Of a DNA stretch of 64,000 bases, positions 1 to 64,000 are shown piece by piece. The translations under genes were made by a program, and so were the position numbers. The notes beneath the pieces were generated by a model. It was given only the letters and a program-made list of their open reading frames with translations. It was not told where the DNA came from and did not search any database. Each line of letters begins with the position of its first letter. Position 1 is the first letter of the stretch. Origin of the DNA: Salinigranum rubrum (GTDB lineage Archaea > Halobacteriota > Halobacteria > Halobacteriales > Haloferacaceae); contig NZ_CP026309.1 in NCBI RefSeq assembly GCF_002906575.1, positions 248,001-312,000 of the forward strand, in the 5' to 3' direction.

Positions 1-689
1 AGATCGAGTCCGACCTCATCCGCGCCGGCGAGTTCTCCGACCGACTCGTCACCCGACTCCTCGACGCGGGCAGCATCGAGGAGGTCGTCGACGTCCTCGA
101 CCGGACGATGTTCGGCCCCGCGCTCGCGGCGGCGTACGACGAGTACGAGTCCTCGGGCGTGCTGGTCCCGCTGGAGAACGCGGTCGACCGCGTCTTCTAC
201 GAGAACCTCCTCTCGGGGGTCACGTGGGACGAGACGACCCAGCAGTACCGCGACCTGCTCAAGGCCGAGGTCGACTTCCGGAACGCGCGGAACGCCCTCC
301 GACTGGCTCGAAGCGGTGCGGACATCGACCCCGGGGAGTACTACATCGAGGGCGGGCGGCTGTTCGGTCCGGCGGAACTGAGTAGCTTGGCGTCGAACCC
401 CGACGAGCTCGTCCAGCGAATCCGCGACTCGACGTACGGCGACGACCTCTCGGAGGCGCTCGACGACATCGAAGCGGCCGAGAGCCTCATCGCGTTCGAG
501 CGCGCGCTCGAGACGGCGCTCTTGGAGTACTCGTCCAGTCTGGGCAACGTCTTCCCCCTCTCGGTGAGTCCGGTGATCTCGTACATCCTGGCGAAGGAAC
601 GCGAGGTCGACAACATCCGGGCCATCGCACGGGCCCGCGAAGCCGGGCTCTCCCCCGAACAGATCGAGGAGGAACTGGTGATACTATGA
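1..689 (+). CDS. atpC: A-type ATP synthase subunit C, 5' truncated by window edge
   Basis: Subunit C (V-type AtpC/AC39 family) links the central stalk to the membrane rotor ring of the archaeal ATP synthase. The reading frame is open from base 3, so the gene starts outside the window; about 228 C-terminal residues are present, against about 350 for haloarchaeal AtpC. The helical, acidic sequence ends with a segment around VDNIRAIARAREAGLSPEQI, typical of the family's C-terminal helices. The stop overlaps the atpF start by four bases (ATGA), so the two are translationally coupled. Identification rests on the sequence and on the operon order C-F-A-B. Confidence 0.93.
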   Translation, partial: IESDLIRAGEFSDRLVTRLLDAGSIEEVVDVLDRTMFGPALAAAYDEYESSGVLVPLENAVDRVFYENLLSGVTWDETTQQYRDLLKAEVDFRNARNALRLARSGADIDPGEYYIEGGRLFGPAELSSLASNPDELVQRIRDSTYGDDLSEALDDIEAAESLIAFERALETALLEYSSSLGNVFPLSVSPVISYILAKEREVDNIRAIARAREAGLSPEQIEEELVIL

Positions 690-1018
690 GTCAGGAGATC
701 GCCGTCGTCGGGAGCCCCGACTTCACCACGGGCTTCCGCCTCGCGGGCGTTCGGAAGTTCGAGAACGTCCCCGACGAGGAGAAAGATGCACAGCTCGACG
801 AGGCCGTCATGGAGACGCTCGACGACGACGAGGTCGGCATCATCGTGATGCACGACGACGACATGGACCACCTGTCCCGGCAGGCTCGGCAGGCCGTCGA
901 GGGGAGCATCGAACCGGTGCTCGTCACCCTCGGCGGCGGTGCCGGCGCAGGCGGCCTCCGCGAACAGATCAAGCGAGCCATCGGTATCGACCTAATGGAC
1001 GAGGACGAGAGCGAATAA
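686..1018 (+). CDS. atpF: A-type ATP synthase subunit F
   Basis: Small central-stalk subunit of the archaeal ATP synthase, 110 residues, the usual length for the family. The N-terminus IAVVGSPDFTTGFRLAGV is the Rossmann-like start of AtpF, followed by an acidic helix and the GVGIIVMHDDD-type strand (here VGIIVMHDDDMDHL). The start codon overlaps the atpC stop and the stop lies three bases before atpA, so it sits in the middle of a tight operon. No irregularities. Confidence 0.95.
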   Translation: MSQEIAVVGSPDFTTGFRLAGVRKFENVPDEEKDAQLDEAVMETLDDDEVGIIVMHDDDMDHLSRQARQAVEGSIEPVLVTLGGGAGAGGLREQIKRAIGIDLMDEDESE

Positions 1019-1021
1019 GAC

Positions 1022-2778
1022 ATGAGTCAGGCAACACAAGACGTCCGAGAGGACGGCATCATCGAGAGCGTGAGCGGTCCGGTCGTGCAGGCCGTCGACC
1101 TCGACGCCCGCATGAACGACGTCGTCTACGTCGGCGACGAAGGGCTGATGGGCGAAGTCATCGAGATCGAGGGCGACATCACGACCATCCAGGTGTACGA
1201 GGAGACCTCCGGCGTCGGCCCGGGCGAACCCGTCGAGAACACGGGCGAGCCGCTGACGGTCGACCTGGGGCCGGGCCTTCTGGACTCCATCTACGACGGC
1301 GTCCAGCGGCCCCTCGACGTCCTCGAATCCAAGATGAACAGTGCGTTCCTCGACCGCGGGGTCGACGCGCCCGGTATCGACCTCGAGAAGGAGTGGTCCT
1401 TCGAGGCCACCGTCGAGGCGGGCGACGAAGTCGGTCCCGGTGACGTCGTCGGTATCGTCGAGGAGACGGTGAGCATCGACCACAAGGTCATGGTGCCCCC
1501 GGCTCCGACGGCGGCGTCGTCGAGACGGCCGAATCCGGCGACTACAACGTCGAGGAAGCCGTCGTCACCCTCGAGAGCGGCGAGGAGATATCGATGCACC
1601 AGGAGTGGCCGGTCCGACAGGCCCGTCCCACCGTCACGAAGCAGACCCCGACCGAACCGCTCGTGTCGGGTCAGCGCATCCTCGACGGTTTGTTCCCCAT
1701 CGCCAAGGGCGGGACGGCCGCGATTCCGGGGCCGTTCGGCTCCGGGAAGACCGTCACCCAGCACCAGTTAGCGAAGTGGGCCGACGCGGACATCGTCGTC
1801 TACGTCGGCTGTGGCGAACGTGGCAACGAGATGACGGAGGTCATCGAGGACTTCCCCGAACTGGACGACCCCAAGACCGGGAATCCGCTGATGGCCCGCA
1901 CCTCGCTCATCGCCAACACGTCGAACATGCCCGTCGCCGCCCGCGAGTCCTGTGTGTACACGGGCATCACCATCGCGGAGTTCTACCGCGACATGGGGTA
2001 CGACGTGGCGCTGATGGCCGACTCCACCTCGCGGTGGGCCGAGGCCATGCGCGAGATTTCCTCCCGACTGGAGGAGATGCCCGGCGAGGAGGGGTACCCC
2101 GCGTACCTCTCCGCGCGCCTCTCGCAGTTCTACGAGCGCGCCGGCTACTTCGAGAACGTCAACGGCACCGAGGGCTCGATTTCGGCCATCGGCGCCGTCT
2201 CACCGCCGGGTGGGGACTTCTCCGAGCCGGTCACGCAGAACACCCTGCGTATCGTCAAGTGCTTCTGGGCGCTCGACGCCGACCTCGCCGAGCGTCGTCA
2301 CTTCCCCTCGATCAACTGGAACGAGTCGTACTCGCTGTACCGGGAGCAGCTCGACCCCTGGTTCGAGGAGAACGTCACCTCCGACTGGGCGGACATCCGC
2401 CAGTGGGCGGTCGACACCCTCGACGAGGAGGCCGAACTCCAAGAGATCGTTCAGCTCGTCGGCAAGGACGCCCTGCCGGAGGACCAGCAGCTCACCCTCG
2501 AGGTGGCGCGCTACCTCCGCGAGGCGTACCTGCAGCAGAACGCGTTCCACCCGACCGACACCTACTGTGAGCCGGCGAAGACGTACGGCATTCTGACGGC
2601 GATCAAGACGTTCAACGACGAGGCGTTCAAGGCGCTCGAAGCCGGCGTTCCCGTCCCCGAGATCACCGACATCGACGCCGCCCCGCGGCTGAACCGCATC
2701 GGCGTCCAGGAGGACTGGGAGGCGTACATCGAGGAGCTCAAAGAAGACATCACGGAACAACTCCGGGAGAAGTACTAA
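1022..2778 (+). CDS. atpA: A-type ATP synthase catalytic subunit A, apparent single-base frameshift
   Basis: Catalytic alpha-like subunit that binds and hydrolyses or makes ATP in the A1 head. The first frame (from 1022) encodes the beta-barrel domain and runs correctly to MVPP at 1490-1500; the sequence then continues in another frame ([19 protein letters not shown]...) through the Walker A motif GPFGSGKT at about 1729-1752 to the TAA at 2776. The break lies in the C5 run at 1496-1500, where six C are expected. With that base restored the protein is 585 residues, normal for haloarchaeal AtpA. The gene is essential and both halves are perfectly conserved, so a sequencing error is much more likely than a pseudogene. 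The stop overlaps the atpB start (TAATG). Confidence 0.93.
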
Positions 2779-4196
2779 TGAAGAAGTACCAGACTATCAC
2801 CGAGATCAGCGGTCCGCTGGTGTTCGCCGAGGTCGACGAACCGATCGGCTACGACGAGATCGTCGAGATCGAGACGCCCGCCGGCGAGACAAAGCGCGGT
2901 CAGGTGCTCGAATCCTCGAAAGGCCTCGTGGCCATCCAGGTGTTCGAGGGCACCACCGGTATCGACCGAAACGCTTCCGTAACGTTCCTCGGCGAGACGT
3001 TGAAGATGCCCGTCACCGAGGACCTCCTCGGCCGAGTGCTCGACGGGTCGGGACAGCCGATCGACGGCGGTCCCGAAATCGTCCCCGACGAACGCCGCGA
3101 CATCGTCGGCGCCGCCATCAACCCCTACTCGCGGGAGTACCCCGAGGAGTTCATCCAGACGGGTGTGTCGGCCATCGACGGCATGAACACGCTGGTGAGA
3201 GGGCAGAAGCTCCCGATCTTCTCCGGATCGGGCCTCCCGCACAACGACCTCGCGCTGCAGGTCGCCCGACAGGCGACCGTCCCCGAAGAGGAAGAGGGCG
3301 GCGACGAGGACGGCTCGGAGTTCGCCGTCATCTTCGGCGCGATGGGCATCACGGCGGAGGAGGCGAACGAGTTCATGGAGGACTTCGAGCGCACCGGCGC
3401 GCTGGAACGCTCGGTCGTCTTCATGAACCTCGCGGACGACCCCGCCGTCGAGCGGACGGTCACGCCGCGACTGGCGCTCACCACGGCCGAATACCTCGCG
3501 TTCGACAAGGGCTACCACGTCCTCGTCATCCTGACGGACATGACGAACTACTGTGAGGCCCTGCGCGAGATCGGTGCCGCCCGCGAGGAGGTTCCGGGTC
3601 GCCGGGGCTACCCCGGGTACATGTACACCGACCTCGCCACCCTCTACGAGCGCGCCGGCCGCATCCAGGGTCGTGAGGGCTCGGTCACGCAGATTCCCAT
3701 CCTCACGATGCCCGGTGACGACGACACCCACCCCATCCCGGACCTCACCGGGTACATCACCGAGGGACAGATCTACGTCGACCGGAACCTCAACTCCCAG
3801 GGCGTCCAGCCCCCGGTCAACGTGCTTCCCTCGCTCTCTCGCCTGATGGACGACGGGATCGGCGAGGGCCTCACCCGCGAGGACCACGCCGACGTCTCCG
3901 ACCAAATGTACGCCGCGTACGCGGAGGGCGAGGACCTCCGCGACCTGGTGAACATCGTCGGCCGCGAGGCCCTCTCGGAGAGGGACAACAAGTACCTCGA
4001 CTTCGCCGAACGGTTCGAGGACGAGTTCGTCGACCAGGGCTTCACCACCGAGCGCTCCATCGACGAGACGCTCGACATCGGCTGGGACCTCCTGTCGATG
4101 CTGCCCAAGGAGGGGCTCAACCGGATCGACGAGGAACTCATCGAGAAGTACTACCGCGAGGACGAGACGGCCGAGACGGTCGAAGCCGAGGCGTAA
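2778..4196 (+). CDS. atpB: A-type ATP synthase subunit B
   Basis: Non-catalytic beta-like subunit of the A1 head, 472 residues, full length. It starts [20 protein letters not shown], has the family segment [19 protein letters not shown] where a degenerate P-loop would be, and [21 protein letters not shown] near residue 290. The start overlaps the atpA stop. In Haloferax the next gene of this operon is atpD; here atpD is 25.8 kb further on (30004), so atpB is the last ATP synthase gene of this transcription unit. Confidence 0.96.
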
Positions 4197-4328
4197 CGGG
4201 CCTTCCCGTCACGCTTTCCCAAAGTAAAGCCACCTTCCCTCACATCCCCGACAGCCGCCGCTCTCGCGTCCCGTGGTACAGGGGAGAGAACAGGGTCGCC
4301 CGGCACGCCCGACCGACGCGGCCGCGCG

Positions 4329-4339
4329 AACTATTACGG
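4329..4339 (+). promoter_or_regulatory. TATA box of bat
   Basis: The string aactattacgg lies about 26-33 bases before the bat start at 4362, the normal position for a haloarchaeal leaderless promoter. The 165 bases between atpB and bat hold no gene. No Bat-type activating sequence is seen here, unlike upstream of bop. Confidence 0.5.
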
Positions 4340-4361
4340 TCCCGCCGCTCGATACGCGGGT

Positions 4362-6404
4362 ATGACCGACGCGCTCGATGTAGAGTCGGGCACCTCCCGT
4401 CCGGGCGAGGCGAGAGAGGACTTCTCCGACGTGACCGTCGTCCTCGTGGCGGCCGGCGATCGACTGCGTTCGCGAGCGACGACGCTCCTGACCGACGTCT
4501 TCGGACGCGACGACGTCACGAGCGTCGGCCACCTCGACGACGTTCCTGCCGAGACGCCCGCCAGTTGTCTCGTCGTCGCGGACGACGCGGTCGACGACCT
4601 CGCCGGCGTCGTCGCCGGCTACCCGGAGGCGGCCGTCATCGTCCTCGCGACGGCCCCTTCCGACCGAACGACTGGAGCGGCGCTGGACGCCGGCGCGGCG
4701 GACGTCGTCCCCGTCGACGAGTCGAACCGGTTCGGCCGGCTGGGCGAGCGCGTCGCGGCGGTCGTCGCGTGGGGCGAGTTCCGACCCGAGGCGACCGCAC
4801 GCATCACAGAGGAGCTGAAAGAACAGGCGATGGACGAGGCGCCCGTGGGTATCACTATCGCGGACTTCTCGCTGCCCGACCGACCGCTGGTGTACGTCAA
4901 CCGGGCGTTCTGCCGGACGACCGGCTACAGCCCCGCGGAGGCGCTCGGGCGCAACTGCCGCTACCTGCAGGGACCCGACACCGACCCCGAGTCGGTCGCG
5001 AAGCTCCGGCGTGCGGTCGACGCGGGCGAGCCGACGTCGGTCGAACTCCTCAACTACCGGCGCGACGGGTCGGAGTTCTGGAACCGCGTCGACATCGCGC
5101 CAATCGAGAACAGCGATGGGGAGGTCACCCACTACGTCGGGTTCCAGACGGACATCACGGCCCGCGTACGTGCGGAGGAGGCGGCAGAGCGGTACGCCGC
5201 CGCCGCCAACCGCGAGCGCGAACGGCTCCAGGGACTGCTCGAACACATCGAGGGGCTCCTCGAAGACGTCACGGGCGTCCTCGTCCGGGCCGAGAGCCGC
5301 ACGGAACTCGAACGCGGCGTCTGCGAGCAGGTGGCGGACGCCCCCTCGTACGCGTACGCCTGGGTCGGCGACTGCGACCTCGCCCCCGACACGGTCGTGC
5401 CGAAGGTGTGGACCGAGGACGCCGACGAGATGACGAGCGGCGACGCCGTCGAGGATCTCGTCATCGACCGCGACGACACGAGCGAACCGGTCGGGCGGGC
5501 AGTCTCGACGCGCACGCCACGGGCGGGCCTCGTCGAGGGAACCGTTCACGCGGCCGCCGGCGTCCCGTTCGAGGGCGTGGTCGCGGTCCCGCTCCTCCAC
5601 CGCGAGACGCTCTACGGCGTTCTCGTGGTGTACACCCACACCACGGAGGTGGAGGAGCACGAACTGGTCGTTCTCGGGACGGTCGGGCGGGCCGTCGGCG
5701 CGGCCATCGACGCGTTCGAGAGCCGGCGGACGTTGCTGACGGAGAGCGTGGTCGAACTCCAGGTCGTCGTCGACGACCCGACGGACCCGCTGGTCGCACT
5801 CGCGACCGAGGCGGGCTGCTCGCTCGCCTCGGAGGGGTTCGTCGTCCGCGACGACGGGACCATCCTCGTGTTCGTCTCCGTGACGCCGCCGGAGACCGAA
5901 CTCGACGCCGTTTCCGTCCCCGACATCGAGGAGGTTCGCCGCATCGGCGAGGCGACCGAGACCGGCCTGTTCGAGGTCGTCCTCCCCGCCAAATCGAACC
6001 TCTCGCTCGTCGCCGAGACCGGCGGCCGACTGACCGACCTCGGCGTCGACCCGCAGGACGGCTCGCTCACACTGACGGTCACCGTCGCCGACCGCTCGAC
6101 CGGTCGGGCGCTCCTCGACGGACTGCGGGAGGTCTCTTCGAGCGTCCGGGTGGGTCGCATCCGCGAGCGCGACACCCCGCCGGCCACCCGGCGGGGGTTC
6201 GTCGCGGACGTCGAGGACGCGCTCACGGAGAAGCAGCGAACGGCGCTCCAGCTCGCGCACGTCGGCGGCTTCTTCGAGTGGCCCCACGGCATCTCGGGCG
6301 ACGAACTCGCCGACGCGATGGGCGTCTCACGGTCGACGTTCCACCAGCACCTCCGCGCGGCGGAGAAGAAACTCGTCTCGCGCTTTCACCGCGACGACTC
6401 CTAG
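4362..6404 (+). CDS. bat: Bat: bacterio-opsin activator with LOV-like PAS, GAF and HTH_10 domains
   Basis: Transcription activator of the bacteriorhodopsin regulon, 680 residues. Order of domains: a receiver-like segment (about 25-125), a PAS domain (about 150-265) with the motif GRNCRYLQG whose cysteine is residue 199, a GAF domain (about 280-430), a bacterio-opsin activator region, and a C-terminal helix-turn-helix of the HTH_10 type (LTEKQRTALQLAHVGGFFEW, then a recognition helix near GVSRSTFHQHLR). GRNCR(F/Y)LQG is the signature of flavin-binding LOV domains, in which the cysteine forms the light-induced adduct. The adjacent bop gene with a matching activating sequence supports the call. 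Bat of Halobacterium is known to respond to oxygen and light. Confidence 0.9.
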   Translation: MTDALDVESGTSRPGEAREDFSDVTVVLVAAGDRLRSRATTLLTDVFGRDDVTSVGHLDDVPAETPASCLVVADDAVDDLAGVVAGYPEAAVIVLATAPSDRTTGAALDAGAADVVPVDESNRFGRLGERVAAVVAWGEFRPEATARITEELKEQAMDEAPVGITIADFSLPDRPLVYVNRAFCRTTGYSPAEALGRNCRYLQGPDTDPESVAKLRRAVDAGEPTSVELLNYRRDGSEFWNRVDIAPIENSDGEVTHYVGFQTDITARVRAEEAAERYAAAANRERERLQGLLEHIEGLLEDVTGVLVRAESRTELERGVCEQVADAPSYAYAWVGDCDLAPDTVVPKVWTEDADEMTSGDAVEDLVIDRDDTSEPVGRAVSTRTPRAGLVEGTVHAAAGVPFEGVVAVPLLHRETLYGVLVVYTHTTEVEEHELVVLGTVGRAVGAAIDAFESRRTLLTESVVELQVVVDDPTDPLVALATEAGCSLASEGFVVRDDGTILVFVSVTPPETELDAVSVPDIEEVRRIGEATETGLFEVVLPAKSNLSLVAETGGRLTDLGVDPQDGSLTLTVTVADRSTGRALLDGLREVSSSVRVGRIRERDTPPATRRGFVADVEDALTEKQRTALQLAHVGGFFEWPHGISGDELADAMGVSRSTFHQHLRAAEKKLVSRFHRDDS

Positions 6405-6437
6405 CACGTTTCAGTGCCTTCTAGCCGATTTAGGACG

Positions 6438-6452
6438 TCCCAACTAGTTCGG
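6438..6452 (+). promoter_or_regulatory. Bat upstream activating sequence (UAS) of bop
   Basis: The sequence TCCCAACTAGTTCGG matches the consensus described for Bat-regulated genes of Halobacterium (ACCcnactagttnGG) at every fixed position except the first. It ends 41 bases before the ATG at 6493, and a TATA-like cgttatgc (6458-6465) lies about 28-35 bases before that ATG. This spacing reproduces the known Halobacterium bop promoter, with a nearly leaderless transcript. Confidence 0.75.
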
Positions 6453-6492
6453 TATCCGCGTTATGCTCTCGGCGGTCCTCCGTTCGCCTGCA

Positions 6493-7227
6493 ATGGCAAC
6501 TCCAGGCAGTGAATCCATCTGGCTGTGGCTCGGCACCGCCGGAATGACGCTCGGGACGCTCTACTTCGTCGCCCGCGGCTGGGGCGTCGAGGACGCGGAG
6601 CAGCAGCGCTTCTACATCATCACCATCTTCATCACCGCTATCGCCTCCGCGGCGTACTTCGCGATGGCGACGGGCTTCGGCCTCACACAGGTGACGGTCA
6701 ACGGCCAGGTGCTCGACATCTACTGGGGCCGGTACGCCGACTGGCTGTTCACCACGCCCTTACTCCTCTTGGACCTCGCGCTCCTGGCGCGTGCGAGTAA
6801 GAACACCATCTACACGCTCGTCGGCCTCGACGTGCTGATGATCGGGACCGGTGTCATCGGCGCGCTCGCCGCCTCGTCGGCGTTCGTCCGTATCGTCTGG
6901 TGGGCGATCAGCACGGTGTTCCTGCTGTTCCTCCTGTACTTCCTCCTCCGCGCGCTCAGCGAGGCCGCCGAGAGACAGACCCCGGAGGTACGGAAGTTGA
7001 CCACGACCCTCCGGAACATGCTCGTCGTGCTCTGGCTCGCGTACCCGGTGGTGTGGATCCTCGGCACCGAGGGAACCATCGGCATCATCCCCCTGTACTG
7101 GGAGACGGCGGCGTTCATGGTGCTGGACCTGACCGCGAAGGTCGGCTTCGGGTTCGTCCTCCTGCGCAGCCACTCGATCCTCGAAGCGGCGACGCAGTCG
7201 ACCGGCGCAGCCCCGACCGCGGACTGA
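6493..7227 (+). CDS. bop: Bacteriorhodopsin, light-driven proton pump
   Basis: Seven-helix retinal protein of 244 residues that exports protons in light. [19 protein letters not shown] carries the equivalents of R82, D85 and D96 of Halobacterium bacteriorhodopsin, so it has proton-pump rather than chloride-pump or sensory residues; [19 protein letters not shown] carries D212 and the retinal lysine K216; the release-group glutamates are present in GTEGTIG and WET. I use the ATG at 6493 ([18 protein letters not shown]), which lines up with known haloarchaeal opsin N-termini and with UAS/TATA spacing; an in-frame ATG at 6463 would overlap the promoter. No retinal-synthesis gene (brp/blh) is in the window. 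Confidence 0.95.
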
Positions 7228-7587
7228 CGACTCGGTCCGCCTCTTTCGGAGTGGTCCACTCACCAGCGACAGCCTCGCTGTTCTCGTGACAGAGAGATAT
7301 CTACTTGGACAATCAGTGCGTCGTACTCCTCGAATTCCCCCATCGACCGAATCGGTGTTATTCGGACGTCTGGTGTTCGAATCGACGCAAATAGATATCT
7401 GACCGGATTCGAGTTCGAATCGAATATAACGGTAGTAAATCAATCTTCTCGACAGTCGAATTTTGTGTGCCTTACTGGCTTATTCTCTCGTCCGCGTCCG
7501 AACGTAATCCAATTATATCTATCTAAAACGGGTCGTGGTGATCGAGTCGCCGGAGTCGTCTTACCCTCGCTGGACGTGTCGGACCGC
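7228..7587. other. 360-base AT-rich gap downstream of bop
   Basis: No gene is visible. The stretch is clearly richer in A and T than its surroundings and lies between the 3' ends of bop (+) and the MDR dehydrogenase (-). It contains GTTCGAATCGA twice (7375-7385, 7413-7423) and the palindrome AGATATCT twice (7295-7302, 7393-7400). It may hold both terminators. Confidence 0.6.
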
Positions 7588-8631
7588 TCAGTCTCTGAGT
7601 TCGGACACGTCGAACACCGGCTTGCACGTCTCGCCGGCGACGAACGCCTCGAACGCCGCGTCGGCGTCGAGCAGCGAGAACCGATCGTCGACGAACGTCT
7701 CGCAGTCGACGGCGCCGCTGCGGATGAGTCGGAAGGACCGCTCGAAGTCCTGGTACATCGACGCGTACGAACACTGGAGGTCGATCTCCGCGCGGACCAG
7801 CGGCGAGTACGGCATCGTCGTCTCGCCGGTCTGACCGACCAGCACGATCTGTCCGCCCTTCCGAACCTCCTCGACGGCGCTCGTCAGCCCCGATGGGTGG
7901 CCCGTCGTGTCGAACACGACGTCGTAGCCGACGCCGTCGGTGTGTCGCTCCCGGCGTTCCTCGGGGTCGTCCGCCGCGACGTTGACCGTCTCGAACCCCA
8001 ATTCTTCGCCGAGCGGAAGCCGATACTCGGCGTCCTGACCGACGCCGGAGACGACCACGGTCCCGCCTTGGGCGGCGGCGATCTGTGCGGTGAGCAGGCC
8101 GATGGGACCCGGCCCCTCGACGAGCACGGTGTCGCCCGCGCCGACGCGGGAGTTCTCGATGACCGCGCGGGCCGCAATGCTCGTCGGTTCGGCGACGGCG
8201 GCGTGTTTCTGTTCGACGTCGTCGGGAATCGGATGGAGCGCCGATTCGGGGACGACGAGGAACCGCTCGTACGCCCCGTCGTGGTCGACGCCGGTGATGA
8301 CGGCGTCCTGGCAGACGTTCTCCTCGCCGATCCGACACTGATAACACTCGCCACAGCCCCGAATCGGCCGCTCGACGACCCGGTCCCCGACCGAGAAGCC
8401 CGTCACGCCGTCGCCGACTTCGACGACCCGACCGGCGTACTCGTGGCCGATGACCGTCGGGAGGTTCATCCGCTCGAACGCCGACTCGAACTCGTAGATG
8501 CCGGCGTCGCTACCGCAGAGGCCAGCGTAGTCGACCTCGACGAGCGCCTCTCCCTCGCCGGGTTCGGGTCGCGGTCGGTCGACGAGTTCCATAGCCCCGT
8601 GGCTCCGTTCGACTTTGGCAAGTCCACGCAT
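7588..8631 (-). CDS. Zinc-dependent medium-chain alcohol/polyol dehydrogenase
   Basis: Oxidoreductase of the MDR superfamily, 347 residues, cytosolic, oxidising a sugar, polyol or sugar acid with NAD(P). Visible motifs: GHEYAGRVVEVG with the catalytic-zinc histidine and glutamate, CGSD with the zinc cysteine, the structural-zinc set CGECYQCRIGEENVC, and a Rossmann turn GPGPIG. The start MRGLAKVERSHGAMEL at 8631 lies about 28 bases after a TATA-like ccattatg (8655-8663, minus strand); an in-frame ATG at 8658 would lie in that box. It is divergent from the SDR at 8785, and the two plausibly serve one pathway with the cyclase and CUT2 transporter. Substrate unknown. Confidence 0.88.
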   Translation of the reverse strand: MRGLAKVERSHGAMELVDRPRPEPGEGEALVEVDYAGLCGSDAGIYEFESAFERMNLPTVIGHEYAGRVVEVGDGVTGFSVGDRVVERPIRGCGECYQCRIGEENVCQDAVITGVDHDGAYERFLVVPESALHPIPDDVEQKHAAVAEPTSIAARAVIENSRVGAGDTVLVEGPGPIGLLTAQIAAAQGGTVVVSGVGQDAEYRLPLGEELGFETVNVAADDPEERRERHTDGVGYDVVFDTTGHPSGLTSAVEEVRKGGQIVLVGQTGETTMPYSPLVRAEIDLQCSYASMYQDFERSFRLIRSGAVDCETFVDDRFSLLDADAAFEAFVAGETCKPVFDVSELRD

Positions 8632-8654
8632 GCTCTGTGGTCGACTTCGGACCG

Positions 8655-8760
8655 ACATAATGGTAGGGGGTTCGACGGTGTGTGACGGGTCCCGCTCGGC
8701 GTCGTCGGCTCTCCTCGGTCGTCCACGCCGTGACACGGTTTCGGGTTCCACAAGTATAAT
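8655..8760. promoter_or_regulatory. Divergent promoter region, MDR dehydrogenase / SDR
   Basis: The short gap between the two oxidoreductases carries a minus-strand TATA-like box at 8655-8663 for the MDR gene and a plus-strand tataat at 8755-8760, 25-30 bases before the SDR start at 8785. The shared gap suggests joint control of both genes. Confidence 0.5.
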
Positions 8761-8784
8761 ACGACCACCCGAGAGAGGGGAGAC

Positions 8785-9558
8785 ATGGTCGAGTACACAC
8801 ACACGCCAGTGTCCGTCAGCGGCAAACGAGCGGTCGTCGTCGGCGGGACGAGCGGCATCGGGCAGGCCATCGCGCTCGGGTTCGCCGAGGAGGGTGCGGA
8901 CGTCATCGCCACCAGTCGCAGCGAGGAGAAGGTCGACGAGACCGCGGCGGCCATCGAGGAGCGCGGCGCGAACACCGCCCGCATCACCTGTGACGTGACC
9001 GACGCCGCGTCGCTCGATGCAGTCCGTGAGACCGCCGTCGAGGAGTTCGGCGGCGTCGACGTGGTCGTCGCCTCGCAGGGTGCCATCTCCCGGGCGACGG
9101 TGCTGGGCATCAGCGACGACGAGTGGGACTTCGTCACCGACGTCGCCCTCGACGGCGTCCGCAAGGTGACACAGGCCTTCGCCCCCGCGATGGACGAGGG
9201 CGGTTCGATCATCAACATTTCGTCGCTGGCCGCACAGCTCTCGATGGCGAACCTCCCCGCGTACTCGGCGGCCAAGGGCGGCGTCGACGCCTTCACCCGC
9301 GTGTCGGCGAAGGAACTCGCTCCGGACGTCCGCGTCAACGCCATCGCTCCGGGCTTCGTCATCACGCCACAGAACGCCGACACGTACGCCGAGGGAACCG
9401 AGAAGCGCGCGCGCATCGACGAACGGGCGCCCATCGGTCGCGTCGCGGAGCGCGAGGAGATGGTCGGGGCGGCTGTCTTCCTGGGGAGCGACGCGTCGTC
9501 GTACGTCACGGGAGAGGTCATCACCGTCGACGGCGGCTTCTCCGACAGCGCGTTCTGA
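8785..9558 (+). CDS. SDR family NAD(P)-dependent oxidoreductase
   Basis: Classical short-chain dehydrogenase, 257 residues. It has the cofactor motif GGTSGIG near residue 20, the catalytic serine in NISSLA, and the YSAAK active-site tyrosine and lysine; the C-terminus ends in VTGEVITVDGGFSDSAF as in gluconate- and 2-dehydro-3-deoxy-gluconate-type dehydrogenases. Preceded by tataat and a purine-rich gagagagggg before the ATG. Its neighbours (MDR dehydrogenase, cyclase-family hydrolase, sugar ABC transporter) point to sugar or sugar-acid oxidation. The exact substrate cannot be read from sequence. Confidence 0.88.
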   Translation: MVEYTHTPVSVSGKRAVVVGGTSGIGQAIALGFAEEGADVIATSRSEEKVDETAAAIEERGANTARITCDVTDAASLDAVRETAVEEFGGVDVVVASQGAISRATVLGISDDEWDFVTDVALDGVRKVTQAFAPAMDEGGSIINISSLAAQLSMANLPAYSAAKGGVDAFTRVSAKELAPDVRVNAIAPGFVITPQNADTYAEGTEKRARIDERAPIGRVAEREEMVGAAVFLGSDASSYVTGEVITVDGGFSDSAF

Positions 9559-9618
9559 CGGCGGCCTCCCCCGACGTCCACGTGCGGTTTTATCCCACAC
9601 CCGCCCGTACCGACGGCT

Positions 9619-10293
9619 ATGAGCCGGTGGATAGACCTGACGCAGCCGATTACCGAGGACGTCGCGACGCACCCGCCCGGCCACACGCTGCCGGAGTTCG
9701 AACCCCTCGCGACCTACGACGAGGACGGGCACAACGCGACGCGTCTCCACCTCGAAACGCACTGTGGAACCCACATGGACGCGCCGACGCACTTCTTCCC
9801 CGCCGACGAGTACGACACCATCGACGCCGTCTCGCCGGCCGAGATGATCACCGAGGGCGTCGTCCTCGACTGCACCGACGTGGGTCGCGCGGAGGCCATC
9901 TCCCCCGAGCGCGTTCGCGCGGCAGTCGCGGCCGCGTCCGTCTCGGTCGAACCGGGTGACTTCGTCATCGTGGATACGGGCATGGACCCGACGACGACCG
10001 ACCCCGACACGTATCTCCACGAGTACGCGTACCCCTCGGTGGCGGCCGCCGAGTTCCTCGTCGACGCGGGCGCTGGCGTCGTTGCGACCGACGCGCTCGG
10101 TGTCGACGCTCCCGGTGCCAGCGTCGCCGACCACGACGTCCACCGGGCGCTCCTCGGCAACGGCGTCCGTATCGTCGAGGGCGTCGCCGACCTCGGGTCG
10201 GTGGAACCGGGTCGGTACGACGTCGTCTGCACGCCGCTTCCCTACGCGGGGCTCGACGGGTCGCAGGTCCGACTGCTGGTCCGCCCGCAGTAG
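9619..10293 (+). CDS. Cyclase-family (kynurenine formamidase-like) metal hydrolase
   Basis: 224 residues of the PF04199 cyclase fold. The metal-site motif HCGTHMDAPTHF (the HxGTHxDxPxH signature) is intact near residue 55. Members hydrolyse formyl-kynurenine, isatin or lactones. A TTTTAT box at 9588-9593 gives it its own leaderless promoter after the SDR. In this sugar-catabolic setting a lactonase role is a reasonable inference, because the pathway would otherwise lack a hydrolase between the dehydrogenase and downstream steps; a true formamidase is less likely since no tryptophan genes are nearby. Confidence 0.82.
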   Translation: MSRWIDLTQPITEDVATHPPGHTLPEFEPLATYDEDGHNATRLHLETHCGTHMDAPTHFFPADEYDTIDAVSPAEMITEGVVLDCTDVGRAEAISPERVRAAVAAASVSVEPGDFVIVDTGMDPTTTDPDTYLHEYAYPSVAAAEFLVDAGAGVVATDALGVDAPGASVADHDVHRALLGNGVRIVEGVADLGSVEPGRYDVVCTPLPYAGLDGSQVRLLVRPQ

Positions 10294-10393
10294 CGCTCTC
10301 GGTCGAATCAGCGAACGGTCCGAGACGGACTCCGACGCGACGTGTCCGTGACCTCCAGCACGACGGGCGAGCGACGGAACGCCGCCCGTTCGC

Positions 10394-11401
10394 TCACTTC
10401 ACGATGTCTATCTTGCGGCGGTCCATCGACATGGCGACGGCGACGATGACGACGAACCCGAGGACGATGTCCTGGACGAACGACTGGATGCCGACCAGGT
10501 TCATCCCGTTGGCGAGGACGCCGATGACGAGGACGCCGAGGATGGTGCGATGGGGGCCGCCGACGCCGCCGGTCAGTGCGGTCCCGCCCATCACGATGGC
10601 CGCGATGGACTGCAGCAGCAGGCCGGTCCCCATCCCGGGCGCCGCGGAGGCCGTCCGCGCGGTGAGCAACGCGCCCGCGACGCCACAGAGGAAGCCCGAG
10701 ACGACGAACGCACCGATCTTGTACCGGTCGACCTTCACGCCGGAGAGGTCGGCGACCTCCTCGTTCTCGCCCAGCGCGTAGCAGTAGCGGCCGAACGGCG
10801 TCTTGAACGCGACGAACACCATCAGGACGTAGAACAACAGCCCCCAGACGACGATGTTCGGCACGTTCCCGACGAGCGTGCCGTTCGAGACCCACCGGAC
10901 CGTCTCGTCGCGGAACGGGATCGAAGTCCCACCGGTGATGAGCAGCGCGGTCCCCGCGAGGATCGACAGCGAGCCGAGCGTCACGAGGAAGGAGGGAATC
11001 TTGAACTTCGCGAAGACGACGCCGTTGAGCGCGCCGAAGACCGTTCCGGCGACGACGGCGACGAGCAGCGCGGCGAGTCCAAGTTGGTAGTCGGAGATCA
11101 GTATCGCCGCGATGACGCCCGTGATCCCCACCATCGACTCGATGGAGAGGTCGATGCTCTGCTGGAGGATGGGGAACGTCCCCGCCAGCGAGACGAGAAG
11201 CAAGATTGTGCTGTTTCGCATCACGTTGTCCACGAGGTTCGACACCGTCAGGAACACCGGCGACGCCAGGCTGAACCCGACGACGAGCAGCGCGAGGAGC
11301 GCGAACGGACCCAGGTCGATGATCCAATCTTGGAGTTCTCGGTCCGAGCGCATCTGGTCTATCTTCTGGCGCACGCTGTCGACTGCCGTTCGTTCTGCCA
11401 T
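10394..11401 (-). CDS. CUT2 sugar ABC transporter permease (RbsC-like)
   Basis: Integral membrane permease of 335 residues with 8-10 hydrophobic helices and the BPD_transp_2 signature region around GGTALTGGVGGPHRTILGVL. The start lies one base after the stop of the ATPase gene, so it is the last gene of the minus-strand operon lipoprotein - ATPase - permease (13009, 11403, 10394). This is the architecture of ribose/galactose-type transporters, distinct from the CUT1 type of xacGHIJK further right. The permease is expected to work as a homodimer. The substrate is not known. Confidence 0.92.
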   Translation of the reverse strand: MAERTAVDSVRQKIDQMRSDRELQDWIIDLGPFALLALLVVGFSLASPVFLTVSNLVDNVMRNSTILLLVSLAGTFPILQQSIDLSIESMVGITGVIAAILISDYQLGLAALLVAVVAGTVFGALNGVVFAKFKIPSFLVTLGSLSILAGTALLITGGTSIPFRDETVRWVSNGTLVGNVPNIVVWGLLFYVLMVFVAFKTPFGRYCYALGENEEVADLSGVKVDRYKIGAFVVSGFLCGVAGALLTARTASAAPGMGTGLLLQSIAAIVMGGTALTGGVGGPHRTILGVLVIGVLANGMNLVGIQSFVQDIVLGFVVIVAVAMSMDRRKIDIVK

Positions 11402-11402
11402 C

Positions 11403-12995
11403 TCAGATCATCTCCTGTATGATTTCCTCTTCGGTGGGTTTGTCGCCGGCCGGCGCGTCGATGACGTCGACGAGTCGGCCCTTCTTCATCACGCCGATAC
11501 GGTTGGACATGCCGATCACCTCGGGGAGTTCGTCGCCGATGAACACCATCGAGAAGCCGTCCTCGGCGAGGTCACGACAGACCCGGTACACCTCCTCCTT
11601 GGCGGCGACGTCGATGCCGCGGGTGACGTTGTCCATCACGAAGGTGTCCGTCTCGCGCTGGAGCCACTTCGCGAGGACGACCTTCTGCTGGTTGCCGCCG
11701 CTCAGTTTGTACACGAGCGTCTCCACTCCGGGGGTCCTGATGTCGAGTTCCTCGACGGACCGGGCCGCCATGGACTCCTCCTTGTCGTGGTCGATGAGCG
11801 AGAGGAGCTTCCCGAGGCCACCGAAGTCGTCGGAGACGCGGTCGGTTCCGATGCTCGGGAGCGAGACGTTCATCGTGAGCGACTGGTAGAGCAGCAACCC
11901 CTCGGCCTTCCGGTCCTTCGGGATGTAGCCGACGCCCGCCTCGACCATCCGGGACAGCGACCCCGGCCGCACCTCGTCGCCGCGAACGGTGACGGTTCCG
12001 GCGTCGGCGGCGTCGGCCCCGCAGATGACGCGCCCGAGGCGGCTCTTGCCCGAGCCTTCGACGCCCACGACACCGAATATCTCGCCCTCGTGGAGCGTGA
12101 ACGAGACGTCGTCGAGACGGTCCTCGGTGGTCAGTCCATCGACCTCCATCGCGACGTCCGCGTCGGCGTCGATGGACACCTGCCGGTCGGTCCGGTAGTA
12201 CTCGCTGGCCGTCTCGCGTCCGACCATCGCCCGCTGGAGCGCCGACTCGGACGCCTCGCTTGCCTCGAACGTCTCGACCAGTCTGCCGTCCTTCAGGACG
12301 AAGATGCGGTCGCTGACCTGGAGCACCTCGTCGAGTTCGTGCGAGACGAACACGAACGAGGCGCTGTCTCGGAGGTCGTTTATCCGGTCGAACAGCAGGT
12401 CACGCCCGGCCTCTTCGAGTCCGGCCGTCGGTTCGTCGAGGAGGATGATCGGGTGGTCCGTGTCGATGGACTGGCTGAACGCCTTGGCGATCTCCAGCAT
12501 CTGCTTCTCGGTGAACGAGTACGACGAGACCCGCTCGGAGACGTCCAGGTCGATGCCCAGTTCGTCGACGATCCGTTGGGCCTTCTCCCGCATCGCCCCC
12601 TGGTCGACGACGCCGAACCGGGAGAAGTCCGGGATCTGGTCCAGGAAGATGTTCTCGTACCCGGTGAGGTTCGGAACGACGTCCTGTTCCTGCTTCACGA
12701 TCGAGATGCCGCGGTGGGCCGCGTTCCGCGGGTCGGTGATCTCGACCGGTTCGCCGTTCAGGACGATCCGACCCCCGTCCGGCTGGTGGATGCCGGTCAG
12801 CACCTTGAGGAGCGTGCTCTTCCCCGCGCCGTTCTCGCCGACGAGGCCGATCACCTCGCCGGTGCCGATTTCGATCGAGACGTCGGCCAGCGCGTCGACG
12901 TGTCGAAACGACTTCGAGACGCCGTCGACCCGGAGACGGACGTCGTCGCTGTTTCCCTTCGCGCCGCGTCCAGTCGTCGCCGTGTCGCTCGTCAT
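11403..12995 (-). CDS. CUT2 sugar ABC transporter ATPase, double NBD (RbsA-like)
   Basis: 530 residues with two fused nucleotide-binding domains as in RbsA/MglA. The first half has Walker A GENGAGKST, Walker B IILLDEPTAGLE and an unusual signature region (YSFTEKQMLEIAKA); the second half has GVEGSGKSR in place of the Walker A, the signature KLSGGNQQKVVLAKWL and FVMDNVTRGID for Walker B. The divergent second P-loop and the Asn for Glu after its Walker B are typical of one degenerate half in this family. Follows the lipoprotein gene after a gap of 13 bases. Confidence 0.93.
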   Translation of the reverse strand: MTSDTATTGRGAKGNSDDVRLRVDGVSKSFRHVDALADVSIEIGTGEVIGLVGENGAGKSTLLKVLTGIHQPDGGRIVLNGEPVEITDPRNAAHRGISIVKQEQDVVPNLTGYENIFLDQIPDFSRFGVVDQGAMREKAQRIVDELGIDLDVSERVSSYSFTEKQMLEIAKAFSQSIDTDHPIILLDEPTAGLEEAGRDLLFDRINDLRDSASFVFVSHELDEVLQVSDRIFVLKDGRLVETFEASEASESALQRAMVGRETASEYYRTDRQVSIDADADVAMEVDGLTTEDRLDDVSFTLHEGEIFGVVGVEGSGKSRLGRVICGADAADAGTVTVRGDEVRPGSLSRMVEAGVGYIPKDRKAEGLLLYQSLTMNVSLPSIGTDRVSDDFGGLGKLLSLIDHDKEESMAARSVEELDIRTPGVETLVYKLSGGNQQKVVLAKWLQRETDTFVMDNVTRGIDVAAKEEVYRVCRDLAEDGFSMVFIGDELPEVIGMSNRIGVMKKGRLVDVIDAPAGDKPTEEEIIQEMI

Positions 12996-13008
12996 CGTCC
13001 CCCGACAT

Positions 13009-14415
13009 TCAGGCGTAGGGGTTCGCGCCGTTCTCGAACCGTTCTCGGTAGTCTTGCTCCACCTGGTCGAACAGGTCCGCGTTGTCGTACTCGCTCGGCA
13101 CCGAGTAGTTCGACGGCTTGTTCTCCTCCGTCCACAGGAGTTGGCTGAAGTCCTCCCGCCGGATCGGGCTCAGCAGGTTCTGTGGGTCCCACTCGTCGCC
13201 GCTCTCTTCGACCGACATCGCCTGCCAGTCGTAGGGGGACTCGCCCTCCGAGAAGGCGACGTCGAGGTACCGCTGCGGACTCGTGAACGAGACGTCCATG
13301 TCGCCGAACGTGTCCCGCGACAGCGAGTCGTTGATGATCATCGCGCCGCCGCCGAACATCATGCGCTCGGGCACCTCGGGCCGCCACCCGTGGAGCCAGT
13401 CGTACCCCTTGACCACGGCCCACCCGCCCTGCCAGAAGGGTTGCGCGGCGAACGTGCCCGCGAGCCAGGGCTGTCCGGAGTCTGCCGAGCGGTCGCGGAC
13501 CAGGCCGACCGACTCCTGGAAGCCGTCGTAGCCGACCACCGGCACGGCCATGTCGTTCTCTTCGAGGACGGAGAGCGCGCCCAGCGCGACGCCGTCGTTC
13601 TGGCCGTAGACGCCGTCGATGTCGTCGCCGAACTTCGAGAGGAAGTCCGACATCGCCTGGCGGCCGGTCGCGCGCGTCCACTCGCTCGGAATCGGTTCGC
13701 CGAGTCGCTCGATGTCGGGGTACTCCTCCATCGCGAGTTCGACGCCAGCGTTGCGGTGTGAGCCGACGTGGCCCGGAACGCCGGTGATGTGGACGAAGTT
13801 CCCCGACCCACCCATCGCCTCGAAGAGGACGCGAGCCGTCGCGGCACCGGTTCTCACGACCTCGGGGATCTGGTACTGGAGGAACTCCGGGCCGGTGTCC
13901 AGCGGTGTCCACCACGTGGCCATCGTCCAGTAGCTGATGAACGGGACGCCGCCCTCCGCGGCCACGTCGGCGATGGAGCGGACGCCCGAGTTCTGGTAGG
14001 CGGTGCCGGTGATCATGTCCGCCCCGCCGGTGATCGCCGCCTGAAGCTGCGACATCTGCTGTGACTCCTGCCCGCCGTGTGTCTGGTAGTCCACGCTGAG
14101 GTCGAGGGCGCTCGCCGCCTCCCGAGCGCCGGCGAGGAACGCCTGCCAGATGTCGTTCTCGATGTTGTCCGGCGAGACGAACGCCTTGTCGATGGTTCCG
14201 TCGTACTGCCACTCGGAGGCGGATTCGCCACCACTACCCTCGGTGCTGGTACTCCCACCGCCGCCCCCACCACTCCCACTCGTGCCGCCTTCGGTCCCGC
14301 CGCCGCCACCACCGGTTCCGGAACAGCCCGCGAGCCCCGCGATGGCTCCGACGCCGAGCCCCTTGAGATACTTCCGTCTATCCAGCGTCACGCGTGGATT
14401 GTCATCATCGAGCAT
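13009..14415 (-). CDS. CUT2 sugar-binding Tat lipoprotein
   Basis: Periplasmic-binding-protein-like lipoprotein (Peripla_BP_4 type), 468 residues with the start used. The N-terminus carries a Tat motif DRRKYLKGLGVGAIAGLAGC with a lipobox cysteine, then a Gly/Ser-rich linker, the usual arrangement for exported haloarchaeal binding proteins anchored to the outer membrane face. I chose the ATG at 14415 because a TATA-like box at 14443-14450 (minus strand) overlaps the alternative ATG at 14445 and sits about 30 bases before 14415. First gene of the CUT2 operon. Confidence 0.9.
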   Translation of the reverse strand: MLDDDNPRVTLDRRKYLKGLGVGAIAGLAGCSGTGGGGGGTEGGTSGSGGGGGGSTSTEGSGGESASEWQYDGTIDKAFVSPDNIENDIWQAFLAGAREAASALDLSVDYQTHGGQESQQMSQLQAAITGGADMITGTAYQNSGVRSIADVAAEGGVPFISYWTMATWWTPLDTGPEFLQYQIPEVVRTGAATARVLFEAMGGSGNFVHITGVPGHVGSHRNAGVELAMEEYPDIERLGEPIPSEWTRATGRQAMSDFLSKFGDDIDGVYGQNDGVALGALSVLEENDMAVPVVGYDGFQESVGLVRDRSADSGQPWLAGTFAAQPFWQGGWAVVKGYDWLHGWRPEVPERMMFGGGAMIINDSLSRDTFGDMDVSFTSPQRYLDVAFSEGESPYDWQAMSVEESGDEWDPQNLLSPIRREDFSQLLWTEENKPSNYSVPSEYDNADLFDQVEQDYRERFENGANPYA

Positions 14416-14604
14416 ACCATTATCCAGGTATTTCCTAATCGACATAAAACTTGTGACCGCGCGAGTGACAACGACCCCCCGCCGGTTTCGCCCGACGGGG
14501 ACGAATCCGGGCGGCCCGCTACGGGTCGAGCGAGGGGGCCCGCTCGATTATATATGGCCTCGCGTGGGTCGAGGGCCCAGCGACGGGAGGGGTCCCTTCC
14601 GCCT

Positions 14605-14691
14605 CGTCGAACAGTGCAGCACTCCGTACTGCTGGCTCGACGCGACTACGCCTCGTCGAACAGCGCGAGACGTAACCTCGCTGGCTCGACG
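14605..14691 (-). repeat. Two tandem 38-base hairpins downstream of xacD
   Basis: Two units, 14605-14642 and 14654-14691, start with the same ten bases CGTCGAACAG and end with the same twelve bases GCTGGCTCGACG. The outer arms CGTCGA/TCGACG pair perfectly. The inner sequences differ but each pairs with itself (CAGCA/TGCTG in the first; CAGCG-CGAG with CTCGCTG in the second). The second unit starts eight bases beyond the xacD stop in transcription direction. This looks like a duplicated RNA 3'-end structure, possibly a terminator or mRNA stabiliser. Confidence 0.6.
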
Positions 14692-14698
14692 AGTCGTT

Positions 14699-15931
14699 TC
14701 ACTCCTCGTCGAACATCGTCTGGCCCTCGGCGAGGTGCTCCTCGACGGCGTCGAAGTCCAGTGTCAGGCCGAGGCCGGGCTTCTCGGGGATCTGCATGTA
14801 GCCGTCCTGGATGAGGCCGTCCTCCTCGACGAGGTCCTCCCACCAGCCGAGTTCGTACGAGTGGTACTCGACGGCCAGCGAGTTCGGGATGGCCGCACCG
14901 ACCTGCGCCGAAGCCATGGTGGCGATGGGCGAGGAGACGTTGTGCATCGCCACCGGGACGTAGAACATCTCGGCGAGCGTGGCGATCTTCATCGTCTCGC
15001 GCATCCCGCCCACCTTGGGCACGTCGGGTGCGATGATGTCGACCGCCTGTTCGGTGAGGAGTTGCCGCTGGCCGTGGGTCCGGTAGACGTTCTCGCCGAC
15101 CGCGATGGGCGTCCCGGTCGACTGAGTGACCTCCCGCTGGACGTCGTGGTTCTCCGGCGGGACGGGGTCTTCGAGCCACCAGACGTCGTACGCTTCGAGT
15201 TCGCGTGCGAGGCGTTTCGCGCTCCCGGCGGTGAACGACCAGTGGCAGTCGAACGCGGCGTCGGCGCGGTCGCCGACGCGCTCTGTCACCTTTCGAACGA
15301 TCTCGGCCTTGTGTTCGATCTCGGGGGCCCGCAGGTGGCGGTTCGCGCGGTCCTTCTCGTGGCCCGAGGGGACGTCGAGGTCGAACTTCAGCGCGTCGTA
15401 TCCCAACTCGTCCACGACGCGTTCGGCCTCGTCGGCGCAGGCGTCGGGGTCGGCCTCGTCCTCCGTGTGGCAGTCACAGTAGACGCGCACCTCGTCGCGG
15501 TACTTCCCGCCGAGGAGTTGGTAGGCAGGGACGTCGAGGACCTTCCCCGCGGCGTCGTGCAGCGCCAGTTCGATGCCCGAGATGGCCGCGATGTCCTTCC
15601 CGGCGATCGAGCCCTCGCCGGACGTCTTCTGCACCATGTGTTCGTACAGCCGGTCGATGTCGAGGGGGTTCTCGCCGACGATGAAGGGTCTGAGCCGGTC
15701 GATGATCTCCGGGATGGCCCCGCCCCAGTACGCCTCGCCGTTGCCGACCACGCCGGCGTCCGTGTACACCCTGACCAGCGTCCACGGGTAGTTCCCGTCG
15801 ACGATGACCGTCTGGACGTCGGTGATCTCCACGTCGCGGTCGCCCCGGTCCCCGGTGAGTCCCATCGTCTCCGCCGAGAGGTCCCGCATCGTGTACTCCG
15901 CGTTCGGGTCTCGTAACTGTCCGTAGTTCAT
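14699..15931 (-). CDS. xacD: Pentonate dehydratase, mandelate racemase/enolase superfamily (XacD-like)
   Basis: 410-residue member of the MR/MLE family that dehydrates D-xylonate and L-arabinonate to the 2-keto-3-deoxy acid. Superfamily residues are visible: a lysine in DALKFDLDV, metal ligands in FDCHW, WLEDPVPPEN and AVGENVY, and the catalytic histidine in VAMHNVSSP. A TATA box (15956-15965, minus strand) lies 25-34 bases before the ATG, giving a leaderless start. In Haloferax volcanii xacD, xacF and xacR are neighbours, and the same order is seen here. Family is certain; the substrate is inferred from the surrounding full xac set. Confidence 0.85.
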   Translation of the reverse strand: MNYGQLRDPNAEYTMRDLSAETMGLTGDRGDRDVEITDVQTVIVDGNYPWTLVRVYTDAGVVGNGEAYWGGAIPEIIDRLRPFIVGENPLDIDRLYEHMVQKTSGEGSIAGKDIAAISGIELALHDAAGKVLDVPAYQLLGGKYRDEVRVYCDCHTEDEADPDACADEAERVVDELGYDALKFDLDVPSGHEKDRANRHLRAPEIEHKAEIVRKVTERVGDRADAAFDCHWSFTAGSAKRLARELEAYDVWWLEDPVPPENHDVQREVTQSTGTPIAVGENVYRTHGQRQLLTEQAVDIIAPDVPKVGGMRETMKIATLAEMFYVPVAMHNVSSPIATMASAQVGAAIPNSLAVEYHSYELGWWEDLVEEDGLIQDGYMQIPEKPGLGLTLDFDAVEEHLAEGQTMFDEE

Positions 15932-15955
15932 GCGTCGTTCGGACTTCTCACAACT

Positions 15956-15965
15956 CCGTAAAAAC
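15956..15965 (-). promoter_or_regulatory. TATA box of xacD
   Basis: On the minus strand the string gtttttacgg lies 25-34 bases upstream of the xacD start at 15931. Spacing fits a leaderless haloarchaeal promoter. Confidence 0.5.
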
Positions 15966-16063
15966 AGTTCCGGACCGCTGGGGGTCCGTTCCCAGGCCGT
16001 GCGACACGAGCGTGCCGCGCCCGCGACACGCCCGCCTGACCGGTGGTCGAGTGCCTTCCCCGG

Positions 16064-17509
16064 TCAGTAGTTCATGTACACCGTCTTGCTGATGGTGTAG
16101 AAGGCGAGTCCCTCGTCGCCCTGCTCGCGGTAGGTCTCCGAGGAGGAGGCTTTCATCCCGCCGAAGGGGACGTGCAGTTCGAGGCCGGTCGTCTTCTCGT
16201 TCGTCTTGACCACGCCGGCGTCGACCTCGTCGACGAAGCGGTGGGCCTTGTTCAGGTCGTTCGTGACGACGCTCGCCGACAGACCCTGTTCGACGCCGTT
16301 GGCCACCTCGACCGCCTCGTCGAACCCCGAAACGGGAATGACCGCGACAACCGGGCCGAATATCTCCTCCTGTGCGATGGTCATGTCGGACTCCACGTCC
16401 GAGAAGACCGTCGGCTCGACGAAGTACCCGTCGTCGAGTCCGTCGCCGTCGGGACGACCGCCGCCCGTCTCCAGCGTGGCTCCCTCGTCGACGCCGGTCT
16501 CGATGTACTCGAGGGTACCGCTCAGTTCGCCCTCGCTGTTCTGGGGCCCCATCCCGGGGTCGTCGATACCCGGTCCGACCTCGATGCTGGCGGCGCGGTC
16601 GGTGAGCCGTTCGACGAACTCGTCGTACACGTCCTCGTGGACGATTGCGCGGGAACAGGCCGTACACGCCTGTCCGGTGACGCCGAACGCGCCCGACGCG
16701 ACGATATCGACGGACTCGTCGAGGTCGGCGTCCGAACAGACGACCGTCGGGTTCTTGCCGCCCATTTCGAGGAGGGTACGCGTCTGGTTCTCCGCGGCGT
16801 TCTGATAGACGATGTCGCCGACGGTGGCGCTGCCGGTGAAGGAGACCCCGTCGACGCGGTCGTCGCTCGCGAGCGTGTTCCCGACGGCCGACCCCGGGCC
16901 CGTGACCATGTTGAGCACACCCCCGGGCAGCCCCGCGTCCTCGAAACACTCGACCAGTCGGACCGCCGTGATGCCCGTGGTCGTCGCGGGCTTGAACGCC
17001 ACGGTGTTCCCGGTCGCCAGCGCGGGTGCGATCTTCCACGCCGGGATGGCGATGGGGTAGTTCCAGGGAGTGATTACCGAGACGGCCCCCACCGGTTCCT
17101 TCCGGACGTAGAGGCTCGTGTCGGGGGAACTGCTCTGTTTGACCTCCCCACCCATGTCGGCGGCCTTCCCCGCGTAGTAGTGGAAGATGTCGATCGCACG
17201 CTGTACCTCTCCCGAAGCCTCGGACCAGGTCTTGCCCTCCTCGCGGACCAGCGTCTCGGTTACCTCCTCCTTGCGCTCTGCGAGGAGCGACCCCGTCTTC
17301 CGAAGGATCGCACCGCGTTCCGGGCCGGGCGTCGACGCCCACGCCTCCTGTGCCTCGACGGCCGCGTCGATTGCCGCCGTCGCGTCTGACTCGTTCGATT
17401 CAGCTATCTCGCCGACGACCTCCGAGGTGTCGGCCGGGTTCCGACTCTCTGTCGTGTTTCCGGTCTCCGATGGGCGCCACTCGCCCGCGATGTAGTTTTC
17501 GTGTGCCAT
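16064..17509 (-). CDS. xacF: 2-oxoglutarate semialdehyde dehydrogenase (XacF-like)
   Basis: Aldehyde dehydrogenase of 481 residues. Active-site residues are present: N150 in PWNYP, E248 in LLEMGGKNP, and C282 in GVTGQACTACSR. It would oxidise 2-oxoglutarate semialdehyde, the last step of the oxidative pentose pathway, to 2-oxoglutarate. The start MAHENYIAGEWRP at 17509 agrees with family N-termini and with a TATA-like cttgttag at 17533-17540 (minus strand); the frame is open for 37 further codons upstream, which I reject. Its upstream region is an unusually long 800-base gene-free stretch. Confidence 0.88.
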   Translation of the reverse strand: MAHENYIAGEWRPSETGNTTESRNPADTSEVVGEIAESNESDATAAIDAAVEAQEAWASTPGPERGAILRKTGSLLAERKEEVTETLVREEGKTWSEASGEVQRAIDIFHYYAGKAADMGGEVKQSSSPDTSLYVRKEPVGAVSVITPWNYPIAIPAWKIAPALATGNTVAFKPATTTGITAVRLVECFEDAGLPGGVLNMVTGPGSAVGNTLASDDRVDGVSFTGSATVGDIVYQNAAENQTRTLLEMGGKNPTVVCSDADLDESVDIVASGAFGVTGQACTACSRAIVHEDVYDEFVERLTDRAASIEVGPGIDDPGMGPQNSEGELSGTLEYIETGVDEGATLETGGGRPDGDGLDDGYFVEPTVFSDVESDMTIAQEEIFGPVVAVIPVSGFDEAVEVANGVEQGLSASVVTNDLNKAHRFVDEVDAGVVKTNEKTTGLELHVPFGGMKASSSETYREQGDEGLAFYTISKTVYMNY

Positions 17510-18309
17510 CGTGTCGCTCGACGGTGCTGTGACTAACAAGTGTTTCGGTGCCGTTACTTCTGGGTTCACGCGTGCGTCCTCCGCCGCCGCGGGACGACTG
17601 AATTCACTATCGTCGAACAACCATCCGACTAACCTGCATCCCGTCCGAGGTCCGTGAACGTGCTTTCGGACTACGGACGAACAGCGGGGTCGAACCGCCC
17701 GCCCGTCGTCCGCCGAACTCCCTTCGAGTCGTCCTCTTCTCCGTTGCTCGGGCGGTTGCTGCCCCGGGTGACGGACGACGGAGACGGGTGATCACGTCGC
17801 CACCGTCCCCCCGGACGCCGTCCGAGTCGGGCGCGACCGACTGATTCTGTTACATCGATATGGGTGTAACACTACCGCCGTTCGAGATGGACACGGGTTC
17901 AGACATACACGAAGCGAGATAGGTTATCTGGAAAGCATATTCCATATGGGTGAACAGAGGTGAACGACACGTCCGGCCCGTCGTTCCGCCTCTCCGGGTC
18001 GTTCGGAGCGGTTCGTCCGCCCCCGCGGTAACGTGTTCTTCGCGCGTGTGCCGGCGCGACGGACGGACCCGTATCTCACGATGTGGAACGCGATTCGAAT
18101 GACGGCCGCGCCGGATGTACGTAGTATATTTCCACTAGTTGGCCAGTGTTACGAATGATCTCGTCTTTTTATGCTCTGTTTTCACCTGCTCGTCGATATT
18201 AATCCGTGCTCATCGGCTAACTGTGCCGACCAGTGGGTTCAGCTATTTGGAACGATTCGTGTGAACACGGTTCAACAAGGTGGAACGCTGTTCGGACGGC
18301 TCTCCCGAC
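17510..18309. promoter_or_regulatory. 800-base gene-free, repeat-rich region upstream of xacF
   Basis: No convincing coding sequence. The part from 17840 on is AT-richer and carries several operator-like elements: TGTTACA/TGTAACA inverted arms at 17848-17854 and 17865-17871; TGGAA/TTCCA arms within 17929-17944 overlapping the palindrome CCATATGG; two GGTGAAC direct repeats at 17949-17955 and 17959-17965, one helical turn apart; and TGAACACGGTTCA at 18262-18274. A TATA-like box for xacF lies at 17533-17540. XacR, encoded at the far end, is the obvious candidate ligand. Confidence 0.55.
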
Positions 18310-19074
18310 TCAGGAGTACGTGACGTTGAGTTCGATGACGTTGACGGCTTCGAGCACCTTGTTCGGGAGTTCCTCGCGGAATCGTGTCCCCCTGATGCGG
18401 TTCGAGGGTCCCGAGACGCTCACCGCGCCCAGCACCCGGTCGTCGTTGCTCAGAATCGGCGCTGCGACACACCGGAGCCCCTTGATTCGTTCCTCGTCGT
18501 CGAGCGCGTACCGGGAGTCGCGGACGTCCTCGAGCGCCTCGTACAGTTCCTCGCGCGAACTCACCGTCTTGGGCGTCGTCTGTTCGAGCCCGTGGCGGTC
18601 GATGATCTCGTCGACCCGCTCGCGTGGCATGAACGCCAGGATGGCCTTGCCGAGCGCCGTGCTGTGCAGCGAGACGCGCGTTCCGACGTGCGCCTCCACC
18701 TGCACCGCGTTCTCGCCACGGACCCGCTGGAGATACGTCCCGCGGCCGTGTTCTTCGATCAGGAGGTTGGCGAGTTCGCCCGTCTCCGCCGCGAGGCGGT
18801 CGATCTCCGGTTTGGCGATCTCGAAGATCTGGCGGCGATTTCGTGCGTACGCTCCGAGTTCGAGGAACCGAATGCCGACCTGATAGACGCCGTCCTCCTT
18901 GACGATGTACTCCTCCTGTTCGAGCGTGCTGAGGTAGTTGTGCACCGTGCTCTTCGGCGTGTCCAGGTGCGCCGCCAGTTCCGACACCCCCGCGCCGTCG
19001 AGTTCACGGAGGGCTTCGACGATTGCGAACGTGTTCACGATCGACTGGACCGGGTTCTTCGCCTGGTGGCTCAT
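18310..19074 (-). CDS. xacR: IclR-family regulator of pentose catabolism (XacR-like)
   Basis: 254-residue transcription regulator. The N-terminal winged helix-turn-helix (about 10-70: QSIVNTFAIVEALRELDGAG, then VSELAAHLDTPKSTVHNYLS) is followed by an IclR effector domain (about 85-250) that binds a small ligand. The ATG at 19074 lies about 28 bases after a TATA box at 19098-19106 (minus strand). Haloferax XacR is an IclR protein that activates the xac genes, and it is encoded between the same neighbours. The gene is divergent from xacE, whose promoter shares the gap. Confidence 0.9.
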   Translation of the reverse strand: MSHQAKNPVQSIVNTFAIVEALRELDGAGVSELAAHLDTPKSTVHNYLSTLEQEEYIVKEDGVYQVGIRFLELGAYARNRRQIFEIAKPEIDRLAAETGELANLLIEEHGRGTYLQRVRGENAVQVEAHVGTRVSLHSTALGKAILAFMPRERVDEIIDRHGLEQTTPKTVSSREELYEALEDVRDSRYALDDEERIKGLRCVAAPILSNDDRVLGAVSVSGPSNRIRGTRFREELPNKVLEAVNVIELNVTYS

Positions 19075-19097
19075 GCGCGCACGTTTGAGGTCATCTA

Positions 19098-19209
19098 TGA
19101 TAAACGTTGATTCCACGTTGTGGGACACCCCACGAGCACAGCGTGGTTCTCCACGGTCGTGACAGTGTCCGCGACCGCCCCTCGCCCCGGTGTGCACGAG
19201 GATTTATAA
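19098..19209. promoter_or_regulatory. Divergent promoter region xacR / xacE
   Basis: A minus-strand TATA box (gtttatca, 19098-19106) serves xacR and a plus-strand TTTATAA at 19203-19209 lies 27-33 bases before the xacE ATG at 19236. Between them, inverted AACGT/ACGTT arms seven bases apart, overlapping the xacR TATA box, form a possible operator for autoregulation. Confidence 0.55.
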
Positions 19210-19235
19210 CAAATACCCGAAAACATGGGGGTCGA

Positions 19236-20105
19236 ATGCAATACAATCAGCTAGAGGCGGCGGGTGAGCGCCGCCTGTGTGTCAGCGACGGAACCACGAC
19301 GTACGACCTGACGAGCGCCGACGACAGTCTCCGGAGTTTCGGCGACCTGGCGCGGGCGGCGGGCCTCACTCGCTCGACCGTCGACGACCTCGCCGACGCG
19401 CTCATCGAGGACGCCGACACGCTCTCGCTGGAGGAGGTCGACCGGGACGTGACCGTTCCGGTCGACGCGGCGGAGGTCTGGGCGGCCGGCGTCACGTATC
19501 GAATCAGCGAGGAGGCCCGCGAGGAGGAGAGTTCGAAGCCGGACATCTACCTCGACGTGTACGACGCCGACCGGCCGGAGATATTCTTCAAAGCCACCCC
19601 CTCCCGAACGGTCGGACCCGGCGAAGCCGTCGGCATCCGAGCGGACTCGGAGTGGGACACGCCCGAACCGGAACTCGGCGTCGTCCTCTACCGCGGGGAA
19701 CCTGTCGGCTACACCATCGGCAACGACGTCAGTAGTCGCTCCATCGAGGGACGGAACCCGCTGTACCTCCCGCAGGCGAAGGTGTACGACCGCTGCTGTG
19801 CGCTCGGTCCCTGCGTCGTCTCCAGCCAGAGCATCGACGACCCCCACGACCTCGACATGGAGATGACCATCCACCGGGAGGGAGAGGTGGTGTACACCGG
19901 CGAGACGAACACCGGCGAGATGGTCCGTAGCTGTGAGGAACTCGTCTCGTACTTCACGCGCCACAACGCGGTCCCCGAACTCGCCGTCGTCCTCACCGGC
20001 ACGTCGCTGGTTCCCGACAGCCCCTTCGACCTACAGGTCGACGACCGCGTCGAGATCTCCATCGAGGACATCGGCACGCTCGCCAACCCCGTCACGCAGG
20101 TATGA
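19236..20105 (+). CDS. xacE: 2-keto-3-deoxy-pentonate dehydratase, FAH family (XacE-like)
   Basis: 289-residue fumarylacetoacetate hydrolase-fold protein. It has the fold's metal-site region [15 protein letters not shown] (two acidic ligands) and the downstream [15 protein letters not shown]. In the Haloferax pathway this enzyme converts 2-keto-3-deoxy-xylonate or -arabinonate to 2-oxoglutarate semialdehyde. The ATG at 19236 follows a strong TATA box; upstream in-frame codons are excluded by it. The stop overlaps the start of xacA by four bases (ATGA), as expected for the conserved xacE-xacA pair. A diketo-acid hydrolase of an L-fucose/L-rhamnose-type pathway is the main alternative. Confidence 0.87.
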
Positions 20106-21220
20106 GTCCGTCCATCCCTGAGGCTCTCGACGATTTCACGCGGCGCGACTGGCAGGCGGAGACCGCCGGCGGGGTCGTCAGGTTCGCGATGGTCGGCCTC
20201 GGCTGGTGGACGCGGGCGGAGGCGATTCCGGCCGTCGTCGACGCGGACTTCTGTGAGACGACCGTCGTCGTCAGCGGGTCGCTCGAGAAGGCCGAACGGG
20301 CGACCGACCTCGCCGACACCATCTCTCACGGCATCACGTACGACCAGTTTCACGATGGCGTCGCCGCCGACGCTTACGACGCGGTGTACGTCGCCACGCC
20401 CAACGCGCTGCACCTCCCGTTCGTCGAGACGGCGGCCGAACTCGGCAAGGCGGTGCTCTGTGAGAAGCCGATGGAGTCGACGGTCGACCGGGCCAGAGAG
20501 GTCCAGGAGGTCTGTGAGGGACACGACGTCCCGCTGATGGTCGCCTACCGCATGCAGACCGAACCGGCGGTCCGTCGCGCCAGGGAACTCGTCGAAGGGG
20601 GCGCCATCGGCGACCCGGTGCTCGTCCACGGGAGCATGTCACAGCGACTGCTCGCGGAGGTCGTCCCCGACCCCGACCAGTGGCGACTCGACCCCGACAT
20701 CTCCGGCGGCGCGACCGTCATGGACATCGGCCTCTACCCGCTGAACACCGCCCGGTTCGTCCTCGACGCCGACCCGGTCCGGGTCCGGGCGCGTACGACG
20801 GTCGAAGACGACGCCTTCGCCGCCGTCGGCGACGAGCACGTGAGCTTCGGTCTCGACTTCGCCGACGGCACGCTCGCGACCTGTACCGCCAGCCAGTCGG
20901 CGTACCAGTCGAGCCATCTCCGGGTGACGGGAACCGAGGGCGAAATCGAAATCGACCCCGCGTTTTACAACCGGCAGGACCGCGGCTTTCGGCTGTCGTG
21001 GGGGGGTCAGACCGTCGCCCTCGACTTCGACCAGGTGAACCAGATGACCGAGGAGTTCGACTACTTCGCCCACTGCCTGCTGACCGACTCTCACCCTCAC
21101 CCGGACGGCGACCACGCGCTCGTCGACATGCAGGTCATGGACGCCATCTACACCGCCGCCGACCGCGGTCGCGACGTCGTCCTCGCCGAGGAGTTCGACG
21201 GCTACGACGCGCTCGACTGA
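20102..21220 (+). CDS. xacA: D-xylose 1-dehydrogenase, Gfo/Idh/MocA family (XacA-like)
   Basis: 372-residue NADP-dependent dehydrogenase that oxidises D-xylose to xylonolactone. The Rossmann start is [20 protein letters not shown], with the family EKP motif in [10 protein letters not shown] and the C-terminal dehydrogenase domain ending in [19 protein letters not shown]. Several segments ([58 protein letters not shown]) are very close to those of Haloferax XacA as I know it. Translationally coupled to xacE. This is the best single marker that the cluster handles xylose. Confidence 0.92.
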
Positions 21221-21540
21221 ACTGACGCCGACGGCCGCGCGGCACCCGCCCTGTGGCTGGGTCTCTTCGATACGACTCCGCGTCTCGGTCGAGAGAACCC
21301 GTGTATCCGACGGGAAGCGTTCGGGGACTCCAGCGACGGAGCGGGTCGAACGCTCCCCGCGATACGTCCCATGGACGGGCTGGCTGTGGCAGTAGCCGTG
21401 ACCGTGAGGACGGCGGTCGCAGGGTGATGGTTGATCGTCCTCACACGACAGTTGGGTTACGATTCGATTCGAGTGGCCGATCCGCGGCCGTTCGCCACAA
21501 AACGGCGCTCTATAATGAACGTTTTGGTGCGATCGGTCCG

Positions 21541-21621
21541 GACGCCGCGCTCGACGTCATGCGGGTCCTCGACGCGATTTACGAGAGTGCCGACCGGGGA
21601 GAACCCGTCGCGCTCAACTGA
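21541..21621 (+). pseudogene. C-terminal remnant of a second Gfo/Idh/MocA dehydrogenase
   Basis: A short stretch ending in ALDVMRVLDAIYESADRGEP-VALN and a stop resembles the C-terminal helix of Gfo/Idh/MocA enzymes (compare [18 protein letters not shown] at the end of xacA just upstream). No N-terminal Rossmann fold precedes it; the 320 bases before it are not recognisable as coding. It is most simply a decayed duplicate or a deleted gene lying between xacA and xacC. The match is short, so the call is tentative. Confidence 0.4.
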
Positions 21622-21640
21622 GTTTCAGCGGCCGAGGGGC

Positions 21641-22498
21641 TCAGAAGTCGACCGCTGACCGGCACTCGGGCCGTCCGGCGACGTCCGGGTCGAGACGGAA
21701 CAGCGCGCCCGCACCGGTCCCTTCTTCGGGTCGTGCCGACCCCCCGCCGGTCGTGACGTAGAGCCGTCCGAGGCCGGGACCGCCGAAGGCGACGCTCGTC
21801 ACCTTCTCGGCGGGGAGGTCGACACGGTCGACCTCGGTTCCGCTCGCGTCGTACCGGACGACACACCCGCCCTTCCACCGCGCGGACCACACCCCTCCCG
21901 CCGCGTCGACGGTCATCCCGTCGGGTAGGCCCGGCGTATCGGACGTCGTGACGAACCGCTCGCGGGCCGACAGTTCCCCCGTTCGTTCGTCGTACGCGTA
22001 GCGATAGATGGTGTCGGCCTCGGTCTCGGTGAAGTAACACGACTCGTAGTTTCGGGTGAACCCCATCCCGTTGGGGATGCCCACCCCGTCGGCGACGAGC
22101 GTCGTCGCCCCGTCGGTGTCGAGGTGGTGGAGACGGCCGCCGCGCGCGTCGGTCGGCATCGTCCCGCAGAACACTCTTCCCGCCGGGTCCGCGATGACGT
22201 CGTTGAACCGCGACTCCTCGTCCTGTTCGACGACCTGTTCGACGGTAACCAGTTCGCCGTCGACGAGGTGGCCGACGCGGCCACGGTCCATGAACAGCAA
22301 CAGCGACCCGTCCCGCTGGACGGTGACCCCGGAGACGACTCGCGTCTCGAAGGCGACGTCGTGCGTGCCGGTCGCCGGGTCGAACCGGTGGAGTCGTCCG
22401 GCGTCGATGTCTACCCAGTACAGTCGGTCCTCCCCGGTGTGCCAGACCGGTCCCTCCCCGAGGTCACACGTGCAGTCGACGACGCGTTCGACGGACAT
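21641..22498 (-). CDS. xacC: Pentonolactonase, SMP-30/gluconolactonase family (XacC-like)
   Basis: 285-residue six-bladed propeller hydrolase that opens xylono- or arabinono-lactone to the free acid. Family marks: CDLGEGPVWH with the metal glutamate near the N-terminus, DVIADPAGRVFCGTM in the middle, GIPNGMGFT with the metal asparagine, and LPDGMTVDAAGGVW with the catalytic aspartate. The ATG at 22498 lies about 28 bases after a minus-strand cctatttgag box (22521-22530). Convergent with the remnant and divergent from xacB. Confidence 0.88.
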   Translation of the reverse strand: MSVERVVDCTCDLGEGPVWHTGEDRLYWVDIDAGRLHRFDPATGTHDVAFETRVVSGVTVQRDGSLLLFMDRGRVGHLVDGELVTVEQVVEQDEESRFNDVIADPAGRVFCGTMPTDARGGRLHHLDTDGATTLVADGVGIPNGMGFTRNYESCYFTETEADTIYRYAYDERTGELSARERFVTTSDTPGLPDGMTVDAAGGVWSARWKGGCVVRYDASGTEVDRVDLPAEKVTSVAFGGPGLGRLYVTTGGGSARPEEGTGAGALFRLDPDVAGRPECRSAVDF

Positions 22499-22847
22499 GC
22501 CCCTTCGTTTCCGGTCGACCCTCAAATAGGGTCGTGTTACCCGCGTTCTCACGCGCCGACTGCCGCGAGACGGGGCGGTGGCGCGCGGCCGGCGCGGCCG
22601 CCGTGTCGTTCCCGCGAACCGCGCGAACCGGCGGTTCCGCCGGAAGCCGGTGCTGCGCACCGGCGACGGACGCGAGCGGGACGCAGCGAGACCTGCGGCC
22701 TCGTTCAGCCGCGAATGCTCGTGTTTCGTCCACGGTGCCGTCGTGTCGCCGTTCGGTTCGACCGTCGGTTGGTTCGGACCTGGCTCGGTCGTCGATCCGG
22801 GCCCAGGGGAACTGTACGCTTATTACGGTGGCATCTCACCTCCCCGT
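22499..22847. promoter_or_regulatory. Divergent xacC / xacB promoter region with two GC hairpins
   Basis: This 349-base gap holds no gene. TATA-like boxes sit at 22521-22530 (minus, xacC) and 22819-22826 (plus, CTTATTAC, xacB). Between them are two perfect inverted repeats next to each other: CCGGCGG/CCGCCGG at 22628-22643 and GCCGGTGC/GCACCGGC at 22646-22664 with a three-base loop. Their role is unknown. Confidence 0.5.
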
Positions 22848-23612
22848 ATGGCTCGCGTAGCAGTCACTGGAGCGGCCGGTAACGTCGGCCGGGAGACGGT
22901 CGACGCGCTCTCGAACGACCACGACGTCACGCCCATCACACATCGAGAGCGAGAAGGCCTCGACAGCGTCATTCTGGACGTTCGCGACGGAGAGGAACTG
23001 ACCGCGGCGTTCGAAGGTCACGACGTCGTCGTCCACCTCGCGGCGAACCCCGACCCCGGCGCGGGGTGGCAGAGCGTCTACGAGGTCAACATCGGCGGGA
23101 CGTACAACGTCTACGAGGCGGCACTCTCGGCAGGAGTCGACCGCGTCGTCTTCGCGAGCACGAACCACGTCCACCAGATGTACAACATCGCCGACCCGGC
23201 CCGCCCGGAGACTCTGGCGGCCGACGCCCGGACGGTCCGTCCGTCGGAGCCCCCGCGCCCGGACTCGTACTACGGCGTCAGCAAGGTGTTCGGCGAGGCG
23301 CTCGGCAGTTACTACGCCGACCGGTACGGCATCGAAGTGGTCAACGTCCGTATCGGCTGGCTCCTCTCTCCCGAGGAGGTCCGCGAGAAGGACGACGAAG
23401 AGCCAGCGGTTGCGCGGTACGTCCGCGCGATGTGGCTCAGTCCACGCGACTGCCGGCAGGGGATGCGACGGGCCGTCGAGGCGGCCCTCCCGCAGTCGCC
23501 GCTCGCGGTCAACCTCCTCTCGGCCAACGACGACCGCTACCTCCCGCTCACCGAGGCGATGCGGGCGCTCGGCTACCGCCCACGGGACAACTCCGGTACG
23601 GTCGTCGACTGA
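22848..23612 (+). CDS. xacB: L-arabinose 1-dehydrogenase-like extended SDR (XacB-like)
   Basis: 254-residue NAD(P)-dependent epimerase/dehydratase-type extended SDR. The N-terminal cofactor motif is VAVTGAAGNVG and the active-site pair lies in SYYGVSKVFGE. Haloferax uses an extended SDR as its L-arabinose dehydrogenase, encoded near the lactonase, and this gene holds the matching place beside xacC. Related families in the same fold are uronate dehydrogenase and the archaeal NAD-dependent glucose-6-phosphate dehydrogenase Azf, so substrate assignment rests on context. The ATG follows a TATA-like box at 22819-22826. A paralogue of the same superfamily is at 39181. Confidence 0.78.
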   Translation: MARVAVTGAAGNVGRETVDALSNDHDVTPITHREREGLDSVILDVRDGEELTAAFEGHDVVVHLAANPDPGAGWQSVYEVNIGGTYNVYEAALSAGVDRVVFASTNHVHQMYNIADPARPETLAADARTVRPSEPPRPDSYYGVSKVFGEALGSYYADRYGIEVVNVRIGWLLSPEEVREKDDEEPAVARYVRAMWLSPRDCRQGMRRAVEAALPQSPLAVNLLSANDDRYLPLTEAMRALGYRPRDNSGTVVD

Positions 23613-23700
23613 GTCGACACGGTCATCGACCGAACCGACACGTCGTCATCTGGGGCCCCCACGACGTGCGCTCTCTTTTCTTGGCCGGCTGACAACCACA

Positions 23701-23710
23701 AAATATAAAC
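23701..23710 (+). promoter_or_regulatory. TATA box of xacGHIJK
   Basis: The string aaatataaac ends 24 bases before the xacG ATG at 23735. It is the strongest A+T box in the cluster and would drive the five-gene transporter operon as a leaderless transcript. Confidence 0.6.
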
Positions 23711-23734
23711 ATGAACAATCGAGATGAGTAAAGC

Positions 23735-25138
23735 ATGCGTGAGCATGACAGTCCTACCGACAGTGTCGACCGACGGAACTACCTGCAAGCGCTGGTGGCT
23801 GGCGCGGCCGTCGGGCTAGCGGGGTGTGCTGGTGGCTCGGGTGGTGACGGTGAGTCGGGCGGCGGCGGCGGTTCGGACTCGGGTGGCAGTGGTGGGTCGG
23901 GCGGGAGCGGCGAGTCGAGCGGCGGCGAAAGCACCAGCAGCGGTGGTTCCGGCGGACAGTGGGACTCCTCGCTCGAAGTACTGCACGGCTGGGCCGGCGG
24001 CGACGGCGAGGCGGCGATCACCGCGCTGATCGAGACGTTCCAGGAGCAGTACCCCGAGATGGAGACGAACTTCCAGGCGGTCGGGGCGAGCGCGAACGTC
24101 AACCTCAACGCGACGATTCTCCGCCGACTCTCGAACAACAACCCGATGAGTTCGTTCGCCAACTGGCCGGGGAATAACCTCGCGCGGTACGAGGGCGCGC
24201 TGATGGATCTGGAGGCGGACGTCTGGGACGCCGCCGGGTACAAGGACGTCATGCAGAGCCGGGCGATGGAGCTCTGCCAGTTCAACGACAAGATGCCGGC
24301 CGTCCCGCTCGGCTCCCACCGGATGAACAACCTCTTCTACAACACCGCTGTCTTCGAGGAGGCCGGTATCGACGCGTCGAGCCTCGACAGCGTCGACGCG
24401 CTGTTGGACGCTCTCGAGACGATCAACCAGGAGACTGACGTCACGCCGATGGCGCAGGCGATGGTCGCGCCGTGGACGAACCTCCAGCTGTGGGCGCAGA
24501 TCATCACGAGCCAGAGCGGTGTCGAGGCGTACACGAACTTCATCGAGGGGAGCCCCGACCGAGCGGCGGTGGTCGAGGCGCTCGAAGCGCTGAAGACGAT
24601 AAACGAGAACTACATTACCGCCGACGCCTCCTCGATCAGTTTCACCACGGCCGGGCAGAAGGTCATCAGCGGGGAGGCCGCGACGATTCACCAGGGCAAC
24701 TGGGTGTACGGGATGTTCCGCGCGGACGACAGTTTCAACTACCAAGAACAGTGGGACTGGATTCCGTTCCCCGGGACGGAGGGCATCTACTTCTACCACG
24801 TCGACGCTATCGTCGCGCCCGCGAACAACCCCAGCCGAGAGGAGACCATCGCCTGGCAGAAGTTCGTCGGGACGAAGGAGGCACAGATTGCCTTCAACAA
24901 CCCGAAGGGCTCGGTCCCGCTCCGGACCGACATCGACCCGAGCGAACTGACCGACTTCCTGGCGATGACCTACGAGGACCTCACGAGCTCCGACGCGTAC
25001 CCGCCGACAATCGCGCACGGTCTCGCGGTCACCCCCGAGACGATGGGCGACTGCAAGACGGCGTTCGCGGAGAACTTCATGGGGCCGTTCGAGGTCGAGG
25101 CGTGTGCCGACGCGCTGATCGGGGCGGTCTCGAACTGA
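23735..25138 (+). CDS. xacG: Pentose-binding Tat lipoprotein of CUT1 ABC transporter (XacG-like)
   Basis: 467-residue extracellular solute-binding protein (SBP_bac_1 type). The N-terminus carries a twin-arginine motif and lipobox, DRRNYLQALVAGAAVGLAGC, then a long Gly/Ser/Glu linker before the mature domain (from about residue 70). First gene of a five-gene operon in the order binding protein, two permeases, two ATPases, which is exactly that of the Haloferax xylose/arabinose transporter XacGHIJK. Substrate inferred from this and from the adjacent xac enzymes. Confidence 0.9.
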   Translation: MREHDSPTDSVDRRNYLQALVAGAAVGLAGCAGGSGGDGESGGGGGSDSGGSGGSGGSGESSGGESTSSGGSGGQWDSSLEVLHGWAGGDGEAAITALIETFQEQYPEMETNFQAVGASANVNLNATILRRLSNNNPMSSFANWPGNNLARYEGALMDLEADVWDAAGYKDVMQSRAMELCQFNDKMPAVPLGSHRMNNLFYNTAVFEEAGIDASSLDSVDALLDALETINQETDVTPMAQAMVAPWTNLQLWAQIITSQSGVEAYTNFIEGSPDRAAVVEALEALKTINENYITADASSISFTTAGQKVISGEAATIHQGNWVYGMFRADDSFNYQEQWDWIPFPGTEGIYFYHVDAIVAPANNPSREETIAWQKFVGTKEAQIAFNNPKGSVPLRTDIDPSELTDFLAMTYEDLTSSDAYPPTIAHGLAVTPETMGDCKTAFAENFMGPFEVEACADALIGAVSN

Positions 25139-25185
25139 GACCGGAATCTGCAGAGTCATGAATAACGAACATCACAGGTACGTCG

Positions 25186-26139
25186 ATGGCCACGCACGAT
25201 CAAACTGACCACGTGACCGAGTCGGCCGAGGAGGTGGTCGGCTGGGAGACGCGGCTCCGGTACTTCCTCAACAGCGACTTCGTCCGCTCGTCGCCGTACT
25301 GGGGGATTCCGTTCGTCCTCATGGGCATCGCCGTCTACGGCGGTATCGGCTACAACCTCGCCATCTCCTTCACCGACTACTCGGGGCTCGGAACGCCCGA
25401 CTACTCGTCGCTCGACTTCGAGATGTACACCCAGGCGCTGTCGAGCGACGCGTTCTTGGCCGCCGCACAGAACAACCTCGTCCTGCTCGTCGTCTTCACG
25501 ACGGTGTGTCTGATACTGGGGCTGTTTCTGGCCGTCCTTCTCGACCACGGCATCCGGTTCTCCGAGAAGTTCCAGACGGTGTACCTCCTGCCGATGAGCC
25601 TCTCGTTCGTCGTCACTGCGCAGTTGTGGCTCTGGATGTTCAACGTCGAGAGTGGCATCCTCAACCTCATCGTGACGACGTTCGGATTCGCCCCGGTCGA
25701 CTGGATCGGGAACCCCTCCGTTGCCCTGGCAGCGGTCATCTTCGCGCTCGTCTGGCAGTTCAGCGGCTACACGATGGTCGTCTACCTCGCCGGCCTGCAG
25801 TCGATTCCGGACGACCAGTTCGAGGCCGCACGGGTCGACGGCGCGAGCACCATCCGGACGTACCTCCGCATCATCGTTCCCCAACTGAAAGAGGCGTCGG
25901 TCAGCGCGGCGGTCGTACTGATGGTGTTCGCTTTGAAGGCGTTCACGTTCCTGTACGCGCTCGTGGGCCGGTACCGTCCCCCGAACGGGACCGACATCCT
26001 GGCGACGCTCATGGTCAGACGCGCCTTCAAGTTCGGCGAGTGGGCGTACTCGGCCGCCATCGCCACCATGCTCTTGGTCATGGCGCTCGGCGTCATCGGA
26101 CCGTACCTCTACTACCAGCACAAACAGGGGAGTCTCTAA
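25186..26139 (+). CDS. xacH: CUT1 ABC transporter permease 1 (XacH-like)
   Basis: 317-residue MalF-type permease with about six transmembrane segments. The EAA loop that contacts the ATPase is visible as DDQFEAARVDGASTIRTYLRI. Starts 47 bases after xacG and ends two bases before xacI. Works with XacI as the membrane heterodimer. Confidence 0.92.
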   Translation: MATHDQTDHVTESAEEVVGWETRLRYFLNSDFVRSSPYWGIPFVLMGIAVYGGIGYNLAISFTDYSGLGTPDYSSLDFEMYTQALSSDAFLAAAQNNLVLLVVFTTVCLILGLFLAVLLDHGIRFSEKFQTVYLLPMSLSFVVTAQLWLWMFNVESGILNLIVTTFGFAPVDWIGNPSVALAAVIFALVWQFSGYTMVVYLAGLQSIPDDQFEAARVDGASTIRTYLRIIVPQLKEASVSAAVVLMVFALKAFTFLYALVGRYRPPNGTDILATLMVRRAFKFGEWAYSAAIATMLLVMALGVIGPYLYYQHKQGSL

Positions 26140-26141
26140 CC

Positions 26142-27074
26142 ATGGCGAGTTCCTCGTCCACCCGGTCGTTCGACGTGGCGTCGCTCGTCGAGGACGTGAA
26201 CCTCCGTCGCGTCCTCCAGTACACCCTCGTCCTCCTGTTCCTCGGCTTCTTCCTCGTCCCGCTGGAGACGGGTATCATGACTGCCATCAAGACGAACGAG
26301 TCCGTCGCGCGGTCGCTCCCGTTCGCCCCGCCGGCGAGTGAGGGCTTCACGCTCGGCAACCTCCAGTTCGCGTTCGAGCGCCTCGCGGACTCGTTCGTCA
26401 ACTCGCTCATCATGGCCATCCCGGCGACGGTCGGCAGCGTCCTGCTCGGGAGCATGGCCGCGTACGGCCTCACGCTGGTCGACTGGCGCGCCCAGTTAGG
26501 GGTGCTCATGCTCTTTCTGGCCGGCATCTTCGTGCCTTACCAGGCCGTGCTGGTGCCGCTGGCCCGCTTCTGGAACAACATCTTCCCGCTCGCGCGGATG
26601 TTACAGCCGTTCGTCGCCTCGATACCGTTCCTGGAGGCGTACCACGCGAACCTCGCGCCGCTGGTGATCACCCACATCGCGTACGGCATCCCGATCTGTA
26701 CGATCCTCTTCCGGTCGTACTACCAGAGCCTCCCGAGTTCGCTCGTCGAGGCGGCCAAGATCGACGGCTCCAGCATCACGAAGATCTACCGCCGCATCGT
26801 CTTGCCCCTCTCGAAGCCGATGTTCGGCGTCGTGTTCATCTACCAGTTCACGCAGATTTACAACGAGTTCCTCTTCGCGTTCACGCTCGTGGTGGGTGCG
26901 GACGCGCCGGCCGCGCCCGTGACGCTCATCTTACCGGCCATCGGGGCGTCGACCTCCGGCATCGACTTCGGCATCCGGATGTCCGCGGCGTTCCTCGCGG
27001 CCATCCCGACGCTCATTCTCTACGTCGCGTTCGCCGAACAGTTCGCGAAGGGACTCCGCACGGAGAGCGGATAA
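26142..27074 (+). CDS. xacI: CUT1 ABC transporter permease 2 (XacI-like)
   Basis: 310-residue MalG-type permease with six predicted transmembrane helices. The EAA loop is SLVEAAKIDGSSITKIYRRI. The ATG at 26142, two bases after the xacH stop, gives the expected cytoplasmic N-terminus (MASSSSTRSFDVASL); the open frame further upstream overlaps xacH and is rejected. Partner of XacH in the pentose transporter. Confidence 0.92.
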   Translation: MASSSSTRSFDVASLVEDVNLRRVLQYTLVLLFLGFFLVPLETGIMTAIKTNESVARSLPFAPPASEGFTLGNLQFAFERLADSFVNSLIMAIPATVGSVLLGSMAAYGLTLVDWRAQLGVLMLFLAGIFVPYQAVLVPLARFWNNIFPLARMLQPFVASIPFLEAYHANLAPLVITHIAYGIPICTILFRSYYQSLPSSLVEAAKIDGSSITKIYRRIVLPLSKPMFGVVFIYQFTQIYNEFLFAFTLVVGADAPAAPVTLILPAIGASTSGIDFGIRMSAAFLAAIPTLILYVAFAEQFAKGLRTESG

Positions 27075-27087
27075 CTGGAGGACACAG

Positions 27088-28233
27088 ATGGGAAGCATTC
27101 AACTCGAGAACCTGACGAAACGGTTCGGTGATACGGTCGCGGTCGAAGAGCTCTCGCTCGACATCGCGGACGAGGAGTTCCTCGTCCTCGTCGGGCCCTC
27201 CGGCTGTGGGAAGTCCACCACGCTCCGCTGTCTCGCGGGGCTGGAGACCCCCTCGTCGGGAGATATCTACATCGGCAACGATCACATGAACTACCGGGTG
27301 CCGCAGAACCGCGACATCGCGATGGTGTTTCAGGATTACGCGCTCTACCCGCACATGACGGTCAGACAGAACATCCGGTACGGACTGGAGGAAGAACCCG
27401 GATACACGTCCGAAGAGCGGGACGCCCGCGTCGAGGAGGTGGCCGAGACGCTCGGTATCGCCGACCTGCTCGACCGGAACCCCGACGAACTCTCGGGCGG
27501 GCAACAGCAGCGGGTGGCACTCGGACGGGCTATCGTGCGGGACCCGGAGGTGTTCCTGATGGACGAACCGCTGTCGAACCTCGACGCCAAACTCCGCGCG
27601 GAGATGCGCACCGAACTCCAGAGCCTCCAGTCCGACCTGAAGGTGACCACGGTGTACGTGACGCACAACCAGACGGAGGCGATGACGATGAGCGACCGCA
27701 TCGCCGTGATGAACGACGGGCGACTCCAGCAGGTCGGGACGCCGCTCGAATGCTATCACGAACCGAACAACACGTTCGTCGCCGGCTTCATCGGCGAGCC
27801 GATGATGAACCTCGTCTCGGGGACACGGTCGGAGTCGACGTTCGTGAGCGACCACTTCGAGTATCCGCTCGACGACGGGCTTCGCGCGGCAGTCGGTGAC
27901 CACGAGGAGTTGATCCTCGGGATTCGCCCCGAAGACATCGTCGTCCGCGGGGAGGGAGACGAAGCGGAACCGGGCGCGACCGACTTCCGCTTCGAGGTCC
28001 GCGTCGTCGAGCCCCACGGCGACCAGAACGTCCTGCACCTGACCCGGCCCGGCGGCGACATCGACGACGCGCTCCAGGCCGTCACCGGCGGGATGCATCT
28101 CCTCTCGCAGGGCGAACAGGTCGTCGTCAGCATCGACCCGGGGAAGGTCCACCTGTTCGACGCCGCGACCGGAACCGCGCTGCACAACCGCCGACACGAA
28201 CCGGAGTCGGAACTCACTCAGATCGAACAGTAA
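27088..28233 (+). CDS. xacJ: CUT1 ABC transporter ATPase 1 (XacJ-like)
   Basis: 381-residue MalK/UgpC-type ATPase: Walker A GPSGCGKST, Q-loop FQDYALYPH, signature LSGGQQQRVALGRA, Walker B VFLMDEPLSNLD, H-loop VTHNQTEAM, then a C-terminal OB/TOBE regulatory domain. The presence of two different ATPases in one CUT1 operon is characteristic of XacGHIJK. Shares a 107-base stretch identical to xacK (27490-27596). Confidence 0.93.
   Translation: MGSIQLENLTKRFGDTVAVEELSLDIADEEFLVLVGPSGCGKSTTLRCLAGLETPSSGDIYIGNDHMNYRVPQNRDIAMVFQDYALYPHMTVRQNIRYGLEEEPGYTSEERDARVEEVAETLGIADLLDRNPDELSGGQQQRVALGRAIVRDPEVFLMDEPLSNLDAKLRAEMRTELQSLQSDLKVTTVYVTHNQTEAMTMSDRIAVMNDGRLQQVGTPLECYHEPNNTFVAGFIGEPMMNLVSGTRSESTFVSDHFEYPLDDGLRAAVGDHEELILGIRPEDIVVRGEGDEAEPGATDFRFEVRVVEPHGDQNVLHLTRPGGDIDDALQAVTGGMHLLSQGEQVVVSIDPGKVHLFDAATGTALHNRRHEPESELTQIEQ
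27490..27596 (+). repeat. 107-base block identical to 28653-28759 (xacJ copy)
   Basis: From the signature motif to just past Walker B, xacJ and xacK are identical base for base over 107 positions, including every third codon position, although the flanking parts of the two genes differ freely. After one mismatch a further 13 bases agree. A recent gene conversion between the paralogues explains this best. Confidence 0.85.
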
Positions 28234-28235
28234 CC

Positions 28236-29389
28236 ATGGCACGACTGACACTCGACGACGTAACGAAGGTGTTTCACGACGACGAGGGCGGAGAGATCGT
28301 CGCGGTCGAGGACCTCTCGCTCGACATCGCCGACGGGGAATTTCTCGTCCTCGTCGGCCCCTCGGGCTGCGGGAAGTCGACGACGCTGCGGATGATCGCC
28401 GGACTCGAAACGATAACCAGGGGTGACCTCAGGCTGGAGGGACGGCGCATCAACGACGTCTCCGCACAGGAGCGCGACATCGCGATGGTGTTCCAGTCGT
28501 ACGCGCTGTACCCACACAAGAGCGTCCGCGGGAACATCTCGTTCGGTCTCGAAGAGTCGACCGACCTCCCGAAGGGAGAGATCAACGACCGCGTCGAGCA
28601 GACGACCGACATGCTGGACATCAGTGACCTGCTGGACCGGAAGCCGGGGGCGCTCTCGGGCGGGCAACAGCAGCGGGTGGCACTCGGACGGGCTATCGTG
28701 CGGGACCCGGAGGTGTTCCTGATGGACGAACCGCTGTCGAACCTCGACGCCAAACTCCGTGCGGAGATGCGCATCGAACTCCAGCGCCTCCAGGAGCAAC
28801 TCGGCGTGACGACCATCTACGTCACGCACGACCAGACGGAGGCGATGACGATGGGCGACCGCATCGCGGTCCTCGACGGCGGGGAACTCCAGCAGGTCGG
28901 AACGCCCCTCGAATGCTACCACGAACCGAACAACACGTTCGTCGCCGGTTTCATCGGCGAACCGTCGATGAACTTCTTCGACGGAACGTTCGACGGCGAC
29001 GCGTTCGTCGGCGACGGCTTCACGTACCCGCTCTCTCAGGAGGCGCGGGCACAGGTGGGCGACGTGACCGACCTGACGCTCGGCGTTCGTCCCGAGGACG
29101 TCGTCGTAGACGCCAGCGATTCGGTCTCGACGGCTCACCGCTTCGGCGCCGAGGTGCTGGTGGTCGAACCGCAGGGCAACGAGAACACGGTCCACCTGCG
29201 ACTGCTCGACGGGGGGACGAGACCCAGTTCACCGCGACGACGACGGGGGACCCCACCGTCTCGGAGGGGAACCGGACGACCGTCGCGTTCCCCGAGGAGG
29301 CTATCCACCTCTTCGACGGCCGCAGCGGGGACGCGCTGAAGAACCGCATCATCCCCGAGAACCGCTCGCTCGCTGGCGTGTCGTCGTAG
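28236..29389 (+). CDS. xacK: CUT1 ABC transporter ATPase 2 (XacK-like), apparent frameshift near 3' end
   Basis: MalK-type ATPase paralogous to XacJ, with GPSGCGKST, LSGGQQQRVALGRA, VFLMDEPLSNLD and VTHDQTEAM. The frame runs correctly to VHLRLLDGG at about 29216, then becomes arginine-rich and stops at 29339; a neighbouring frame continues the TOBE domain (DETQFTATTTGDPTVSEGNR) to FPEEAIHLFDG and a stop at 29389. The break lies in the G6 run at 29211-29216, where seven G restore a 384-residue protein matching XacJ in length. Read as one gene with a lost base, probably an assembly error. Confidence 0.9.
28653..28759 (+). repeat. 107-base block identical to 27490-27596 (xacK copy)
   Basis: Second copy of the block described for xacJ; it covers the ABC signature and Walker B region of xacK. 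Confidence 0.85.
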
Positions 29390-30003
29390 GGTCCGGCGTC
29401 CCCTAGCCGCGTTACTCTCTCCCGATTCTCGACACCCGCCGACGCTGGCTATCGACGCCGATAAAATATACAAAGTCTGTCCTTTAACTGTTCATAAAAA
29501 ATATCTTACATTATTGAAATTGGAGTAAGTTCGACTTTCGAATCTATGGTAGAGTATCGTTGAAAATCGAATATATGGCGAACAAATCCTTGAAGACGCC
29601 AAAGCAGCTGTCGTATCGTGTTCAGGGGTGAAACACTTCCTCTGTTCACTTGGGCTCTGCTGCGAACACGAGTGCTAGCCTCTACAACGCTGCGCTCTTT
29701 CGCTTTCTTCGGTTGTCTCGTTATCTCGCCGCTCGTGACATCGTCACCCGCGTGACGCCGAAGGATGCCGATTATATTATTTAGGCGAATTGTATTTCTT
29801 CTGTCTTATATTTAAATATGATACACTGTGCGAATGGAAGACTCAACACTCCACGTGTCGTATCGCACTGTCCGTGCGCCGATGGTGTCGACGGCGAACC
29901 GACAGGTGAGTCCGAGCACTCGGCGTCGTCCGCGACGGTGGGTCACGAACCGCCGGAACGACAGTAAAAGGTTAACACCCCAGGAGCACAAGGTCCGACA
30001 AGA
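29390..30003. other. 614-base gene-free stretch between xacK and atpD
   Basis: The centre (about 29460-29840) is strikingly AT-rich for this chromosome, with runs such as ttcataaaaaatatcttaca. No gene is supported; a 38-codon open stretch around 29565-29680 matches nothing I know. It ends with the atpD promoter. This is the right-hand edge of the DNA that separates atpB from atpD and may hold the xacK terminator and decayed sequence. Confidence 0.6.
29963..29971 (+). promoter_or_regulatory. Probable atpD promoter
   Basis: agtaaaagg lies about 33-41 bases before the atpD ATG at 30004, allowing a short leader. A private promoter is needed here because atpD is cut off from the rest of its operon. 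Confidence 0.4.
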
Positions 30004-30705
30004 ATGGCCGAAGACGTCAAACCGACGCGCAAGAACCTGATGGCCATCGAGGACCGCATCGAACTCTCCGAACGCGGTCACGACACGCTCGAACAGAAGC
30101 GTGACGGCCTCATCATGGAGTTCATGGACATCCTCGACCAGGCACAGGACGTCCGCTCGGAACTCTCCGAGGACTACCAGAACGCACAGCACAAGATCAA
30201 CATGGCCCGCGCCATGGAGGGTGACGTCGCGGTCCGCGGTGCCGCCGCCGCGCTCAAGGAACACCCCGAGATCACGACGCAGTCGAAGAACATCATGGGC
30301 GTCGTGGTCCCCCAGATCGAGTCCTCCCGCGTGAAGAAGAGTCTCGACCAGCGCGGCTACGGCCTGCTCGGATCGAGCGCGCGAATCGACGAGGCCGCCG
30401 ACGCCTACGAGGAACTCCTCGAGACGATCATTCTCGCCGCCGAGGTCGAGACGGCGATGAAGAAGATGCTCGAGGAGATCGAGACGACGAAGCGCCGCGT
30501 CAACGCCTTGGAGTTCAAGCTCCTGCCGGACCTCTACGAGAACAAAGAGTACATCGAGCAGAAGCTCGAAGAACAGGAGCGCGAGGAGATCTTCCGCCTG
30601 AAGAAGATCAAGGCGAAGAAGGAAGAAGAGGAGAAGGAAGAACGCGAGAACGAGGCCACCGAAATCGCGTCCGAGGACGTCGAGCGCGTCTCGGCCGACG
30701 ACTGA
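30004..30705 (+). CDS. atpD: A-type ATP synthase subunit D
   Basis: Central rotor-stalk subunit of the archaeal ATP synthase, 233 residues. Starts [20 protein letters not shown] as in the family, is almost wholly helical, has the [15 protein letters not shown] turn near 118, and ends in a long charged coiled coil ([16 protein letters not shown]). Normally the last gene of atpHIKECFABD; here it is separated from atpB by 25.8 kb. It looks intact, so the enzyme should still be assembled, but expression must be coordinated from two promoters. Confidence 0.95.
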
Positions 30706-30889
30706 CACTTCTCCTTTCGAAGCCGTGTCCCTTTCGTCGTAACCCCATCGTCTCCGTGGCGCGCAAGCTCTTCGTGCTCTCAGCCGTTCCGCCCCGACAC
30801 GCTCCACGGACGACGAGCGCATCCACACACCGAACGCCTCACCCGCTCAGCGACCGACGTTTTTCACCCACGAGCGCGTCTTACCTTCC

Positions 30890-31294
30890 ATGACCTGTCC
30901 CGACTGCGACGGGGACCGCATCGCGTTCGCCGTCCCGTCGTCGCTCCGGCCGTACGCACCCGACGAGGCGCTCTCGGCGACCCTCTGTACCACCTGTCTC
31001 CGCGTGGCTGGAGTCGACGCAGAGGACAGTGAGGTCGAGCCTTCGGAGACAATCGAGTGGGGCCCCCTACCGAGCGGCGAGGCGGGCGTCGCCACGGCGC
31101 TCCTGCTCGGCCTCCTCGACTCGCTCGCGCTCCGTCGAGCCGACGTGACCGCACTCTGTGAACACGCGGAGGAGGCGGGCGGCGATCCGTTTCTCACGCT
31201 CGACCGACTCGCTGCGATGGCAGAGACGGGTGACCTCGACCCGCACGTCGACCTGGAGCGTCGGACCGCACAGCTCCAGTCGCTGGTGGATTAG
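30890..31294 (+). CDS. Haloarchaeal zinc-finger protein, DUF6276 type
   Basis: 134 residues beginning MTCPDCDGDRIAFAVPSSL with a second pair of cysteines in LCTTCLRV, forming a four-cysteine zinc ribbon in the first 45 residues. The rest is helical and acidic. Proteins like this occur across haloarchaea, often near the ATP synthase genes; function unknown. It supports the idea that the DNA right of atpD is the original chromosomal neighbourhood. Confidence 0.75.
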   Translation: MTCPDCDGDRIAFAVPSSLRPYAPDEALSATLCTTCLRVAGVDAEDSEVEPSETIEWGPLPSGEAGVATALLLGLLDSLALRRADVTALCEHAEEAGGDPFLTLDRLAAMAETGDLDPHVDLERRTAQLQSLVD

Positions 31295-31339
31295 CGGACG
31301 CGCTTGTGAGGTCGGTGTCCGCCCTCACGTGCTTCTCCG

Positions 31340-32200
31340 TCAGTCGGGGTTCGTTCCATCGCGTGCGTCCGCCTCACCAGCCCGGCTCGCCCCGGCTCCG
31401 CCGACCCGGAAGTCGTCGGTGAACTCGGTCGAGGCCTCGACGAACGACTCGAACGTCTCCTCGGCCCACTCGACCGCCGCCTCGGTGTCGTTGAGGATGC
31501 TCCCGTGGATCGTCCCCGACTCGTTGTAGATCAGCACGGCGACCGTGGTGCTCTCGTCGGTGTCGACGATGAACAGTTCGTACGGGAGGCCGTCGGTCTC
31601 GTACGCTCGGTACCGACCCGTCGCGACCATCTCGTGGTGCATCCGAAAGTACTCGTCGCGGATGAGTTCCGCGAGGTTCGACGTGTAGACGACCGCCCCG
31701 CTGCCGCCCCGCTCGGTCACCAGTCCGTGGAGGTGGCCGACGGCAGCCGCGTCGTTGACGGCCGTCGCGCACGCCCGAAACCGGTCTCCCTCGGCGATGA
31801 GGGCCGTTATCTCGTTCGCCGGCCGTCCCGTCGCCGGTGGTTTGCTCCGGTAGGCGGTGGCTCCTTCGAGCATCGCGTGTCCCACCGTCGCCGCCGGTGG
31901 GAGTTCCGCGAGGAGGTCCCCGAACTCGCCGACGTGTGCCGTCTCCTCGCAGTAACGGCGGTACGAGTCGTACGCCAGACGGCCAGCGAGCGTCGCCGCC
32001 ACCGTGCTTCCCTCGCGTCGGACCAGTCCGTTCGACTCCAGTTCCCGGACGGCCCGGTCGACGGTCGACCGCGAGACGCCGAGTTCCTCGGTGAGTTCGT
32101 TCTTGCTCCGGTCCCCGTCCAAGAGCATCGAGAGGGCGTCGGCTCGCTGGCTGAGCAACTGCCGCACGTCCGCCGGGCTCCCGTCCCCCCGCATCACCAC
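31340..32200 (-). CDS. Winged-HTH transcription regulator, FilR1-like
   Basis: 286 residues. An N-terminal winged helix-turn-helix (about 12-75: RADALSMLLDGDRSKNELTE, then LGVSRSTVDRAVRELESNGL) is followed by a sensor region (about 110-260) of the kind found in haloarchaeal HTH proteins with a FilR1/DUF1724 domain. The C-terminus is acidic. Convergent neighbour of the zinc-finger gene; its targets cannot be deduced. Confidence 0.78.
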   Translation of the reverse strand: MVMRGDGSPADVRQLLSQRADALSMLLDGDRSKNELTEELGVSRSTVDRAVRELESNGLVRREGSTVAATLAGRLAYDSYRRYCEETAHVGEFGDLLAELPPAATVGHAMLEGATAYRSKPPATGRPANEITALIAEGDRFRACATAVNDAAAVGHLHGLVTERGGSGAVVYTSNLAELIRDEYFRMHHEMVATGRYRAYETDGLPYELFIVDTDESTTVAVLIYNESGTIHGSILNDTEAAVEWAEETFESFVEASTEFTDDFRVGGAGASRAGEADARDGTNPD

Positions 32201-32288
32201 CCACCATGAGAGACGCGGTTATATAGGTTGGGATGACCATCTCACACAACGTGACGTTCCGGCGGCTCTCACGCCGTCTGGACCGGTT

Positions 32289-33530
32289 TTACACGCCGGT
32301 AGAGTACCGAAGGATTCCCGCGATTCCGCCGAAGGCGTCGTGGAGTTGCTCGCCCTTCTCGAAGTCGGTCGAGATGAACTTCGTCTCGGTGCCGCGCTGT
32401 TCGGCCAGTTCCATCAGGTACTCGATGGCGTCGGTGCGCTCTTTCGCCTCGGCCTCGGTGCCGTCCTCACAGGTGTGGGTCGGCGTCGAGTGACGACGGT
32501 CGACGAGTTCGTACTCCTCGGTGTCGCCGCAGTCGTAGACGACGACGTCCGAGCGGAGGTCCTCCGAGAGCAGGAGGCGGTCGACCGAGCCCATCACGAG
32601 GTTCTGTCGCGTGGGTTCGAAGCCGTACGTCGCCTCGTCCCCTCGGTGAAGCTTCTCGAAGAACTCCTCCATCTGCTTTTTGTCCTTGACGACCTCCTGG
32701 TCCGCGAGGACGTCCTGGCCGGCGTCGACGAGGTCGTACAGCCCGGACTCGTCGGTGTAGGCGACGTCGAACTTTCCGAGGACCTTCTCTTGAATCTCGT
32801 GGTGGAGGTAGTCGCCGTCGAGGAACTCGTCCTTCGTGGGCGAGGGCCCTCCCACCAGCACGCCGTCGAGGTCGTGACGCTTCGGGACGAACAGGTCGTT
32901 CGCCATCTCCGCGACCTCCTGATAGAAGTTGTCGATGGCCTCTAAGCGCAGGCGGGCGAACCGCTGTGCGGACTGGCCACCCTTCCGCTGCTTGCCGGGG
33001 ACGAGCGACGAGGCGGACTTGACGGGTTCGACTCGCTTGCCCTTGAGCCAGCCGACGTTCGCCTCCCGTCGGTCGAGGACGACCAGTCCGAAGAGCCCCT
33101 TGTCCATCAGCATCTCCTCTAGGGGCTCGGTGAGGAACGACGAGTCGCAGTGGTAGCGGAACGACTGGACGGGGTCCGGCGGGTTCTCCAGCACCTTGGT
33201 GACCATGTCGGTCTGGCCGCCGCCGGAGTCGATAGCGCCCGAGAAGAGCACCATCCCGTTGTCCGGCGGGTTCTTGTAGTAGCGGAGGCGGTCCTTGATG
33301 CTCGTCAGCGCGTCCTGCACCGCCGTCCGGGTCTGTTTGGACTTGATGTTGCTCGCTTCGGAGTGCTCCTGGGTGACGTGGGCGACGATGTCCGAGATCT
33401 GCTTGTCCGGCGGCACGTAGATGGAGACGAGCTGTGTCCCTGACCCCTCGTACTCCTTGAGGTCCTCGATGACCTTCCGGAACTCGTACTTCCGGCGGTC
33501 GTCGCTTACCTCTTCGGCGTCAGTACTCAT
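32289..33530 (-). CDS. prf1: Peptide chain release factor aRF1
   Basis: Archaeal class-1 release factor, 413 residues, which reads all three stop codons and triggers peptide release. The NIKS stop-decoding motif is at residues 61-64 and the GGQ catalytic motif at 184-186 (RKGGQSAQRF). The full eRF1-like three-domain length is present. Divergent from the MinD-like gene. Confidence 0.97.
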   Translation of the reverse strand: MSTDAEEVSDDRRKYEFRKVIEDLKEYEGSGTQLVSIYVPPDKQISDIVAHVTQEHSEASNIKSKQTRTAVQDALTSIKDRLRYYKNPPDNGMVLFSGAIDSGGGQTDMVTKVLENPPDPVQSFRYHCDSSFLTEPLEEMLMDKGLFGLVVLDRREANVGWLKGKRVEPVKSASSLVPGKQRKGGQSAQRFARLRLEAIDNFYQEVAEMANDLFVPKRHDLDGVLVGGPSPTKDEFLDGDYLHHEIQEKVLGKFDVAYTDESGLYDLVDAGQDVLADQEVVKDKKQMEEFFEKLHRGDEATYGFEPTRQNLVMGSVDRLLLSEDLRSDVVVYDCGDTEEYELVDRRHSTPTHTCEDGTEAEAKERTDAIEYLMELAEQRGTETKFISTDFEKGEQLHDAFGGIAGILRYSTGV

Positions 33531-33632
33531 TGTGCTTCCTAGCCCGGCCAGTGGCTAAGTAACCTTTGACTGTGTGGCTCGACGGCGCCCAGCTACGTAC
33601 CACCGGTCCGTTCGGCCCGCGCCGCGTCAACC

Positions 33633-33640
33633 TTTATATA
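33633..33640 (+). promoter_or_regulatory. TATA box of the MinD-like gene
   Basis: tttatata lies 26-33 bases upstream of the ATG at 33666, a textbook leaderless promoter. Confidence 0.65.
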
Positions 33641-33665
33641 GCCACCACGGTTCGTTTCGGACAGT

Positions 33666-35432
33666 ATGGGACGGGTCTACGCCATCGCGAGCGCGAAAGG
33701 CGGGGTCGGCAAGACGACCACGACGGCGGCGCTGGGGGCGACGCTCGCCGCCGCCGGGCACCGGGTCGCTGTCGTCGACGCCGACATCGGCATGCCGAAC
33801 CTCGGCCGGATGCTCGGCGTCTCCCCCGACGGACCGACCCTCCACGACGTGCTCGCGGGCGAGGCCGACCCGCTCGACGCCGTCTACGAGGGCCCCGACG
33901 GCCTGACCGTCGTCCCCGGCGCCCCGGCCCTCGACGCGTACGCGAAGGCCGACCCCCGCGGCCTCGAACGGGTCTTCGAAGCGCTCGCCGACTACGACGT
34001 CGTCCTCGTCGACACCGGCGCGGGACTGAGCCACGACACCCTCTTCCCGCTCGGCCTCGCCGACGCCGTCCTCTTGGTGTCGACGCCCTCGACCGACGCC
34101 CTCGGCGACACGGAGAAGACGAACCAACTCGCCGCCCGCGTCGGCGTCCCCGTCGCGGGGCTGGTCCTGACGCGCGTCGACACGACGCGCGTCGACGTCG
34201 AGGCAGTCGCGGCAGCGGTCGACGCCGACCTTCTGGAGGTCGTCCCCGAGGACCCCTCAATCGGGACCGGGGCGGACGAGGACTCCCCGGTAACCCCCGA
34301 CCCGGACGGCCCGGCGGCCGCCGCCTACCGGACGCTGGCCGACGCCGTCACCGCCGACGCGATGGACGACGCGTTCGACGAGGCGGCCGTCGCCGTCGAG
34401 ACCCAGGAGGGGGTCGAGGACGCGGACGGGGAGACCGAAGCCGACGACGCCGAGAGTCGGGCCGCGGGAGACGACGCGGACGGCGTCGACGCCGACAGCG
34501 CGGACGAGGCTGAGAGCGACGGGACCGAGGACACGGTCGCCGCCGAGGAGGTGGACGCGACCGCCGCCGCCGAGGGTACGGACGACGAGGGCGGTCGCGA
34601 CTCCCTCGACGTGGACGACATCGACGTCTCCTCGCTCATCGAGGACAGTTCCACCGACGTGGACGACATCGACGTCTCCTCGCTGTTCGAGGACGACGAG
34701 AACCGCGACGCCCCCGACGACGCTGGTCCCGGGGAGGCTGAGGATCTCTCCGCGCTCCTCGAAGAAGCCGTCAGCGAGGCGGCCACCGACACCGAGGCCG
34801 ACCTCGGGAACGACGGTGACGACACGGCCGATTCCGACGGCACTGCGTCACCGTCCGGTCCCGTGGAGTCGGACGAGGACGCGGGATCGGAGGGGGATGG
34901 AGAGTCGGACGAGGACGTCGGGGCTGAGAGCCGGGGTGGTGGCGGTATCGCGTCGGCGCTCGCGGACGCGGAGGCGGGCGCTGGGGCACCGGAAACGAGG
35001 GACAGATCCGACACGCCTGACGCGACCGACGCGACCGACGCGACCGACGCGGTCGAGGCCGACGACGAGAGCGACCCCACGGCCGACGAGGACCGTTCGG
35101 TGGCCGACGTGGTCGTCGAAGCCGAACCCGACGCGGACACCGACGTGACGTTCGACACGACACCGGCGGACGACGACGGCGTCACCATCGACTCGGACGA
35201 GTCGCCCGACATCCCGGACGCCGAGGCACGGGAGGACGCCGCGGACGAACACGAGACTGCGGACGACGCTGCCGATACGGACGGGGACGACTCGGACCGA
35301 GAGAGTGCCGCTGCCGACGCGGCGGATACTACCGATGCCGCTGACGACGCCGACGCTGTCGACGACGCCGATACTGGTGACGAGGAGTCGTCCGACGAGA
35401 AGAAGGGGTTGTTCCGGCGCTTCTTCGGCTGA
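33666..35432 (+). CDS. MinD/ParA-like ATPase with 330-residue acidic tail and basic-aromatic C-terminus
   Basis: 588 residues. The first 235 form a MinD-type P-loop ATPase: deviant Walker A AKGGVGKTTTTAAL with the signature lysine, VVDADIGMPNLGRMLG, and DYDVVLVDTGAGLSHDT for Walker B. From about 240 the chain is almost only Asp, Glu, Ala, Ser and Thr, with a duplicated unit DVDDIDVSSL (34608-34636 and 34656-34684 at DNA level) and a (GACGCGACC)n tract near 35023-35050. The last ten residues KKGLFRRFFG resemble the amphipathic membrane-targeting tail of MinD. Haloarchaea encode several MinD paralogues, some with C-terminal extensions affecting cell-surface structures; which one this is I cannot tell. 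Confidence 0.85.
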   Translation: MGRVYAIASAKGGVGKTTTTAALGATLAAAGHRVAVVDADIGMPNLGRMLGVSPDGPTLHDVLAGEADPLDAVYEGPDGLTVVPGAPALDAYAKADPRGLERVFEALADYDVVLVDTGAGLSHDTLFPLGLADAVLLVSTPSTDALGDTEKTNQLAARVGVPVAGLVLTRVDTTRVDVEAVAAAVDADLLEVVPEDPSIGTGADEDSPVTPDPDGPAAAAYRTLADAVTADAMDDAFDEAAVAVETQEGVEDADGETEADDAESRAAGDDADGVDADSADEAESDGTEDTVAAEEVDATAAAEGTDDEGGRDSLDVDDIDVSSLIEDSSTDVDDIDVSSLFEDDENRDAPDDAGPGEAEDLSALLEEAVSEAATDTEADLGNDGDDTADSDGTASPSGPVESDEDAGSEGDGESDEDVGAESRGGGGIASALADAEAGAGAPETRDRSDTPDATDATDATDAVEADDESDPTADEDRSVADVVVEAEPDADTDVTFDTTPADDDGVTIDSDESPDIPDAEAREDAADEHETADDAADTDGDDSDRESAAADAADTTDAADDADAVDDADTGDEESSDEKKGLFRRFFG

Positions 35433-35494
35433 CGGTCGGCGGCGGAGAGACGGATAACGAGAGCTTCTTTTAGCTCGCTCCGAAGATGGTTCGT

Positions 35495-35635
35495 ATGGCT
35501 GAATCAGACTCCGTTCCGTTCTGGTGGCTCGTGCTGTTCCTGCTCCTCGCGCTCGGGCTGGGGGCGGCGACGGTCCTCGGCGTCGGCGGGTCGCTCATCG
35601 CCGGCGTCCTCGCACCGGTTCCCGTCGCGGCCTGA
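35495..35635 (+). CDS. 46-residue single-span membrane protein
   Basis: Small open frame starting MAESDSVPFWWLVLFLLL, one transmembrane helix (about 8-30) and a second hydrophobic stretch, ending VPVAA. A cttttag box at 35466-35472 lies about 26 bases before the ATG at 35495; an in-frame ATG at 35486 is the alternative. It lies 62 bases behind the MinD-like gene. No family recognised; coding because of promoter spacing, codon use and hydrophobic pattern. Confidence 0.55.
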   Translation: MAESDSVPFWWLVLFLLLALGLGAATVLGVGGSLIAGVLAPVPVAA

Positions 35636-35732
35636 CGGCCGACCACGCTTTCCTCCGGTTCACTCGCCCTTCCCGAGCCGTCCGTTTCGCCGCCCCCGAA
35701 GTCCGACGTGCTGTCGTTCGGCGTCTCGTGTC

Positions 35733-37477
35733 TCACATCGACGTCGGTGCCTCGACGCCGAGGACGTCGAGGGCGTTCGCGACGGTGTGTCGCGACGCGC
35801 GGACGAGCGCGAGGCGGGCCGCCCGCACCTCCTCGTCCTCCGCGGCGAGCACGGGACACTCGCGGTAGAAGGCGTTGAACGTCTCGGCGAACTCCCGCGC
35901 GTAGGTCGCGACGACGTGCGGTTCGAGGGCCTCTGCGGCCTCTTCGACCTGCGCCGGGAAGCGCGCGATGACCCGCAGGAGGTCACGCTCTTCGTCTGCT
36001 GTCAGGGCCGACCCGTCGACCGTTTCGCTCAGTTCGGCGTCGTCGAGGATGCCACAGCAGCGCGCGTGGACGTACTGGATGTACGGGGCGGACTGGGCCT
36101 CGAAGTCGAGCGCGCGCTCCCACTCGAACGTGATGCTCTTCGTCGGCTGTTTCGAGACGATGTCGTACCGGACGGCGCCGATACCGACCTGGTGGGCGAT
36201 GCGGTCGATGTCCTCCTCGGAGAGGTCGTCGTCGCGGCTCCGGGTGTCGAGTCTCGATTCGACCTCGTTGCGCGCCCGGGCGATGGCCTCGTCGAGCAGG
36301 TCGTCGAGGTCGACGCCGGTCCCCTCCCGCGTGGACATCCCGCCCTCGGGGAGGTTCACCCACGAGTAGAATGTCGATTCGAGCTTCGAAGTGTCGTTGC
36401 CGAGGACGTCCAGCGCGGCTTTCAGTTGCTGAGCCTGGAGTTTGTGGTCCTCCCCAGCACGGTCACGGCGCGGTCGAAGTTGTCGAACTTCCACTCGTGG
36501 TGGGCGAGGTCACGCGTCGTGTAGAGCGTCGTTCCGTCGGACCGAAGGAAGACGAGGTGCTTCTCGATGCCGTACGCCGAAAGATCCAGTTGCCAGGCGT
36601 CCTCCTCGTAGACGGCCTCCCCGCTCTCTTTCAGGCGCGCGACGACGTCGTCGGCGCTCCCGTCGCGGATGAACTCCGTCTCCTTGACGAAGGCGTCGAA
36701 CTCCGCGGGCAGGCGTTCGAGCGACTGGCGCATCCCCGACAACACCTGGTCGACGACCCGGCCGACTCGCTCGAACGTCTCCTCGTCACCGGCTTCGAGC
36801 CCCTGCATGATGGCCTCGATTTCGGCCTCCGCCGCCTCGACCCGGTCCGCGTCCGCCTCGTCGAGCCACTGGTTCCCCTTCCGGTAGTAGCGGACGAGGT
36901 CGTAGTCCGGGCGGTCACGTTCGGGGTCGGGGAGTTCGGACTCGTCGAACGTCTCGTACGCCCAGGTGAACACCGCCACCTGCCGCCCGGCGTCGTTCAC
37001 GTAGTAGTGTCGCTCGACGTCGTAGCCCGCGTAGTCGAGACAGCGGGCGATGGCGTCGCCCAGGATCGGATTGCGAGCGCGCCCGACGTGGACGGGACCG
37101 GTCGGGTTCGCCGAGGTGTGCTCGACGACGACGCTCGTCTCCCGGTCTTCGAGACGGCCGTACTCCTCCTCCTGGGCGGCGTCGAGCGTCGCCTCGTCGT
37201 ACGCGGGGGCCACGTGGAAGTTGACGTACGGTCCCTGCGTGTCGACGCGGTCGACGTACTCGCTCTCTCGCGGGTCGATGGCCTCGGCGATGTCCGCCGC
37301 GACCTTCGGCGGCGGGGCGCCGACCTCGCCGGCGAGGCGGAACGCGACGCTCGATGCGAGCGTCGCGGGGACGTCTTCGGGCGGTTCCTCGACGCCGAGG
37401 TCGCCCGTCGGCAGGTCGAGCGACTCGAGGGCGCGTGAGAGAGCGGCTTCGACCTCCGCTCGGAAGGCTCTGAACAT
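35733..37477 (-). CDS. argS: Arginyl-tRNA synthetase, apparent single-base frameshift
   Basis: Class I synthetase that charges tRNA-Arg. The N-terminal part (from [17 protein letters not shown] at 37477) includes the HIGH-type motif in [13 protein letters not shown] and runs to [10 protein letters not shown]; the remainder, from [18 protein letters not shown] with the KMSK-type [10 protein letters not shown] and the anticodon-binding domain ending GVEAPTSM, is in another frame. The break lies at the C4 run 36452-36455 (G4 on the coding strand), where five are expected; restoring it gives 581 residues. argS is essential, so this is probably a sequence error. Confidence 0.93.
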
Positions 37478-37739
37478 GCGCGCTCCTTCCGCCTCGTCCG
37501 GTATTAGGGTACCGAGTTTCGGTCGCGTGCCGTCCGGGACGTGCTCGTATCCCGCTGTTACGGGTGGCTCTCCCTCCCCGACTCGGCCACGGCGTCGGCC
37601 CACGCGTCGACCGACACGTTTAGTCCCGGTGGGTCCATACACCGAATCCCCTCCCTCCGACCCGGACCCACGGCGTCACGATTCTGTTACGCGTCTCATA
37701 TCCGGTATGCTTATCCCCGACGACTTCATAGCCTGGGCC

Positions 37740-38444
37740 ATGTCAGAATCGGCACAGACGCCGGCCGTCGGTCACGACGAACTCGCCGCCCTCCGGCGGG
37801 TCGCGCTCGACGGTGGGCTGGCCGGCCCCGTCAAGATCTCCTGTTCGGGGCTGGCCGCCGGGTTGGAGACGTCGGGCCAGACCGCCTCGCGCCGCCTCCA
37901 GCGGTTGGAGGAGGCGGGCTACCTCGACCGCGACGTCGTGAGCGACGGCCAGTGGGTGTCGGTCACCGAGGCCGGCGAGGCGGCGCTCCGAGCGGAGTAC
38001 GCGAAGTACCGCGAACTGTTCGAGTCGCCCGGGGCCGTCACGCTCGAAGGCAACGTCACCGGCGGGATGGGCGAGGGGAAACACTACATCTCGCTGTCGG
38101 GCTACATGGAGCAGTTCCGCGAGCGCCTCGGCTACGAACCCTATCCGGGAACGCTCAACATCGACCTCGCGGCGGATAGCGTGCGAGTCCGCGCGGGTAT
38201 CCGTTCGCTCGACGCCGTCCCCATCGACGCGTGGGAGGACGACGAGCGGACGTTCGGCTCCGCGACCTGTTACGCCGCCCGCCTGACCGGCGACGAGGAG
38301 ACGTACGAGGGCGCACACATCATCGTCCCCGACCGCACCCACCACGACGAGACGCAGTTGGAGGTCATCGCCCCCGACCGACTCCGCGACGCCCTCGGCC
38401 TCGACGACGGGGAGCGCGTCGTCGTCACCGTGGAGGACGTCTGA
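37740..38444 (+). CDS. ribK: CTP-dependent riboflavin kinase with N-terminal HTH
   Basis: 234 residues. The first 90 form a winged helix-turn-helix (SGLAAGLETSGQTASRRLQR), the rest the archaeal RibK domain with GEGKHYISLSGYMEQF and YEPYPGTLNIDL, which uses CTP to make FMN. The HTH suggests the enzyme may also regulate its own operon in response to flavin. The ATG at 37740 lies about 30 bases after tatgcttatcc (37706-37716); an in-frame ATG at 37707 falls in that box. ribB follows after one base. Confidence 0.92.
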   Translation: MSESAQTPAVGHDELAALRRVALDGGLAGPVKISCSGLAAGLETSGQTASRRLQRLEEAGYLDRDVVSDGQWVSVTEAGEAALRAEYAKYRELFESPGAVTLEGNVTGGMGEGKHYISLSGYMEQFRERLGYEPYPGTLNIDLAADSVRVRAGIRSLDAVPIDAWEDDERTFGSATCYAARLTGDEETYEGAHIIVPDRTHHDETQLEVIAPDRLRDALGLDDGERVVVTVEDV

Positions 38445-38445
38445 G

Positions 38446-39159
38446 ATGCCGACGACGCCCGACACCGACGTGAGCATCGACGCCGACCTCGGTCCCGTGG
38501 AGGACGCCGTCGCCCGCGCCGTGGCGGCGTTCCGCCGCGGCGACCCGGTGCTCGTCCACGACGCCGCCGACCGCGAGGGGGAGACGGACATCATCTACCC
38601 CGCGGGCGCGGTCACGCCGAGCGCCGTCGCGCACCTCCGGAACGACGCGGGCGGCCTCGTCTGTGCCGCGCTCTCCGATGGCGTGGCCGACGCGCTCGAC
38701 CTGCCGTTCCTCGACAGCTCTATCGACCACCCGACCGCCGCGAACCACGACCTGAGCTACGACTCCCGGTCGTCGTTCTCGCTCCCGGTGAACCACCGCG
38801 ACACCTTCACGGGGATCACGGACGCCGACCGCTCGCTCACCATCACGGAACTCGCCGCCGTCGCCGAACGGGTCGACGACGGCGAGGCGTACGGCCCCGA
38901 CGACTTCGCCCGGGACTTCCGCTCGCCCGGCCACGTCAACCTCCTCCGCGGCGCTGCGGGCCTCCTCGACGAACGACGCGGCCACACCGAACTCGGACTC
39001 GCGCTCGCCCGTGCCGCGGACCTCCCGCCCGCCGTGGTCGTCTGTGAGATGCTCGACGACGAGACGGGCGCGGCCCGCTCCGTCGCGGACGCGCGGTCGT
39101 ACGCACAGCGTCACGACCTCGTCTACGTCGAGGGCCGTGACCTCGTCACCGACCTCTAA
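38446..39159 (+). CDS. ribB: 3,4-dihydroxy-2-butanone-4-phosphate synthase
   Basis: 237 residues; makes the four-carbon precursor of riboflavin from ribulose 5-phosphate. Family motif VHDAADREGETDIIYPA near residue 40 and a histidine in the RGHTELGLALAR region of the active site (here ERRGHTELGLALAR). Cotranscribed with ribK, so the pair covers an early and the final FMN step. Confidence 0.93.
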   Translation: MPTTPDTDVSIDADLGPVEDAVARAVAAFRRGDPVLVHDAADREGETDIIYPAGAVTPSAVAHLRNDAGGLVCAALSDGVADALDLPFLDSSIDHPTAANHDLSYDSRSSFSLPVNHRDTFTGITDADRSLTITELAAVAERVDDGEAYGPDDFARDFRSPGHVNLLRGAAGLLDERRGHTELGLALARAADLPPAVVVCEMLDDETGAARSVADARSYAQRHDLVYVEGRDLVTDL

Positions 39160-39180
39160 TTGTTCTCTCGTCTCTACCCC

Positions 39181-40053
39181 CTAGTCGCGCCACCCCCGCG
39201 TCGGCTCCCATCCGAGCAACTCCGTCGCCTTCTCCGTCGAGACGAGGCTCTCGTACCCCTCGAACCGGGTTTCGAGGTCGACGCCCGGGTACTCCGCCTC
39301 GACCAGTTCGGCCGTCGGGAGGTCGACGGTCGTGTCCGCGGCCGTCGCCCAGACGGCCTCGTGGCCGGCGTGGTCCGCCTCGACCACGCAGGCGACCAGT
39401 TCGGCGGCGTCCTCGGCGTGCAGATACGCGAAGAGCGTGTTGCGGATGGCGTGGTACGACTCGTGTCGTCTCAGCGCTTCCAGCGAGCGGTCACCCTCGA
39501 CGAACAGTTCCCGTATCTCCGCTTCCCGCGGCATCCACGGCACGCGGAACGACGTGATGGTTGGTGCACGTTCCCGCCGACCGATTCCCTCCGCGGTCAC
39601 CTCCATCACCTGCTTGGCGAGGCCGTAGGGGTCCCGCGGCGTGAGCGGGTGTGCTTCGTCCAACGGGAGATACGCCAGGCGGACGGGGTCGGGGTCGAAG
39701 CCCGCGCCGAGCGCGCTCATGCTCGACGCGAGCGCCACGCTCTCGACGCCGAGCGCCTCGCTCGCTTCGAGGACGTTGTACGTACTCCCGACCGTGCTCT
39801 CGAAGGTGACGTGACCGGGCGTCCCGTTCGGGTTCGACAGCATCCCGAGGTGGACGACGGCGTCGGCGTCGCTCCGCGCGAGGACGCCGTAGGCGTCGCC
39901 GGGGTCCGTCATGTCGCCTCGCACGTGCTCGTCGCCGACGTCGCCGCCGGAGCGGGAGTTGGCGACGACGCGGTACTCCTCTCGCAACCGGTCGACGACG
40001 GTCGGCCCGATGCGACCGGTCGCGCCGGTCACGAGGACGGTGTCGATGGGCAT
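39181..40053 (-). CDS. NAD-dependent epimerase/dehydratase family protein
   Basis: 290-residue extended SDR. The cofactor motif VLVTGATGRIG is at the N-terminus and the active-site pair in DPYGLAKQVME. I start at MPIDTVLVTG (40053); the frame is open upstream, but with an Arg-rich unlikely leader. Same superfamily as xacB, but clearly different in detail. Convergent with ribB and divergent from ilvE. Sugar-nucleotide or uronate substrate possible, not decidable. Confidence 0.82.
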   Translation of the reverse strand: MPIDTVLVTGATGRIGPTVVDRLREEYRVVANSRSGGDVGDEHVRGDMTDPGDAYGVLARSDADAVVHLGMLSNPNGTPGHVTFESTVGSTYNVLEASEALGVESVALASSMSALGAGFDPDPVRLAYLPLDEAHPLTPRDPYGLAKQVMEVTAEGIGRRERAPTITSFRVPWMPREAEIRELFVEGDRSLEALRRHESYHAIRNTLFAYLHAEDAAELVACVVEADHAGHEAVWATAADTTVDLPTAELVEAEYPGVDLETRFEGYESLVSTEKATELLGWEPTRGWRD

Positions 40054-40128
40054 GGTCACAGCGTGGGCGAGCGAGCGACAAAAACGCCGGCGGTCCGTGC
40101 GGGTTGTGCTCACACCGATTGCTGATGA

Positions 40129-40136
40129 TTTTATAA
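40129..40136 (+). promoter_or_regulatory. TATA box of ilvE
   Basis: ttttataa lies 23-30 bases before the ilvE ATG at 40159, a strong leaderless promoter. Confidence 0.6.
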
Positions 40137-40158
40137 CGGTGGCCGGCTACCAGCGAGT

Positions 40159-41091
40159 ATGAGCTTCGACGACATGGACGTCGATACGATCTGGCAGGAC
40201 GGCGAGTTCGTCGACTGGGACGACGCGCAGGTCCACGTCCTGACGCACGGTCTCCACTACGGCACCGGGGTCTTCGAGGGCGTCCGGTGTTACGACACCG
40301 AGAAGGGACCGGCCATCTTCCGCTGGGACGAACACCTCGAACGGTTCTACCAGTCGGGCAAGCCGTACAACATGGAGATTCCGTTCTCCCGTGAAGAACT
40401 GACGGAGGCGACCCTGGAACTCATCCGCCGGCAGGACCTGGAGTCGTGTTACATCCGTCCCATCGCCTTTTACGGGTACGACTCGCTCGGGGTGAGCCCC
40501 CGGGACTGTCCGGTCGACGTCGCCATCGCCGCCTGGCCGTGGGGCGCGTATCTCGGCGAGGAGGCGCTGGAGAAGGGCGTCGACGTGATGGTCTCCTCGT
40601 GGCGCAAGCACTCGTCCAGTCAGATTCCGACCAACGCCAAGACCACCGGCCTGTACGTCAACTCTCTCCTCGCCGGGGAGGAGGCGCGGCGCAACGGCTA
40701 CGTCGAGGCTATCGTCCTCAACAAGGAGGGACAGGTCGCCGAGGGTCCGGGCGAGAACATCTTCCTCGTCCGCGACGGCGAGATATACACGCCGGGGCTC
40801 TCTCAGAGTATTCTGGACGGCATCACCCGCCAGACCGCCATCACCCTCGCGCGGGAACTCGGCTACACCGTCCACGACGACGCCACCATCTCCCGCGGCG
40901 AACTCAACACCGCCGACGAACTGTTCTTCAGCGGGACCGCGGCGGAGGTCACCCCCATCCGAAAAGTCGACAACGTCGTCATCGGCGACGGCTCGCGCGG
41001 GCCCGTCACGGCGGAACTCCAGCAGGCCTTCTTCGACCTCGTGGAGCGGCGCACCGACGACCACGAGGAGTGGTTCACCTACGTGGAGTGA
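40159..41091 (+). CDS. ilvE: Branched-chain amino acid aminotransferase
   Basis: 310-residue fold-type IV PLP enzyme that transaminates Val, Leu and Ile. Family segments are all present: IWQDGEFVDWDDAQVHVLTH, HYGTGVFEGVRCY, the PLP-lysine region near TNAKTTGLYVNSLLAG, EAIVLNKEGQVAEGPGENIF and the TPGLSQSILDGITR turn. Full length. Confidence 0.95.
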   Translation: MSFDDMDVDTIWQDGEFVDWDDAQVHVLTHGLHYGTGVFEGVRCYDTEKGPAIFRWDEHLERFYQSGKPYNMEIPFSREELTEATLELIRRQDLESCYIRPIAFYGYDSLGVSPRDCPVDVAIAAWPWGAYLGEEALEKGVDVMVSSWRKHSSSQIPTNAKTTGLYVNSLLAGEEARRNGYVEAIVLNKEGQVAEGPGENIFLVRDGEIYTPGLSQSILDGITRQTAITLARELGYTVHDDATISRGELNTADELFFSGTAAEVTPIRKVDNVVIGDGSRGPVTAELQQAFFDLVERRTDDHEEWFTYVE

Positions 41092-41094
41092 GGG

Positions 41095-42105
41095 TCACGA
41101 GTCGGTCGCGGTCGCCGTTTCCCGTGGCGTTGCTGTCTCCGTCGCGTTCGCGGTTTCTGTCGTGGTCGCGCTCGTTTCCGTTCGCGTTGCCGTCGCGGTT
41201 CCGCGTGCGGTTTCGTTCCGGCCTCTCACCGTCGCCCGTCGCTCCCGATTTCCACCCACCGTGTAGAGGAAGAAGCCGACGGACTCGACCCCCCTCGACG
41301 GACCCTCGCGGAACGTCTCCTCCCAGACGACCGTCTCGCCCGGGTCGGCGTCGAGGGCGAACGGGTACGGTGCGTACGCGGCGACCAGATTGGTGACGTT
41401 GAGGACGCCGCGGAACGTCCCCGGGACGTCGCCGACGTTCTCGGCAGTGACGCGAACCGACACTGGGTCGTAGCGGCGGAGTGTCTCCGGTAGCTCGACC
41501 GTCCGAAGTTCGAACGCGGCCTTCGGCCGGCGGAGCGCGTCGAGGTCAATCTCGGCGAGTCGCCACGCCGCCGTCTGGCTCTCGTTCTCCACGGCGATTC
41601 GTCCCTCGTCCGCGTCGAGACTTGCTGGCACGACGAACGGGAGGTACCCCTCCTCGACGCCGTATCCGGGGTCGTACCGCGGGCCGTACTCGTCGATACC
41701 ACCGCGGAACGCCGTCGGTTCGAACTCCTTCCCGTCGACGACGAGCGCGAACGCCTCCGGTGGAGGACCCGACTCGTTCCCGGAAACCGAGACGAGGACG
41801 TACCGTTTCCCCTCGTCGCTCGCCACGGCCATCGAGTCGTCCGTGTCGCGGTAGAGAACCGAGTCCTGGACCGCGAGGTTCGAGACGGTCACCGGGACGC
41901 CGCCGACTGGCTGTTCCGTCCCGAGCGTCCGCGGCGTCGACGCGTCGGCCGTCGGTGTCGGTTCTGGCGTCGCGCGGCTACTCTCCCGCGGGGTCGGAGT
42001 CTCGGTCGGTGACGCTCCGCTCCTGCCGCGGTCGAGACAGCCGGCCACGCCGAGGCACAGACCGGCGGTCGTTCCGAGGAACGCGCGTCTGGAGGGCTGA
42101 CGCAT
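41095..42105 (-). CDS. Tat-exported lipoprotein of unknown function
   Basis: 336 residues. The N-terminus SRRAFLGTTAGLCLGVAGC is a twin-arginine signal with lipobox, followed by a Thr/Pro/Ser-rich linker (about 28-60) and a beta-rich domain (about 65-290) in which segments such as YVLVSVSGNESG and VSVRVTAENVGDVPGTF suggest immunoglobulin-like or DUF4352-like folds. The last 40 residues are a Thr/Glu/Ala low-complexity tail. Surface-exposed; function unknown. Confidence 0.78.
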   Translation of the reverse strand: MRQPSRRAFLGTTAGLCLGVAGCLDRGRSGASPTETPTPRESSRATPEPTPTADASTPRTLGTEQPVGGVPVTVSNLAVQDSVLYRDTDDSMAVASDEGKRYVLVSVSGNESGPPPEAFALVVDGKEFEPTAFRGGIDEYGPRYDPGYGVEEGYLPFVVPASLDADEGRIAVENESQTAAWRLAEIDLDALRRPKAAFELRTVELPETLRRYDPVSVRVTAENVGDVPGTFRGVLNVTNLVAAYAPYPFALDADPGETVVWEETFREGPSRGVESVGFFLYTVGGNRERRATVRGRNETARGTATATRTETSATTTETANATETATPRETATATDS

Positions 42106-42170
42106 GTCTCACCGGCCGTTCCTCTGGAGTAAGTGTCTTCTGTCGACGCCCCGTCCTCGCGAGCGGTCAG

Positions 42171-42833
42171 CTACGACTGCGAGGAGCCCGAACCCGTCCC
42201 CGACTCGGTCGTGATGTCGACCGACCCCGACGACTCGCCGTCCTTGTCCTGCTCTTCGAAGACGTCGATTTCGACGCCGTGGTCCTCCTCGGCGAACCCT
42301 GCCGACAGAATGCGCGTCAGCGCCTCCTCGACGCGCTCGTTGGTCTCGGTGATGTCTTCGGATTCGACCTCCATCACGAACCCGGTCGTGATGTTCGGCG
42401 CGGTGGGCATGAAGAGAACTTCGCGGCCGTCTTTCGTCCGCTTGCCCGTCTTGAACGCCGTCATTCGGACGCCCGGCCACACTTCGAGGCGCACGGGTTT
42501 CTGGAGGTCTTCGGTTCCCGTTAACGCGGTCTCGACGGCGAGTTTGGAGGCGTTGTAGAGGACTCGGACCAGGGGGACGCGGTTCATCATGTTGTCGAGG
42601 GCGGCCTCGAATATGCGGCCAGCGGTGGTCCGCATCAGATAGCCGACCGAGAGGACGAGCATCGTGAAGACGACGATGGCGATGAGGACGCCGAACCCGA
42701 GCGGCTGGTTGATATCGCGAATAATCGGGAGAGACGCGATCTGTGTGTAGAGCCAGTTGACGACGAACAGAATAACGAGTATCGGAACGAGGACTACGAG
42801 ACCGGACGCGAAATCACGTCTCCACGAGGACAT
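42171..42833 (-). CDS. DUF502 membrane protein
   Basis: 220 residues. Two transmembrane helices (about 8-28 and 45-68) precede the DUF502 domain with NRVPLVRVLYNASKLAVE and VLFMPTAPNITTGFVMEVE. I start at MSSWRRDFASGLVVLVP (42833), typical of the family; an earlier ATG adds a charged, unsupported leader. The Ser/Gly/Asp tail is disordered. Role unknown. Confidence 0.85.
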   Translation of the reverse strand: MSSWRRDFASGLVVLVPILVILFVVNWLYTQIASLPIIRDINQPLGFGVLIAIVVFTMLVLSVGYLMRTTAGRIFEAALDNMMNRVPLVRVLYNASKLAVETALTGTEDLQKPVRLEVWPGVRMTAFKTGKRTKDGREVLFMPTAPNITTGFVMEVESEDITETNERVEEALTRILSAGFAEEDHGVEIDVFEEQDKDGESSGSVDITTESGTGSGSSQS

Positions 42834-42943
42834 CAGTGGAGAGTTAGTGGCTGGCCTTATCAGGTCTTCCTCTTGGCGTCGCTCTTTCACTCGCTCACCG
42901 CCGGCCACGCGACCCGCTCGACGCGAGCGCGCGCTGCTCGGCG

Positions 42944-44044
42944 TTATCGCTCCGCGCGCACCCGCTCTCCGAGTCCGTCCGCCGTGAGAATCGCGTCCCG
43001 TACCATCGCGGGCTCGACCGCGAACGGTTCGTTGTGAATGGTCTCCTCGTCGGCACAGGCGGCCTCGGCGACGACGTCGAGTTGCTCGCGCGTCGGGTCG
43101 TCGAGACCGACCTCCGCGAGCGTCACCGGCAGCCCGACGTCGAGCGAGAACTCGATGATCTCCTCGACGAACGCGTCGTCACGTCCCTCCAGGACGAGCT
43201 GAGAGATCGTTCCGACGTTCACCTTCTCGCCGTGGGTCGCCCCGTGTGTCGCTTCGAGCTGGGTGAGCCCGTTGTGGATGGAGTGCGCCGCCGCCAGCCC
43301 GCCGCTCTCGAAGCCGAGCCCAGAGAGGAGCGTGTTCGCCTCCGTGACGGCCTCGACGCTTTCGGTCACGGCGTCGCGCTCGACCGCCTCGACCGCCGAG
43401 ACGGCGTGCTCGCGGAGCGTCTCGTAACAGAGCTTCGCGAGGTGTGTCCCCGCCCGCGTCGGCTTCCCGCCGACGACGTTGTCGCCGTCGGAGTTCGAGG
43501 TTGCCGCCGCCTCGAACCACGTCGCGAGCGCGTCGGCGACGCCGCCGCGGAACAGTCGCGTCGGTGCCGCCGCGACGACCGCCGTGTCGACCAGAACGAG
43601 GTCCGGGTGGTCGTCGTGGAACAGGTACTCCTCGAACTCGCCGTGTTCCGAGTAGACGACCGACAGCGCGCTCGTCGGCGCGTCCGTCGACGCGATGGTC
43701 GGCATCGAGACCATCGCCCCGCCCCGCTCCGCGCGCACGGCCTTCGCCGCGTCGAGCGCCTTCCCGCCGCCGGCAGCGACGACGATGTCGACACCGCGTT
43801 CCTCGGCAATCCCCGCGACCCGGTCGATCTCCGCGGTCGAACACTCCCCGCCGAACGTCACCGTACTGACCTCGACGCCCTGCGCTTCGAGGCTCGTCGT
43901 CACCTCGTCCTCGACGAGTCCGAGCACGACGCCGTCGGCGAGCAAGAGCGCCGAGTCGCCCAGCGTCTCCGCGTGCGCTCCGAGTTCGGCCGTCACTCCG
44001 CGTCCCTGTACGTACCGTGCAGGTGATTTGAAGACACGTGACAT
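42944..44044 (-). CDS. gldA: Glycerol dehydrogenase
   Basis: 366-residue iron/zinc-dependent polyol dehydrogenase oxidising glycerol to dihydroxyacetone with NAD. MSRVFKSPARYVQGRGV, IVVAAGGGKALDAAKAV, PTIASTDAPTSALSVVYSE and GGVADALATWFEA are bacterial GldA signatures; metal ligands Asp in GGVADAL and His in AHSIHNG and HGATHGEKV are present. It is not the sn-glycerol-1-phosphate dehydrogenase of lipid synthesis, which lacks these segments. TATA-like agctatttgcg lies about 30 bases upstream. Glycerol is a common food for haloarchaea. Divergent from carS. Confidence 0.92.
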   Translation of the reverse strand: MSRVFKSPARYVQGRGVTAELGAHAETLGDSALLLADGVVLGLVEDEVTTSLEAQGVEVSTVTFGGECSTAEIDRVAGIAEERGVDIVVAAGGGKALDAAKAVRAERGGAMVSMPTIASTDAPTSALSVVYSEHGEFEEYLFHDDHPDLVLVDTAVVAAAPTRLFRGGVADALATWFEAAATSNSDGDNVVGGKPTRAGTHLAKLCYETLREHAVSAVEAVERDAVTESVEAVTEANTLLSGLGFESGGLAAAHSIHNGLTQLEATHGATHGEKVNVGTISQLVLEGRDDAFVEEIIEFSLDVGLPVTLAEVGLDDPTREQLDVVAEAACADEETIHNEPFAVEPAMVRDAILTADGLGERVRAER

Positions 44045-44152
44045 GCGTTTCGACCGAGACACACTATCGCAAATAGCTTGACTGTTTGACACAACCTCTC
44101 GCGGTCGAAAATAAATCGCCGCGTTTTATCGGGTCGCTTTCGGACACCCGGT

Positions 44153-44694
44153 ATGGTCGGTTCACTCGTCGCGGGCGCGCTGTGGGCGATGCTGCCCGCG
44201 TACATCCCCAACAACGCCGCCGTCCTCTTCGGCGGCGGCCGTCCCATCGACGGCGGCCGCACCTGGGGCGGGCGGCGCGTCCTCGGCGACGGCAAGACCT
44301 GGCGCGGAACTGCCGTCGGCACTCTCGCCGGCACGCTCGTCGCCCTGCTGTTGAACGCGGCCGCGCCCGTCGTCGAGAGCGCCGTCGGCTTCGGGCTTCC
44401 AGCCTTCCCCCTCCGCGCCGGTGTCGCGCTCGCGTTCGGCGCGATGCTCGGCGACATCGGGGCCTCGTTCCTCAAACGACGAACCGGCCGCGAACGCGGC
44501 GCGGCCTTCCCCGGACTGGACCAACTCGACTTCGTCGTCGGCGCGCTCGGTCTCGCCGCGCTCGTCGCGCCCGGGTGGTTCGCCGCGACCTTTCCCCCAT
44601 GGCGCTCGTCGTCGTCCTCGTCGCCACGCCCGTCCTGCACGTCGTGACGAACGCCGTCGCCTACCTGCTCGGGCTGAAGTCGGAGCCGTGGTGA
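44153..44694 (+). CDS. carS: CDP-archaeol synthase, apparent single-base frameshift
   Basis: Membrane enzyme (CarS, DUF46 family) that activates the archaeal lipid core with CTP. Four to five hydrophobic helices and the cytidylyl-site segment [26 protein letters not shown] (in pieces: [14 protein letters not shown]) are clear. The first frame fails after GWFAATFPP and a second frame carries the C-terminal helix [20 protein letters not shown] to LLGLKSEPW. The break is in the C5 run 44594-44598, where six are expected; the repaired protein has 180 residues, the normal length. Likely a sequencing error. TATA-like gttttatc lies about 25-30 bases upstream. Confidence 0.9.
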
Positions 44695-44750
44695 GTCGGC
44701 CCAGAACCGCGACGGCCCGGACGGCTTCGTGCGGTGCGTGGCCGCCGTGC

Positions 44751-45689
44751 TCAGAGTTCCCGGATCGTCTCCCCCGCGGTGGCGACCGCCTCCCGGGCCT
44801 GCGGGAGGTCGGGTTCGGCGAGCATGCCGAAGAAGCCGTGGATCATCTCCTCGTGGTGGTGGTGTGTGACGTCCACGCCGGCCGCTTCGAGCCGTCCCGC
44901 GTACGCGCGGCCCTCGTCTCGGAGCGGGTCGAAGCCGCACGTAACGACCGTCGCGGGCGGCAGGTCCGACAGGTCCCGCGCCCGCAACGGCGAGGCGAGC
45001 GGGTTCAGCCCGTCGACGTCCGTCTCCAGGTAGTGGTCCCAGAACCACTCCATCCCGGCTCGGGTGAGGAAGTACCCCTCGGCGTTTTCGGTATACGAGT
45101 CGGTGTCGAACGCGTGGTTCGTCACCGGGTAGACGAGGTACTGGTGAGCGACGTCGGGGCCGCCCCGCTCGCGCGCGAGGAGCGCGACTGCGGCGGAGAG
45201 GTTGCCGCCGGCGCTGTCGCCCGCGACGACGAGGCGGTCGGTGTCGGCACCGAGGAGGTCACCGTGGTCTGCGACCCACTCCGTCGCGGCGTAGCAGTCC
45301 TCGACGGGCGCGGGAAACGGATGTTCGGGCGCGAGGCGGTAGTCGACGCTCACGACGACGCAGTCGCCGGCGTTACAGAGCGCCCGACAGCCCTGGTCGT
45401 GGGTGTCGAGGTTCCCGACGACCCAGCCGCCGCCGTGGGAGTAGACGACGACCGGGTGCGGCCCACCCCCGCCGGGCCGGTAGACGCGGATCGGTACTCC
45501 GCCGTTCGGCCCGGCAATCTCGAGGTCCTGTACGCCGCCGACCTCGTCTCGGAGCCCCTCGTCGACTGTGAAGAGGTCCACGATGAGCGACCGCGCTCCG
45601 TCGACCGAGAGGTCGGCGAAGTCGGGGACGCCCATCGCGGCGAGTTGGTCGAGCAGTTCCTGGATGTCCGGGTGTGGTTCGGCTGCCAT
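44751..45689 (-). CDS. Alpha/beta hydrolase, hormone-sensitive-lipase family
   Basis: 312-residue esterase. The oxyanion motif HGGGW, the nucleophile GDSAGG, and the acid and base in the C-terminal FDPLRDEG and IHGFFGML regions form a complete active site. Probably a carboxylesterase on short acyl esters; no signal peptide. It stands alone between carS and pyrE. Confidence 0.88.
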
Positions 45690-45754
45690 GGTGCTCCCGA
45701 TTATTGCTCATCGTCTGATATAAACACGTTCCCCCGCCGGAGCGGACCGCCCGG

Positions 45755-45760
45755 TTTATA
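45755..45760 (+). promoter_or_regulatory. TATA box of pyrE
   Basis: tttata ends 25 bases before the pyrE start at 45786. Confidence 0.55.
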
Positions 45761-45785
45761 CTCCCCTCGGGACCGACACTCTCGC

Positions 45786-46328
45786 ATGGCGAACCAGGAA
45801 CTCATCGCGGCGCTCAGAGCGGCCGACGCCGTCCAGTTCGGCGAGTTCGAACTCTCTCACGGCGGCACCTCCGACTACTACGTCGACAAGTACCTCTTCG
45901 AGACCGACCCCGTGTGCCTAGCACTCGTCGCCCGGGCGTTCGCCGAGCGGGTCGGCGACACGAAACTCGCCGGCGTCGCGCTCGGCGCCGTCCCCCTCGT
46001 CGCGGTCACGAGCGTCGAGACCGGCAACCCCTACGTCATCGTCCGCAAGAAGGCGAAGGAGTACGGGACCGCGAACCGGGTCGAGGGTCGGTTCGACGAG
46101 GGCGAGGAGGTCGTCGTCCTCGAAGACATCGCCACGACGGGCACGAGCGCCCTCGACGCCGTGGAGGCGCTCCGCGACCTGGGCGCCGTCGTCGACCGCG
46201 TCGTCGTCGTCGTCGACCGCGAAGAGGGCGCGAGGGAACTGCTCGCCGACCACGACGTCGAGTTGGAGGCGCTCGTCACGGCGTCTGAGCTGCTCGCCGA
46301 CCGCGACGCCGACTCCGACGCGGCGTAA
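45786..46328 (+). CDS. pyrE: Orotate phosphoribosyltransferase
   Basis: 180 residues; joins orotate and PRPP to give OMP in pyrimidine synthesis. [16 protein letters not shown] and the PRPP-binding loop [21 protein letters not shown] are diagnostic. The long open frame before the ATG at 45786 is antisense to the esterase and rejected. Followed by a gene for a regulatory relative of the same fold. Confidence 0.94.
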
Positions 46329-46508
46329 CCCCGACGCAGCCGCTTCGCCACCTGCGCGCCGACCCGCGTGGTCGTTCGGCGACGCGTGCTCGACTCACTC
46401 GCTCGACTCGTTCCCCGATTACGCGGAACGGGCTCCCACGCTCGTGGACAATTCTCCGAGTGTTGGACATCGAAGTATTCATACTTGTGCAGGGATGTTG
46501 TCCGAGGT

Positions 46509-47222
46509 ATGAACAGAGCGGAGAAAGCGGCCCTCCAACTGCAGGCGGTCGCCGTGCTGCGGATGCTGAAGGAGACGCGGACGTACGACGAACTCGCCGA
46601 CCTCACCGAGTTGCCGGCCGGCGACCTCAACCGGTACGTCAACGGGCACGTCCTCCCGGGCGTCGAGCGCGCCCGGCAGGTCGTCGAGGGCGTCGGTCGC
46701 GAGGCGCTCGCGACCGAACTCGAAGCGCGGGTGATGTTCGACGACGAGGGGTACGTCGACAACTCCGGCGTCGTCTTCGACCAGCCGTTTCTCGACCTCG
46801 TCGCGCCCGTCGCCGCCAACGCGTTCGGCTTCGAGCGGCCCGACGTGGTGCTGACGGCCGCCACCGACGGCATCACGCTCGGGGCGGCGATGGCGTCGTA
46901 CTTCGACGCGCGCCTCGCCTACGCGAAGAAGTCCAAGGAGACCGCCGTCGAGGAGTTCATCGAGTCCCGCCAGCGACTCGCCTCGGGCATCGAACTCACC
47001 TACTACCTCCCTGCCTCGGCGCTCTCGTCGGGGCAGTCGGTGCTCGTCGTCGACGACCTCATCCGGTCGGGCGAGACGCAGGAACTCCTCCTCGACATCG
47101 CGGCGCAGGCGGACGCCGACCTCGTCGGCGTCTTCACGCTCATCGCGGCCGGCGACGAGGGGATGGCCGCCGCCCGCGACCTGACCGACGCGCCCATCGC
47201 CGCCCTCGCGACGTTCGACTGA
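46509..47222 (+). CDS. gfcR: PRTase-like transcription regulator (GfcR type)
   Basis: 237 residues. An N-terminal HTH of about 65 residues (TYDELADLTELPAGDLNRYV) is fused to a phosphoribosyltransferase-like domain whose PRPP loop reads VLVVDDLIRSGETQELLL. Haloarchaeal GfcR proteins have this build and control sugar catabolism, although they are often misannotated as orotate phosphoribosyltransferase. Here it lies between pyrE and a purine permease, so a nucleotide-linked role is possible too. TATA-like gtattcatact lies about 25-35 bases upstream. Confidence 0.85.
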   Translation: MNRAEKAALQLQAVAVLRMLKETRTYDELADLTELPAGDLNRYVNGHVLPGVERARQVVEGVGREALATELEARVMFDDEGYVDNSGVVFDQPFLDLVAPVAANAFGFERPDVVLTAATDGITLGAAMASYFDARLAYAKKSKETAVEEFIESRQRLASGIELTYYLPASALSSGQSVLVVDDLIRSGETQELLLDIAAQADADLVGVFTLIAAGDEGMAAARDLTDAPIAALATFD

Positions 47223-47384
47223 TACACCTCCTCCCCCTCGTCGCCCGTCCGGTATCCGTGGACGTGGTGTTATCAGGAGATTTTCACCTTCTCTCGTCCA
47301 CATCTATCCACTCTTGTGCACACATTCGGGGGGTGATATGGGAACGGTTAAGTGAGCGCTTCGGGCTATGCTCAGACGTGCATT

Positions 47385-48791
47385 ATGGGGCTGGAACAGA
47401 CCCTCGCCGACTACTTCGATCTCGACCAGTACGACACTACCGTCCGGACCGAGGTTCTGGCCGGGCTGACGACGTTCCTCACGATGAGCTACATCGTCGT
47501 CGTCAACCCCGCCATCCTCGCGGGCATCCCCGACGCGAAGCCGGGCATCATCATCCAGGGGTTCGACCCCGCCACCGTCCGTTCGATGCTCGCCGTCGTC
47601 ACCATCATCGCGGCGGCCGTCGCCACGCTCATCATGGGGTTGTACGCGAACCGCCCGTTCGGGCAGGCGCCCGGTCTCGGCCTGAACGCCTTCTTCGCCT
47701 TCACCGTCGTGGGCGCGCTCGGCATCCCGTGGCAGACGGCGCTCGCCGCCGTCGTCGTCGAGGGACTCCTCTTCATCGTCCTCACCGTCGTCGGCGCGCG
47801 TGAGTACGTCATCAAGGTGTTCCCCGAACCGGTGAAGTTCGCCGTCGGCACCGGTATCGGCCTGTTCCTCGCGCTCATCGGCCTCGAAGAGATGAACATC
47901 GTCGTCTCGGACCCCGCGACGTACGTCACGCTCGGTTCGGTCGCGGCCGACCCCATCGCTATCCTCTCGGTCGTCGGCCTCTTTCTCACCTTCGCGCTGT
48001 ACGCCCGCGGTCTCAGGGGGTCGATCATCATCGGCATCCTCCTCACGACGGTCCTCGGTTGGCTCGTCACTCAGGCCGGCCTCGTCGCCCCCGACGCGGG
48101 CCTCGTCGCCGGTCCGGCCTCCGCCCAGTACGACATCACCCCGCTCGCGGGCGCGTTCGTCACCGGACTAGGGAACGTCGAGGCGTTCTCCTTCGCGCTC
48201 ATCGTCTTCACGTTCTTCTTCGTCGACTTCTTCGACACCGCGGGTACCCTGACGGGGGTGTCGCAGGTCGCGGGCTTCCTCGACGAGGACGGGAACCTCC
48301 CCGATATCGACAAGCCGCTGATGGCCGACGCCGTCGGCACCACCGTGGGAGGAATGCTCGGCACCTCGACCGTGACGACGTACATCGAGAGCGCATCGGG
48401 CGTCGAGGAGGGCGGCCGCACCGGCCTCACGGCGACCACCGTCGGCGTGCTCTTTCTCGCCTCGCTCGCCATCGTCCCGCTCGCGGCGGCGATTCCGCTC
48501 TACGCGTCTCACATCGCCCTCGTCGTCATCGGCGTCGTGATGCTCCGCAACGTCGTCGACATCGCGTGGGACGACATTACCTACACCGTCCCGGCCGGCA
48601 TGACTATCCTCGTCATGCCCTTCACGTTCTCTATCGCGTACGGCATCGCCGCGGGCATCATCTCCTACCCCATCGTGAAACTCGCCGCGGGTGAACTCGA
48701 CGACGTCCGCGCCGGCCACTGGGTGCTCGCGCTCGCGTTCGTCGTCTACTTCGTCGTCCGGACCAGCGGCGTCCTCGCCGCGCAGGTCTGA
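47385..48791 (+). CDS. NCS2-family purine/xanthine permease (AzgA-like)
   Basis: 468-residue transporter with 12-14 hydrophobic helices. LAGLTTFLTMSYIVVVNPAIL, GQAPGLGLNAFFAFTVV and GTSTVTTYIESASGVEEGGR are characteristic of AzgA-type adenine/guanine/hypoxanthine permeases. The ATG at 47385 gives MGLEQTLADYFDLDQY. Placed behind the PRTase-like regulator, which may control it. Confidence 0.92.
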   Translation: MGLEQTLADYFDLDQYDTTVRTEVLAGLTTFLTMSYIVVVNPAILAGIPDAKPGIIIQGFDPATVRSMLAVVTIIAAAVATLIMGLYANRPFGQAPGLGLNAFFAFTVVGALGIPWQTALAAVVVEGLLFIVLTVVGAREYVIKVFPEPVKFAVGTGIGLFLALIGLEEMNIVVSDPATYVTLGSVAADPIAILSVVGLFLTFALYARGLRGSIIIGILLTTVLGWLVTQAGLVAPDAGLVAGPASAQYDITPLAGAFVTGLGNVEAFSFALIVFTFFFVDFFDTAGTLTGVSQVAGFLDEDGNLPDIDKPLMADAVGTTVGGMLGTSTVTTYIESASGVEEGGRTGLTATTVGVLFLASLAIVPLAAAIPLYASHIALVVIGVVMLRNVVDIAWDDITYTVPAGMTILVMPFTFSIAYGIAAGIISYPIVKLAAGELDDVRAGHWVLALAFVVYFVVRTSGVLAAQV

Positions 48792-49168
48792 CCGTGTTTG
48801 GTACGAGTCGGTGCCGCTGGTTCGCCGCCTCGTCCCGGTGAACCAGCGGTACACGGTCACACCGAACACTACGACCGGGCGACGGAACAGCTACCACTCG
48901 GCCGCGATACCTCTCGCCATGCAGCCTTCGCGGCGTCGTCTCCGTACTCGCTGCCGCCCTTCTCGCCGTCGGATGGGGGCTCGTCGAACTCGTCGCGGGT
49001 CGGCGCCGACTCGTCGCGTTCGTCCGGGGGACCGGCGCGCGCTCGCGGTAGGTCGCCGCGGCGTCACCCGCGACTGCCCCGTGCGCGTACGTCTCACGCA
49101 CGACGGTTGTGACTCGGGCCGACACAGCACCGTCGCCCTCTTATGAACGAGGTCCCTACTCGGAGGCG
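48792..49168. other. 377-base gap with a possible degraded small membrane protein
   Basis: Ending at the TAG 49049-49051 one frame reads SLRGVVSVLAAALLAVGWGL followed by VELVAGRRRLVAFVRG, which looks like a real one-helix membrane protein, but no start codon is available in that frame; the nearest ATG (48919) is one base out of frame. It may be a broken gene or a chance run. Nothing else is seen apart from the promoter of the next gene (ctcttatgaa, 49138-49147). Confidence 0.25.
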
Positions 49169-49423
49169 ATGTCAGATCTCATCCTCTACGAACTGCCCGG
49201 CTGCCCCTACTGTGCGAAGGTGAAGAACAAGCTCTCCGAACTCGGCCTCGAGTACGAGTCGCGGGAGGTCCCTAGCTCGCACAGCGAGCGGACCGAGGTC
49301 GAGGAGGTCAGCGGTCAGACCGGCGTGCCGGTCCTCGTCGACGAGGAGCACGGCGTCGACGGGATGTCCGAGTCCGACGATATCGTCGCCTACCTCGAAG
49401 AGACGTACGGCAGCGCGAGTTAA
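49169..49423 (+). CDS. Glutaredoxin-like thioredoxin-fold protein
   Basis: 84 residues, a single thioredoxin fold of the glutaredoxin / GST N-terminal type. The redox site is CPYC in LYELPGCPYCAKVK and the cis-proline region is TGVPVLVDEEHGVDGMSESD. Haloarchaea use gamma-glutamylcysteine rather than glutathione, so the thiol partner is probably that. Leaderless start about 25 bases after cttatgaa. Confidence 0.88.
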   Translation: MSDLILYELPGCPYCAKVKNKLSELGLEYESREVPSSHSERTEVEEVSGQTGVPVLVDEEHGVDGMSESDDIVAYLEETYGSAS

Positions 49424-49426
49424 GCT

Positions 49427-49759
49427 CTACACGACGGCCGCTTCGTAACTCTGCCGGAGTGCCCGTTCCACGGGACTGAGTCCGGTCGGTTCGACGCGCA
49501 CCGTCGCCCACTTCCGGACGAGTCGACCGCCGGCCTCGAACGGTTCGACCGCGTGTGACCGTTCGAGTCTGGCCCGCTGTGTCTCGGTGAGCCTGGTGAG
49601 CGACAGCCCCTGCTCGGAGACGACGGCGAAGAGGACGCCGTCGGCGACGTAGGAGGGGCAGCCGAACATGACCTTTCGTGAGACGCCCGGCCACTCCATC
49701 ACCAGGTCGTCGACGGCGCGACGGAGGGCCTGCTGCGACTCGTCCGTGTTCGGGTTCAT
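49427..49759 (-). CDS. TfoX/Sxy N-terminal-domain protein
   Basis: 110 residues. RKVMFGCPSYVADGVLFAVV is the core of the TfoX N-terminal domain. Haloarchaeal members are stand-alone domains of unknown function and do not imply competence control. Convergent with the glutaredoxin gene, three bases apart. Confidence 0.8.
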   Translation of the reverse strand: MNPNTDESQQALRRAVDDLVMEWPGVSRKVMFGCPSYVADGVLFAVVSEQGLSLTRLTETQRARLERSHAVEPFEAGGRLVRKWATVRVEPTGLSPVERALRQSYEAAVV

Positions 49760-49807
49760 GAACCGTTACGACGTCGTCAGAGCAAATAAGCGTAGACGCC
49801 GTCCGCC

Positions 49808-50785
49808 CTACGACTCGGCGGGTTCGGTCGTCCGCTCGCGGATGAGGTCGCGGATCGCGTCGGGGTCGTCGATGGCCGCGAGTTCCTCACAGGAGACGAT
49901 GGCGGTCCGGTCGACGGACTCGCGCTTCGTGCGCTCCTCGGTGAAGTACACCGAGCGCGTCCGGGTGATCTCCCCCAGCGAGGACATGATGCGCGCCCGC
50001 TTCTCGGCGTTGCGGTCGAACGCGGAGTGACCGGTGAGCACGTTGCGTCCGTGGCGTCTGTCGGCGCTGTCCTCGGAGACCGCCTTGAACGGGGCGCGCA
50101 GCGTCGGGTGGACGTCGTAACCCGCCCGCGTGAGCACCGTGACGACGTGCTCGTCGTCCGGGTCGGCCTCGGGGTCCGCGGGCGTCGGGTCGGCCGTGCG
50201 GACCTCGTCGGCGCCGTCCATCACCTCGACGGGCGCGGAGAACGGCTGGTCGAACAGTTCCTCCAGTTGGACGGCCACCTCGATGGAGGCGTTCATGCCG
50301 TCCTCGTACTTCGAGACGGTGCGCCGGGAGACGCCGAGTTCGCTCGCCAACTGGCCGAGGCTCATCCCGCGGTCCTGTCGTTCGTCGGCGAGCAGGTCGC
50401 CGTCGATGTTGACGTACAGTCCGCCGGGCGCGGCGTAGATGAGCGGCGGGACCTCCTCGACGAACAGGTCCATCGCCGTGTCGGGGTTGAGAACGGGAAC
50501 GCCGTGACGGAAGTAGACGACGCCCGGCTTGAGGTCCTCGTTGCGCGTGCGCATCCCGACGACGAGCGGCGTCGCGTCCAGATACGACCCCAGCCGACGC
50601 ATCTCCGCGCCCGTCCCGCCGTCGAACGCGTCGATGTTGCCGAGGATTTTCAACAGGAGGAGGTCCTCCCCGCGGCGGGCCGCGAGGTCGAAGCTCTTGG
50701 GTCTGATGGCGATGCGGTCGCTCACCACGAACCCGGCATCGCGTAACATCGCGGTGATGTTGCTGATCAACGCAGACCGCGACAT
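49808..50785 (-). CDS. Archaeal Cro/C1-type HTH regulator
   Basis: 325 residues. A nuclease-like N-terminal domain (about 1-120, [20 protein letters not shown]) comes before a Cro/C1 helix-turn-helix at about 130-185 ([24 protein letters not shown]) and a C-terminal acidic region plus helical domain. This architecture is the conserved archaeal putative HTH-type transcriptional regulator found in most Euryarchaeota. Minus-strand acatatatcc lies about 28 bases upstream. Divergent from tiaS. Confidence 0.85.
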
Positions 50786-50869
50786 GGGGATTACTAGGCG
50801 ACTCTTCGGATATATGTGTTTCCCACCCGTCCGTGAGCGGCGTCCGGCGGTTTCGGATCGTCTCAGCCA

Positions 50870-50882
50870 AAATATTTATATA
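50870..50882 (+). promoter_or_regulatory. Orphan strong TATA box upstream of tiaS
   Basis: aaatatttatata at 50870-50882 is a strong A/T box but lies 100 bases before the tiaS ATG and 85 bases from the divergent gene start. Either tiaS has an unusual leader of about 75 bases or a small RNA begins near 50905. Confidence 0.4.
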
Positions 50883-50982
50883 CTTCAACGACTCGGTCGC
50901 CGACCCTTCGTCGCCCCCCGTTGCCGACGGTGTTGAATCGCGGGACGAAACCGGTTAGCCGTTCGGTGCGCAATCACGAGCG

Positions 50983-52269
50983 ATGACCGTCATCGCGCTC
51001 GACGACACCGACTCCCGCGAGCGTGGCATGTGTAGCACCTACCTGGCGACCAGGCTCGCGGAGACGCTCGTCGACGCCGGTTCGGACGTCGAGCGACGGC
51101 TCCTCGTTCGACTCAACCCCGCTATCGAGCACAAGACGCGCGGCAACGCGGCGGTCGCGCTCCACACCTCCTGCGCTCCCTCGGCGGCGTTCGACCACGC
51201 CTGCCGGGCGGTCGAGCGCTGGAGCGAGTTCGAAGACGACCGGACCAGCCCCGGCGTCGTCGTCGCGCCGGGCGACCCGTCCGCCGTTCCCGAGCCGATT
51301 GCCCGGTTCGCTCGCGACGCCGTCCGCGAGCGACACTCCCTCGATGCGGCGCTCTCGCTCGCCGAGGAACACGGCTACGACCACCGAGGCTGGGACGGGG
51401 GTCGGGGCCGCATCGGCGCGCTCGCGGCCGTCGGCGCGTGGGCCGGCATGGACGAGTGGACCTACGAACACATCTCCTACCGCGCGTTCGAGCGCTGCGG
51501 CACGCCACGGGAGGTCGACGCCGAAACCGTCTTCGCCGCCGCCGACTGGGGCTATCCGACCGTCTGGGACACCGTCGACCGGGTCGAGGGCGAACCCGTC
51601 TGCGTCCCGAACGCGCCCGGGCCCATCCTCTACGGCGTCAGAGGCGACGACCCCGTTCGCTGTCGGGAGGTCGCAGAGCGCATCGAGAGCGAACCGGTCG
51701 ACCGACGGGCGACGTTCGTGACGAACCAGGGCACCGACGCGCACCTCCACGACGATGACTTCGGCTCGCTCCGCGACGGCCGCGCCTCGCGCGTCTCGGG
51801 GGTCGTCACGTCCGCGCCCGAAACCCGCCGCGGCGGCCACGTCTTCTTCGGATTCGGGCCGTCGTCGGAGACCGACGTCGACGACGAGGGAGGCGTCGAC
51901 TGCGTCGCGTTCGAGCCGACGAAGCGTTTCCGCGACCGGGTGCGGTCGCTTCGGCGAGGCGACCGTCTCACCGTCTGCGGCGAGGTGTCGGCGGGAACGC
52001 TGAAACTGGAGAAGTTCGCCGTGCGGTCGCTCGTCCGAGTCGAAAGGGCGACGCCGACCTGTCCCGACTGCGGGCGGACGATGAAGAGCGCCGGGGCGGA
52101 CCAGGGGTATCGGTGTCGTGACTGCAAAACGCGAAGCGAGAGCGTCGTCGAGGAGGTCGACCGCATCCTCGAACCCGGCTGGTACGAGGTGCCGCCGTGT
52201 GCGCGGCGACACGTCGCAAAACCGCTGGTCCGAGGAGGGTTCGACGCGCCGACCCATCCCGAGCGGTAG
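50983..52269 (+). CDS. tiaS: tRNA(Ile2) 2-agmatinylcytidine synthetase
   Basis: 428 residues; TiaS attaches agmatine to C34 of the AUA-reading tRNA-Ile. The start VIALDDTDSRERGMCSTYLA, the HKTRGNAAVALHT segment, GRGRIGALAAVGA and a C-terminal zinc ribbon CPDCGRTM...YRCRDCKT are those of the family. Full length. Confidence 0.95.
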   Translation: MTVIALDDTDSRERGMCSTYLATRLAETLVDAGSDVERRLLVRLNPAIEHKTRGNAAVALHTSCAPSAAFDHACRAVERWSEFEDDRTSPGVVVAPGDPSAVPEPIARFARDAVRERHSLDAALSLAEEHGYDHRGWDGGRGRIGALAAVGAWAGMDEWTYEHISYRAFERCGTPREVDAETVFAAADWGYPTVWDTVDRVEGEPVCVPNAPGPILYGVRGDDPVRCREVAERIESEPVDRRATFVTNQGTDAHLHDDDFGSLRDGRASRVSGVVTSAPETRRGGHVFFGFGPSSETDVDDEGGVDCVAFEPTKRFRDRVRSLRRGDRLTVCGEVSAGTLKLEKFAVRSLVRVERATPTCPDCGRTMKSAGADQGYRCRDCKTRSESVVEEVDRILEPGWYEVPPCARRHVAKPLVRGGFDAPTHPER

Positions 52270-52705
52270 TGGTGGACGTCTTGGCTTGGGAGTGAGTCGA
52301 GATCGGCGAGAGGACCGCTGACAGCACGGAGACCGCGCGGTGCACGGGCGCGATGACGCCACGCCACCGAAGCGGCGCAGCCGCTTCGAGCCTTCGCTCG
52401 CTCCACTCGCTCGCGAAGACCTCTCCAGCCGATTCGCTCGCGCATGGGGTCGCGGACGGAGTCGCGACCGCCGCGCGCCACCACCCACTGTGGCGGTCGG
52501 CGCGCGGGAGCGAACGGACGTGAGCGACTCGCGCGAGGGACGAGTGAGCGAAGCGAACGAGTCGGTTGGGGCGGGCGAGGCAACACCGCCCTGGCGCTCG
52601 TGCGGTCTTTTCGTTCACTCCCCCGCTCGCGAACGTGTCTCTGTCACATCCGCCCGATACGTCCCTCCTCTGTGCCCGCTCTGAGCCATCAGTTCATCCG
52701 GCGTC
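52270..52705. other. 436-base GC-rich gap with a perfect 9-bp hairpin
   Basis: No gene is seen between the convergent 3' ends of tiaS and the Nudix gene. CGAAGCGGC and GCCGCTTCG form a perfect nine-base stem with a three-base loop at 52368-52388. Around it are repeated tcgctcgc-type strings that open spurious Arg-rich frames. Confidence 0.5.
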
Positions 52706-53227
52706 TCACTCGAACAACGCGAACGCGCGTTCGATGCGGTCGGGAACGTACCTGAACGCGAATTCGAGGTTCGAGAGGTCGTTGCGGTGGACGAACCGCG
52801 CCGCCTGGGCGTCGGTCCCCGCCGAGAGGTCGCCGGTCGTCTCCTCCCGAGCGACTGCGTACCCCACCGAGACGATGTACTTCTCGCCCCACGGCTCCAT
52901 CTGTACGGCGTCGACGAGGGCGAGCGCGTCGGGGTCGACGGCGAGCCCCGTCTCCTCTTCGAGTTCGCGGGCCGCCGCGACCGCGGGGGGTTCGTCGACT
53001 TCGAGGTGACCGCCGGGGTCGCACCACTTCCCCGCGCCGGGGTCGATGCGGCGCTGGACCAAGAGAACGCGGTCGCCGTCGACGACGACGACGGCCGCCC
53101 CCGGGACGGGATTTCGGAACACGACCTGCGCGCACGCGGGACAGCGCCGGCGGGTCCTCCCTTCGGAGTCGACGGTCTCCAACGCTGTCCCGCAGTCGGG
53201 ACAGTACGAGGGCGTGCGAGCGACCAT
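52706..53227 (-). CDS. Nudix hydrolase with zinc ribbon
   Basis: 173 residues. A four-cysteine zinc ribbon (YCPDCGTALE and RCPACAQVVF) comes before the Nudix fold with a complete box, GGHLEVDEPPAVAAARELEEE-TGL. NADH-pyrophosphatase-like architecture. The ATG overlaps the stop of the upstream threonine synthase-like gene (TAATG), so the two are cotranscribed. Confidence 0.92.
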   Translation of the reverse strand: MVARTPSYCPDCGTALETVDSEGRTRRRCPACAQVVFRNPVPGAAVVVVDGDRVLLVQRRIDPGAGKWCDPGGHLEVDEPPAVAAARELEEETGLAVDPDALALVDAVQMEPWGEKYIVSVGYAVAREETTGDLSAGTDAQAARFVHRNDLSNLEFAFRYVPDRIERAFALFE

Positions 53228-54306
53228 TATCCCTTCAACCCGCTCCCGGTGAGCGCGACCACGACGTCCTCACCTTCTTCGACGACACCCCGTTCTCTGA
53301 ACTCTCGGAGCGCGGCGGGCGCGACGGCGCAGGTCGGCTCGGTGTAAAAGCCACGCGCGTGGAGGGCGTCGAGTTCCCGTTCGACCGCCGCCTCCGACAG
53401 CGCGACGACGTCGCCGTCGGTGTCGTCGATGGCGTCCAGAATCGCCTCGCGCTGGACCGGTTCGCGGATCTGGATGCCGTCGGCCACCTCGTTCGGTTCT
53501 GTCTCACTCTCGCCGTGTCGCGCGTCGGCAAAGGGGGCGTAGCCGGCGGCCTGCGCGCCGAGGAGACGCGGCATCCGGTCGGTCCATCCGGCCTCGTACA
53601 GGGCGCGAAAGCCCCGATAGGCGCCCAGGAAGAGCGTCCCGTGCCCCAGCGGCGTGACGAACGCGTCGGGGACCGACCACCCGCGCTGGGCGGCGATTTC
53701 GAGCGCAACCGTGGCGGTGCCGGCGAAGAACGCGGGGTTCCACGCGTGGCTCGCGTACCACCCCTCCCCGGACTCGACGGCCTCAATACAGGCCGCCGTG
53801 ACGTCCTCTCTGCTCCCCTCGACGCGAATCGGCGTCGCACCGGCGCGCTCGATACCCCGGAGCTTCGACGCTTTGACCCCCGCGGGCACGTATATCTCGG
53901 CGTCGATGTCGGCGCGGGCGGCGTAGGTGGCGATGGCCGCCCCCGCGTTGCCCGAAGAGTCCTCGACGACCGTGTCGACGCCGAGTTCGACCGCTCTCGA
54001 CAGCGTGGTCGCCGCGCCGCGGTCCTTGAAGCTCCCCGTCGGGAAGACGTACTCCAGTTTGAACGAGGCGTCCCATTCCTCAGAGGGAACCAGCGGCGTC
54101 CACCCCTCTCCGAGCGTGACCTCTCGGCCGACGGGGAGGAAGTCGTCGAACGCCCACAGGCCGCGGTTGCGGTCCAGTTCGTGTCGGCCGGGCGCTGGCC
54201 CCTCGGGGAGCGGTCTGTCGGCGAACCGGAGCGGAGAGCCACAGGAACACCGCCAGCGGTCGGCGAACGTCGAGCCACAGGCGGGACAGGAGAGAGTGGC
54301 GGGCAT
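53227..54306 (-). CDS. Threonine synthase-like PLP enzyme
   Basis: 359 residues of the fold-type II PLP family. A short zinc-ribbon-like start (CPACGSTFADRWRCSCG) is followed by EGWTPLVPSEEW, the PLP lysine in PTGSFKDRGAATTLS, SSGNAGAAIATYAARA and the C-terminal VVVALTGSGLKG. Threonine synthase is the closest well-known family, but haloarchaea encode several such paralogues, so the substrate is uncertain. MPATLSCPACG at 54306 is the start; the frame upstream is open but unlike the family. Confidence 0.87.
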   Translation of the reverse strand: MPATLSCPACGSTFADRWRCSCGSPLRFADRPLPEGPAPGRHELDRNRGLWAFDDFLPVGREVTLGEGWTPLVPSEEWDASFKLEYVFPTGSFKDRGAATTLSRAVELGVDTVVEDSSGNAGAAIATYAARADIDAEIYVPAGVKASKLRGIERAGATPIRVEGSREDVTAACIEAVESGEGWYASHAWNPAFFAGTATVALEIAAQRGWSVPDAFVTPLGHGTLFLGAYRGFRALYEAGWTDRMPRLLGAQAAGYAPFADARHGESETEPNEVADGIQIREPVQREAILDAIDDTDGDVVALSEAAVERELDALHARGFYTEPTCAVAPAALREFRERGVVEEGEDVVVALTGSGLKG

Positions 54307-54484
54307 GGGTTCGAGTCGAACGAGGGAACACAAGAAGGTAGTCGACTCGTCCGTCCCTCGGAAGACGGCGACCGGCCGAACACGTGCGTTCGACGACCGG
54401 CCGAGTTGTGGTCGGAAGTTTTTGGTCCAGCTTTTTCCGGCGCAACACGCGGCTTCGCCGCGGTCGCGCCTCGAAAAAGGTGGG

Positions 54485-55441
54485 TTAGTAGGAATCGATG
54501 TCCGTCCCGACCGAGCAGACGTACTCGCCGCTTGCGACCTGCGGGAGGCGGCGCGTCCGCCAGAACACACCCGAAGAGTCGGCGGTGACGCGCGCCTTCA
54601 CGGTTCCGAAGGGGTCCGTCACCTCGAACAGGGTATCGCCGACCTCGACCTCGTCGCGGAGGTCCTTCTCGAAGCGGACGAGGCCGCCGTTGGGCGAGCC
54701 GTACTGGTCGAACCCCTTCGCGCGGACCTGCCGGTCGGGGTCGACGCTCCCCTCCAGAAAGCCGTAGCCTTTGAGCACGTTGAAGACGCCGTCGACGCCC
54801 CGCTGGATGCTCGTCTCGTCCCAGCCGACGCTCCCGCCGAGTTCGGGGTCGATGGTGGGAATCCCCTCGTCGGGGCCGGCCCGAGCGAGTTGCCCGTCGG
54901 GGCCCTTCTGGTCGAGGATGTAGCCGCAGTCGAACGTCTTCGCGAGGCGGAGGCACTCGCGGTGGAGGCGGTGGCGCGAGCCACACCGCACCCGCGTCTC
55001 GTCGATCATTCGGCTGGTCGACCCCTGGTGGAGGTCGAGGATGAGGTCCGCCTCCCGCGCCGTCTGGAACGTCGCGTGGCTGATCCGCTCCGACGACGTC
55101 CCGTTTCGGTCCCCGGGGTAGGTCCGGTTCAGCTTCCGGTCGTCGATGGGGTTGCGGTGTTCGGCCACCTGGAAGGCGTGGTAGTTGACGATGCCGACGA
55201 ACAGGACGGTCCCGGAGAGTTCCTCGGGGTCGAGTTTCGGGACGACACGACTGATGACGCCGACGCCGTTGAGTTCGTCGCCGTCGCTGACCGCCTGCAC
55301 GTACAGCGTGTCACCGGACGAGGCGCCGTTGACGACGGCGACCGGGAGCCCGATAGAACTTCCGTCGCGCATCTCGCCGACCTCCAGCCGCCCTGTCGCC
55401 ACCTCCCCAGGAGCCGCGTTCGCCGTTCCGAACGTTGTCAT
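54485..55441 (-). CDS. Succinylglutamate desuccinylase/aspartoacylase-family protein
   Basis: 318-residue zinc carboxypeptidase-like deacylase. The metal motif region reads HRNPIDDRKLNRTYPG with ADLILDLHQG supplying the next histidine; a C-terminal barrel domain (GTVKARVTADSSGVFW) completes the family pattern. Acts on an N-acyl amino acid or similar amide; haloarchaea carry many paralogues. I use MTTFGTANAAPGEVATG at 55441 as start. Confidence 0.85.
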   Translation of the reverse strand: MTTFGTANAAPGEVATGRLEVGEMRDGSSIGLPVAVVNGASSGDTLYVQAVSDGDELNGVGVISRVVPKLDPEELSGTVLFVGIVNYHAFQVAEHRNPIDDRKLNRTYPGDRNGTSSERISHATFQTAREADLILDLHQGSTSRMIDETRVRCGSRHRLHRECLRLAKTFDCGYILDQKGPDGQLARAGPDEGIPTIDPELGGSVGWDETSIQRGVDGVFNVLKGYGFLEGSVDPDRQVRAKGFDQYGSPNGGLVRFEKDLRDEVEVGDTLFEVTDPFGTVKARVTADSSGVFWRTRRLPQVASGEYVCSVGTDIDSY

Positions 55442-55596
55442 TGTTCGACACTGGTCCGGCCTCCCCTTTACCCGTTCGGTCCTCCGTTCGGTCGGTCGCG
55501 CGGCGCTCGACCGCTCTGTCGCGTGTCTCGACACGTTCAATTCGAAGAGAATGTAGTTATATGAACGTCGTAACAACGTTTATCTCTATACGGTAC

Positions 55597-55606
55597 ATTA
55601 CGTAAT
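55597..55606. promoter_or_regulatory. Perfect palindrome at the start of the 55609 gene
   Basis: ATTACGTAAT is a ten-base perfect palindrome two bases before the ATG, and just downstream of a gtttatct box (55578-55585). A repressor bound here would cover the transcription start. Confidence 0.4.
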
Positions 55607-55608
55607 AT

Positions 55609-56244
55609 ATGTCGGGAGACCGCCGAGCCGTGAGGGGGGAGCACGGGCTGTCGGCGGTCGAGCTCCTCCCACGGCTCAAACGTGAAGGCTGTAACCTGCT
55701 CGTCTCGGGAGCGGTCTCGGAGACGACGGCGAACCGCGCCTCGCAGTTGCTGCTCGGCTCCGCTGACATCGAGCGGAAGCGAGTGCTCGTTCGGACCGAG
55801 AAGACGGGACCCGTGGACGGGCTGTTACCACCAGGCGTCTCCGCCGACGACAGAGACGTCCGCGTCGTGCAGTACCGCCCCTGTCCCGAAGACGCTGACC
55901 CGCTCGCGTCGCTCGCGCGTCGCGTCGCCGAAGCCGTCACCGCGCTCGACTCGCTCTCGCCGCCGCTGGTCGGCGGCGAACTCCGTCTCGTGGTCACGTC
56001 GCTCGAATCGATCCTGGCCGACCACGACGTCCTCGCCATCGAACAGTTCCTCCGGTGTGTGACGGACGCCGTCTCGGGCGTCCGCGGAATGGGTCACTAC
56101 CGCTATGCCGACTCCCGCGCGGGGCTCTCGTCGCTGCCGACCGAGCGCCTGTTCGACGCTTTCGTCGACCTTCGCGACACGCCCGACGCGGGACAGCGAC
56201 TGTCGATTCCCTCCCGGCAGTCGACGGACTGGCTCGACCTCTGA
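55609..56244 (+). CDS. Haloarchaeal RecA-fold-like protein without Walker A (HTR-like)
   Basis: 211 residues. ELLPRLKREGCNLLVSGAVS takes the place where a P-loop would be; later LRLVVTSLESILADHDVLAI resembles the Walker-B strand of KaiC/RecA-like folds. No catalytic residues are visible. Similar proteins are frequent in haloarchaea beside signalling genes and have been called HTR-like. No function can be given. Confidence 0.7.
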   Translation: MSGDRRAVRGEHGLSAVELLPRLKREGCNLLVSGAVSETTANRASQLLLGSADIERKRVLVRTEKTGPVDGLLPPGVSADDRDVRVVQYRPCPEDADPLASLARRVAEAVTALDSLSPPLVGGELRLVVTSLESILADHDVLAIEQFLRCVTDAVSGVRGMGHYRYADSRAGLSSLPTERLFDAFVDLRDTPDAGQRLSIPSRQSTDWLDL

Positions 56245-56418
56245 TATCGCTCGCTGTCGCTGTTTTCCGGTCGACAGTGCCGCGGTCGCACGGTCGACAA
56301 GAGAGCGACCGACAGCCGTCAGTACGACTCACGTCGTTTCCGAGCGCTCCCCTGTGGACTGTTCTCATCTAGTCATCCTATCGCGTACTATTTTTCCTCT
56401 CGGTCGGAACCCCCGTTC

Positions 56419-57711
56419 ATGGCCGACACGGAGACCGGTGTTCGGGGCACCGTCCGACAGTTCCTCGCGCTCGACGGCGACGTGCTCGTCCTCTCCGTGG
56501 CGATGTTCGCGTTCAGTCTCGGCTTCCAGATGACCGGCCGGTACATGCCGCGCTACCTGAGCGTCATCGGTGCCGGGAGCCTCGCAATCGGCCTCTACGG
56601 GAGCTTCGGGAACCTCATCAGCGCCGTCTACCCCTATCCGGGTGGCGCCGTCTCCGACCGTATCGGCTCCCGGACGGCGCTCACGGCGTTCGGACTCGCC
56701 TCGACGCTCGGGTTCGTCGTCTGGTACGCCGCCGGCCCGCTCGCCGGCGTTCCCCTCGGCCCCACGTCGGCCGGCGTCGTCGTCGTCTTCCTCGGACTGG
56801 TGCTCTCGCAGGCGTGGAAGTCGTTCGGACTCGGCGCGACGTTCGCCGTCGTCAAACAGAGCGTCGCTCCCGACAAACTGGCGACCGGGTTCGCGTCGAC
56901 CGAGACCGTCCGTCGACTGGCCTTCCTCCTCGGACCGCTGCTCGCGGCGGCCATCCTCGCGCGGTTCGCCTTCGACGTCGGCTTCCGGTACGTCCTGCTC
57001 GTCGCTGCCGCCTTCGGTGCCGTCGGGACGCTCGCCCAGCACGTCCTCTACGACGCCTCCGCGGACTCGTTCGGGAAGTCGTTCGCGGGCGTCGAGACGG
57101 TCGTCGACGACATCCGGTCGCTCCCCTCTCCCTTGCGGCCGCTGCTCGTCGGCGACACGCTCGTTCGGTTCGCCAACGGGATGGTGTACGTCTTCTTCGT
57201 CATCGTCGTCACCGAGTTTCTCGAAGTCTCCGTGACCCTCCCGCTCGTCGGGCGGCTCTCGCCCGACGCGTTCTTCGGCGTGCTCCTCGCCGTGGAGATG
57301 GCCGTCGCCCTCCTGACGATGGTCCCGGTGGCGAAACTCGCCGAGCGGGTTGGGCTGAAACCGGTCGTCGCCCTCGGGTTCGCCGTCTACGCGGTGTTCC
57401 CGGTGCTGCTCGTCTCCGCGCCGGCCGACCCGCTCGTCGTCGGCGTCCTCTTCGCGCTGTCGGGGCTTCGCTTCGCGGGCCTGCCGGCGCACAAGGCGCT
57501 CATCGTCGGGCCGGCGGAGGCGAACGCGGGAGGGCGGGTCGTCGGCTCGTACTACCTCGTCCGCAACGCGATAACGATACCGAGCGCCGCCGTCGGCGGG
57601 TGGCTCTACGCGGGGTCGCCGGCCGTCGCCTTCGGCGTCGCCACGGTCGTCGGACTCGTCGGGACGGGCTACTTCCTGCTCGCGGGCGAGGAGTTCGAGG
57701 CCTACCGGTAG
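56419..57711 (+). CDS. MFS transporter
   Basis: 430 residues and 12 predicted transmembrane helices. GGAVSDRIGSRTALTAFGL is the loop 2-3 motif of the major facilitator superfamily; a longer central loop (about 205-240) divides two six-helix halves. No subfamily motif tells the substrate. TATA-like tactatttttcc about 30 bases upstream. Confidence 0.88.
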   Translation: MADTETGVRGTVRQFLALDGDVLVLSVAMFAFSLGFQMTGRYMPRYLSVIGAGSLAIGLYGSFGNLISAVYPYPGGAVSDRIGSRTALTAFGLASTLGFVVWYAAGPLAGVPLGPTSAGVVVVFLGLVLSQAWKSFGLGATFAVVKQSVAPDKLATGFASTETVRRLAFLLGPLLAAAILARFAFDVGFRYVLLVAAAFGAVGTLAQHVLYDASADSFGKSFAGVETVVDDIRSLPSPLRPLLVGDTLVRFANGMVYVFFVIVVTEFLEVSVTLPLVGRLSPDAFFGVLLAVEMAVALLTMVPVAKLAERVGLKPVVALGFAVYAVFPVLLVSAPADPLVVGVLFALSGLRFAGLPAHKALIVGPAEANAGGRVVGSYYLVRNAITIPSAAVGGWLYAGSPAVAFGVATVVGLVGTGYFLLAGEEFEAYR

Positions 57712-57751
57712 AACCGACGCCGATTTACCGCCTGCGTCCTCCTCCCTAAGC

Positions 57752-58048
57752 GTGACAGACGAGGTCCCTGGTCGCCCCTCCTCGGGCGGCCTCGTCCAGG
57801 CGCTGAACGTCCCGCGGAACGCGAAGCTGGGCGTGCTCTCCGGTGTCGTGCTGGCCGTCGCCGTTTACCTGTTTCGCGTCCTCGAACTGTTCGGTCCGTT
57901 CGCCGGTACGCGACAGTACCCGATCCTCGGTGCCGAAGGGTGGTTCCTCCTCCTCGCGTTCGTCCTCGCGTCGTCGACGGCACTGCTCGTGACGGCGCTT
58001 CTCACCGTCGTCTCCGCGTACCGACTCTCGCGAGAACTCTCGCGCTGA
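57752..58048 (+). CDS. Small haloarchaeal membrane protein
   Basis: 98 residues with a GTG start. Two hydrophobic helices (about 26-46 and 63-88) separated by a polar loop, with LNVPRNAKLGVLSGVVLAVA at the first. Similar two-helix proteins of unknown function occur in haloarchaea. Follows the MFS gene by 40 bases and may be cotranscribed. Confidence 0.65.
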   Translation: MTDEVPGRPSSGGLVQALNVPRNAKLGVLSGVVLAVAVYLFRVLELFGPFAGTRQYPILGAEGWFLLLAFVLASSTALLVTALLTVVSAYRLSRELSR

Positions 58049-58064
58049 CGCCCCCGGCGGCTTC

Positions 58065-58391
58065 TCAGTTCTCCACGAGGTCGCCGAACGGCTCCATCCC
58101 GGTCACGCTGTCGACAGCCACCCGCGCCCGTGACGTCAACTCGATCACTTCCGTCTCCTCGTCCCACTCCACGGCCCCCGCCGATTCGAGTTTCGGGAGG
58201 TGGACGTGGTGGAGTCGGACGGCCGTCATCGTCCGTTCCTCCTCTCCCGTGAGTACGCTGACGACGTCGTCGAACGTCGCCGCCCCGTCACTGTCGATGA
58301 GGTGCCGCACGACCTCGCGCCGCTGTGGGGAGGTGACCAGTTCGCCGACGAGTCGGTCGTCGGCCGCTCCTCTCCCGCTGGTTCGCGCCAT
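58065..58391 (-). CDS. Winged-helix protein, DUF7344-like
   Basis: 108 residues. SPQRREVVRHLIDSDGAATF and MTAVRLHHVHLPKLESAGAV form a compact winged helix of the haloarchaeal type annotated as DUF7344. Lacks any sensor domain, so it may act as a partner or simple regulator. Stands next to the HTH_10 regulator. Confidence 0.75.
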   Translation of the reverse strand: MARTSGRGAADDRLVGELVTSPQRREVVRHLIDSDGAATFDDVVSVLTGEEERTMTAVRLHHVHLPKLESAGAVEWDEETEVIELTSRARVAVDSVTGMEPFGDLVEN

Positions 58392-58465
58392 ACCTCCCTC
58401 TCTCCCCTCGTCCGCAAGGTGATTCGGCTTGTTCTTTCAGGCCGTCTATGTACCGGTACGGATAC

Positions 58466-59128
58466 CTATCGGCCAACTGACCTGAACGTGCCGTCTGAGA
58501 GCGACTGCATCACCTTCTGTGTGCCCCGGCGCAGACGCTCGGAGACGGCCTGCTGGGAGACGTGGAGGTCCTCGGCGAGGTCCGAGAGCGTCGCCCGACG
58601 CGGCACCTCGAAGTACCCCTTCTCCAGGGCGAGTTCGATCGCCTCGCGTTGCTCGGACGTGAGGCCGAAGGGGTCGTCGTCGAGTTCGTCGGCGGTGAGG
58701 TTGTGGACGCGGCGGACGTTGAGGCGAATATCGTGTATCTGACAGTATTCGCTGAACGCCGACAGCGACTCGTGGTCGTTGAACCGGATGCGAAAGAGCC
58801 AGTTGTCCTGGCCGTGCGCCTCGAGAATAGTCGCGTTCGTCTCGACCATCCCGTAGATGAGGCTCTCGACGGTCTCGTCCCAGCCGATACGGTAGAGCGA
58901 GCGGTCGCCGATGGTGTCGAGGTGGACCAGTTCGCGCACCTCGTCGGTCGCCCTGACGGCCTCCTCGAACGCGGCGCGGTCGCCCCCGCTCACCCAGACG
59001 TACGGCATGACCTGTTTCGACGCCGGGACGACCCGCTCGATTTCGATGTCCATCCCCCCACCTGCGCGGAGCACCCGTCCCAGAAGGAACTGGTCGGCCT
59101 CGATAGTGAACTCCGCGACAATGCTCAT
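58466..59128 (-). CDS. HTH_10 (Bat-type) transcription regulator
   Basis: 220 residues. An N-terminal sensor region (about 1-150, FTIEADQFLLGRVLRAGGGM) is followed by the bacterio-opsin activator HTH: FGLTSEQREAIELALEKGYF and LSDLAEDLHVSQQAVSERLR. Many such regulators exist in haloarchaea; despite the name there is no reason to link this one to bop, 52 kb away. Its target is unknown. Confidence 0.85.
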   Translation of the reverse strand: MSIVAEFTIEADQFLLGRVLRAGGGMDIEIERVVPASKQVMPYVWVSGGDRAAFEEAVRATDEVRELVHLDTIGDRSLYRIGWDETVESLIYGMVETNATILEAHGQDNWLFRIRFNDHESLSAFSEYCQIHDIRLNVRRVHNLTADELDDDPFGLTSEQREAIELALEKGYFEVPRRATLSDLAEDLHVSQQAVSERLRRGTQKVMQSLSDGTFRSVGR

Positions 59129-59207
59129 ACGGTCTCACACGAAGAGCGCGCGGATAAGCGTGTGTGCTGCGGAATCCGAAGGGTGACAGCTCGCTGTCGC
59201 TACCCGG

Positions 59208-60434
59208 TCACTCCCCCGCGTCGGGCTGGTCGCCGGCGAGTTCTCCGAGTCGGGTCGTCCCCGCCCGGGTCCCCTTCGCGACGATGACGTCTCCGGCCCG
59301 AAGTTCGGTGGTCGGCCCCGGCTGGACGACCCAGTCGCTTCCCTCTCCGCCGCGGCGGACGGCGATGATGCGCATCCCGGTCTCGGTCTGGACCATCTGG
59401 TCGCCGATGGTCGTCCCCGCGAGGTCGCTCCCGGGGGTGACCGTCAGGCGGACGATGACCTCGTCGGACTCCTTGACCGCGGCCGCGACGACCGGGTGGG
59501 CGGCGAGTCCGTGCAGGACCCCCTCGCTGATTTCGAGGGCGGCGTCGGAGATGACCTCCGTGGAGACGGCGAGATGCATCAGGCCGCGGAGCGCGATGGG
59601 GTCTTCGACACGAGCGGCCGCCCGGAGCGTCCACGCCTCGAACCGCGACTTGAGCGCGTCCACCTCCGCTTCGAGTTCGGCGACTTCCTCGGCGACGCCC
59701 TCGCTGTCGAAGAGGACGGCACCGTACGCCAGGTCGACGGCGAGTTCGCTCATGTTCTTCATCAACACGATGGAGTCGACGGCCCGTTCGAGGTCGTCGA
59801 TCGGTGCCTCCGGCGGTTCGATGGGCTCGTACGGGTTCCCGCTGGCGCGTTCGTACACCTCGGCGAGTCCGGTCTCCGGACCGCGCAAGAGGAGGATGTC
59901 GCCCGACCGGAGCACGCTCTCGTGGTCCGGGTTCGTGATCCACCGCCGCTTCCCGGTGGCCTGCTCGCGCCGGATGGCGATCACTCGCACGCCGGTCTCG
60001 GTCTCCAGGTTGAGGTCGCCCAGCGAGTGACCGTGGTACGGCGAGTCGACGGCGACGGGCACCCGGACGAGAATCTCGGTCGCCTCCGGGAGCGCCGAGC
60101 GGATCGCATCGGGGAGCCCCATGTCCTCGATGACGACCTTGGCGATGTCGCCCGCCGCGTTCGATATCTTCTCCGCCGCGCCGACCACACCCAGCACCGG
60201 CGCGAGTTCCTCGGCGTCCTCGGGGCTGCGGGCGGCCATCAGCAGGCTCATCCGCGCCTGCAACTGGAGGATGTCCATCCGTTCCTCCAAGGCGAGCACC
60301 TCGCGAGCGATCTCGTCGCTGCCGAGGAGGACCGCGGAGTACGAGAGGTCGATGAGCAGTTCGGCGGTGTCTTTCATCTCCGCGAGCACCGCCTTCACGC
60401 TGACCGGTTCGTACGCCACGTCCTCCGGATACAT
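59208..60434 (-). CDS. Duplicated PhoU / TrkA-C (RCK-C) regulatory protein
   Basis: 408 residues made of two similar halves. Each half has a helical PhoU-like bundle (about 8-100 and 205-305, both with EMKDTAELLIDLSYSAVLLG-type or KNMSELAVDLAYGAVLFD helices) followed by a TrkA-C ligand-binding domain (about 105-190 and 315-400; ETETGVRVIAIRR and QTETGMRIIAVRR). No channel pore or Rossmann domain is present, so it is probably a cytosolic regulator of potassium or another cation transport. Start taken at MYPEDVAYEPVSVKAV. Confidence 0.85.
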   Translation of the reverse strand: MYPEDVAYEPVSVKAVLAEMKDTAELLIDLSYSAVLLGSDEIAREVLALEERMDILQLQARMSLLMAARSPEDAEELAPVLGVVGAAEKISNAAGDIAKVVIEDMGLPDAIRSALPEATEILVRVPVAVDSPYHGHSLGDLNLETETGVRVIAIRREQATGKRRWITNPDHESVLRSGDILLLRGPETGLAEVYERASGNPYEPIEPPEAPIDDLERAVDSIVLMKNMSELAVDLAYGAVLFDSEGVAEEVAELEAEVDALKSRFEAWTLRAAARVEDPIALRGLMHLAVSTEVISDAALEISEGVLHGLAAHPVVAAAVKESDEVIVRLTVTPGSDLAGTTIGDQMVQTETGMRIIAVRRGGEGSDWVVQPGPTTELRAGDVIVAKGTRAGTTRLGELAGDQPDAGE

Positions 60435-60596
60435 GCCCTCGCATACCCCCCGGGGACCCAAAAGGGTTGTCTGCCCGGTTCAGCCCGTGCTGTCCGCCGA
60501 AATCCTCCGAGCACCATCCGACTCCGGCGGTCACGGTTCCGGCGGATGGCGCACCGAACGATAACGCTTTTTTGAGCGGGTCAGAAATCACGTCGT

Positions 60597-61742
60597 ATGT
60601 CAGACGACCTGAAACGGGGGCTGGAGGGCGTCCTTGTCGCGGAGTCGGAGCTCAGTTTTATCGACGGTGACGCCGGACAGCTCATCTATCGTGGGTACGA
60701 CATCGCCGACCTCGCGGACGGCGCGTCCTACGAGGAGGTCGTCTACCTCCTCTGGTACGGACACCTCCCGAACCGCGACGAACTGGAGGAGTTCTCGTCG
60801 GCGATGGCCTCCGAACGAGCACTCGACGCGAACGTCCACCGGACCATCGAGGCGCTCGCCGACGCGGACGAGAACCCGATGGCCGCGCTCCGGACGGTCG
60901 TCTCGCAACTCTCCGCGAACGACGCCGAGGCGACGTTCGACGCCGAGTCGGTGACCGACCGCGAGGCCAACATCCGGAAGGGGCGGCGCATCACCGCGAA
61001 GATTCCCACGGCGCTGGCGGCGTTCGCGCGCCTGCGGAACGGAAACGACCCCGTCGCTCCCCGGGAGGACCTCTCGCACGCGGCGAACTTCCTCTACATG
61101 CTCAACGACGAGGAACCCGACGACGTGCTCGCCGACGTGTTCGACCAGGCGCTCGTCCTCCACGCCGACCACGGCCTCAACGCCTCGACATTCTCGGCGA
61201 TGGTCACGGCGTCGACTCTCGCGGACCTCCACTCGGCGGTCACCTCGGCGATTGGAACGCTCGCCGGGTCGCTCCACGGCGGCGCCAACCAGAACGTGAT
61301 GCGGATGCTTCAGGAGGTCGACGAGAGCGGGATGGACCCCACCGAGTGGGTGAAACAGGCGCTCGACGAGGGCAAGCGCGTCGCCGGCTTCGGCCACCGC
61401 GTCTACAACGTCAAGGACCCGCGGGCGAACATCCTCGGCGAGCAGTCGGAGGCGCTCGCGGAGGCCGCCGGCGACATGAAGTGGTACGACTACTCCGTCG
61501 CCGTCGAGGAGTACATGCTGGAGGAGAAGGGCCTCGCGCCCAACGTCGACTTCTACTCCGCGTCGACGTACTACCAGATGGGAATCCCCATCGACATCTA
61601 CACCCCCATCTTCGCGATGTCGCGCGTCGGCGGCTGGATCGCCCACGTCCTCGAACAGTACGAGGACAACCGGCTCATCCGCCCGCGCGCCCGCTACGTC
61701 GGCCCGCGCGACCAGACGTTCGTCCCGCTCGGCGAGCGGTAA
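60597..61742 (+). CDS. citZ: Citrate synthase
   Basis: 381 residues. SFIDGDAGQLIYRGYDIADL, HAADH-type histidine in LVLHADHGLNASTFSA, LAGSLHGGANQNVM and the signature GFGHRVYNVKDPRA define the enzyme. Condenses acetyl-CoA with oxaloacetate, and so belongs to the citrate cycle that takes up the 2-oxoglutarate made by the xac pathway. Confidence 0.96.
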   Translation: MSDDLKRGLEGVLVAESELSFIDGDAGQLIYRGYDIADLADGASYEEVVYLLWYGHLPNRDELEEFSSAMASERALDANVHRTIEALADADENPMAALRTVVSQLSANDAEATFDAESVTDREANIRKGRRITAKIPTALAAFARLRNGNDPVAPREDLSHAANFLYMLNDEEPDDVLADVFDQALVLHADHGLNASTFSAMVTASTLADLHSAVTSAIGTLAGSLHGGANQNVMRMLQEVDESGMDPTEWVKQALDEGKRVAGFGHRVYNVKDPRANILGEQSEALAEAAGDMKWYDYSVAVEEYMLEEKGLAPNVDFYSASTYYQMGIPIDIYTPIFAMSRVGGWIAHVLEQYEDNRLIRPRARYVGPRDQTFVPLGER

Positions 61743-61838
61743 CGCTCGTTCCCCTTCTGGTAGATACCGGATTCTGACCGGTCTCTGAACGGTTTATCGT
61801 GTACGCGTTCGAACGGTACAGCCGAGGTGTGTTGACAG

Positions 61839-62012
61839 ATGTCACTGTTACAGCGCCTCACGGCGATGCTGGACCGCGGGGAGTCCAGGGAGTACGAGTA
61901 CCAGTGTCTGACCTGCACCGACCACTTCGTGACCGACGAGGCACACATGGCTCGGGTCGCCTGTCCCGATTGTGGGTCGTCCGACGTCCGGAGCGTCGCC
62001 GGTGAGCACTGA
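61839..62012 (+). CDS. 57-residue zinc-ribbon protein
   Basis: Short gene MSLLQRLTAMLDRGESREYE with two cysteine pairs, CLTC and CPDC, 25 residues apart: a zinc ribbon of the FmdB/rubredoxin-like kind common in haloarchaea. Ends GSSDVRSVAGEH. Function unknown; the cysteine pattern and codon use make it a real gene. Confidence 0.75.
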   Translation: MSLLQRLTAMLDRGESREYEYQCLTCTDHFVTDEAHMARVACPDCGSSDVRSVAGEH

Positions 62013-62054
62013 CCCCGCTGTGGCATTTTTACGGTTTCGTCGCGTCCTCCCGTC

Positions 62055-62444
62055 ATGGACGTCTTCGTCTACGGCACCCTGACGAACCCCGAACGCGTCG
62101 CGAGCGTGGTCGACTCGTACGCGTTCGTCGGGCCGGCGCACCTCCGCGGCCTCCACCTCGTCGAGGGGCGGTACCCGACGCTCGCCCCGGGCGGAGAGGC
62201 GGCGGGGCGACTCCTCCGCACGGATACGATCGACCGCATCGACGACTACGAGGGCGTCGACGACGGCCTGTACGTCCGCGTCTCGGTTCCGCGGACCGAC
62301 GGGGGAGACGCGGCCGTCTACGTCGGTGACCCCGCCCGACTCGACGCCGACGCCGACTGGCCCGGTGACGGTCCCTTCGCCGCCCGCGTCCAGGCGTTCC
62401 TCGACCGCAGCGAGGTGGTCGTCGAACCGGTCGTCGACCGCTGA
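62055..62444 (+). CDS. Gamma-glutamylcyclotransferase-family protein
   Basis: 129 residues. The N-terminal VFVYGTLTNPERV is the substrate-binding loop of the GGCT/AIG2 fold, and the catalytic glutamate is in RIDDYEGVDDGLYVR. Could act on gamma-glutamyl-cysteine-type compounds, the main low-molecular thiols of haloarchaea. Confidence 0.87.
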   Translation: MDVFVYGTLTNPERVASVVDSYAFVGPAHLRGLHLVEGRYPTLAPGGEAAGRLLRTDTIDRIDDYEGVDDGLYVRVSVPRTDGGDAAVYVGDPARLDADADWPGDGPFAARVQAFLDRSEVVVEPVVDR

Positions 62445-62756
62445 CCGCGCTTCTCCCCTTCTCTCCTTCACCCTGCCTCTCCCGGACGACATCCGTCTGA
62501 CGCGCCGGTCGAGGTCGTCGCCGTCGCACAGTTTCACTTTCACCGTGCTCGGCGGACGTTTATGTCTGTCCCCGTGTTACGTCCACTTGCGCGTCACACG
62601 CGTATGCATTCCCCCAAAGACGCGGACGACGCGACCGACGCGGCTGCGAACGCACCGGTTCTTTGTCCCCGCACTCGACGCCGCTGAGCGCACGCTGTCG
62701 CCGTCGCGTCGGCGGCTACACCCAACGGTTATCGCCTCCCCCCGGTAACTCCGCCC
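62445..62756. other. 312-base gap
   Basis: Nothing certain is seen. A 27-codon frame from the ATG at 62604 (MHSPKDADDATDAAANAPVL) is acidic like haloarchaeal proteins and follows a gtttatg string, but it is too short to support. The final 30 bases hold the ilvA promoter (cggttatcgcc). Confidence 0.4.
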
Positions 62757-63968
62757 ATGCTCTCGCTGGACGACGTGCTCGAAGCCCAGCCCCGCGTCGA
62801 GGCGGTCGCACGGCGCACGCCGATGCAGGACTCACACACCTTCTCGCAGATGACGGGCGCGGAGGTCCACCTGAAACTGGAGAACTTCCAGCGGACGGGG
62901 TCGTTCAAGATTCGCGGCGCGACGAACCGCATCGCGACGCTCTCCGAGGTGGAGCGGGAGGCGGGCGTGGTCACCGCGAGCGCGGGCAACCACGCACAGG
63001 GCGTGGCGCTGGCGGCGACCCGCGCGGGCGTCGACTCGACCATCGTCATGCCGGAGTTCGCGCCCATCTCGAAGGTCAACGCCACCAGGCGCTACGGCGG
63101 TCGGGTCGTCCTCCACGGCGTCGACTACAGCGAGGCCCAGGAGAAGGCTCACGAGATCGAACGGGAGGAGAATCGGACCTACGTCCACGCGTTCGACGAC
63201 CCGGCGGTGATGGCGGGGCAGGGGACCATCGGCCTCGAAATCCTCGACCAGTGTCCCGAGGTCGAGACGGTCGTCGTCGGCATCGGCGGCGGCGGCCTCA
63301 TCTCGGGCATCGCGACGGCGATAAAAGCGAAGTCGCCCGACACGCGGGTCGTCGGCGTCCAGGCGGAGGGCGCGTCGAGCCTCGCCGACTCCCTGCAGAA
63401 GGGTGAGATCGTCGAACTCGACGCGGTCGACACCATCGCCGACGGCATCGCCACCCGCCGCGTCGGCGAGCAGACGTTCGAGGTCATCCGCGAGCGGGTC
63501 GACGAGGTCGTGACCGTCTCCGACGAGGAGATCGCGATGGCCGTCACCCACCTGCTCGAACGCTCGAAGACGCTCGTCGAGGGGGCGGGCGGCGTCCCGC
63601 TCGCGGCCCTCCTCGCCGAGGCGTTCGACTACGACGAGGGGGAGGTCATCGTGCCCGCGCTCTGTGGCGGCAACATCGACCTCAACGTCCTCACGACGGT
63701 CCTGATGCGCGGTCTCGTCGAGACGGGCCGCTACCTGCGCATCAGAACGGTACTGAAGGACCGTCCCGGCGCGCTGTTGCACCTCACCGAAATCCTCGTC
63801 GACCACCGGACGAACATCCACGCCATCCACCACGACCGCACCTCGAAGGACGTCGCGATGAACGCCGCCGAGGTGGAGATCGACCTCGAAACGCGAGGTG
63901 GGCCACACGTCGATGACCTCCTCGCGGACCTCCGCGACCACGGCTACGAGGTCGAAGTCCTCGTCTGA
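62757..63968 (+). CDS. ilvA: Threonine ammonia-lyase (biosynthetic type) with ACT domain
   Basis: 403 residues. The PLP site QRTGSFKIRGATNRIA, the phosphate loop in SAGNHAQGVALAA and the GIGGGGLISGIA glycine loop are complete; an ACT regulatory domain (about 325-403, IRTVLKDRPGALLHLTEILV) ends the protein. Converts threonine to 2-oxobutyrate, the first step to isoleucine, with feedback control by the ACT domain. Confidence 0.94.
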   Translation: MLSLDDVLEAQPRVEAVARRTPMQDSHTFSQMTGAEVHLKLENFQRTGSFKIRGATNRIATLSEVEREAGVVTASAGNHAQGVALAATRAGVDSTIVMPEFAPISKVNATRRYGGRVVLHGVDYSEAQEKAHEIEREENRTYVHAFDDPAVMAGQGTIGLEILDQCPEVETVVVGIGGGGLISGIATAIKAKSPDTRVVGVQAEGASSLADSLQKGEIVELDAVDTIADGIATRRVGEQTFEVIRERVDEVVTVSDEEIAMAVTHLLERSKTLVEGAGGVPLAALLAEAFDYDEGEVIVPALCGGNIDLNVLTTVLMRGLVETGRYLRIRTVLKDRPGALLHLTEILVDHRTNIHAIHHDRTSKDVAMNAAEVEIDLETRGGPHVDDLLADLRDHGYEVEVLV

Positions 63969-64000
63969 CTCCCTTCGGAGACCTGTGGGCGTCTCACTCG

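Follow-up and report, generated by a model that had tools for sequence, protein, structure and literature searches.

Tandem hairpins at the 3' end of a xacD-type gene of Salinigranum rubrum, probable members of a family of modular palindromic DNA repeats in haloarchaea

The two hairpins behind the xacD-type gene of Salinigranum rubrum are probably two modules from a family of palindromic DNA repeats found in haloarchaea, in which the linkers are near-constant and the stems variable. We observed recurrence of the arrays, a common layout, a patchy distribution and, in xacD and a TruA-like gene, insertion into sites that are empty in relatives. We infer that whole modules moved, or were copied, as DNA, any effect of the RNA on xacD being secondary.

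Hairpins and linkers at the end of xacD

In the window, i.e. the whole stretch of 64,000 nucleotides that was analysed, the host gene is an open reading frame on the minus strand (14699..15931), which we take to be a xacD-type sugar-acid dehydratase of the enolase superfamily by recognition of its sequence rather than by family search; galactonate dehydratase models match it with scores below their curated cut-offs. As the first-pass annotation had described, two 38-nt units with different, self-pairing middles lie at 14605-14642 and 14654-14691 of the plus strand, and share their first ten (CGTCGAACAG) and last twelve bases (GCTGGCTCGACG). They fold best on the xacD strand. The third, partial copy which it had placed at the end of the coding sequence was found as well (TCGTCGAACA at 14705-14714, the 3' end of xacD), and repeat finding gave a three-copy family at 14600, 14649 and 14702 plus a 12-nt family. 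The unit turned out to be larger than described before, as 14712-14705, at the gene end, and 14693-14686 form a stem that encloses the stop codon. The first arm copy is the coding end of xacD itself and the gene's own last codons belong to the array; the proposed tie of the element to this 3' end holds.

On the minus strand, xacD ends with ATG-TTC-GAC-GAG-GAG-TGA (stop at 14701-14699) and is followed by AACGA-CTCGTCGA-GCCA-[GCGAGG TTACG TCTCGC]-GCTG-TTCGACGAGGC-GTA and, directly after this GTA, by GTCGCGTCGA-GCCA-[GCAGTAC GGA GTGCTGC]-ACTG-TTCGACGAGGC. Read in this direction, with all features on the minus strand, the array begins within the coding end with linker X0, GACGATG (14714..14720; GACGYTG in many array-bearing relatives), and with arm R0, TTCGACGAG (14705..14713), which consists of the last xacD codons (F-D-E) and forms an 8-bp stem with its partner, arm L1, CTCGTCGA (14686..14693); the stop codon (14699..14701) lies in the loop of this R0:L1 hairpin. 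There follow a linker Y, GCCA (14682..14685), core hairpin 1, GCGAGG-TTACG-TCTCGC (14665..14681), a linker X, GCTG (14661..14664), and a second, imperfect R:L hairpin (14637..14660) made up of R1 (TTCGACGAGGC, 14660-14650) and L2 (14646-14637). Another linker Y, GCCA (14633..14636), core hairpin 2, GCAGTAC-GGA-GTGCTGC (14616..14632), and a linker X, ACTG (14612..14615), lead to R2 (TTCGACGAGGC, 14601..14611), the last copy of the gene end, which has no partner.

The palindromes lie about 50-160 nt upstream of a TATA-like box (ATATATAAT at 14555-14547, spotted by eye only) in front of an ABC operon, and family search found an IclR-family gene nearby at 18310-19197. That they are binding sites for a regulator of this operon, e.g. 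the IclR-type regulator encoded there, is nevertheless highly improbable: arrays stand behind two xacD-type genes of the same genome with different neighbours, the core halves are not conserved, and the R0 half is xacD coding sequence. A scan of 14400-14800 gave no match to a bacterial-type promoter or terminator, and 0 intrinsic terminators, i.e. a G+C hairpin followed by a T run, were found in the same interval. Searches for Rfam families returned one match for the window region at E <= 1, which is below the gathering score and outside the element, and one match for five array loci, an sR-tMet RNA away from the arrays.

Recurrence behind xacD-type genes, folding and covariation

A protein search of named haloarchaeal genomes gave 79 xacD-type loci; since 26 of the 105 loci in total came from genome searches with array DNA as query, figures are given on the 79. 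Many of these carry a like arrangement directly 3' of the stop codon. Using a covariance model made from 57 units, two of them the window units, an array was detected at the stop codon in 31 of the 79 loci (E <= 1e-4), and the proposed search of other haloarchaea for the arms with variable cores succeeded. There was no strict match at 48 of the 79, among them six Haloferax loci and seven relatives with 87-91% identity, whereby the strict label "absent" takes in decayed arrays. A palindrome of at least 8 Watson-Crick pairs was present at the stop codon in 22 of the 79 loci (34 of the 105 overall) compared to 1 of 232 control gene stops; the sequence at the single control stop equals the xacD hairpin of its locus and may represent an overlapping frame. 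Of the three strong matches of the model in the S. rubrum genome, two lie in the window and the third follows a second xacD-type gene, which is 78% identical and has neighbours different from those of the window gene. The E-values of the window units in the whole genome (1e-14 and 7e-9) are partly by construction, as both are in the model, while the unit of the paralogue, which is outside the model, reached 7e-7 and the next genome match 0.008. Three identical tandem copies were seen at one locus (L087). The codon before TTC-GAC is YTG at 25 of 30 array loci versus 21 of 48 others (p 8e-4, uncorrected), an association that was not significant in phylogenetic pairs; the comparison of threonine with glutamate before that codon gave p 0.10.

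When folded as RNA on the minus (xacD) strand, the two units reached -21.6 and -26.5 kcal/mol, corresponding to z of -2.5 and -3.6 against dinucleotide shuffles, of which 3/200 and 1/200 were as good. The plus strand folded less well (z -0.6 and -2.3), and z for the whole region was -2.4. The folding suggested in the first-pass annotation agrees with its expectation, each unit folding better than nearly all shuffles. For the analysis of covariation, 57 units of length 36 from xacD-type loci were aligned without gaps; the regular expression used for their choice fixed this length and the end motifs, which makes the conservation of the ends a matter of construction and leaves the core free. In the 7-bp core stem, 93.2% of cells were paired and two-sided changes occurred at 6 of 7 pairs, and over the whole structure 87.7% of cells pair compared to 27-42% in slid controls. 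G.U exceeded A.C by 35 to 18 (p 0.027 by a statistic that ignores relatedness; the count covers junctions of two lengths and at least 5/8 pairs, with 3 weak core units kept), a weak hint of a constraint on the RNA strand.

The folding on the gene strand, the two-sided core changes and the G.U excess would all fit an RNA element under selection in the 3' UTR of xacD, whose hairpins shield the 3' end, retard RNA polymerase or determine where the transcript stops ahead of the ABC operon, and whose cores vary by compensatory evolution. A Haloferax study (PMC7237163) describes hairpins upstream of some 3' ends, one of which was tested and terminated 59%. We consider such an element unlikely at xacD. 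The 48 loci lacking a strict match, the six Haloferax loci and the seven close relatives among them, count against it, as do the lack of a T-tract terminator in 14400-14800, the fast turnover on the xacD tree and the occurrence of a like layout within coding sequence. The earlier claim that compensating cores indicate selection for RNA structure stands only in part: the structure is real and recurrent and the cores are variable yet self-pairing, but the covariation is no proof of RNA selection, because an arm-loop-arm core is one contiguous palindrome and exchange of this block alters both arms together.

Turnover, insertion and a proposed mechanism

On the xacD protein tree (79 rows), array presence changes 23 times. 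In a tree with the window gene and under the strict label, there were 24 changes versus a shuffled mean of 25.2, i.e. no tree signal. With remnants counted as arrays, a relaxed label that was partly set by eye, the changes dropped to 20 versus 26.9 (0/200 shuffles) and a tree signal was present. The window gene is the sole bearer of a strict array in a clade of nine (support 99), the other eight having none.

An insertion can be read from two Natronorubrum loci. The xacD gene of N. thiooxidans (L069) ends with CTG-TTCGACGAAGCG-TAA, and that of N. sulfidifaciens (L070) with CTG, TTTGACTGAGCGAAGCGAAGTCAA-GCCA-GCAAATCTTCGATTTGC-GCTG, and then TTCGACGAAGCG-TAG. Relative to the former, the latter has 49-50 nt inserted after the leucine codon and ahead of the former gene end, with homology on both flanks, and the insertion supplies a new gene end, L-F-D-stop; the two loci also differ by other changes. 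CTGTTYGAC is found at both ends of the insertion, and the hairpin arm itself contains TTYGAC. A module of 49-50 nt thus entered before the old xacD end and gave the gene a new one, and by the same comparison R2 of the window (14601..14611) would be the displaced old end of xacD. Since gain and loss of arrays are rapid on the xacD tree, an insertion is seen in N. sulfidifaciens and the layout also occurs inside coding sequence, RNA selection is not the best explanation for the two hairpins and a DNA element is preferred.

The arrays have the layout X - hairpin - Y - hairpin - X, with X close to GACGYYG and Y close to GCCA or GCTAA; the linkers stay short and near-constant while the stems are free to vary, their halves changing as complementary blocks. 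A module comprising two hairpins and two linkers would be added at an X-like site (GACGYYG, GACG). At xacD, the GACGYTG codons of the host may serve as the site and its palindromic TTCGAC end as a hairpin, one hairpin per module being built on the host 3' end, i.e. on the last codons, the stop codon lying in the loop. Each further module would enter just ahead of these codons, supply the gene end and stop and displace the old end downstream, so that copies of the gene end pile up as arrays; the last residues and the stop would change with each addition and the protein would have to tolerate this. Cores would differ because a contiguous arm-loop-arm block can be exchanged whole. Candidate agents are a single-strand (HUH-type) transposase acting on hairpins, ectopic gene conversion between arrays and hairpin-driven template switching. 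Guide pairing is a feature of IS608; none between X and Y was seen by eye. No donor, enzyme, excision product or strain polymorphism came to light, which counts against the DNA-element reading, as do the G.U over A.C ratio, the tree signal obtained when remnants are counted and the loose match of the xacD linkers to those elsewhere. Recurrence at one gene position across many genera speaks against a random inserter and would need a hotspot, ancient inheritance followed by loss, or a function; the RNA at xacD may have gained a role later.

The nearest known kinds are REP/BIME mosaics, Rickettsia palindromic elements and haloarchaeal PATEs, from which the arrays differ by variable stems, steadier linkers and capture of host gene ends; no description of such arrays was found in the literature searched. 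BIME/REP mosaics and pneumococcal BOX elements are tandem alternating hairpins joined by alternating linkers, with conserved hairpin sequence. The alternation of hairpins and linkers is alike, but here the linkers are steadier and the stems vary. Rickettsia palindromic elements are short palindromic repeats inserted in frame within protein genes (PMC10969869). They resemble our case in having in-frame insertion in a protein gene with intact empty-site relatives, here the TruA-like gene, and differ in forming families of about 150 bp, each with a conserved peptide, whereas the haloarchaeal modules measure about 50 nt, have stems that differ from copy to copy, and form tandem arrays, also at gene 3' ends. 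The conserved primary sequence and peptide of such a family are not seen here, the stems differing between copies. Haloquadratum PATEs are described as palindromic, transposase-free short elements of down to 52 bp with IS605-like near-terminal palindromes and no target duplication (PMC3119063). Like the xacD arrays they are haloarchaeal, palindromic, transposase-free and short. A difference may lie in target duplication, as CTGTTYGAC stands at both ends of the insertion here, with TTYGAC also part of the hairpin arm itself. A CRISPR array was rejected, the variable parts being palindromic and recurring at other loci rather than unrelated, non-palindromic spacers.

The same layout at other genes and in dispersed arrays

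Gene names in this section, namely icd, TruA, S9-type peptidase, Nudix, PurH, tnpB and histidine kinase, are presumed from recognition of the sequences rather than from family search. Behind an isocitrate dehydrogenase-like (icd-like) gene (G217, L241:4900-5045), an array with three copies of the gene end (AACATTCACGAACTSGCGTAA and close variants of it) has the stop in a hairpin loop, and cores CCGAGCTCTGCTCGG and AAATCTTCGATTT, both of which also occur at xacD, alternate with the gene ends. Within a histidine kinase gene (G030, L204:13496-13626), six perfect hairpins stand in frame, copies of VEHGST with palindromic codons alternating with different perfect hairpins that encode short peptides. 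Of 243 genomes, 8 contained this kinase pattern, in most cases around a different perfect core, and 0 matched the backwards control; two such kinases belong to S. rubrum (L263, L268). The TruA-like gene of G032 (L372:3609) carries an in-frame hairpin insertion of 57 nt and encodes 285 aa, compared to open frames of 266-267 aa in five congeners (L374-L378), in two of which the empty site was read as DNA. Further chains of G032 lie in frame in an S9-type peptidase and a Nudix-type gene, and some inserted peptide text recurs, e.g. ANQKS. Two-hairpin insertions were also noted in frame in a PurH-like gene (G030, L192:2385; GRLHLPGSQTQSGDVGE) and near the start of a tnpB-like transposon gene, where the stretch before ASKLWN is split (G021, L287:1450-1560).

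More tentatively, the arrays may be a selfish DNA element of haloarchaea for which hairpin shape and short linkers, instead of stem sequence, are the recognition signal; its stems would change as whole blocks, and it would capture a host palindrome (a gene end, kinase N-box codons) as one of its own hairpins and spread from there. If the reading as a modular DNA element is right, apparent covariation, which is usually taken as proof of functional RNA, can arise from exchange of palindromic DNA blocks, and short hairpin modules edit the ends and loops of haloarchaeal proteins. The layout also provides a clear grammar with which to search for elements whose differing stems hide them from ordinary repeat finders.

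Arrays of like layout are also dispersed in intergenic DNA. Core AAATCTYYGATTT was found in 48 of 60 genomes of the family with up to 34 copies (1 in all for the backwards control), often within a pair or chain of hairpins joined by fixed linkers. The recurrence of AAATCTYYGATTT and of core CGAGCTCTGCTCG across many genera, both at unrelated genes and at dispersed sites, bears on another origin, a mutational by-product in which replication template switching at a palindromic gene end makes and perfects hairpins and tandem copies with no mobile element. This origin would explain why the R0:L1 stems correspond to the end of the gene that bears them (GATGAAGC/GCTTCATC, GATCCGGC/GCCGGATC, GATGAATC/GATTCATC), the three identical copies at L087 and the swapping of palindromic cores as contiguous blocks; local switching alone is insufficient for the recurring cores, and we regard it as distinctly unlikely. 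Returning to the modular DNA element, 400 kb of G032 contained 29 chains of 2-7 perfect hairpins, an inflated density as the stretches were picked around core matches. Of 41 linkers, 27 were Y, 12 X and 2 other, with alternation in 11 of 12 neighbours; these classes were defined after inspection of the data, and 6.5% of random 7-mers contain a Y-type linker. The xacD linkers match loosely (GCCA 20/57, GTTG 12/57). Common cores, small loops, alternation and this partial linker match suggest a link between the xacD arrays and the dispersed ones, less strongly than the evidence at xacD itself.

Hairpins were sampled in 2.06 Mb of four genomes plus the window, where a direct repeat flanked 28 of 1257 hairpins versus 7 at random places; the array behind the icd-like gene came from this sample. 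In the sampled genomes, loop-3 stems of at least 8 numbered 79 versus 57 expected, and since this general excess is small, the arrays are no background effect. A dispersed array of G032 matched six haloarchaeal plasmid records, each over less than most of the query. No match for the xacD array was found among phage records, and in viral contigs one core pattern led to three stretches. In G032 and G005 (L313-L348), many hairpin pairs lie inside a larger dispersed repeat containing GGGGGGAGGGGTGGGG, and in Halosimplex aquaticum (L100:5016-5176) five intergenic triloop hairpins stand without X and Y linkers.
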